A model generated the notes under the pieces. The model did no database searches, had not been told where the DNA came from, and saw only the letters and a program-made list of their open reading frames with translations. Source: a virus. Taken from it: a stretch of DNA of 25,614 nt. The position numbers were made by a program, and so were the translations under genes. The stretch spans positions 1 through 25,614 of the IMG/VR virus record IMGVR_UViG_3300044678_001989; one strand, written 5' to 3'. This document shows, piece after piece, positions 1 to 25,614 of this stretch; positions within the stretch are counted from its first letter, which is position 1; each line of letters opens with the position of its first letter.

Positions 1-2
1 AC

Positions 3-47
3 AAACTTATGGAGCGTCTAAAATATATGGAGGATCATGGAATCTAA
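3..47 (+). CDS. 3' end of an upstream gene (partial)
   Basis: Fifteen codons stay open from the left edge in the frame of position 3 and end at TAA 45-47. The visible tail reads KLMERLKYMEDHGI. It overlaps the start of the next gene at 37, the usual coupling in phage operons. Its end resembles the end of that next protein (LLERLDFFEE), so the two may be small paralogues. Only the tail is in the window, so no function can be given. Confidence 0.4.
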   Translation, partial: KLMERLKYMEDHGI

Positions 48-159
48 AGAAATTAAAATTATTCCAATGCAAGAAAATGAAGAGCCATGCTGTGAGTCAT
101 GTTCTTGTCAACCACCAGTAAATCAATTGCTGGAAAGACTAGATTTTTTTGAAGAGTAA
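37..159 (+). CDS. Small cysteine-rich phage protein, 40 aa
   Basis: The reading frame runs from ATG 37 to TAA 157-159. A strong ribosome site, GGAGGA at 29-34, lies just upstream, and the start overlaps the end of the preceding gene. The protein has a central Cys cluster (CCESCSC, residues 18-24) that could bind a metal, and an acidic, probably helical end. It stops one base before the stop codon of the convergent zinc-ribbon gene on the other strand, with no room for a terminator. I do not recognise a family. Its last codons are echoed at about 384-397, see the tandem duplication entry. Confidence 0.55.
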   Translation: MESKEIKIIPMQENEEPCCESCSCQPPVNQLLERLDFFEE

Positions 160-357
160 TCACCACTTACCCAAAGGACAATAAGCCTTTTCTAATTGTG
201 TTTTCATTTTCATAAAACACCCACACTTCTTGCATGTCTGAGTTAACGGTCTAAATGCAGGACATGTATGACAAATATCCAACCTTTGCTTAACCAATTC
301 TTCTGAAACCCTAGGAGATCCATTTATCATATCCCAAGGTCTGACATCTTTAGCCAT
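160..357 (-). CDS. Small zinc-ribbon phage protein, copy 1 (65 aa)
   Basis: The protein has six cysteines arranged as a zinc ribbon: C29-x2-C32, C42-x2-C45-x-C47 and C60 in a C-terminal CPLGKW motif. It begins with a conserved PWDM motif at residues 7-10. Small proteins of this form (N-terminal PWD-like motif, two CxxC knuckles, final CPxxKW) recur in aquatic phages, and their role is unknown. Zinc binding is inferred from the spacing of the cysteines. It is the last gene of the minus-strand block and lies just downstream of a paralogue. The ATG start is at 355-357 and only a weak purine-rich ribosome site precedes it. Confidence 0.75.
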   Translation of the reverse strand: MAKDVRPWDMINGSPRVSEELVKQRLDICHTCPAFRPLTQTCKKCGCFMKMKTQLEKAYCPLGKW

Positions 358-397
358 TACTCTTTATCTCTATCTTATTTGATCTTTTGAAGAGTAA

Positions 398-598
398 TTA
401 CCATTTATCTAGAGGACACTTGGCTTTTTCTAGATGAACTTTCATCTTCATGAAACATCCACATTTAGTGCATCTGTGTAATCTTTTGTTGAACTCAGGG
501 CATGTAGAACAAACACTTAATCTCTCTTTAGCCACTTGTACTGAAACTTTTGGAGAAGATCTGTCTAGCATATCCCAAGGCTTAGCATCGTCACTCAT
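398..598 (-). CDS. Small zinc-ribbon phage protein, copy 2 (66 aa)
   Basis: This is a paralogue of the neighbouring zinc-ribbon gene with the same frame of conserved residues: PWDM at 7-10, C30-x2-C33, C43-x2-C46-x-C48 and a final CPLDKW. The cysteines, the stretch KCGCFMKMK and the C-terminal tryptophan are kept, while the segment between the knuckles has diverged. Its start overlaps the stop of the upstream Cys-cluster gene as ATGA (595-598), so translation is probably coupled. The function is unknown. A nucleic-acid or protein contact role would be typical of small zinc ribbons, but nothing here proves it. Confidence 0.75.
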   Translation of the reverse strand: MSDDAKPWDMLDRSSPKVSVQVAKERLSVCSTCPEFNKRLHRCTKCGCFMKMKVHLEKAKCPLDKW

Positions 599-1044
599 TT
601 ATTTTGTGTTCCTTTCTTTGGATGATCCAATTCCATTTGTTTAGAAAACTCGCTATTTCCCAACCACCAACTTTGATCATCAATATACCATATTATACCA
701 ATACCTTTAGACATAGCATATTGGATGGCCCATGATAAATATTTTGCAGTAGGGTTATTAGGAGCCTTTGATAAAACTATATATGAGTTTTCACCATCTT
801 CTTTAAAATGCATAATTACTCCAGAAACTTCAGGTTTAAACTCTTCTGGCATACTTTCTATTTCTAACCAACCACAACTAAAATCTTGACATGGATATTT
901 TGGTCTATCATTATAATCTTTACAGCCTTTGCCAATTTCAACAAAAAAACAAGGTTTGCCAGGATACATCTTGTGTCCTTTTATATCTGCACTAAGCCAG
1001 CCTTCACAACACTTTGTGCATGTCCCACATTCTTTTGTTATCAC
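595..1044 (-). CDS. YkgJ-like Cys-cluster protein, 149 aa
   Basis: The N-terminal 57 residues carry eight cysteines: C6, C9, C12, C13, C32, C41, C52 and C57, with GxPC at 29-32 and a YxxRPxxPC pattern before C52. This resembles the zinc/iron-chelating CxxCxxCC domain of the YkgJ family (PF03692), which is known by sequence but has no firmly established reaction. The C-terminal part is aromatic-rich (YLSWAIQYA, IIWYIDDQSWW) and has no recognised motif. The start is GTG at 1042-1044; an ATG just upstream (1047-1049) meets a stop at once in its own frame. Downstream it overlaps the zinc-ribbon gene by 4 bases. Three consecutive metal-type small proteins suggest a shared metal or redox context, by inference. 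Confidence 0.6.
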   Translation of the reverse strand: MITKECGTCTKCCEGWLSADIKGHKMYPGKPCFFVEIGKGCKDYNDRPKYPCQDFSCGWLEIESMPEEFKPEVSGVIMHFKEDGENSYIVLSKAPNNPTAKYLSWAIQYAMSKGIGIIWYIDDQSWWLGNSEFSKQMELDHPKKGTQNK

Positions 1045-1071
1045 AACATTTCCAATCTTATGACTTATATT

Positions 1072-1782
1072 TTATATTGATACAGAGTATCCAAGACGAT
1101 CAAAATACGTATAAACATATTCGTTAAACTTGCCTCTGCTTAAGTTTGGAAGTGTCTTTATATTTAAAAAATTATTCCTAAACTCATCGTATTTATCATA
1201 AAAGTCAACAGGAAACTCCCACAAAAATGTTTGCGTTAGTTGGTCTGGTGTAAGACCAAACATAGCCTCTGCATATTTTTCTTCTAAAGACCAAAACCAA
1301 AAAACATCGTGATTTGGTAAATTGCCTACAATCTTTTTAACATCTCTAAACACCCAATCAGACGAATCTTTTTCATAATGATCTAAAAATAAACAATCAA
1401 AATGTTTGTCTGTTTTATATTCAGATGCATCAGTAATTATTACATTGACTTTATCTGGCAACCTATTATTCATTAAAAATATATCATATACATCTTTAGA
1501 AATTTCAAGAACTGTTACAGAAGTTACTTCTGGTTTGGATGCTAACCAACATGCTAAAACTCCAAATCCAAATCCACTAACTACAACATCTCCATATGCC
1601 ATATCGTATGACGAATAAAATTCTTTTATTTCTTTGTTTGTGTATCTATCAAGAAGATTCCACTGTAAACCTTTATTAAAGAGTCTATATGTATCTGGTC
1701 GTCTTAATTCTTTGACAATGTCAATATCATTATAACTAATTTCTTTTATTACGATCTGTGGAACTGTTTTTAAATCAAACAA
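1072..1782 (-). CDS. Class I SAM-dependent methyltransferase, 236 aa
   Basis: A Rossmann-type methyltransferase core is visible. Motif I is GFGFG at residues 70-74, after the hydrophobic strand DVVVS. An acidic residue follows the second strand (E93 in VTVLEIS). D118 lies in VIITDAS, and the motif IV-like segment LFLDHY carries D134. The order resembles spermidine-synthase-like and small-molecule methyltransferases. The NPPY or PCQ motifs of DNA methyltransferases are absent, so this is probably not a DNA-modifying enzyme. The substrate is unknown. The start is most likely TTG at 1780-1782; an in-frame ATT at 1783-1785 is the only other candidate before the TAA at 1804-1806. A TATAAT box (minus strand, 1803-1808) lies just upstream. 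Confidence 0.7.
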   Translation of the reverse strand: MFDLKTVPQIVIKEISYNDIDIVKELRRPDTYRLFNKGLQWNLLDRYTNKEIKEFYSSYDMAYGDVVVSGFGFGVLACWLASKPEVTSVTVLEISKDVYDIFLMNNRLPDKVNVIITDASEYKTDKHFDCLFLDHYEKDSSDWVFRDVKKIVGNLPNHDVFWFWSLEEKYAEAMFGLTPDQLTQTFLWEFPVDFYDKYDEFRNNFLNIKTLPNLSRGKFNEYVYTYFDRLGYSVSI

Positions 1783-1803
1783 AATATACTCATCTCTTTT
1801 ATA

Positions 1804-2400
1804 TTATAGTATCTCTAATTTTGTCGGGGCACCAACAAGACTCTCATTCACACTAGTCCACAACTGTGAAGACATGCTAGTATTAATTCTAGCAGACATA
1901 CCTATAGACTCCATAACATAGTTATATCCGCCAGACTTGGTTTCAACCTTATTCCAAACCCCACTATCATATATTAAGGTTTTGGCAGGAAATATAAATA
2001 AATAATATATCTTCTTCTCATTTTGCGACGGTACAGAAGACCAATCCTGGTCTGCTTTTGCAAGACACACATAGTAATCAGCACTGTTATTTACTACACT
2101 ATCTATCATATTATCCAAACCCACATGCTTGCCTAGCCTGGATCCAGAAAATGTTAGTGTGTTATTTGCATATACGCCTGATTTGACGGAGAAGGATTGC
2201 CCTGAGTCTAATGACATGTCTACACTGATACTATGGCTTCTATTGGGCTGCCAGTCGTTTGTATACCCCGCTTCTGACAGGGTGTTGGCGATAAGTTCTT
2301 CTAGGAATTCGCTAGTACAAGGAAGACGATATACAGAATGATGAACCTTTAGTTTTTCTGTCAAACCATCTATAAGAATATTTTTAATTGTATCTAGCAT
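1804..2400 (-). CDS. Possible PD-(D/E)XK-fold nuclease, 198 aa
   Basis: The segment at residues 57-75 (ISVDMSL then SFSVKSG) looks like the metal-binding hairpin of a PD-(D/E)XK nuclease: D61 ends one strand and S71-V72-K73 sits in the next. E34/E35 in an N-terminal helix would be the extra acidic residue. A GSR motif follows at 86-88, as in some type II restriction enzymes of the MjaII-like kind. This is motif reading only. No partner DNA methyltransferase is seen in the window, which argues against a standard restriction system. Phage uses could include degradation of host DNA or attack on a competing phage. A TATAAT box lies only 5 bases upstream of the ATG, so the gene may be transcribed without a leader. 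Confidence 0.4.
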   Translation of the reverse strand: MLDTIKNILIDGLTEKLKVHHSVYRLPCTSEFLEELIANTLSEAGYTNDWQPNRSHSISVDMSLDSGQSFSVKSGVYANNTLTFSGSRLGKHVGLDNMIDSVVNNSADYYVCLAKADQDWSSVPSQNEKKIYYLFIFPAKTLIYDSGVWNKVETKSGGYNYVMESIGMSARINTSMSSQLWTSVNESLVGAPTKLEIL

Positions 2401-2405
2401 ATCTC

Positions 2406-2411
2406 ATTATA
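2406..2411 (-). promoter_or_regulatory. -10-like TATAAT ahead of the nuclease-like gene
   Basis: On the minus strand TATAAT ends 5 bases before the ATG at 2398-2400. It lacks the TG extension seen at the plus-strand promoters. No ribosome site is visible between it and the start. Confidence 0.35.
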
Positions 2412-2520
2412 ACTCATATCGGGCTATTAAGCAAGTATAGATACTGCAGCCTATTAGACAATATTTGAGTGCTTGCATCTCATACTATGTCTTATGTTGG
2501 TTTGATATTCTATTTTCGGC

Positions 2521-2805
2521 TTACACGAAATGCTTAACTATTGCTACCGTCGCCAAAATTGACCAACCGATATTAAAGTATATAATGGTTGGGAGAGTTT
2601 TTATCGTAGAAGTAAAAATTAAAGCCAAACTAGACGCTAAAGCAAATACAAATAGCCACCACCATTGTTTGCCAAATAAAAGACCTGGAAAAATAATTGC
2701 TAACTTAGTTGAAAAAGCCCAAAACTCAATCGTATTAGTTTTATTCCAATATTTTTTTTCAAATAAATTTTTTGTTATTGTCCATATATCTTTATGATTT
2801 ATCAT
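2521..2805 (-). CDS. Small membrane protein, 94 aa
   Basis: The N-terminal ~30 residues are polar and charged. They are followed by hydrophobic segments at about 33-45, 47-67 and 71-91, separated by short loops (FGKQWWW, TSTIKT), giving two or three membrane helices. It overlaps the end of the halogenase gene by 14 bases, so it is translated with it. No family is recognised. Being coupled to the halogenase it could place a product or enzyme at the membrane, but this is speculation. A 120-base gap (2401-2520) follows, in which I see nothing convincing. Confidence 0.6.
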   Translation of the reverse strand: MINHKDIWTITKNLFEKKYWNKTNTIEFWAFSTKLAIIFPGLLFGKQWWWLFVFALASSLALIFTSTIKTLPTIIYFNIGWSILATVAIVKHFV

Positions 2806-4384
2806 TGTGAATATTTTCCTTTAACCACTGATACATTGTTGGCGAAGCATCTGCTTCTTCTTGCCAAAGTTTACGGAATATTTCCCATGCTTCCCATGTA
2901 TTTTTGCAATATTCATAATAGTCTATGCCATCCCAATGTTGCCATCTTTCTATTGTATTTTTTGTTACTGGGAAATAATTAAGGCCAGTAGCAATACAAT
3001 GAATCCCTCCAATACCATCATATCTTTGGCGATTAATGTGAACCTCTGCAAGGCCTCCAAATCCAGAAACCAGAGAAGGCTCCAATAGAGGAATTTGTGG
3101 CTGGAATGTTTTTTCTGTAATATCTCTCCAATACTGAGTATCTGTTCTATTTGATAGAGCATAATGCTGTGCTACAAATTCTTTAAATTCAAGGTATTGA
3201 AGCCTTGTTTTTGAGTTATAGGCATCTCTGTCCCATTGAGTTATTGTTTCTCGCTCTAAAGTTTTTACAAGTTTATCTAAAAATTCATGCACAGTAAATA
3301 AACCATTTGACTCTAAAGGCTCAATAAATCCTGCAGCAAATCCAATTGCTACAACATTTTTAACAAATGTGCGTTTATGAATTCCAACTTTAAATTTAAT
3401 ATATTTAAATTCTAGCGCTTCCACATCACGATCTGGATTATGAATAGTCATTTTGTCTGAACGCAGATGGTCTTTAAATTCTTTTAGGGCATCTTCTTTA
3501 GATATATGTTTATCGCTAAATACATAGCCAGTCCCAATTCTTTCCCATGATGGAATATTCCAGACCCAGCCATTATTGATAGCCGTACAGTTAGTATAAG
3601 GTTCCATCTCTTTTTCTTTATCGGTATAAGGAATACGAGTAGCCCATGCACTGTTATTTGGAAGCATATGACCAAAGTCATCCCACGGCTCTTCTAGTGC
3701 TCCTTCAAGAAGCATAGATTTAAATCCTGTACAGTCAATAAATAAATCTGCTGTAACATGTGTGCCATCGGTTAATACTAGCGACTCAATTCCTGACTCA
3801 TTTGTATTTACTGACTCTACTGTTTGAGGAATTACAGTTACTCCACGAGGAATGCAATAGTTATTCTTTAACCATAGGCCAAATTTAGTAGCATCAAAGT
3901 GATAGGCAACATCTTGCTTAAAGTTAAAGTTACCTAGTTTACCTGATTCATTCCAAGATAGTTTATTTTGTTCCGCTAAAGTAAGGGCGGGAAAGAATGT
4001 ACGAGCATAGTCTGCTACATCTAGATCTGAAAATTTGGCTTTCTTTACATACCAGTCATTAAGACCATTAACTGTTCCATCTAAAAATACTTTGCCAAAT
4101 GGATAATGAAATCCTCCTGCATCCTTCTTATAAAAGTCTGTAAACTTAATAGACATTTTATATACGGCATCTGTTGCTGGCATAAAGTCTTTCTCGTCAA
4201 TGCCGATCCAGTTTACCCATCCTGTAATTCCTCCAAGCGTTGATTCTCCAACGCCAATGATGGGGTAATCGGGGGATTCAATAACTACAATTTCTTTATC
4301 TGGAAATGCTCTAATCATAGACGCAGCCGACATCCAGCCTGCAGATCCACCGCCAACTACAACAATTTTATTTAAAGTAATCAA
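2792..4384 (-). CDS. Flavin-dependent tryptophan-halogenase-like enzyme, 530 aa
   Basis: Enzymes of this family use FADH2, O2 and halide to form HOCl or HOBr, which travels to a catalytic lysine and halogenates an aromatic substrate. The FAD-binding motif GGGSAG is at residues 11-16. The likely catalytic lysine is K80 (MSIK), matching K79 of PrnA. The WxWxIP motif that marks halogenases over monooxygenases is present as WVWNIP at 273-278. The segment F353-I-E-P-L-E358-S-N-G361 matches the FxPxSxG-type motif, with E358 at the place of the PrnA catalytic glutamate. Length is normal for the family. The start is TTG (4382-4384) behind the ribosome site GGTGGGGG. No flavin reductase is seen nearby, so the host would supply reduced flavin. 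A cyanophage halogenase (VirX1) that iodinates diverse substrates is the known precedent. Confidence 0.88.
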   Translation of the reverse strand: MITLNKIVVVGGGSAGWMSAASMIRAFPDKEIVVIESPDYPIIGVGESTLGGITGWVNWIGIDEKDFMPATDAVYKMSIKFTDFYKKDAGGFHYPFGKVFLDGTVNGLNDWYVKKAKFSDLDVADYARTFFPALTLAEQNKLSWNESGKLGNFNFKQDVAYHFDATKFGLWLKNNYCIPRGVTVIPQTVESVNTNESGIESLVLTDGTHVTADLFIDCTGFKSMLLEGALEEPWDDFGHMLPNNSAWATRIPYTDKEKEMEPYTNCTAINNGWVWNIPSWERIGTGYVFSDKHISKEDALKEFKDHLRSDKMTIHNPDRDVEALEFKYIKFKVGIHKRTFVKNVVAIGFAAGFIEPLESNGLFTVHEFLDKLVKTLERETITQWDRDAYNSKTRLQYLEFKEFVAQHYALSNRTDTQYWRDITEKTFQPQIPLLEPSLVSGFGGLAEVHINRQRYDGIGGIHCIATGLNYFPVTKNTIERWQHWDGIDYYEYCKNTWEAWEIFRKLWQEEADASPTMYQWLKENIHNDKS

Positions 4385-4412
4385 AATAATCCCCCACCTA
4401 GAATATCATTCA

Positions 4413-4421
4413 ATTGTACCA
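4413..4421 (-). promoter_or_regulatory. Extended -10 promoter for the minus-strand block
   Basis: On the minus strand TGGTACAAT (4421 to 4413) matches the TGGTATAAT element used on the plus strand with one change. It predicts a start near 4406 and a ~22-base leader holding the GGTGGGGG ribosome site. A second box, TGATATTCT (4408 to 4400), would start inside that site and is less likely. Confidence 0.5.
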
Positions 4422-4474
4422 TGCGGGTATTTAATATCTACTTTTTGATTAAACCATATTTTGCCTAATAATAA

Positions 4475-4482
4475 GATATACT
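4475..4482 (+). promoter_or_regulatory. -10 box directly before gene 4489
   Basis: TATACT at 4477-4482 ends six bases before the ATG at 4489, which puts the predicted transcription start on the A of the start codon. There is no ribosome site. The same GATATACTT word occurs before the genes at 17686 and 23238. Confidence 0.5.
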
Positions 4483-4488
4483 TAATAA

Positions 4489-4767
4489 ATGGCAACAGCG
4501 CATTCATTAGTCACACTTAGCGATTCTACCGCTACTCGCTTGACTCCACCAGGCGCACATGGTGGTATGGATATTACGCTTCAAAATGTTAACGCAACTG
4601 GATATGTTTATATTGGTGGCGAAGGAGTTACATCTTCTAACTACGGATTTAGAATTTTGCCAAACCACTCAATCTCTTTTGAACTCGTCTCTAACGATGC
4701 GCTATATGCAATTTCATCCGTAAACTCTATGAACGTTGCAATGATTCAAATCGGCTTGGAGCCTTAA
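4489..4767 (+). CDS. Small beta-rich virion protein, 92 aa
   Basis: The protein is a short, soluble, probably all-beta chain. It opens with a conserved-looking LVTLSDSTATRLTPPG segment, followed by an alternating hydrophobic pattern (ATGYVYIGGEGV, YGFRILPNHSISFEL) typical of small phage capsid-decoration or tail-tip beta sandwiches. A role as a virion surface protein is inferred from composition and from the neighbouring structural genes. The ATG lies six bases from a -10 box, so it is probably translated from a leaderless mRNA. The next gene begins at the base following its stop codon. Confidence 0.6.
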   Translation: MATAHSLVTLSDSTATRLTPPGAHGGMDITLQNVNATGYVYIGGEGVTSSNYGFRILPNHSISFELVSNDALYAISSVNSMNVAMIQIGLEP

Positions 4768-5214
4768 GTGGCAAGATTTACCCATCCCGCTTTTGGAGAT
4801 GTAGGCGGACTTACAACCGAAATTAAATCTTATTCTCCAGTATGGTCTGGAACTGGACTTACATTTACTGGAACACCAGCAACTGGAACATATGTAAAAA
4901 TTGGAAATTTAGTTATAGTTCAGAATGATGTAATATTCACTAACGTAACAAACTTTGGTACTGGACAATATTCTCTTACATTGCCACTTCCATCTGAATA
5001 TCATACAGATGTTTACGGTGGATCAGTTCATAAAATTACAAATCAGGGTATAGATCATTACAGCATTAAAGGACATTTGGTTCCAGGATCTTCTACGTAT
5101 ACTTTGTGGATAATTGGAAGCAGCGCTGCCGATGCACAATTTGATCACAATACGCCAGTAATTATAAATACAGACGATAAATTTCATATGTCTTTTACAT
5201 ATATTTGTGAATAA
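4768..5214 (+). CDS. Beta-rich structural/tail-tip protein, 148 aa
   Basis: The start is GTG at 4768, immediately after the previous stop codon (TAAGTG), with GGAG at 4758-4761 as a weak ribosome site inside the upstream gene. The protein carries the pattern YSPVWSGTGLTFTG, ATGTYVKIGNLVIV, then FGTGQYSLTLPLP. This domain form is common at the C-terminus of phage fibre and tip proteins, where a WxGTG...GxYxxxGN...LP layout forms a beta sandwich. It is transcribed with the preceding gene. The function is probably receptor contact or virion decoration, inferred from the domain form and context. Confidence 0.6.
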   Translation: MARFTHPAFGDVGGLTTEIKSYSPVWSGTGLTFTGTPATGTYVKIGNLVIVQNDVIFTNVTNFGTGQYSLTLPLPSEYHTDVYGGSVHKITNQGIDHYSIKGHLVPGSSTYTLWIIGSSAADAQFDHNTPVIINTDDKFHMSFTYICE

Positions 5215-5227
5215 TAGTATCAAATAA

Positions 5228-5236
5228 TGATATAAT
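5228..5236 (+). promoter_or_regulatory. Extended -10 promoter before the holin-like gene
   Basis: TGATATAAT ends seven bases before the ATG at 5244. No -35 box is convincing at the right distance and no ribosome site follows. Confidence 0.55.
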
Positions 5237-5243
5237 AAACCTT

Positions 5244-5459
5244 ATGTCACCTCAAGATTGGGCAGCGTTTATATTAACTCTTCTTACCATTACAACCATT
5301 GTTGCTGGTGGAGTTCGTTGGCTCGTAAAACATTATTTAAATGAACTTAAGCCGAATTCTGGATCAAGTTTAAAAGATTCCGTCAATCGCTTAGAGGAAA
5401 AAACTGACAAATTATTTGATCTGTTTGTTGAACATCTAAAAGATCATTCTAAGAAGTAA
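5244..5459 (+). CDS. Holin-like membrane protein, 71 aa
   Basis: A single strong hydrophobic helix spans residues 6-28 (after MSPQD). A basic patch (RWLVKH) follows, then a linker and a charged amphipathic segment at about 43-66 with heptad-like leucine, valine and phenylalanine spacing (SLKDSVNRLEEKTDKLFDLF), probably a coiled coil. This layout of one N-terminal membrane helix, a coiled coil and a lysine-rich tail is typical of small phage holins and of the holin-like proteins of many actinophages. No enzyme motif exists. It is separate from the transglycosylase at 11599, so a lysis cassette is not proven. It would act in the cytoplasmic membrane. Confidence 0.6.
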   Translation: MSPQDWAAFILTLLTITTIVAGGVRWLVKHYLNELKPNSGSSLKDSVNRLEEKTDKLFDLFVEHLKDHSKK

Positions 5460-5576
5460 TTCTCTATATATAATATATAAGATATTTTAAAAACTTTACT
5501 TGCTAGTTTTCTTTTCTTTATATATTTTAAGTATACACGTTTATACCCTGGTTTTTTACAGTTTATCAAAAAACAA

Positions 5577-5634
5577 TTGTAACAATCTTGTAACGATTAT
5601 TTTAAATGTCCAATTTATAACGTTTTGTTATAAT
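5577..5634 (+). promoter_or_regulatory. Operator-like repeats overlapping a -10 box
   Basis: Two near-identical 11-base words lie head to tail, TTGTAACAATC (5577-5587) and TTGTAACGATT (5588-5598). They are followed by a perfect 7-base inverted repeat, TTATAAC (5615-5621) and GTTATAA (5627-5633), that overlaps the extended -10 box TGTTATAAT (5626-5634). This is a plausible repressor or activator site in the 290-base intergenic region. AT-rich chance similarity is possible. Confidence 0.35.
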
Positions 5635-5656
5635 ATATATATCTCTAATAATATAA

Positions 5657-5665
5657 TGATATAAT
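5657..5665 (+). promoter_or_regulatory. Extended -10 promoter for a candidate small RNA
   Basis: TGATATAAT ends six bases before G5672, the base that precedes a long hairpin. The predicted transcript would therefore begin with the hairpin itself. Confidence 0.5.
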
Positions 5666-5671
5666 TTTTAC

Positions 5672-5722
5672 GCTGGCACCTAGATTCTACCCCCACCCCA
5701 CTGCGTCTAGGTGTCCAGTTTT
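5672..5722 (+). ncRNA. Candidate ~50-nt hairpin RNA with C-rich loop
   Basis: CTGG (5673-5676) plus CACCTAGA (5677-5684) pair with TCTAGGTG (5706-5713) and CCAG (5715-5718) with one bulged T (5714), giving a 12-bp stem. The 21-base loop is very C-rich, CTACCCCCACCCCACTG at 5687-5703. A TTTT run at 5719-5722 closes it as an intrinsic terminator would. The element has its own extended -10 promoter exactly one helical start-distance upstream. It could be an independent small RNA, or simply the terminator of the holin-like gene. No known RNA family is recognised with confidence. Confidence 0.5.
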
Positions 5723-5732
5723 ATTTATTTAA

Positions 5733-5741
5733 TGGTATAAT
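5733..5741 (+). promoter_or_regulatory. Extended -10 promoter before gene 5750
   Basis: TGGTATAAT ends eight bases before the ATG at 5750. The spacer holds no ribosome site, so a leaderless or near-leaderless message is predicted. Confidence 0.55.
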
Positions 5742-5749
5742 CAATTATT

Positions 5750-6151
5750 ATGTGTGCTCCTACAATAGAAAAATATGGTGCTTCTCCAGCAAATATTCAA
5801 TGGACTGTTGTCCGTGGAGATAGCGCAACATTAAAAATAGAATTTTTTGAAGATGATGAAATTACATATTGGGACACAGATGGTTGGACTTTTTTATCAA
5901 CCTCTTATGACCCAACAGGGGATGTTCTTGACCAACTCACAGTAACCGAAGAGGCAGGGTACGTAACAATATCTGTTCCAGCAGAGACTACACTTAACTG
6001 GGGAAGTCAATATAAATCTGTTGTATCAGAATTACCATTTGACCTACAGGTTACAATTCCTGGCGGTAGTGGAGAGCAAGACACAGTTTGGACTCCAGTA
6101 GTTGGAACAATTTGTGTGCTTGGTAATGTTACCCCTGGAGGCAGTTTATAA
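5750..6151 (+). CDS. BppU N-terminal-like tail/baseplate protein A, 133 aa
   Basis: The key segment WTVVRGDSATLKIEFFED at residues 19-36 is shared in form with the proteins at 6996 (YYRGDTAEF) and 12286 (WTVVRGDTASF). An Ig-like beta pattern then ends in VWTPVVGTICVLGNV. This layout is that of the N-terminal domain of baseplate upper proteins (BppU_N type), which anchors receptor-binding proteins to the phage tail. Length fits one such domain with no C-terminal fibre. Its TAA overlaps the ATG of the next short gene (TAATG at 6149-6153). It is the first gene of a promoter-led cassette. A structural anchoring role is inferred. Confidence 0.6.
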   Translation: MCAPTIEKYGASPANIQWTVVRGDSATLKIEFFEDDEITYWDTDGWTFLSTSYDPTGDVLDQLTVTEEAGYVTISVPAETTLNWGSQYKSVVSELPFDLQVTIPGGSGEQDTVWTPVVGTICVLGNVTPGGSL

Positions 6152-6240
6152 TGCCAGTCGTAAAAACTTCTACCCCAAATATAAATATTCCTCCAATTGT
6201 AAAAATTGGCAAAAAGGTTTTTAAAACAAAAATAAAATAA
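6151..6240 (+). CDS. Very small basic protein, 29 aa, TAATG-coupled
   Basis: The frame opens at ATG 6151, inside the stop codon of the BppU-like gene, and ends at TAA 6238-6240. The product is basic and has a proline-rich middle (NINIPPIVKIGKK). Coding status is supported by the TAATG overlap, which recurs at 7346, 8436 and 12696, and by the fit into the 100-base gap before the collagen-like gene. No homologue is recognised. It could be the stub of a longer partner protein like those that follow the other two BppU-like genes. Confidence 0.45.
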   Translation: MPVVKTSTPNINIPPIVKIGKKVFKTKIK

Positions 6241-6251
6241 GGGGGAGTCTT

Positions 6252-6971
6252 ATGGCTACAAATATGGATTTTCCTAGTAAAAAGAAAAAATATAACGAAA
6301 CTGTAGAACAGACAAAATCTGTTGAATATATTGCCGTTCCTGGAATTCAAGGCGAAAAGGGCGAAACGGGTCCACAAGGTAAAGAGGGACCACAAGGGCA
6401 AAAAGGTGATAGGGGTGAAAGAGGTCCACAGGGACCTCAAGGGCCAAAGGGAGAAAAGGGTGATCCAGGAAAAGGTGCAGAGGGATACGATAGCCCATCT
6501 GGACAGTATCCTGGATGGGCATACTATGCTGGAAATAATACAGGTGTATATAGGGTTGGTCCAGAAAGAGGAGAGGATGGCTGGGTTTCTTTTTTCTTAA
6601 ATATAGATCAAGAACAAACCAATGAAACTTATCTTCCAAATAAGGCGGTGTGTTTATTAAATCAAGTAGCAAAAAATATTAACTTAAAAACACTTAAGGT
6701 GGGATCAAAGGTAGAAGTTAGGTATGACTTTTCTTTAGAAACATATTCAAATAATACAGAGGTTTGGATCAGAACTCTCTTAAAAGATGAGGATATGTCT
6801 CCAGTTGGATATGTTGGATTATTGAAATATCAATATCAATATGATTTATCTTATTCTCAAACCATTTTTATAACTAGTGACAAGATTAAAAACTTTGGTG
6901 GTACCCCTCAAATAAGAACAGACAATGAAGGGTCTTTTGTCTTAAAAGGCATATATATAGCAGTATCATAA
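6252..6971 (+). CDS. Collagen-like fibre protein, 239 aa
   Basis: Residues 31-75 are fifteen unbroken Gly-X-Y triplets rich in GPQ, GEK and GDx, enough for a short collagen triple helix that would trimerise the protein. The N-terminal 30 residues are lysine-rich. The C-terminal ~160 residues form a probable globular head starting at GYDSPSGQYPGWAYYAG and ending in a beta-rich region, a likely receptor-binding tip. Collagen-like stalks are well known in phage fibres. The ATG follows the ribosome site GGGGGAG at 6241-6247. It is the third gene of its cassette and probably uses the promoter at 5733. Confidence 0.75.
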   Translation: MATNMDFPSKKKKYNETVEQTKSVEYIAVPGIQGEKGETGPQGKEGPQGQKGDRGERGPQGPQGPKGEKGDPGKGAEGYDSPSGQYPGWAYYAGNNTGVYRVGPERGEDGWVSFFLNIDQEQTNETYLPNKAVCLLNQVAKNINLKTLKVGSKVEVRYDFSLETYSNNTEVWIRTLLKDEDMSPVGYVGLLKYQYQYDLSYSQTIFITSDKIKNFGGTPQIRTDNEGSFVLKGIYIAVS

Positions 6972-6980
6972 TGGTATAAT
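6972..6980 (+). promoter_or_regulatory. Extended -10 promoter before gene 6996
   Basis: TGGTATAAT overlaps the stop codon of the collagen-like gene. Here the ATG is 15 bases away and a perfect AGGAGG ribosome site (6986-6991) fills the gap, so this transcript has a leader. Confidence 0.6.
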
Positions 6981-6995
6981 GTTCTAGGAGGAATA

Positions 6996-7346
6996 ATGGC
7001 ATTTCCAGGTTCTTATAATTTTAATTACTACCGTGGCGACACCGCCGAATTTGTAGTACGTCCAAAAACATCAAATGGCGATGCTTTTGATTTAACAGGA
7101 TTTAACGCAGACTTTTTTATTGCTACAGCAAGAGGCGAAGGGCAAACCCAGTATGAAGGACAGGCGGTAGTTGATGGTTCGGCCGATACAATTACGTGCA
7201 CAATTCTTCCTGGGCTAGGTAGAAACCTAAGCGCTGGAACCTATGTTTATGATGTTCAAATAGATGCAAGCGCTTCTGAAATTTACACTGTTTTGACAGG
7301 AACAATTACTGTAACAGATGATATCTCTGGAGCAGATGAATCATAA
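6996..7346 (+). CDS. BppU N-terminal-like tail/baseplate protein B, 116 aa
   Basis: The protein opens with YNFNYYRGDTAEFVVRPK and continues with a beta-sandwich pattern (FDLTGFNADFFIATARG, LSAGTYVYDVQIDAS) ending in LTGTITVTDDISG. The YxRGDTA motif, LTG turn and terminal TGTITV strand are the usual marks of phage Ig-like BppU-type anchoring domains. It is a distant paralogue of the proteins at 5750 and 12286. Unlike those two genes it has a full ribosome site. Its stop overlaps the start of the next gene as TAATG (7344-7348). Confidence 0.65.
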   Translation: MAFPGSYNFNYYRGDTAEFVVRPKTSNGDAFDLTGFNADFFIATARGEGQTQYEGQAVVDGSADTITCTILPGLGRNLSAGTYVYDVQIDASASEIYTVLTGTITVTDDISGADES

Positions 7347-7921
7347 TGGTAGATGTATTACTTAATACAGAAGATGTTGTTGTTTTGGGACCACCAGACT
7401 CAGTTGATGTTTTAGTAGATATTGGTCCACAAGGAACTCGTGGTAGTAGAATTATAGTTGGCTCTGGAGAACCAAACGCACAAACATCTAGTGGAGTGCT
7501 ATTAGGAACAACCTTAATATTAAATGATATATATATACAAACCGATCCTGGAGCAAACTATGGATATATGTATCAGTATGTTTCTCAACCTGGAGGAAAT
7601 ACCTGGGTAGAAGTTTTAAATATAAGCCCAGCAATTTATTCTGCAATACAAACACTCTCCTTTTCTTCTGGATCTGCATCTACAACTATTCCAATATCAA
7701 ATATTGTTACTGTGTCTGGGTCACCACTTGCTGCTTCAAATTTTAATGTTCAGTTTCAAATTGAAGGGGCAAATCCTATTGCAGCATCAATGGAGATCCC
7801 TGCTTTGGCTGGGGCTGGAACAAACCTAGTAATAAATTTTGACGCAGTTCAATACAGTGGGGGTAGTTGGTCTGCATTAACTGGAAGCAAAACTGTACAT
7901 TTATTTATATCTATAGTTTGA
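7346..7921 (+). CDS. Tail-fibre protein with short collagen-like segment, 191 aa
   Basis: The N-terminus is acidic with a repeated VDVL theme. It leads into GPQGTRGSRI at about residues 27-36, a remnant or minimal collagen-like motif as found in many fibre proteins. A module with DIYIQTDPGANYGYMYQYVS follows, then a GNTWVEVLNI strand. The C-terminal ~80 residues (from SFSSGSASTTI) look like a beta-rich tip domain. Translation is coupled by TAATG to the BppU-like gene, so the pair could form an anchor plus fibre. Receptor binding is inferred. Confidence 0.6.
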   Translation: MVDVLLNTEDVVVLGPPDSVDVLVDIGPQGTRGSRIIVGSGEPNAQTSSGVLLGTTLILNDIYIQTDPGANYGYMYQYVSQPGGNTWVEVLNISPAIYSAIQTLSFSSGSASTTIPISNIVTVSGSPLAASNFNVQFQIEGANPIAASMEIPALAGAGTNLVINFDAVQYSGGSWSALTGSKTVHLFISIV

Positions 7922-7929
7922 TATAAAAA

Positions 7930-7938
7930 TGGTATAAT
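7930..7938 (+). promoter_or_regulatory. Extended -10 promoter before gene 7957
   Basis: TGGTATAAT ends 18 bases before the ATG at 7957. The ribosome site AGAGGTGA (7945-7952) lies between, so the message has a short leader. Confidence 0.6.
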
Positions 7939-7956
7939 CTTTAAAGAGGTGACCCA

Positions 7957-8436
7957 ATGGCTGTAGAAAATATAGGAAACTTAGTACCAACTAAAATTCC
8001 AGCATTAGTTGATGATGCTAATATTCAAGATGCTTTAAGAGCATATCATTATGGATCGTATGATTTTGATCCCGCAGAAAACGATCCAGCAGAACTTTTG
8101 GTGCCATCAATTGCACACACAATCAATGACTTACAAGAACAGATAGATGATCAAGTTGCCTTAGAACTGGCAGCAAGAGATATATCTTCAGCACAAAACT
8201 CTGCACCTGTTGCAGCAAACTTTGCAGCATTTTCTGCAACAATTCCAAATGGATATATCTGGGTAGATAAAGATGCTGCAGCACCAGTAGGATATTTATC
8301 GGCAACATCTATTTATACAGCAACACAGCCAACAACTGGACTTGCTAATGGAGTTATTTGGATTAAAAAAGGATCAAGTCCACTAGAAATGTATGTTTAT
8401 AATTCTGACACTAGTAGTTTTGATCAGGTGGTTTAA
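7957..8436 (+). CDS. Putative tail-fibre protein, 159 aa
   Basis: The first ~60 residues (IGNLVPTKIPALVDDANIQDALRAYHYG) form a predicted helical head often seen on small phage fibre proteins. A helical linker (HTINDLQEQIDDQVALEL) follows, suitable for a trimeric coiled coil. The second half contains two related beta modules: GYIWVDKDAAAPVGYLSAT, then GVIWIKKGSSPLEMYVYN. The stop overlaps the next start as TAATG (8434-8438). No enzyme motif is present. A structural fibre role is inferred from the coiled coil, the repeats and the neighbours. Confidence 0.55.
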   Translation: MAVENIGNLVPTKIPALVDDANIQDALRAYHYGSYDFDPAENDPAELLVPSIAHTINDLQEQIDDQVALELAARDISSAQNSAPVAANFAAFSATIPNGYIWVDKDAAAPVGYLSATSIYTATQPTTGLANGVIWIKKGSSPLEMYVYNSDTSSFDQVV

Positions 8437-8864
8437 TGCCAACATCATTTAATTACGATGGTAAACCAGGGTACATTTATAATGCAGCCGATGACACATG
8501 GTACGAATTATCTGGTAAAACAGACACCTCTGGAACTTTTGAGTGGGCTGGACCACATACACATTTATCAGCAGCCACCTTTATAGATCATCTTGTTGGA
8601 AAAAAGGGTATAAATAATTATCTTAATCCATCAGCAAGAGATTCATCAATTACCTCTCCAGTTGCAGGATCAATATGTTTGGTAAGACAAGATGGTAGTG
8701 GAAACACAATTCATCAACTTCAATTTTATAATGGATCAGCATGGATTCCTTTTATTCCTGTACAAGCAGGAAATGCTGGAAAAGTGTTGCAAACAGATGG
8801 TATAATAACATCATGGCAAGACGCAAGCGGACTGCCAGAAGTATTCTTACTAATGGGAGGATAA
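8436..8864 (+). CDS. Putative fibre protein with HTH metal-type motif, 142 aa
   Basis: It begins with a WxxY-type module (GYIYNAADDTWYELSGKT) and a PHTHLSA segment at about residues 40-46, which resembles the HxH metal-binding sites inside trimeric fibre tips. A second module (SPVAGSICLVRQDGSG, LQFYNGSAWIPFI) follows. The last 30 residues (GKVLQTDG, SWQDASG, then FLLMGG) match in layout the end of the large fibre at 15870 (GQVLQSTG, QWST, then FMLIGA), so both share a C-terminal module. It is TAATG-coupled to the gene at 7957. Confidence 0.55.
   Translation: MPTSFNYDGKPGYIYNAADDTWYELSGKTDTSGTFEWAGPHTHLSAATFIDHLVGKKGINNYLNPSARDSSITSPVAGSICLVRQDGSGNTIHQLQFYNGSAWIPFIPVQAGNAGKVLQTDGIITSWQDASGLPEVFLLMGG
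8798..8806 (+). promoter_or_regulatory. Intragenic extended -10 box ahead of gene 8869
   Basis: TGGTATAAT sits inside the 3' end of the 8436 gene, 62 bases before the ATG at 8869. It is identical to the cassette promoters, but the codons Asp-Gly-Ile-Ile would also produce it by chance. Confidence 0.35.
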
Positions 8865-8868
8865 AAAA

Positions 8869-9201
8869 ATGCCATCAACTTACAAGATATTGGCTCAATT
8901 AGCACCAAGCGCAACAACTGAATCAACTCTTTACACAGTTCCATCAGGGTACTCTGCAGTAGTTTCTACTATTGCAATTGCTAATCAGGCAGGTACATCT
9001 GGAACATATCGTATTGCAGTACGTCCAGCAGCAGATAGCACAACCGCTGGAAAACATTGGATTGTTTATGGAGCAACAGTAGGAGCATCAGATTCAATTA
9101 TGCTGACTCTAGGGTTGACACTTGCAGCAGGAGACGTAGTTCGTGTTTATGCATCTTCTGCAAATATGTCTTTTTCAGCATTTGGTTCAGAAATTAATTA
9201 A
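8869..9201 (+). CDS. Small beta-rich virion protein, 110 aa
   Basis: The segment LAQLAPSATTESTLYTVPSGYSAVVSTIAIANQ followed by a GTYRIAVRPA pattern is typical of small phage structural proteins with a jelly-roll or Ig-like fold. It is distantly similar in plan to the 92-aa protein at 4489. It ends with a short beta segment (GDVVRVYASSANMSFSAFG), the common close of such tail-tip or decoration proteins. The start is ATG 8869 behind GGGAGG (8855-8860). The role is inferred as virion surface or tail accessory. Confidence 0.6.
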   Translation: MPSTYKILAQLAPSATTESTLYTVPSGYSAVVSTIAIANQAGTSGTYRIAVRPAADSTTAGKHWIVYGATVGASDSIMLTLGLTLAAGDVVRVYASSANMSFSAFGSEIN

Positions 9202-9219
9202 TTAAAGGGAGAAAAAGCA

Positions 9220-10284
9220 ATGGCTGTAACAAAACCTAGCACTTCTAATACAAGCGGACTTAAGTATCGTGATGCATCTGCAGGCGGAACAAAGGTGGCG
9301 GATGTACCAGGAGCGCCAACCATTGGAACAGCAGCGCTAGTTGCTGGGGATCCCTCAGTAGATGTACCATTTACAATAAATCCAGTTGGTGGAATTCCAA
9401 CATCTTTTACCGCAACATCAAGTCCTGGTGGGTTAACTGGAACAGCATCATCGTCTCCTGTAAGAGTTTTAAATTTAAACCCAGGCACAAGTTATACATT
9501 TACCGTAACAGGAACAAATTCAACAGGAACTAGTCCCGCATCTTCGGCATCAAACTCTATAACCATTCCTCTTCCAGTTCCTCCAACTACACTTCAATAT
9601 TTAGTAATTGCAGGTGGCGGATCAGGCGGAGGCCCAAATAACAACGCTGGCAACCAAGGCGGAACATCTAGTTTTGGATCAATCACAACTGCTGGTGGCG
9701 GTGGAGGTGCAAGTTCTAACGGCGGTGGCGGTGGTGGCTGTGGCGGAGGTGGCGGTTACAGTTGTTACTTTGGTCGTGCTTTCGCAGGTGGTCCAGGAAC
9801 AGCAAATCAAGGTTTTGATGGTAGTGGTGGTAATAACAATAGCCCTGGTGCTGGTGGTGGCACAGCGTCATCAGGCGGAGCAGGTATTGCCTCTAGCATT
9901 ACTGGAACATCAGTAACATATGGACAATATACTGGCTCTAATCCAGGTTTTGGTGGTCCTACTGGCGGACACAACTCTTGTGACACAGGTGGCGGTGGAG
10001 GTGCAGGTGGTCTTAGACGAAATGATGGATCACCTTCAGGTAGAAACTCTGCTCAAGAGGCAACCTTTAACGTCACAACAGGAACAACATATAACGTCGT
10101 TGTTGGTTCTGGCGGTGTGAATAATGCATACCCTGGAAATAATGGCGGTAAGGGGAAGGTCATTATGAGGCATGCTTCATCTGCAGCCACTGGAACTGTA
10201 ACAGGAAGTCCTACTATTACAATTGCAGCCCCATGGAAAATTTATGAATGGACTGGAAACGGAAGCGTGGTTTGGAATGCCTAA
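9220..10284 (+). CDS. FN3 plus glycine-rich adhesin-type fibre protein, 354 aa
   Basis: Residues ~30-118 form a fibronectin type III-like domain (VPGAPTIGTA, FTINPVGG, then LNPGTSYTFTVTGTNSTGTS). From ~130 to ~325 the chain is a glycine-rich sheet protein: QYLVIAGGGSGGG, runs of up to six glycines, two Cys-containing loops, then YNVVVGSGG and KGKVIMRH. This is the layout of phage glycine-rich tip domains, comparable in principle to the polyglycine adhesin gp38 of T-even phages. The variable loops between glycine strands are the likely receptor contact. The ATG follows AAAGGGAGAA. The end overlaps the next gene by 8 bases. Confidence 0.75.
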   Translation: MAVTKPSTSNTSGLKYRDASAGGTKVADVPGAPTIGTAALVAGDPSVDVPFTINPVGGIPTSFTATSSPGGLTGTASSSPVRVLNLNPGTSYTFTVTGTNSTGTSPASSASNSITIPLPVPPTTLQYLVIAGGGSGGGPNNNAGNQGGTSSFGSITTAGGGGGASSNGGGGGGCGGGGGYSCYFGRAFAGGPGTANQGFDGSGGNNNSPGAGGGTASSGGAGIASSITGTSVTYGQYTGSNPGFGGPTGGHNSCDTGGGGGAGGLRRNDGSPSGRNSAQEATFNVTTGTTYNVVVGSGGVNNAYPGNNGGKGKVIMRHASSAATGTVTGSPTITIAAPWKIYEWTGNGSVVWNA

Positions 10285-10660
10285 TTTTGCAGAACTTGAT
10301 GAAAATAACATAGTTATAAATGTAAATTCTGTTAGCCAAGATGCAGTGGATCCAGAAAATGAAGACGAATCTGGAATTGATTTTCTAGAGTCTGTATCTG
10401 GTCACAGGAGATGGAAGAGATATTCATTTAATACAGCAATGGGTGTACATCGTCAGGATGGAGTTCCATTTCGTAAAAATGCTGCTGCAATTGGTTACAC
10501 TTATGATGAAGAACGTGATGCCTTTATTCCACCACAGCCATACCCTTCATGGACTTTAGACGAAGAAACCTGTGATTGGCTTCCTCCAGTTGATAAACCA
10601 ATACCTCCTCTATACAGGTGGTCTGAAGCAGAATATGGCTGGATTCTTCTTAATCCTTAA
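10277..10660 (+). CDS. Conserved phage tail-associated protein, 127 aa
   Basis: I choose ATG 10277, which overlaps the previous stop, over a longer in-frame start at 10223 that would lie deep inside the FN3/glycine-rich gene. The product then opens with MPNFAELDENNIVINV. It continues with GVHRQDGVPFRKNAAAIGYTYD, AFIPPQPYPSW and LDEETCDWLPP. Proteins with this FAxLDENN start and the FRKNxAxIGYTYDxxxDAFIPPxPYxSW core are very common beside fibre genes in marine cyanophages and other aquatic phages. They are presumed virion proteins without a proven function. Confidence 0.7.
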   Translation: MPNFAELDENNIVINVNSVSQDAVDPENEDESGIDFLESVSGHRRWKRYSFNTAMGVHRQDGVPFRKNAAAIGYTYDEERDAFIPPQPYPSWTLDEETCDWLPPVDKPIPPLYRWSEAEYGWILLNP

Positions 10661-10668
10661 ATAGTATA

Positions 10669-10689
10669 AAGTTTAATATTTTTAAACTT
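10669..10689 (+). terminator. Weak AT-rich hairpin, possible terminator
   Basis: AAGTTTAA (10669-10676) and TTAAACTT (10682-10689) form a perfect 8-bp AT-rich stem with a 5-base loop. It lies just after the 10660 stop and is followed by a broken T run (TCTTTT). It might be a weak terminator or an operator for the sulfotransferase gene. Confidence 0.3.
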
Positions 10690-10707
10690 GTCTTTTAAGT
10701 GTATATG

Positions 10708-10716
10708 TGTTAAACT
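10708..10716 (+). promoter_or_regulatory. Possible extended -10 box before the sulfotransferase
   Basis: TGTTAAACT ends nine bases before the ATG at 10726. It departs from TATAAT at two positions, so it is weaker than the others. No ribosome site follows. Confidence 0.35.
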
Positions 10717-10725
10717 ATTATATAC

Positions 10726-11547
10726 ATGACAAAGGACAAAAAAATTAACAAAAAATATTATTTCTTAACTGGCATGCCAAGAAGTGGAAATACACTTCTT
10801 TCTGCAATATTAAATCAAAACCCGAAATTTTATAGCAGTCCATTAAGTCCGTTGTCAGAGCAACTATTTCAAATTGAATCAAGTTTGAGTTCAGAAACTG
10901 GATTAAGAAATCAGGAAAATTCAAAAAGAACAGTAAACACCCTTAATAAATATACTGATATTTTTTATTCTGATGTAAACAAAGAAATAATTTTTGATAG
11001 GCAAAAAAATTGGACAACCCCTAAAAATATGGAGTTAATAACCAAATACATAAATCCAAAACCAAAAATAATATTTACAGTAAGAGATTATTTAGAGGTT
11101 ATTGCCTCTACAGCAATTTTAAGCGGTGACATTATTGAAAAAGAAATAGACTCCAGAAACCTATACATATCGTATGGGATGAATAAATATGACAAGATTG
11201 CAGAATACTTAAGTGCAATGAATATGGCAATGGACATGACCATGCTATCTTTAAGAACTGCACTATCAAAAGAATATAGGGGTTTTGTTTATTTTGTAGA
11301 ATATAATGATCTTGTAAACAATACAAAAGAAACAGTAGATAAGATATACAACTTTTTAGAAGAAGAAGAGTTTTCTCACGATTTCAACAATATTCAAAAA
11401 ATTGAAACTGACAATGAACATGTGTTAGGTCAAAATCCAATAACGCATATTGTGTACCCACAAATAACTCCTTCAAAAACTAAGCCAGAAGATATTTTTA
11501 GCGAATACATACTAAAAAAATATGCTAATATGAATATTTGGAGATAA
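10726..11547 (+). CDS. PAPS-dependent sulfotransferase family protein, 273 aa
   Basis: Such enzymes move a sulfate group from PAPS to a hydroxyl or amine on a sugar, peptide or small molecule. The 5'-phosphosulfate loop is clear: TGMPRSGNTLL at residues 15-25. The 3'-phosphate site follows as TVRDYLEVIAS at about 118-128, with R120 and S128 in the expected roles. Spacing between the two motifs and total length suit the P-loop sulfotransferase fold. The substrate is unknown. Standing among fibre genes, it could modify host surface glycans or a virion component. Its codon use is more AT-rich than that of the fibre genes. It ends in a bidirectional terminator and has a weak promoter of its own. 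Confidence 0.8.
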   Translation: MTKDKKINKKYYFLTGMPRSGNTLLSAILNQNPKFYSSPLSPLSEQLFQIESSLSSETGLRNQENSKRTVNTLNKYTDIFYSDVNKEIIFDRQKNWTTPKNMELITKYINPKPKIIFTVRDYLEVIASTAILSGDIIEKEIDSRNLYISYGMNKYDKIAEYLSAMNMAMDMTMLSLRTALSKEYRGFVYFVEYNDLVNNTKETVDKIYNFLEEEEFSHDFNNIQKIETDNEHVLGQNPITHIVYPQITPSKTKPEDIFSEYILKKYANMNIWR

Positions 11548-11589
11548 AAAAAATACCCCCAAGGCATAAAGCCAAAGGGGGATTTTTTT
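11546..11589. terminator. Bidirectional intrinsic terminator
   Basis: CCCCC (11556-11560) pairs with GGGGG (11577-11581) and inner GGC (11563-11565) with GCC (11571-11573). An A run precedes the hairpin and a T run follows, so it can stop transcription from both the plus-strand sulfotransferase and the convergent transglycosylase gene. Confidence 0.75.
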
Positions 11590-11598
11590 ATTTAATTG

Positions 11599-12141
11599 TT
11601 ATTTACATGGATATTTGTTATACCAGTCCTTATACCGTGCTCCATTTATGGAACTCCAAGAGGACCAGTCTTTTCCACCCTTGGTCATATGTAGAGCAAT
11701 TTGTGCATTAGTTACTGGATTTAATAATTCAGCATTTGAATTTAGTTCAAATTTCTCTCTACGGTCTGGGCCAAGTTCACCAAGCATATTTATTTGAAAT
11801 ATGCCATAAGAACTATCTCCAGTCTTTGTGTTGCCATTAAAGGCAAGGGGACGACCATTTGACTCTGCCTTAGCAATTGCACAAGCAGACCTTAAAGCCT
11901 TTCCCTGAAACCCTACATGACTTAACATATCAACCAGTTGCTCATCAGTTAAGTTGTGAGCATTTTCATACTTTTCTAATTTTTTGTCTTTAGAAACCAA
12001 AAAAGCCACCTCTTGGGTGGCAGGCCTTATTGACTCTTTAATTAGTAAGTTGTTTTCATTTGTAGCCTTTGCTGTACCCACAAAAACGGTACTGCAAATA
12101 ACTAACGTAAATACCCCTAGCCAAACATTTGACTCTCTCAT
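11599..12141 (-). CDS. Secreted lytic transglycosylase/lysozyme-like protein, 180 aa
   Basis: A signal peptide is visible at residues 1-26, with a hydrophobic core and an AKA cleavage site. The C-terminal ~110 residues match the lysozyme-like SLT fold: AIAKAESNG with the probable catalytic E93, then SSYGIFQINM and a late ...NAQIALHM helix. Such enzymes cut the beta-1,4 bond of peptidoglycan. The signal peptide would send it across the membrane, so it may act without a holin or serve wall remodelling. The gene is alone on the minus strand between fibre genes. It has a near-consensus promoter, a hairpin at the predicted 5' end and a strong AGGAGGT ribosome site. Confidence 0.78.
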   Translation of the reverse strand: MRESNVWLGVFTLVICSTVFVGTAKATNENNLLIKESIRPATQEVAFLVSKDKKLEKYENAHNLTDEQLVDMLSHVGFQGKALRSACAIAKAESNGRPLAFNGNTKTGDSSYGIFQINMLGELGPDRREKFELNSNAELLNPVTNAQIALHMTKGGKDWSSWSSINGARYKDWYNKYPCK

Positions 12142-12165
12142 TGTAAATTACCTCCTAGAGAACAA

Positions 12166-12185
12166 ATGCTACCTATTGGTAGCAT
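12166..12185 (-). promoter_or_regulatory. 5'-end hairpin of the transglycosylase mRNA
   Basis: ATGCTACC (12166-12173) and GGTAGCAT (12178-12185) are perfect complements with a 4-base loop. On the minus strand the predicted transcription start falls on the first base of this stem, about 10 bases ahead of the ribosome site. It could protect the mRNA or act as an operator. Confidence 0.5.
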
Positions 12186-12191
12186 GTATTA

Positions 12192-12221
12192 ATTATAGCA
12201 TCCTTTGACCTTTTGAGTCAA
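12192..12221 (-). promoter_or_regulatory. Strong sigma70-type promoter of the transglycosylase gene
   Basis: On the minus strand TTGACT (12221 to 12216), an 18-base spacer and TATAAT (12197 to 12192) with a TG extension form an almost ideal promoter. It is the only promoter here with both a clear -35 and -10 box. The -35 region also carries a small inverted repeat, TTGAC/GTCAA. Confidence 0.7.
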
Positions 12222-12267
12222 ATATACATAAAAATAAATAAATAGTTATAATATTGTTATTAGTTGA

Positions 12268-12276
12268 TGGTATAAT
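12268..12276 (+). promoter_or_regulatory. Extended -10 promoter before gene 12286
   Basis: TGGTATAAT ends nine bases before the ATG at 12286, with no ribosome site in the spacer. Confidence 0.55.
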
Positions 12277-12285
12277 GATAAGATT

Positions 12286-12696
12286 ATGGCTACATTTAGA
12301 AATCAAGGTTCAGATTCTTATTCAGTTGGTTTGACACCACCAAATGTGTTATGGACAGTTGTTCGTGGAGATACCGCCTCATTTCGTGTTTATGTTACAG
12401 ATGATAATAAAGATCCATTAGTAATTGAAGACTGGACTATTGCAATGGAAATTAAACGTCCAAATACAAAGCCTGGCGATTTTACAGATGATGCGGAACT
12501 TATTGTTGAACTTGAGCCAGTACCAACAGAAATAGACAGCGCTGGAGAGTTTACAGTTTCTCTTACAGCAAATGAGTCTGTGTTATTAGAAACTGGTGAT
12601 ATTTTTGATATTGAATTAAGCGATGAAAGTCGTGTTTGGACGGTAGCCAGAGGTACCATGAAAGTTATTGAAGACGTAACAAATAGTGAGTCATAA
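12286..12696 (+). CDS. BppU N-terminal-like tail/baseplate protein C, 136 aa
   Basis: The segment VLWTVVRGDTASFRVYVTDD at about residues 21-40 is close to the WTVVRGDSATLKIEF of protein A at 5750. A beta-rich body follows (WTIAMEIKRPN, then a FTVSLTANESVLL strand-helix) and the chain closes with SRVWTVARGTMKVIEDV. This is the third paralogue of the Ig-like anchoring domain in the window. Its stop overlaps the next start as TAATG (12694-12698), the same arrangement as for A and B. A role in attaching a fibre to the tail is inferred. Confidence 0.62.
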   Translation: MATFRNQGSDSYSVGLTPPNVLWTVVRGDTASFRVYVTDDNKDPLVIEDWTIAMEIKRPNTKPGDFTDDAELIVELEPVPTEIDSAGEFTVSLTANESVLLETGDIFDIELSDESRVWTVARGTMKVIEDVTNSES

Positions 12697-12917
12697 TGGC
12701 ATCTGCTATCATAATTGATACCGATAGCCACAAAGCAAAAAAGATAAAATCTGTTGGCTATCCAATATCTGAAATAATTTATAAAACAAGAACAGTAAAA
12801 ATTGATGAAGTTTTGCCCTTTAGGGTTAAGTTTACTACTGTTGGACTTGGTCCAGCATATGCAAACGTTCCTGGAATTGGTCTTCAAATTATTGGAATCA
12901 ATAACTATATCCTTTAA
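12696..12917 (+). CDS. Small conserved protein, 73 aa, TAATG-coupled partner
   Basis: The first half is polar and basic (SHKAKKIKSVGYPISEIIYKT). The second half is a beta-rich hydrophobic tail (VKFTTVGLGPAYANVPGI then LQIIGINNYIL) that looks like a compact tip or attachment domain. It follows the third BppU-like gene in the same way that the 29-aa and 191-aa proteins follow the other two. No family is recognised. It may bridge the anchor domain to the fibre. Confidence 0.55.
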   Translation: MASAIIIDTDSHKAKKIKSVGYPISEIIYKTRTVKIDEVLPFRVKFTTVGLGPAYANVPGIGLQIIGINNYIL

Positions 12918-12924
12918 CATATAA

Positions 12925-12933
12925 TGATATAAT
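12925..12933 (+). promoter_or_regulatory. Extended -10 promoter before gene 12940
   Basis: TGATATAAT ends exactly six bases before the ATG at 12940, so the predicted first base of the mRNA is the start codon. The spacer AGTGGC has no ribosome site. Confidence 0.6.
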
Positions 12934-12939
12934 AGTGGC

Positions 12940-13386
12940 ATGGCAAAGGTATCAATTCCAAACGTTAAAACCAAATTTCAGACTGGCGACCGCCCAACAC
13001 AAGAAGACTATATAGATTTAATTGATAGTACTTCTGCTAGATCTACAGATCTTGGTTCGGATGGCAACAATGAGTTAACCATTAATGGTATAGAGAACTC
13101 AACAATTTTTGATAACTTTTCCGCAAGTGAATGGCGATCAATGAAATATATGATCTCTATTAAGCATGTAGCAGGTGGTGCAAACAAGTACTACTCTACA
13201 GAAATGAACATATTGGTTGATGGATCAGGAGTATCTGTTAGTGAATATGCAACTATTGAAAATGATGGGAATATTGGCACCATCTCTGTTTCAAGGGCTG
13301 GAGACACAGTTTCATTGACTGTAGTTCCAGTAGGGGGAATTACACCTATAACTCTACGCTATATGCGTATGGGATTAAAGGCCTAA
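12940..13386 (+). CDS. Fibre-associated protein, 148 aa
   Basis: The N-terminal part (IPNVKTKFQTGDRPTQEDYI) is a short attachment segment. The C-terminal ~90 residues (from SEWRSMKYMISIKHV) match in order and spacing the last ~90 residues of the 652-aa fibre at 13402: a YxxSxKYxxxxK strand, a VDG loop, an EYA motif and a terminal strand. This C-terminal domain is common in fibre proteins of T4-like cyanophages. It is likely a tip or chaperone-like end domain. The message is predicted leaderless. The next gene starts 15 bases on, behind its own ribosome site. Confidence 0.6.
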   Translation: MAKVSIPNVKTKFQTGDRPTQEDYIDLIDSTSARSTDLGSDGNNELTINGIENSTIFDNFSASEWRSMKYMISIKHVAGGANKYYSTEMNILVDGSGVSVSEYATIENDGNIGTISVSRAGDTVSLTVVPVGGITPITLRYMRMGLKA

Positions 13387-13401
13387 CCAAGGAGATAAAA
13401 G

Positions 13402-15360
13402 ATGGCAACCGTAACAAAAGACTTTAGAGTAAAAGCGGGGCTGGTAGTTGAGGGATCAACCGCAACTGTAAACGGCCACGATATATTAACAGAAGCCTTA
13501 GTAGACACAAAAGGTGATTTACTAGTAGCATCTGGTCCAGACGCAGTAACTCGTCTTGCAGCAGGAACAGACAACTATATTCTTACTGCAGACTCCAATG
13601 CAACAAATGGTATTGCTTGGAAAGCACCACAGGCAGTTGGAGTTTTTGATTCAAGCATTTCGTTTGAAGGTGCAACCGCAAATGATCACGAGACAACACT
13701 TCAAGTAACTGATCCAACCGCAGATAGAACTATCACACTTCCAGATGCAACTGGAACTGTAGTTCTTCGTGATACAACAGATACATTAACAAATAAGTCA
13801 ATTGCTCTTAGTGGAAACACTGTAACAGGATCAATTGCTGATTTCAATACTGCATTAACCGATGCAGATTTTGCAACATTATCAGGTACAGAGACTCTTG
13901 CTAATAAGACTCTTACCTCACCAAGTGTTTCAGGATTATATCTTTCAGATTCATCAGTTGTTTTTGAAGGTTCGTCAGAAGATGGAAATGAAACTACATT
14001 AACAGTAACTAATCCAACTGCAGATCGCACAATTACAATTCCCGATGTTACAGGTACAATTATTACAAGTGGCGATTCAGCAACCGTAACAAACGCAATG
14101 CTTGCAGGTTCAATTGCTAATAACAAACTTGAAAATTCAAGTATTACAATCAATGGATCATCAATTTCTCTTGGTGGTAATGCAACATTTGGAACCGACA
14201 ATATTGGTGAAGGCACAACAAACCTTTATTTTACAGATGAAAGAGCACAAGACGCTATAGGTCTTGCTGTAGGCAATGGTCTTGACTATGACGATACTTC
14301 AGGAGCAATTTCTGTAGATCCATCTGAGTTTGCACTAAGCGCTGTTGGCGCACCAACTGGCGCAGTATCTATGGCCACTTATAAGATTACAGGTCTTGGA
14401 ACACCAACAGATGCAGCAGATGCTGCTACAAAGGGTTATGTTGATTCTGTTGCAGAAGGGCTACACATTCACGAATCTGTAGTTGCAGCAACAACTGCAA
14501 ACGTAGCACTAGCAACTGCTCTTGAAAATGGCGATGTGCTTGATGGAATTACTCTTGCTACTGGCAATCGTATTCTTGTTAAGAATCAGACTACTCAATC
14601 AGAAAACGGTATCTACGTAGTACAGGCTTCAGGTCAGCCAACTCGTGCTGCAGATTTTGACACAGCAGCAGAGGTAGACTCTGGTGACTTCGTATTCGTA
14701 TACTCAGGTACAGCAAACGCTGGAACTGGCTGGGTACAGACAAATAAGCCTGCAACAATCGGAACAGATGCAATTGTATTCACACAGTTCTCAGGTGCTG
14801 GCACATATATAGGTGGCGCTGGATTAACATTAGATGGAACAACATTTAATGTTGGTGCAGGAACTGGTATTCAAGTAAATGCTGACACAATTGAAAACAC
14901 TGGTGTGCTTTCAATCACTGGTACAGCAAATCAAATTACTGCAAGCGCATCAACTGGTGCAATCACACTGTCTGGTCCACAAGACCTTCATTCAACAGCA
15001 ACCCCAACATTTAGTGGAGTAACAGTGGGATCTGTAACTCTTACAGATGCTCTTCTTGGAACTGCTACTGCAACTGCTTCAGACTCAGCAACAACAATTG
15101 ATTCATGGTCAACAACAACTTATTCATCTGCAAAATATATTGTTCAGATGAAGAAGGCGGGAGACATTGAAGTGATTGAAGTTTTAGTTACTGTAGATGG
15201 AGCAAACAATGTTTACTTAACAGAGTACGCAGATGTAATTAGCAACACTGTTCTTGGAACAACCAATGCTGTATATAGCGGAGGTAATGTTCTTCTACAG
15301 GTTACTGGTACTACAGCAGATACTGTTGTTAAGGTAAGCAAGACATATATTGAGGCATAA
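13402..15360 (+). CDS. Large modular tail-fibre protein, 652 aa
   Basis: It opens with MATVTKDFRVKAGLVVEG, shared with the protein at 15381. Two copies of a ~35-residue module (FEG, ETTLxVTxPTADRTITxPD, TGT) lie at 88-122 and 188-222. A helical TDE-AQDAI segment follows near 278. Residues 340-482 are a 143-residue block also present in the fibre at 15870. The last ~90 residues form the end domain shared with 12940. Serine, threonine and glycine dominate and no enzyme motif is seen. It is a structural fibre or receptor-binding protein. The ATG follows AAGGAGAT, and the gene is probably co-transcribed with 12940. Confidence 0.75.
   Translation: MATVTKDFRVKAGLVVEGSTATVNGHDILTEALVDTKGDLLVASGPDAVTRLAAGTDNYILTADSNATNGIAWKAPQAVGVFDSSISFEGATANDHETTLQVTDPTADRTITLPDATGTVVLRDTTDTLTNKSIALSGNTVTGSIADFNTALTDADFATLSGTETLANKTLTSPSVSGLYLSDSSVVFEGSSEDGNETTLTVTNPTADRTITIPDVTGTIITSGDSATVTNAMLAGSIANNKLENSSITINGSSISLGGNATFGTDNIGEGTTNLYFTDERAQDAIGLAVGNGLDYDDTSGAISVDPSEFALSAVGAPTGAVSMATYKITGLGTPTDAADAATKGYVDSVAEGLHIHESVVAATTANVALATALENGDVLDGITLATGNRILVKNQTTQSENGIYVVQASGQPTRAADFDTAAEVDSGDFVFVYSGTANAGTGWVQTNKPATIGTDAIVFTQFSGAGTYIGGAGLTLDGTTFNVGAGTGIQVNADTIENTGVLSITGTANQITASASTGAITLSGPQDLHSTATPTFSGVTVGSVTLTDALLGTATATASDSATTIDSWSTTTYSSAKYIVQMKKAGDIEVIEVLVTVDGANNVYLTEYADVISNTVLGTTNAVYSGGNVLLQVTGTTADTVVKVSKTYIEA
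14419..14847 (+). repeat. 143-codon module, copy 1 (pair with 16614-17042)
   Basis: This segment encodes residues 340-482 of the 652-aa fibre. It aligns without gaps to residues 249-391 of the 555-aa fibre, with about 17 amino-acid differences by eye. A 29-base stretch is identical in both (14731-14759 and 16926-16954). Conserved cores include LENGDVLDGITLATGNRILV and WVQTNKPATIGTDAI. Confidence 0.85.
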
Positions 15361-15380
15361 TTAAAGAATAGAGGTTGGAA

Positions 15381-15833
15381 GTGGCAACAGTAAATAAAGA
15401 CTTCAGAGTAAAGCACGGCATTAACGTAGCCGAAGGCGGAATCTTTGGATCAACAGTCACAGTTGCCACTCCTACTCAAAATTCACATGCAGCAACAAAA
15501 CTGTATGTAGATTCTGCAGTAGGTTCTCCAACAGTTCCTACAACAGAGCCAGTATCTCCAGAAAATGGAGACTTATGGTTTGATACATTAACAGAACGTG
15601 TTCATGTTTATTACAATAGTCAATGGGTTGCAATTGCAACTCTTGAAGATGCAGAAAAACTTCAAGATCACATTCATGATACTTCAATTGATGGTAATGG
15701 ATTAATTGTTAGTACTTTTGTTAGCGGTGGAGCATACAATGAACCAGGAGTTCTTGTAAGTGCTGGGTTTTACAACACCAACTCATGGGAGTATACATGG
15801 GATGGCGGAACAGCAACAGATAATTTTAATTAA
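15381..15833 (+). CDS. Fibre-like protein with shared N-terminus, 150 aa
   Basis: I choose GTG 15381 over TTG 15375. It gives MATVNKDFRVKHGINVAEGG, matching the start of the 652-aa fibre, and it sits six bases after AGAGG (15370-15374). An AATKLYVDSAVG segment follows, a signature of phage fibre repeats, then a WxDT-type module (GDLWFDTLTERVHVYYNSQW). The C-terminal ~50 residues (HDTSIDGNGLIVST to SWEYTWDGG) look like a short tip. It appears to be a small fibre built on the same attachment peptide as its large neighbour. Confidence 0.6.
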   Translation: MATVNKDFRVKHGINVAEGGIFGSTVTVATPTQNSHAATKLYVDSAVGSPTVPTTEPVSPENGDLWFDTLTERVHVYYNSQWVAIATLEDAEKLQDHIHDTSIDGNGLIVSTFVSGGAYNEPGVLVSAGFYNTNSWEYTWDGGTATDNFN

Positions 15834-15838
15834 TAATC

Positions 15839-15847
15839 TGTTATAAT
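15839..15847 (+). promoter_or_regulatory. Extended -10 promoter before gene 15870
   Basis: TGTTATAAT ends 22 bases before the ATG at 15870. An AAAGGAG ribosome site (15859-15865) lies in the leader. Confidence 0.55.
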
Positions 15848-15869
15848 ATAACTATATAAAAGGAGTAAC

Positions 15870-17537
15870 ATGGCAACTAGAATGCAGCAGCGCAAAGGTA
15901 CGGCAGCGCAATGGGCAGCATCAGATCCAATTCTAAATGCTGGTGAAATAGGTTGGGAATCGGATACAAACAAATTTAAAATCGGTGATGGTATAAACCA
16001 TTGGGACGATTTAACATACTTTTTAGACTCAACTGATACAGGATTTAGCGCTGAAGATTATCTTTTAGCGACATCAAAAAATGCAGCAAATGGAGTAGCA
16101 GCACTTGATGCCAATATAAACGTTATTACAACAACTGGTGTGGTTTTTGAAGGCGCTACCGCAGACTCTTATGAGACTATCCTTCAGGTAACAGATCCAA
16201 CTGCTGATCGTACAATTACTATTCCAGACGCTGACGGCACTGTTGTTCTTACAACAACTCTTGACGAAATGGCTCAAGACGCAGTTAATACCGCTTTAAC
16301 AGCAGGAACTGGTATAACAAAAACTTATAACGATAATGCTAATACAATAACCTTGGCAGTAGACACTACAGCAATTCAGGCTCGTATAGCAGATGTTTCT
16401 GATACCGAAATTGGCTACTTAAATGGAGTAACTTCTGCAATTCAAACACAGTTAGACAATAAGCAAGCAGTTGTTGCAGATGTTTCTAATACTGAAATTG
16501 GATATTTGAATGGTGTAACTTCAGCAATTCAAACACAACTAGATGCTAAGGCTCCACTTGCTTCCCCAACATTTACAGGAACAGTTACAGTTCCAGCCCC
16601 AACAAATTCAACAGATGCAGCAACAAAGGCATATGTAGATGCAGTAACAGAAGGATTGCATATTCATGAAGCAGTAGTTGCTGCAACAACAGCAAATGTC
16701 ACCTTGTCAAGTGCTCTTGAAAATGGAGATGTCCTTGATGGAATTACTCTTGCCACAGGAAATAGAATCCTGGTAAAGAACCAAACAACACAGTCAGAAA
16801 ATGGTATTTATGTTGTTGCTGCTTCTGGACAGCCTACTCGTGCAACAGACTTTGACACTGCTTCAGAAGTAGATAGCGGAGATTTTGTTTTTGTATATTC
16901 AGGTACAGTAAACGGCGGAACTGGTTGGGTACAGACAAATAAGCCTGCAACAATTGGTACCGATGCAATCGCATTTACACAATTTTCTGGCGCTGGAACA
17001 TATACAGCGGGTACAGGATTAACATTAACTGGAACCACATTTAGTGCAAATATTGGCACAGATATCCAAGCATATAACTCAACTTTAGCAGCAGTTGCTG
17101 GTGGCACATATACAGGTGATGACAGTATTACCACCCTTGGAACAATTTCAGCAGGTACTTGGAATGGTACAACAATTGCAATAGCAAACGGTGGTACAGG
17201 ACAAACTACAGCAATGGCTGCAGCAACTGCTCTTCTTCCATCACAAACCTCTAATTCAGGTAAGTATCTTACAAATGATGGCGCTGGAACTCTTTCTTGG
17301 GCAACAGTTGCAGGATATTCTGCTCCAACACTTGGATCAACATCAATTGCTTCTGGGGCAACAGTAACAACAATTGCTGGTCTAACACTATCAAATGCTA
17401 CCTTGTCTGGTTCATTAACAGCAGGTGGTGGCACAGGAACAAGTGGTCAAGTATTACAATCAACTGGTTCTGGTGTACAATGGTCAACTCCAGCACAAGG
17501 TGCGGCATTCAGCGAATTTATGCTAATTGGTGCATAG
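15870..17537 (+). CDS. Large tail fibre with Mtd_N-type head, 555 aa
   Basis: Residues 5-51 (MQQRKGTAAQWAASDPILNA, GEIGWESDTNKFKIGDG, then WDDLTY) match the N-terminal domain of the major tropism determinant family (Mtd_N), used to attach receptor-binding proteins to the virion. One FEG/PTADRTITIPD module lies at 92-127. Two copies of a TEIGYLNGVTSAIQTQLD repeat follow at about 176-221. The 143-residue block shared with the 652-aa fibre spans 249-391, and GGTGQTT-type repeats come after it. The end GQVLQSTG...FMLIGA resembles the end of the 8436 protein. No lectin-type variable domain or reverse transcriptase is seen, so this is not a diversity-generating target here. Confidence 0.8.
   Translation: MATRMQQRKGTAAQWAASDPILNAGEIGWESDTNKFKIGDGINHWDDLTYFLDSTDTGFSAEDYLLATSKNAANGVAALDANINVITTTGVVFEGATADSYETILQVTDPTADRTITIPDADGTVVLTTTLDEMAQDAVNTALTAGTGITKTYNDNANTITLAVDTTAIQARIADVSDTEIGYLNGVTSAIQTQLDNKQAVVADVSNTEIGYLNGVTSAIQTQLDAKAPLASPTFTGTVTVPAPTNSTDAATKAYVDAVTEGLHIHEAVVAATTANVTLSSALENGDVLDGITLATGNRILVKNQTTQSENGIYVVAASGQPTRATDFDTASEVDSGDFVFVYSGTVNGGTGWVQTNKPATIGTDAIAFTQFSGAGTYTAGTGLTLTGTTFSANIGTDIQAYNSTLAAVAGGTYTGDDSITTLGTISAGTWNGTTIAIANGGTGQTTAMAAATALLPSQTSNSGKYLTNDGAGTLSWATVAGYSAPTLGSTSIASGATVTTIAGLTLSNATLSGSLTAGGGTGTSGQVLQSTGSGVQWSTPAQGAAFSEFMLIGA
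16614..17042 (+). repeat. 143-codon module, copy 2 (pair with 14419-14847)
   Basis: This is the counterpart in the 555-aa fibre gene. Same length, no gaps and mostly silent differences outside the 29-base identical stretch at 16926-16954 suggest purifying selection with possible gene conversion. Confidence 0.85.
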
Positions 17538-17578
17538 TACTTTATAAAATACAAAGCACTAACCCTAAACTAAAGATT

Positions 17579-17610
17579 AACACGCTCTAAACAAGCGTGT
17601 TTTTCTTTTT
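17579..17610 (+). terminator. Intrinsic terminator after the second fibre block
   Basis: AACACGCT (17579-17586) pairs perfectly with AGCGTGTT (17594-17601) around a 7-base loop and runs into a T-rich stretch to 17610. It separates the fibre operon from the reductase gene. Confidence 0.85.
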
Positions 17611-17617
17611 AATTCTA

Positions 17618-17626
17618 TGATATACT
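17618..17626 (+). promoter_or_regulatory. Extended -10 promoter of the reductase gene
   Basis: TGATATACT lies just after the terminator and 59 bases before the ATG at 17686, giving the longest leader in the window (~53 bases). AAAGG at 17675-17679 is the likely ribosome site. Confidence 0.5.
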
Positions 17627-17685
17627 TAACACTACTTTGGAATTTACAAAGTACTCAACTTATTTTTGCTATGAAAGGTAAATAA

Positions 17686-19719
17686 ATGTCAGAAACCGTA
17701 TTCTCTTTTCGTCTTTCAGATGAATTTGTAAATAAATATAATAACACTCCATCCCCATTTGGATTCTCAGATGCAGGGTCTAACTCATTAGGAGAAATTA
17801 CATTTATTCGTACATATTCTCGTGTTAAGGAAGATGGAACTAAGGAACGCTGGCATGAAGTTTGCCGTCGTGTAATTGAGGGTATGTATTCAGTACAGAA
17901 GAACCATGCCAAAGACAATCGCCTACCATGGAACGACAACAAGGCACAGAAGTCTGCTCAAGAAGCATTCCAAAGAATGTTTGAATTAAAGTGGACTCCA
18001 CCAGGTCGTGGTCTCTGGGCATTTGGTACTCCTATGACTATGGAAAAGCGCAACTCTGCTTCCCTTCAAAACTGTGCAATGGTATCAACTCGTGACCTTG
18101 ATCGCAATGACCCAGGAGCCCTATTTGCATGGGTAATGGATGCATTGATGCTAGGTATTGGTGTAGGGTTTGATACTCTTGGACAAGACAAGCAGATGTC
18201 TATTTATGCCCCTACAGAGCCAGCCTCAGTATACGAAATCCCAGATACTCGTGAAGGTTGGGTAGAATCTGTTCGTCTTTTGATTAATTCATTTTTACGT
18301 CAGAATCAACCAGTTCAAGAGTTTACCTATGACCTTATCCGTCCTCTAGGAGCCCCTATTAAGGGCTTTGGGGGCGTTGCAAGCGGTCCACAACCACTTA
18401 TTGATCTCCATACACGTATTCGTAATGTAATTGGTTCTAGAGCAGGAGAAGCCTTAGATAGCCGTGCCATCGTAGATCTTGTTAATCTCATTGGTACATG
18501 CGTTGTTTCTGGAAATGTTCGTCGTTCTGCTACTCTTGCTTTGGGTAAACCAGAAGATGAAGGTTTTATTAATCTTAAGAATCCAGAAGTATTCCCAGAA
18601 AGAAATTCATACGATCCAGAAAAACCAGGCTGGGCATGGATGAGTAATAACTCAATCGCTGCTGAAGTTGGAACAAAGTATGAAGACTATGTAGATTTAA
18701 TTGCTGACAATGGAGAGCCAGGATTTATCTGGCTTGATGTTGCTCGTGATTATGGCCGTCTTGCAGATGCTCCTGATTACAAGGACACTCGCATTATGGG
18801 CTTCAATCCTTGTGCGGAGCAGCCATTGGAGTCGTACGAACTTTGTACTCTTGTAGAAGTTCATCTAAACCGACATGAATCCAAGGAGGACTTCCTCAAG
18901 ACATTGAAGTTTGCTTATCTTTATGGAAAGACTGTAACTCTTATGCCAACACATTGGCAACAGACAAATGGTATTATGCAGCGTAATCGTCGTATTGGTA
19001 CATCTCTTACAGGTATTGCTGCATTTGCTGACCAACATGGTCTTCCAGTTATTCGTGAGTGGATGGACGAAGGATATAACACAATTCGTAAATACGATCA
19101 TTCATATTCTGAGTGGCTATGTGTTCGTGAATCAGTTCGTGTAACAACGGTTAAGCCATCAGGATCTGTTTCACTTCTCTCTGGTGCTACCCCTGGAGTT
19201 CACTGGGGACCTGGAGGAGAGTTTTATCTTCGTGCTATTAGATTTGGAAACACAGATCCTATGATGCATTTATTTAAAGCAGCGGGGTATAAAATTGAAG
19301 ATGACCTAGTATCAGCAAATACCTCAGTAGTATATTTCCCAGTAGCATCAGGACATAAGCGTTCTGAAAAGCAGGTTAGCCTATTTGAAAAGATTGGTTT
19401 GGCAGCAACTGCTCAGAAGTACTGGTCAGATAACGGTGTTTCTGTAACTCTATCATTTAATAAGGAAGAAGAGAAGAAGTTTATTGCTCCTGCACTAAAT
19501 ATGTATGAGGGGCAACTAAAGGCTGTATCTTTCTTGCCAATGGGTGATAAGGTTTATCCTCAGCAACCGTATACAGAAATTACAAGAGAACAATACAATT
19601 CTTACGTTGGCAAAATTGGCAAAATTGATTGGTCTGCTATTTATGATGGCAAGGATAATCTTGATGCTGAGTCTGAAAAATACTGTTCAACAGATGCATG
19701 TGAGATTAAATTATATTAG
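17686..19719 (+). CDS. nrdJ: Class II (B12-dependent) ribonucleotide reductase, monomeric type, 677 aa
   Basis: It converts ribonucleotides to deoxyribonucleotides using adenosylcobalamin as the radical source, without oxygen or a small subunit. The finger-loop motif NPCAEQPLESYELC at 374-387 gives the thiyl-radical cysteine C376, the acid E378 and one redox cysteine C387. C130 (SLQNCAMVS) is its partner. The C-terminal shuttle pair is C667 and C672 (CSTDACEIKLY), the same CxxxxC spacing as C731/C736 of the Lactobacillus leichmannii enzyme. PSGSVSLLSG is the phosphate-binding region. This close fit points to the monomeric triphosphate reductase type. Placement between structural genes, with its own terminator and promoter, is unusual for a replication gene. 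The host must supply or take up B12. Confidence 0.93.
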   Translation: MSETVFSFRLSDEFVNKYNNTPSPFGFSDAGSNSLGEITFIRTYSRVKEDGTKERWHEVCRRVIEGMYSVQKNHAKDNRLPWNDNKAQKSAQEAFQRMFELKWTPPGRGLWAFGTPMTMEKRNSASLQNCAMVSTRDLDRNDPGALFAWVMDALMLGIGVGFDTLGQDKQMSIYAPTEPASVYEIPDTREGWVESVRLLINSFLRQNQPVQEFTYDLIRPLGAPIKGFGGVASGPQPLIDLHTRIRNVIGSRAGEALDSRAIVDLVNLIGTCVVSGNVRRSATLALGKPEDEGFINLKNPEVFPERNSYDPEKPGWAWMSNNSIAAEVGTKYEDYVDLIADNGEPGFIWLDVARDYGRLADAPDYKDTRIMGFNPCAEQPLESYELCTLVEVHLNRHESKEDFLKTLKFAYLYGKTVTLMPTHWQQTNGIMQRNRRIGTSLTGIAAFADQHGLPVIREWMDEGYNTIRKYDHSYSEWLCVRESVRVTTVKPSGSVSLLSGATPGVHWGPGGEFYLRAIRFGNTDPMMHLFKAAGYKIEDDLVSANTSVVYFPVASGHKRSEKQVSLFEKIGLAATAQKYWSDNGVSVTLSFNKEEEKKFIAPALNMYEGQLKAVSFLPMGDKVYPQQPYTEITREQYNSYVGKIGKIDWSAIYDGKDNLDAESEKYCSTDACEIKLY

Positions 19720-19728
19720 TTTCCATCC

Positions 19729-19737
19729 TGCTATAAT
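19729..19737 (+). promoter_or_regulatory. Extended -10 promoter before gene 19755
   Basis: TGCTATAAT ends 17 bases before the ATG at 19755. The leader carries TAGGAG (19745-19750) as ribosome site. Confidence 0.55.
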
Positions 19738-19754
19738 AAGGGGATAGGAGAAAT

Positions 19755-22700
19755 ATGTCTACCCCATCAAATTTGTATGCAGAAAAAATATATTCTGAGC
19801 ACCCACTAGTTTTGTGGGCCTTAGATGATGCTCTTGACTATAAAAGTTTAATTTCTGAAGCACAAAGAGACATCTCTGATTCTTGGACTATATCAGATGC
19901 AACAGCAACGTTGGAATCAGAATCTCTTAAAGAGCCATTTTCAAATAGTGCTTTAACATTAATTGAAATTGATGTTCCACTTACTGAAACTCTTGAAGCA
20001 TCAATAATTAGCCCTAATATATTGAATTTTGATACGCTTGAAGACCTTGAAACTTTTACAATAGGTTCATATTTTTATTCAAATAGCGTTTTCTTGCAGA
20101 GTGTCTCTATCGGATATGAATACACAGACCCAAGCACATCTCAAATAGTTCAAGAATTAAAAACATTTACAAGCACCCTTTATCAAAAGTGGGGATTTAT
20201 TTCTGAAACTTTTGAAATTCCAAATGTTTCTGCACAATTAAGAATTGTTCTTAAAGTAAAAATATTTGAAGGATCTGGACTTACAACAGAAAATCAATTT
20301 TATTTTAATGGTATTACTTTAGGTCAATGGAACGAAGAGTTTAATACGTATTCTTTAAATGGAATATCAGAAACTACGGTTCCGTCAACAGTAAGTATTT
20401 ATGGTGGTTTGGATGCAGTAGAAGCCCAAGCATACGGTATTGCAGAAGATTCTGGATATTATATTACAGAGGGTGGACTAAAATGTAAAAATGCAGGAAT
20501 TCCATTAGTATATGGAGCAAGCGGGGCAACAAGGCTAGAGCCATATTCAGATGCATCTTTAATAATTCCAGGCAAAGGATTTTTAAATAAGGCTGGACAG
20601 TATAACGATTATACGATTGAATTCTGGGCAAGGATAGCAGCAAACACTTTGACACCATTTAAAATTTTTGGACCAATTGCATCAGACGATGGGCTATATG
20701 TTGAAGACGGATTTTTAACACTAGTTATTGGAAATCAATTTGCTTCTCACTTTGTTGGTGAATGGTTTAGGCCAATGCTAGTTCATATTCGTTTAATTAG
20801 AAATTCGGCATCACTATTAATCAATGGAGAAGAAGTTTTATCTTTATCTTTTGATACTTCCGCTCTCTCTTTACCAGAAGAACTTGATAATAATGGAGAT
20901 AGCCAAGACTGGCTTGGGTTTTATGCAAACGCCAGTGTGTATCCTTTTGAAATTGATTGTGTTGCAATTTATTCCTATCAGGTTCCAGTTACAGTAGCAA
21001 AACGCAGATGGGTATATGGACAAGGAGTTATATCCCCAGAAGGAATTAACTCAGCCTATGGTGGAACAACTGCATTCATAGATTATCCATTTGCCAACTA
21101 TACGGCAAACTATAATTATCCAGATTTTGCAAAGTGGGATCAAGGAAGTTTTGATAATTTAATAACAACGCCAACAAGTTTAAGAACACCAGAATATACA
21201 CTACCTGAAATATTTTTAGATGATAAAACATTAGAAGAGTTGTATGAGGATAATCAGTCAATACAGGAGAACGAATCTGGTCCGTTTACTGAGAACAGGT
21301 TTTTATCTTTTAGACCAAATAATACCTGGAATGATAAAAATACCTATATTAATTTTGATAAATTTAATGTTTTAACAAATCAGGCTGATGCGGTCTATGG
21401 TGTTTTTAGTTCCCACGATTTAACTTCTGAGGAAATATTATTTAAAATATATAATCCAATAACTGGAAATTATTTTTCTATTATTAAAGATGCTGATGAA
21501 ATTAAATATTCTTTAACCTATAATGGAAATACTGAACTACTTTTTACGTCAGACCCAATAACAGCAAATACCATTTTTGCAACAGGATTTAATTTAAGAG
21601 ATATTTCTGATAATTTTGGTGGAAATGTTAGTTCATTTTTTGGAAATCAAAATTCTTTAAAAATGTATGTAGGCGGAGACAACTTCGGAGAATATTCTTT
21701 TACTGGAAAAATTTATTCTGTTGGTATTTGTAATACAAAAAATTTGTCTAAAATATTAGATAATTTTGATGAAAATGGAATTGCTATTTTAGACAATGGC
21801 TCAATATTGATTTCTCATACAGCAAGTTACACACTTCTACCTTCCGAAGCATATCAAAAATACTTCTTAGACATAGGCGTTGCTGGAAGTTGGCAAGACT
21901 ATTTGCCACTTTCTTATTTTGGACAATTTGTAAAAAATAAAAATGGTGATGAATATTATGATTTAGACTTTTTACAGTTTAATTTAGGATATCCAACTAC
22001 TACAAACATAATTGAAGAATCTGGAAATGCTGGACTTTATTACGATACAACTGGAGCACAAATAAAAAGTTATATTACTTTTCAATATGTCTCTGAAGGT
22101 GCAAACATTTCAACACAATTTGCAAATGAACAAGCACTAAACCAGTACAAGGTTATTGATATAGGTGATTATGAAGACTGGGAGACCACAAGATTTGAAG
22201 TGTTAAATAACACATTGATTTATCCTATTAAAACAAAAGATTTTAATAGTCTTGCTATTGTTTATACTCTTGAATTTAACAGTCGTGGTATTTTAACTAA
22301 ACCAATATTTTTAAATAAATTACAGTTGGCGTCTCAGGCCTTTAATGATAATTCATCTAATCCTATTGGAACAAGATTTGGCGTAGATCTGTTTCCTTAT
22401 AAGAAAAATGGAATATACTTTGACTATAAATCAAAAAATCCATTTAGCATATACAAAGAAAGCACACCATATTTATATCTAACCAAAACGTCTGGAATAG
22501 AGGTGCGTGGAGAACTTAATGTTTTAGAAAATCGTGGGCTCTCTCTTCCAATTAATAAAGAACTGGCAACATCTTATAAGGTAAGCGCTATGCAGTTATG
22601 GTTAAGATATGACCAAGACACTTTCCCAGAGACAGCAACAGAAATATTTGAAATTAATCATAAAAATGGTACACTAAAATTTTATATTCAGGCAAATAGC

Positions 22701-23219
22701 GCTACTATGAATAGGGCAAGAGTATTTGTCTTAAATGAAAATGGAGTTGAATATAATGGGCTTGCCTTTTATTTAAATGGCAACCTCGTAAGAGAACCAG
22801 TCTTATCTCTTAAAGAGTGGTCATCTATTGGCATTTCTTTTTTAACATCCCTAGTATGTGATTCATATTTGGGAAATATAAATATTACAGGTCCAGCGCT
22901 ATTTAATAATATTGCATATTATCAAGCAAATAGTTTGCAAGAGGTTGAAAGCAGAACCTTTAGACCTTGGTATAAAGTCTTAACGGATGGCCTTACAACT
23001 CTTGATTGGCAATTCTGGAATAATAACTTTACTTGGGATGGCATGTTGGTTATAGGCTCATCTGAGTTTTATGGAATTGACCCGCTGGATATCTATAAAA
23101 CATACATAGGGACAAATAAAATTATAGTTGACGATGGCGAAGGGCTAATTTATCAGCCTGAAAAATTAAAAATATACTCAGAGGTAGAATGGTCAAGCAC
23201 TGTCGCTACACCAGTATAA
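19755..23219 (+). CDS. Very large LamG-like repeat virion protein, 1154 aa
   Basis: The N-terminus (NLYAEKIYSEHPLVLWALDD) is a probable attachment or assembly segment. Three concanavalin/LamG-like regions are readable: about 283-410 (DYTIEFWARIA, then ASLLINGEEVLSL), about 525-660 (TYINFDKFNVL to YSFTGKIYSVGI) and about 940-1050 (MQLWLRYDQD, FYLNGNLVREP, YLGNINITGP). Such beta sandwiches bind carbohydrates or form rigid fibre shafts. No catalytic motif is visible. It is the largest gene of the window and lies directly before the head genes, a position where some aquatic phages encode a big tail or whisker-like protein. Its codon use is more AT-rich than that of the fibres upstream. Confidence 0.7.
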   Translation: MSTPSNLYAEKIYSEHPLVLWALDDALDYKSLISEAQRDISDSWTISDATATLESESLKEPFSNSALTLIEIDVPLTETLEASIISPNILNFDTLEDLETFTIGSYFYSNSVFLQSVSIGYEYTDPSTSQIVQELKTFTSTLYQKWGFISETFEIPNVSAQLRIVLKVKIFEGSGLTTENQFYFNGITLGQWNEEFNTYSLNGISETTVPSTVSIYGGLDAVEAQAYGIAEDSGYYITEGGLKCKNAGIPLVYGASGATRLEPYSDASLIIPGKGFLNKAGQYNDYTIEFWARIAANTLTPFKIFGPIASDDGLYVEDGFLTLVIGNQFASHFVGEWFRPMLVHIRLIRNSASLLINGEEVLSLSFDTSALSLPEELDNNGDSQDWLGFYANASVYPFEIDCVAIYSYQVPVTVAKRRWVYGQGVISPEGINSAYGGTTAFIDYPFANYTANYNYPDFAKWDQGSFDNLITTPTSLRTPEYTLPEIFLDDKTLEELYEDNQSIQENESGPFTENRFLSFRPNNTWNDKNTYINFDKFNVLTNQADAVYGVFSSHDLTSEEILFKIYNPITGNYFSIIKDADEIKYSLTYNGNTELLFTSDPITANTIFATGFNLRDISDNFGGNVSSFFGNQNSLKMYVGGDNFGEYSFTGKIYSVGICNTKNLSKILDNFDENGIAILDNGSILISHTASYTLLPSEAYQKYFLDIGVAGSWQDYLPLSYFGQFVKNKNGDEYYDLDFLQFNLGYPTTTNIIEESGNAGLYYDTTGAQIKSYITFQYVSEGANISTQFANEQALNQYKVIDIGDYEDWETTRFEVLNNTLIYPIKTKDFNSLAIVYTLEFNSRGILTKPIFLNKLQLASQAFNDNSSNPIGTRFGVDLFPYKKNGIYFDYKSKNPFSIYKESTPYLYLTKTSGIEVRGELNVLENRGLSLPINKELATSYKVSAMQLWLRYDQDTFPETATEIFEINHKNGTLKFYIQANSATMNRARVFVLNENGVEYNGLAFYLNGNLVREPVLSLKEWSSIGISFLTSLVCDSYLGNINITGPALFNNIAYYQANSLQEVESRTFRPWYKVLTDGLTTLDWQFWNNNFTWDGMLVIGSSEFYGIDPLDIYKTYIGTNKIIVDDGEGLIYQPEKLKIYSEVEWSSTVATPV

Positions 23220-23221
23220 TC

Positions 23222-23230
23222 TGATATACT
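23222..23230 (+). promoter_or_regulatory. Extended -10 box that fixes the start of gene 23238
   Basis: TGATATACT ends seven bases before ATG 23238. An in-frame GTG at 23232 would lie upstream of the predicted transcription start, so ATG 23238 is the likely start. Confidence 0.55.
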
Positions 23231-23237
23231 TGTGGTT

Positions 23238-23633
23238 ATGGAATCATTAATTAACCCAAAAACTGGTAAGCCGTATGTACAAAATGTTCGTCGCAAGGTA
23301 ATAGATAAGCATTATGACTGGGGGCTTTACGTATACAAAAAGTCTGATGGAAAGTGGTTTACAGACGACACTGGGTCAATTTTAAACATACCTTCAGACC
23401 GTGGCGATCTATCTAAAATTGCAGAACTGAGAAAGGCTGCCATGCATTATGGAGATGACGGTGAAGGCAAGGCAGTTTTTGTTCCTGGACTTACAAGAAT
23501 TAGTGAAGAAGAATACTCTGAACAAAAAGAAAGAATGAGAGAAGGACTAATTCCTTCAATGAATGATTTAGGTGCTTGGCATGCAGCACAACAAACATTA
23601 GATAAGTATGGAAAGGATGCTGTAAATGAGTGA
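23238..23633 (+). CDS. Conserved phage protein upstream of the portal, 131 aa
   Basis: The N-terminus MESLINPKTGKPYVQNVRRK is basic. A WGLYVYKKSDGKWF beta hairpin follows, then a charged helical region (LSKIAELRKAAMHYG, EEEYSEQKERMREG) and an acidic close. There is no membrane segment or enzyme motif. It overlaps the portal gene by 8 bases, so the products are made together. This suggests a role in head assembly, DNA packaging or the head-tail joint. I do not recognise the family with confidence. The message from the adjacent -10 box would be leaderless. Confidence 0.6.
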   Translation: MESLINPKTGKPYVQNVRRKVIDKHYDWGLYVYKKSDGKWFTDDTGSILNIPSDRGDLSKIAELRKAAMHYGDDGEGKAVFVPGLTRISEEEYSEQKERMREGLIPSMNDLGAWHAAQQTLDKYGKDAVNE

Positions 23634-25230
23634 TGAGCAAGAATATATCCGTGTAGGTCTTAATACACAGGACAAAGAAGAAAATCCATTTAAGCATCAA
23701 GACCCTTTTAACAAAAGTTGGGAAGACTTAAAAGACTACTCTGGATTAGACCAAAATTTTCGTCGTAGAACAACTCGTAATCTTTCAAAATATATTAGCC
23801 CAGAAACAAACCAAGCATATTTAAATGCAGCAAATGTTACACCTTCGGGGGTAGAGGCAAGTTCAAAGCAGATTAATCCTGGCACGGTATACAGGAACGG
23901 TTACGGATTATTTGACGTAATTACTCCACCATATAACATGTATGAATTAGCCAACTTCTATGACACATCATTTGCCAACCATGCTGCGATTGATGCTAAA
24001 GTAGAAAACGTAGTTGGTCTTGGATACCGTTTTGATATTTCAGATAGAACCATGTTAAGGTTTGAAATGAATGAAGATCAAGCAGCAGTAGATCGTGCTC
24101 GTAATCGTATAGAAAGAGCAAAAATTCAATTACGTGATTGGCTAGAAAGTTTAAATGATGACGATAGTTTTACAAAAACTATGGAAAAGGTTTATACAGA
24201 TCTTCAAGCAACTGGAAACGGATTTATTGAAGTAGGTAGAACCGTGGCTGGTGATATCGGATATGTTGGGCATATTCCAGCAACTACTGTTCGTGTACGT
24301 CGTCTACGTGATGGATTTATTCAGATTATTGGTCAAAAGGTAGTTTACTTTAGAAACTTTGGGGCAAAAAATCAAAACCCTATGGGGACAGACCCAAGAC
24401 CAAATGAAATTATTCATCTTAAAGAATACTCTCCATTAAATACATTTTATGGTATTCCAGATATTGTTGCAGCAATGCCATCTTTAATTGGAGATCAATT
24501 AGCGTCTCAGTATAATATTGACTACTTTGAAAATAAAGCAGTTCCAAGATATGTAGTAACTTTAAAGGGTGCAAAGTTATCGGGGGATGCTGAAGATAAA
24601 ATGTTTAGATTTTTACAAACTGGACTAAAAGCCCAATCTCATAGAACACTATATATCCCACTTCCTGGCGATAGTGATGGTAATAAAGTTGAATTTAAAA
24701 TGGAGCCAATTGAAAATGGTATCCAGGATGGATCATTTAAAGAGTATCGTAAACAAAACCGTGATGATATTTTAATTGCACATCAGGTTCCAATTTCTAA
24801 ACTTGGCGGTGCTGATTCAGGCATTGCAGCAGCACTTTCACAAGATCGCACTTTTAAGGAGCAGGTCTCTCGTCCAGCACAAAAACATCTTGAAAAAGTA
24901 GTTAATAAGATTATTAAAGAAAAAACAGATATCCTTGAACTTAAATTTAATGAACTCACCCTTACTGATGAAATTGCTCAATCTCAGATTATTGAGCGTT
25001 ATGTTAAGACTCAGGTTATGACTCCTAATGAGGCTCGTGAAAAATTAGACTTGCCACAAAGGGCAGATGGGGATGATCCTTTTGTTATGTCGCCAAGACA
25101 AGCGACTGATTCTAGAGCAAATTTAGCGGGTACTCGCCAAAGAGATTCGGAAAGAACAAATAATAATTCTGATTCATCAACTACGATTGCTGGTCGTAAT
25201 CCACAGGGTGAGGGTAGATCGTCTCAATAG
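23626..25230 (+). CDS. Phage portal protein (PBSX/HK97-like), 534 aa
   Basis: The portal forms the dodecameric ring at one capsid vertex through which DNA enters and leaves. The typical order is visible. An ANFYDTSFANHAAIDAKVENVVG helix region comes first. The core FIEVGRTVAGDIGYVGHIPA, with strands leading to TVRVRR, follows. Next are NEIIHLKEYSPLNTFYGIPD and the long SLIGDQLASQYNIDYFENKAVPRYVV helix. The C-terminal part holds GADSGIAAALSQDRTFKEQV. This matches the PBSX-type portal family by layout and length. The C-terminal ~50 residues are polar and low-complexity. The following protease gene supports the identity. Confidence 0.92.
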   Translation: MSDEQEYIRVGLNTQDKEENPFKHQDPFNKSWEDLKDYSGLDQNFRRRTTRNLSKYISPETNQAYLNAANVTPSGVEASSKQINPGTVYRNGYGLFDVITPPYNMYELANFYDTSFANHAAIDAKVENVVGLGYRFDISDRTMLRFEMNEDQAAVDRARNRIERAKIQLRDWLESLNDDDSFTKTMEKVYTDLQATGNGFIEVGRTVAGDIGYVGHIPATTVRVRRLRDGFIQIIGQKVVYFRNFGAKNQNPMGTDPRPNEIIHLKEYSPLNTFYGIPDIVAAMPSLIGDQLASQYNIDYFENKAVPRYVVTLKGAKLSGDAEDKMFRFLQTGLKAQSHRTLYIPLPGDSDGNKVEFKMEPIENGIQDGSFKEYRKQNRDDILIAHQVPISKLGGADSGIAAALSQDRTFKEQVSRPAQKHLEKVVNKIIKEKTDILELKFNELTLTDEIAQSQIIERYVKTQVMTPNEAREKLDLPQRADGDDPFVMSPRQATDSRANLAGTRQRDSERTNNNSDSSTTIAGRNPQGEGRSSQ

Positions 25231-25252
25231 TTGAGAAAACTATATAAAGCGG

Positions 25253-25261
25253 TGCTATAAT
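25253..25261 (+). promoter_or_regulatory. Extended -10 promoter before the protease gene
   Basis: TGCTATAAT ends nine bases before the ATG at 25271, with no ribosome site between. A leader of about three bases is predicted. Confidence 0.5.
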
Positions 25262-25270
25262 TATAACGTT

Positions 25271-25614
25271 ATGTTAATAAACAAGGCTCATTGGGAAACT
25301 AAAGGTGACAATGTTCGCCTTTCAATGCCCATTGGAAAAGTAGATGTTGAACGCCGTATGGTGTCTGGCTTTGCTACGCTTGATAACGTTGATCGCCAAG
25401 GCGACATAGTTACAACAGAATCTAGTATAGAGGCTTTTAAAAACTTCCGTGGCAATCTTCGTGAAATGCACCAGCCAAGTGCTGTAGGAAAGATTGTTTC
25501 TTTTAAAGAAGACAAATATTTTGATCCAAACGACAAAAAGTTTTATAGTGGAGTTTACGTATCTGCATATGTTTCTAAAGGTGCACAAGATGCTTGGGAA
25601 AAAGTTTTAGATGG
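25271..25614 (+). CDS. XkdF-like prohead protease, N-terminal part (partial)
   Basis: The gene opens at ATG 25271 and runs off the right edge after 114 codons. Visible marks are GFATLDNVDRQGDIVTTE at residues 33-50 and REMHQPSAVGKI at 64-75, with H67 as the probable catalytic histidine. The DxxGD plus MHQ layout is that of the XkdF-like peptidase S78 family, which trims scaffold and capsid proteins during head maturation. The catalytic serine would lie beyond the window. Position just after a PBSX-type portal is the expected order. Capsid genes should follow. Confidence 0.82.
   Translation, partial: MLINKAHWETKGDNVRLSMPIGKVDVERRMVSGFATLDNVDRQGDIVTTESSIEAFKNFRGNLREMHQPSAVGKIVSFKEDKYFDPNDKKFYSGVYVSAYVSKGAQDAWEKVLD

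Follow-up and report, generated by a model that had tools for sequence, protein, structure and literature searches.

A probably active VirX1-type halogenase, carried with a membrane protein as mobile cargo of a phage most likely infecting freshwater actinobacteria

Introduction

The targets of viral halogenases in infected cells are a general question, and the gene described here bears on it. The window, that is, the whole 25,614-nt stretch of DNA that was analysed (IMG/VR record IMGVR_UViG_3300044678_001989, positions 1 to 25,614), carries a halogenase gene, which raises the question of whether the enzyme is active, which phage carries it and what it modifies. Our reading, held at a probability of roughly 0.7, is that it is a probably active VirX1-type halogenase of a phage most likely infecting freshwater actinobacteria, carried with a membrane protein as accessory cargo that moves between lineages. 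The enzyme type itself is already known from ocean viruses; the new part is the setting. Neither this halogenase subclade nor the gene pair appeared in the literature searched, the coverage of which was partial, and the host group is probably new.

Halogenase gene

The gene lies at 2792..4384 on the minus strand and encodes 530 aa in an unbroken reading frame, starting at a TTG that is preceded by the purine-rich stretch AGGTGGGGG; the position of the start codon is common to the halogenases of relatives, which have ATG, GTG or TTG there. The product matched Pfam Trp_halogenase PF04820 (E 2.1e-103, 347 bits against a curated cut-off of 21) and PHROG 2928 'tryptophan halogenase' (E 5e-148), and its best PDB match by sequence was VirX1 (E 7e-100). 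Relatives, 43–91% identical, were found on 80 IMG/VR contigs. Comparison with 13 relatives gave a dN/dS of 0.06–0.15, indicating strong purifying selection, so the reading frame is not a chance one and is a real gene. A scan of the genome contigs for bacterial origin gave one match only, at 34%, and promoter and terminator scans gave matches not above chance level.

Catalytic residues and the N360 position

All flavin-dependent halogenase motifs are present and aligned with those of RebH and PyrH: the FAD-binding GxGxxG motif as GGGSAG (residues 11–16, with G11, G13 and G16; 4337..4354, minus strand), the catalytic lysine, assigned by alignment, as K76 (4157..4159, minus strand; RebH K79, PyrH K75), the WxWxIP motif as WVWNIP (residues 273–278, with W273, W275 and P278; 3551..3568, minus strand), and the catalytic glutamate as E358 (RebH E357) within EPLESNG (residues 355–361; 3302..3322, minus strand), which also contains N360. 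Since these motifs are all intact, halogenase activity is likely, and the earlier note's description of the product as a flavin-dependent halogenase of viral type, its motifs intact, is borne out by them and by the grouping with VirX1 described below. Its choice of K80 as the catalytic lysine is corrected, because the residue that aligns with RebH K79 and PyrH K75 is K76, found without exception in 110/110 rows; K80 aligns with RebH K83 in a variable column of the same 110-row alignment.

N360 had been described as an asparagine standing where PrnA has the threonine next to the catalytic glutamate. The column does correspond to RebH T359 and holds Thr in both RebH and PrnA, but the residue comes two positions after E358, not directly beside it. 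Nor is it an oddity of this enzyme: the phage clade described below has Asn in 57/75 members, Thr in 17/75 and Ser in 1/75, while Thr is found in all 10 remaining reference rows, nine of them from bacteria or plasmids and one from a gut phage (10/10; Asn 0/10). N360 is thus the usual residue in a large subclade of the phage enzymes. In PrnA, backbone amides at the position matching N360 presumably hold the halide, so an effect of this residue on halide choice is possible and need not be large. The Asn-for-Thr change lends itself to testing halide choice by a simple mutation.

Phylogeny and structure prediction

In a maximum-likelihood tree of 110 rows, calculated with a quick method (no bootstrap, several long branches, the near-identical syn9 protein standing in for VirX1), the window halogenase fell within a 75-row all-phage clade containing VirX1 (SH-aLRT 100), separate from the bacterial RebH, PyrH, Th-Hal-like and LooH enzymes. 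The protein could instead have been a non-halogenating flavin monooxygenase, such as a hydroxylase or a protein-tryptophan maturase like QhpG or LodB, to which it has weak NCBIfam similarity (45 and 40 bits, respectively). These scores are far below the model cut-offs of 240 and 400, the protein belongs to the VirX1 clade, and it retains K76, WxWxIP and EPLES, all of which makes this very improbable. As far as can be told from a tree that contained no non-halogenating monooxygenases, the placement among such enzymes that the earlier note had allowed for did not occur.

The structural comparison with known halogenases that had been proposed was run using an AlphaFold2 model (36 sequences, with rows from the phage collection left out of the input alignment; pLDDT 91.9, pTM 0.89). 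VirX1 was the closest modelled fold by Foldseek, its chains occupying ranks 1–6 (TM 0.92–0.94, rmsd 1.7–1.9 Å). By VIA-align Z score, VirX1 ranked fourth (46.9) among bacterial tryptophan halogenases, behind SttH (49.2) and PrnA, although its rmsd (1.6 Å) was the smallest among the top rows. By clade, sequence and modelled fold, the window enzyme is a VirX1-type halogenase that is probably active.

Accessory island and its edges

The breaks and resumptions of homology in relatives without the halogenase delimit an accessory island of ~1.94 kb with sharp boundaries (about 2523..4463, no strand assigned), consisting of the halogenase and a membrane-protein gene, a setting that the earlier note had missed together with the partner gene itself. 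The left edge fell at 2522/2523 in most halogenase-less relatives compared, and at the right edge homology resumed at 4463–4467 in four relatives and at 4430–4434 in two; in one contig (L216), the flanks lie only some 8 nt apart. Among 49 distinct contigs spanning the site, 44 are without any halogenase (44/49, counted manually from the locus table). The island is located at the junction of a minus-strand operon and a plus-strand tail-fibre operon, and in two contigs (L015, L016) the gene pair is found at another junction, giving a second insertion point. Close relatives among these phages differ in whether they have the island, a natural experiment by which its role can be approached through direct comparison.

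A conserved intergenic element, GGTTTGRTATTCTATTTTCGGCTT (24 nt; 2499..2522, plus strand), marks the left edge and occurs as a single exact copy in the window, with 0 expected by chance. A slightly shorter form was found in 100 sequences with at most 3 substitutions, some of them from the same contig. In L143 (1761 and 2636) and L141 (1597 and 2695), a pair of copies flanks other cargo in the same slot, which looks as though the element comes with, or is doubled by, each insert.

Transfer between phage lineages

Identities to the window were compared for the portal and the halogenase. In five contigs (L001, L002, L007, L009 and L025) the portal is 52–53% but the halogenase 85–91% identical, with values of 52% and about 90% for L001 and L002, whereas in three others (L010, L014 and L015) the portal is 90–91% but the halogenase 79–84% identical. 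Analysis of the first 9,500 window bases by blastn showed that L001 and L002 share only 2528–4383 with the window, a stretch corresponding to the island. Because the portal and halogenase identities disagree, and because the blastn sharing is confined to the island, the halogenase evidently moves horizontally between phage lineages.

Membrane-protein partner

The second island gene (2521..2805, minus strand) encodes a hydrophobic, predicted membrane protein of 94 aa and overlaps the halogenase stop by 14 nt. Searches with this protein against Pfam, PHROG and NCBIfam assigned it to no family, the phage collection contained no relative of it, and neither it nor the halogenase was matched by PADLOC as a defence gene. 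A search with the 94-aa protein alone recovered 34 loci, 29 of which have a halogenase-family gene at most 4 kb away, some of these halogenases being only 22–30% identical to that of the window; two control neighbours from the same region were halogenase-linked in 4/80 and 5/44 loci, and all these counts are indicative, since many loci are fragments, some contigs are near-identical and not all are independent. In the other five loci (L113–L116 and L125, one closely similar set), carbamoyltransferase-like or other genes replace the halogenase, so the association, although strong, is not an exclusive one. The pairing of a halogenase with a membrane protein was not found reported in the literature, as far as the partial coverage extended, and the linked protein provides a further handle on the biological role of the halogenase.

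Other genes near halogenases and in the window

2OG-Fe(II) oxygenases were considered as functional partners and rejected, since, although common beside halogenases in cyanophages and several other contigs, they are spread over whole cyanophage genomes, and a PF13640 search found none in five large contigs from the same halogenase subclade as the window. A 2OG-like gene does adjoin the halogenase in L005. An apparent halogenase-2OG fusion in L035 and L036 (656–658 aa) was also rejected, Pfam giving Trp_halogenase alone. A phrog_7084 protein (distantly DUF6065-like) is found near phage halogenases in 29 loci (for example, L011:8651-9376), the window not being one of them; a partner function was not adopted for it, as its model was without a PDB match at E ≤ 0.001 and dUTPase-like matches were weak (E about 3e-3, TM 0.3–0.5).

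Several contigs (L040, of 345 kb, L076, L029, L031, L037 and L038) contain 3 to 6 halogenase-family genes or matches, mostly clustered; they also have 2OG-Fe(II) oxygenases, and some have a carbamoyltransferase and a GT9-like glycosyltransferase. Within the window, a sulfotransferase-like gene (10726-11547; PF13469, phrog_27463) is situated amid tail-fibre genes, an adenosylcobalamin-dependent (class II) ribonucleotide reductase gene (17686-19719; 338 bits, just below the TIGR02505 cut-off) in the structural region, and a tandem pair of DUF6171 genes with CxxC-type cysteine motifs at 160-357 and 398-598.

Phage and host

Comparison of the window with 50,697 phage records by megablast gave no match. 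The window portal is nearest to those of Streptomyces phages, at about 45–47%. WhiB, a marker of actinophages (PMC10202952, PMC6802176), is present in 6/8 contigs belonging to the same halogenase subclade as the window, among them L014 and L015, which have a portal identity of 90–91% to the window; within the 25.6-kb window, itself a fragment, neither WhiB nor another host marker was seen. Because of WhiB in these sister contigs, the phage is most likely an actinophage rather than a cyanophage. The cyanophage connection drawn in the earlier note stands for the enzyme, which is related to cyanophage halogenases (among named phage records, its close relatives come almost entirely from marine cyanophages), but probably not for the phage, given the WhiB genes of the sister contigs and the portal. 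The freshwater setting would follow from the kind of phage and the cited literature, as opposed to sample records. No halogenases were reported in actinophages in the literature searched, with partial coverage. The case places a large, actively exchanged group of these halogenases in phages whose hosts are probably freshwater actinobacteria.

Flavin reductase PF01613 was found in 0/11 related phage records, several of which are fragments, and because of this FADH2 is likely supplied by the host.

Proposed mechanism and substrate

By the established chemistry of the family, which we extend to this enzyme from its conserved residues, a host reductase would supply FADH2 to the halogenase, where FADH2, O2 and halide would yield hypohalous acid; this would travel to K76, which together with E358 would halogenate an electron-rich aromatic ring in an open pocket. 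The gene is accessory cargo, exchanged between phage lineages within the ~1.94-kb island together with the overlapping membrane-protein gene.

The Pfam and PHROG family names imply a tryptophan halogenase acting on free L-Trp. Binding of free tryptophan has been tied experimentally to the Trp4 motif (YYxxF... or YYHG...) (PMC8269204), and the aligned C-terminal region of the window halogenase has no YY motif. In the Trp2 histidine column, which precedes a conserved Phe, the window enzyme has Tyr94, as do all clade rows (Tyr in 75/75), in place of the His of the reference rows (10/10); its His93 is one residue before that column. Since the Trp4 motif is absent and the Trp2 column holds Tyr, free tryptophan appears unlikely as the natural substrate, and the activity that the family names suggest is highly unlikely here. 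The natural substrate is probably some other aromatic group, perhaps one carried by a molecule associated with membrane or virion.

VirX1 is reported to be a trimer with an open active site, to prefer iodide over bromide over chloride, and to accept many small aromatics (PMC8407142). This breadth and halide preference suit an enzyme acting in infection on a small aromatic metabolite from the host or its surroundings (a signal, pigment, quinone or antibiotic), with the membrane protein moving the product or anchoring the enzyme, as do the overlap of the short membrane-protein gene with the halogenase and its linkage also to divergent halogenases. Against it, the island is without metabolite biosynthesis genes and the membrane protein matches no transporter family, which leaves a metabolite target plausible at somewhat less than even odds.

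Another possible target, in keeping with the open active site of VirX1, is the aromatic side chains of virion proteins, among them the collagen-like or Gly-rich fibre proteins encoded nearby, whose modification could alter adsorption or stability. MibH, which halogenates peptide-embedded tryptophan, has the same fold as the window model, orthologs adjoin genes of tail-fibre, collagen-like, Gly-rich or LamG-like type across a number of unrelated gene arrangements, and several cyanophage relatives adjoin tail-fibre or structural genes. The position beside fibre genes is nevertheless weak evidence, because in 44/49 related contigs these flanking genes occur with no halogenase between them and the slot may simply tolerate insertion; moreover, the island is on the strand opposite to the fibre genes, and the orthologs of L074–L080 and cyanophage S-B64 are away from recognised fibre genes. 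We consider virion proteins rather unlikely as the target. More doubtful still is a wider proposal that the pair is an undescribed mobile two-gene system of freshwater actinophages, in which the membrane protein would localise the halogenase to, or couple it with, an aromatic substrate of the envelope or virion and so confer a competitive trait such as altered adsorption or rival exclusion, the Thr-to-Asn change both marking the subclade and shifting halide preference.

Comparison with known halogenases

The bacterial tryptophan 7-/5-halogenases RebH, PrnA and PyrH share the fold, GxGxxG, the lysine, WxWxIP and EPLESxG with the window enzyme, to which they are about 27–30% identical; they differ in having Thr at the N360 position and in the Trp2 His and Trp4 Tyr that hold free tryptophan, both missing from the window enzyme. 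The nearest record in the phage collection by sequence is the halogenase of Synechococcus phage Sf-CH11 (50.6% identical), which likewise has ESNG; Sf-CH11 is a cyanophage, and 2OG-Fe(II) oxygenases adjoin its halogenase, a difference from the five large subclade contigs searched with PF13640, although L005 has a 2OG-like gene in that place. VirX1 (cyanophage Syn10, PDB 6QGM) shares with the window enzyme its clade, fold, and catalytic Lys and Glu, and like it has no Trp4 motif and a Tyr in the Trp2 column. The two are about 36–37% identical, and VirX1 has Thr at the N360 position. In the syn9 equivalent of VirX1, the gene that comes next is a phrog_7084 gene and not a membrane-protein gene, and VirX1 is from a T4-like cyanophage, whereas the window enzyme is most likely from an actinophage.

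Follow-up and report, generated by a model that had tools for sequence, protein, structure and literature searches.

The RegA protein of phage T4 acts at the start sites of phage replication genes and represses their translation. The hairpin RNA described here would do a similar job, as an RNA rather than a protein. Several described RNAs and repeats come close to it. The B11 (6C) RNA of Mycobacterium abscessus represses via C-rich loops that act on a G tract in the 5' UTR of the target (PMC10470900). Lambda OOP, P22 sar and lambda aQ are small phage RNAs that lower a phage gene post-transcriptionally, and lambda PreS (LPR1) is a trans-acting, Hfq-dependent phage small RNA that is linked to DNA replication and targets host dnaN (PMC12197685). 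Cluster K mycobacteriophages carry ESAS, inverted repeats found in many copies directly 5' of SAS translation starts, with spacers of 4-13 bp (PMC3203893).

The hairpin RNA resembles each of these only in part. With the actinobacterial 6C RNA/B11 (RF01066) it has in common a C-rich hairpin loop and, as predicted here, repression through G tracts near the start (PMC10470900), but it has one hairpin instead of two, it is phage-encoded and conserved, and its loop is tuned to one phage gene. OOP, sar and aQ are cis-encoded opposite or overlapping their targets, whereas the hairpin RNA lies tens of kb from its predicted target and would pair over 6-10 nt. Unlike PreS, it is predicted to act on the replication operon of the phage itself. 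Like ESAS, whose function is not known, it is an inverted repeat in an actinophage upstream region (PMC3203893), but it is single-copy, has a promoter of its own and conserves a C-rich loop.

No Rfam family matches the hairpin RNA at gathering score. A relaxed search (E up to 10) returned only hits at chance level, to sbrA (12.9 bits, with 45 needed) and Afu_190, and no 6C, and an Rfam scan of a 107-kb relative gave tRNAs only. The initial annotation had suggested that the element differs from 6C RNA, and this is borne out by the absence of an RF01066 match and by the presence of one hairpin instead of two, between two promoters. No family of this kind is described in the open-access literature searched, and the element represents a new RNA family. 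The computations give a conserved, covarying RNA element, a promoter class, and complementarity between loop and ribosome binding site (RBS) that tracks across phages.

Anatomy of the element and its promoter class

The element is a short hairpin between two promoters. Its parts and neighbours in the window (the whole stretch of 25,614 nucleotides that was analysed) are the following.

5227, 5656, 5732, 6971, 7929, 12267 and 12924, + strand: promoters of the ATGRTATAAT class, just 5' of genes or of the hairpin, without a -35 box
5244..5459, + strand: upstream 71-aa gene with its own promoter (5227-5236) and no translational link to the hairpin
5656..5665, + strand: extended -10 promoter ATGATATAAT of the hairpin RNA, of class ATGRTATAAT, without a -35 box; kept 5' of the hairpin in relatives
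5672..5719, + strand: hairpin RNA, G5672 to T5719, from its fold and from covariation in relatives
5686..5704, + strand: C-rich loop TCTACCCCCACCCCACTGC, predicted antisense seed, from invariant columns and RBS complementarity in relatives
5719..5730, + strand: T-rich tail TTTTATTTATTT, where intrinsic termination probably sets the 3' end, from the sequence and a U-rich tail kept in relatives
5732..5741, + strand: the next gene's own promoter ATGGTATAAT, 8 nt 5' of the ATG, giving a leaderless mRNA; outside the hairpin RNA
5750..6151, + strand: downstream gene, 133 aa, phrog_1084-like, function not assigned; the hairpin's syntenic neighbour

The upstream box reads as an extended -10 (TG-A-TATAAT at 5657-5665, with TGATATAAT ending at 5665), and the sequence upstream of 5656-5665 contains no -35 box. 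A 6-nt spacer, TTTTAC (5666-5671), leads to the stem. The sequence at 5656-5730 confirms the earlier observation of an extended -10 exactly six bases before a hairpin with a C-rich loop, while the details of the hairpin needed adjustment. The stem has 14 bp (9+5) with one 1-nt bulge, not 12 bp. Instead of 21 nt, the loop measures about 19 nt (5686-5704), or 15 nt should an isolated C-G pair form. The terminal T run is present as a T-rich tail, but the run is interrupted. The hairpin folds at -20.6 kcal/mol (MFE z = -4.9), and none of 200 shuffled sequences folds as well. A mechanical terminator scan missed the element, since the loop exceeds 8 nt.

The promoter belongs to a class that otherwise occurs at gene starts. 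The window has eight copies of ATGRTATAAT on the + strand and none on the - strand; the + copy at 8797 lies inside a gene and looks incidental. In 27 related loci, all + copies but one lie 6-9 or 14-29 nt 5' of an open reading frame or before the hairpin, and only two copies are on the opposite strand. The 6-9 nt distance corresponds to leaderless mRNAs, which would be made from about half of the promoter copies in related loci, and the 14-29 nt distance mostly comes with a Shine-Dalgarno (SD) site. Between the -10 hexamer and the stem there are usually 6 nt (32 of 65 versions), and 7 nt in eight more. Since this spacing equals that to leaderless start codons, the RNA is predicted to begin with the first stem base, at or next to G5672.

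Other features of the window were noted as well. The upstream 71-aa gene has 73% DNA similarity in two isolated phages of Planktophila, E7 and F5 (OX376640.1, OX376641.1), and a search of the whole E7 genome found no hairpin. Three proteins with phrog_1084-like domains lie among the structural genes (5750, 6996 and 12286). A tryptophan-halogenase-like gene is at 2792-4384 (-) and a ribonucleotide reductase at 17686-19719 (+). A strong short-loop hairpin flanked by A and T runs, at 11548-11598 between convergent genes, is likely a bidirectional terminator.

Conservation and covariation in related phages

The element is conserved as an RNA structure while its stem sequence is rewritten. Relatives were gathered by a protein search with the next gene's product, which yielded 80 IMG/VR loci. 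In almost all loci that reach far enough, the extended -10 is followed after about 6 nt by the stem with its C-rich loop, and then by the U-rich tail, the second promoter ATGRTATAATC and the ATG. At least 65 distinct hairpin versions have this architecture. The stems differ among relatives (CACCTAG, CCGCTAG, TTCCCAAG, AGTCCCTAG and others), with compensatory changes in all eight aligned core stem pairs. Aligned stem cells are paired in 98.9% of cases, compared with 75.9% after shuffling, and double-change cells number 54, compared with 9.7; slid-alignment controls reach at most 59% pairing. The loop remains C-rich although the stem is rewritten, and among 34 diverse relatives the loop columns C, C, C, C, A and G are invariant. 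By this covariation, the element stands above chance.

A covariance model, R1, was run on 22 phage records, the longest of 107 kb, and finds a single strong copy in 21 of them. A diverged group, class D (L114, L150, L154, L159 and L160), has the loop core AUACCCACC and retains the promoter, stem, tail and next promoter. The class D pattern occurs in at least 120 stretches in the database, and a narrower pattern in 85. One scan of GTDB bacterial contigs gave 23 pattern matches, none with a matching hairpin, and so no host or prophage copy. Hundreds of related viruses of actinobacteria, the latter probably from freshwater, share the RNA gene.

These results bear on the initial annotation, which had proposed a complete minimal RNA gene and a covariance search in related contigs. 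Both the compensatory stem changes and the conserved C-rich loop that the search was to look for are found, and the promoter, its 6-nt distance and the C-rich loop persist together with a stem that covaries. What is conserved is a structured RNA with its own promoter, as shown by covariation and by the promoter class and its spacing. The comparative evidence fits the view that the element is more than a terminator. A GC stem and a T-rich tail are present as in a terminator, but loop and upstream promoter are conserved along with them. Relatives that lose loop and promoter while keeping a terminator, named as the refuting case, are not seen. The one exception, L015, has lost the whole hairpin and retains the second promoter.

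The MENE start site as predicted target

The initial annotation named no target, and the one predicted here goes further than it did. Nine-mers complementary to the phages' own loops adjoin start codons in the genomes of relatives, and one gene family stands out. MENE is used here as a label for an uncharacterised protein of 68-70 aa that starts with these residues (phrog_5189). When the own loop is compared with start regions in 17 genomes, MENE ranks first of 104 gene families (Fisher P 4e-6), with a mean perfect run of 7.3 nt compared with 4.3 (sd 0.6) across all families; when ranked by own-minus-swapped energy it is only ninth. A second high-scoring family, G001_28648, was rejected as an artefact of an internal GTG. 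Cofold energies are uninformative in this setting, since the program cannot pair a hairpin loop with a second strand while the stem stays formed.

MENE gene, example: G005 73041-73253; relatives L367-L446 and Streptomyces phages L591-L595; strongly conserved

MENE is the first gene of an operon of overlapping genes, followed by a 102-aa protein, DnaB helicase, primase and SSB, and it lies tens of kb from the hairpin. Its predicted fold is strand-strand-helix (pLDDT 83), and a PDB search with the predicted structure found no match. Its RBS is non-canonical and complementary to the loop of its own phage, and the predicted pairing spans 6-10 nt adjoining the start codon. Perfect matches of 9-10 nt occur in G005, G030, G046, G064, G062 and G073, and the match is only 6 nt in G002, G003 and G031. 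The window, a 25.6-kb fragment, does not contain the MENE gene; therefore the target case for its own phage rests on kinship. In G006 (L004), which has the same loop as the window, the MENE site is GAAATGGTGGGGACA-ATG, with a 7-nt perfect match (GGTGGGG) and a duplex of -15.7 kcal/mol. Inside the window, the best duplexes with the loop are at 9716 and 9986 (glycine-rich coding sequence) and at 7857, and none is at a gene start.

Loop and MENE site change together between classes of phages. A/B-type phages have the MENE sites GGTGGGGTA-ATG or GGTGGGTA-ATG and the loops UACCCCACC or UACCCACC, and class D phages have the sites GGGTATAA or GGGTATGA and the loops UUAUACCC or UCAUACCC. Own loops pair better than swapped ones (P 0.003 for A/B, P 0.014 for class D, P < 2e-5 overall). 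Within class D, the loop xCAUACCC goes with the RBS GGGTATG and xUAUACCC with GGGTATA in 12 of 13 genomes (P 0.005). This C/U rule was predicted beforehand for a held-out set in which nine of nine genomes fit (combined P 3e-5); G065 violates it. C-type loops sit on a number of stems that differ widely from one another, which speaks for multiple origins. Complementarity to the predicted target start region is conserved and changes along with the RNA, within the limits set by the relatedness of the phages: as these are not independent, all the P values given here overstate certainty and serve as guides.

The portal is about 46% identical to Streptomyces phages. As a natural control, the Streptomyces relatives (Stanwilliamsviridae) have MENE in the same operon with ordinary SD-type sites (GAGGAGG, AAGGAGG). 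In five of them, searched whole, R1 finds no convincing match, only one at chance level (E 0.57).

The main competitor to MENE as target is a real phage small RNA that acts chiefly on other G-rich start regions of phage or host, a phage version of 6C/B11, with the MENE match minor or accidental. C-rich loops readily match many G-rich start regions, and other 9-10 nt matches at start codons exist: GGGTAGAGA-ATGAG in G001 and G018, GGGTAGAGA-ATG in G014 and GTGGGGGTAG-ATATG in G002 (at 26008, 4245, 53989 and 42254 of the oriented records of G001, G018, G014 and G002). None of these sites is kept family-wide; the MENE site, by contrast, persists and follows the loop in A/B as well as in class D. 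Genome-wide, loop matches at start regions show a modest excess (6 nine-mers, with 1.7 expected), and a many-target model is therefore not favoured. This explanation is unlikely overall, and the other matches are possible lineage-specific extra targets.

Proposed regulation and its alternatives

The favoured reading, which the sequence comparisons make probable, is a trans-acting antisense small RNA that pairs with the MENE RBS and represses the replication operon, probably late. The locus would be a stand-alone phage small RNA gene with a product of about 50-58 nt. Driven by the ATGRTATAAT-class promoter, transcription would begin with the first stem base, and the anatomy suggests that the hairpin and U-rich tail would end it. 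The C-rich loop would serve as an antisense seed acting in trans on the MENE RBS. As the pairing adjoins the start codon, ribosome binding should be blocked, and via the overlapping downstream genes the effect may extend to helicase, primase and the whole replication module. The promoter class accompanies structural genes and is absent 5' of the MENE operon (none near it in four genomes checked); synthesis of the RNA thus probably falls in another phase, later on. The result would probably be late negative feedback on the replication operon. Transcription, pairing in cells, repression, and the sign and timing of regulation are what we infer.

Two further explanations do without a distant target. 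A hairpin that merely terminates or insulates between the upstream gene and the next promoter, with an incidental promoter-like box, would account for a GC stem followed by a T-rich tail between two transcription units. It is very unlikely, as it leaves unexplained the conserved C-rich loop, the fixed 6-nt spacing from a phage-class promoter and the covariation of the loop with a distant RBS; in addition, ordinary terminators in the window have short loops (11548-11598 and about 17640), and the relative without the hairpin still has the next promoter. A protein-binding RNA, or a DNA operator, whose loop is read by a phage or host protein and which acts in cis on the next gene fits the strict synteny 5' of the phrog_1084-like gene in every copy seen, but it is the least probable. 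A stem that is free in sequence yet stays paired speaks more for RNA than for a DNA operator. From class to class the loop changes together with the MENE RBS, and the separate leaderless promoter of the next gene leaves the hairpin RNA outside that gene's mRNA.

Few small RNAs of phages have a known target in the phage itself, and uncultured phages such as these are difficult to study. In this case the sequence by itself yields a new and widespread RNA family, a likely start site, a likely target and the base pairs to mutate. The chances seem about even that a large group of actinobacterial phages shuts off translation of its own replication operon late, by means of a minimal hairpin RNA from the structural region that would play, as an RNA, the part taken by protein repressors like T4 RegA, with loop and target site co-evolving tens of kb apart. 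If true, this would be an RNA-based switch from replication to late functions, carried out by one of the smallest possible small RNA genes, consisting of a promoter, a hairpin and a tail.
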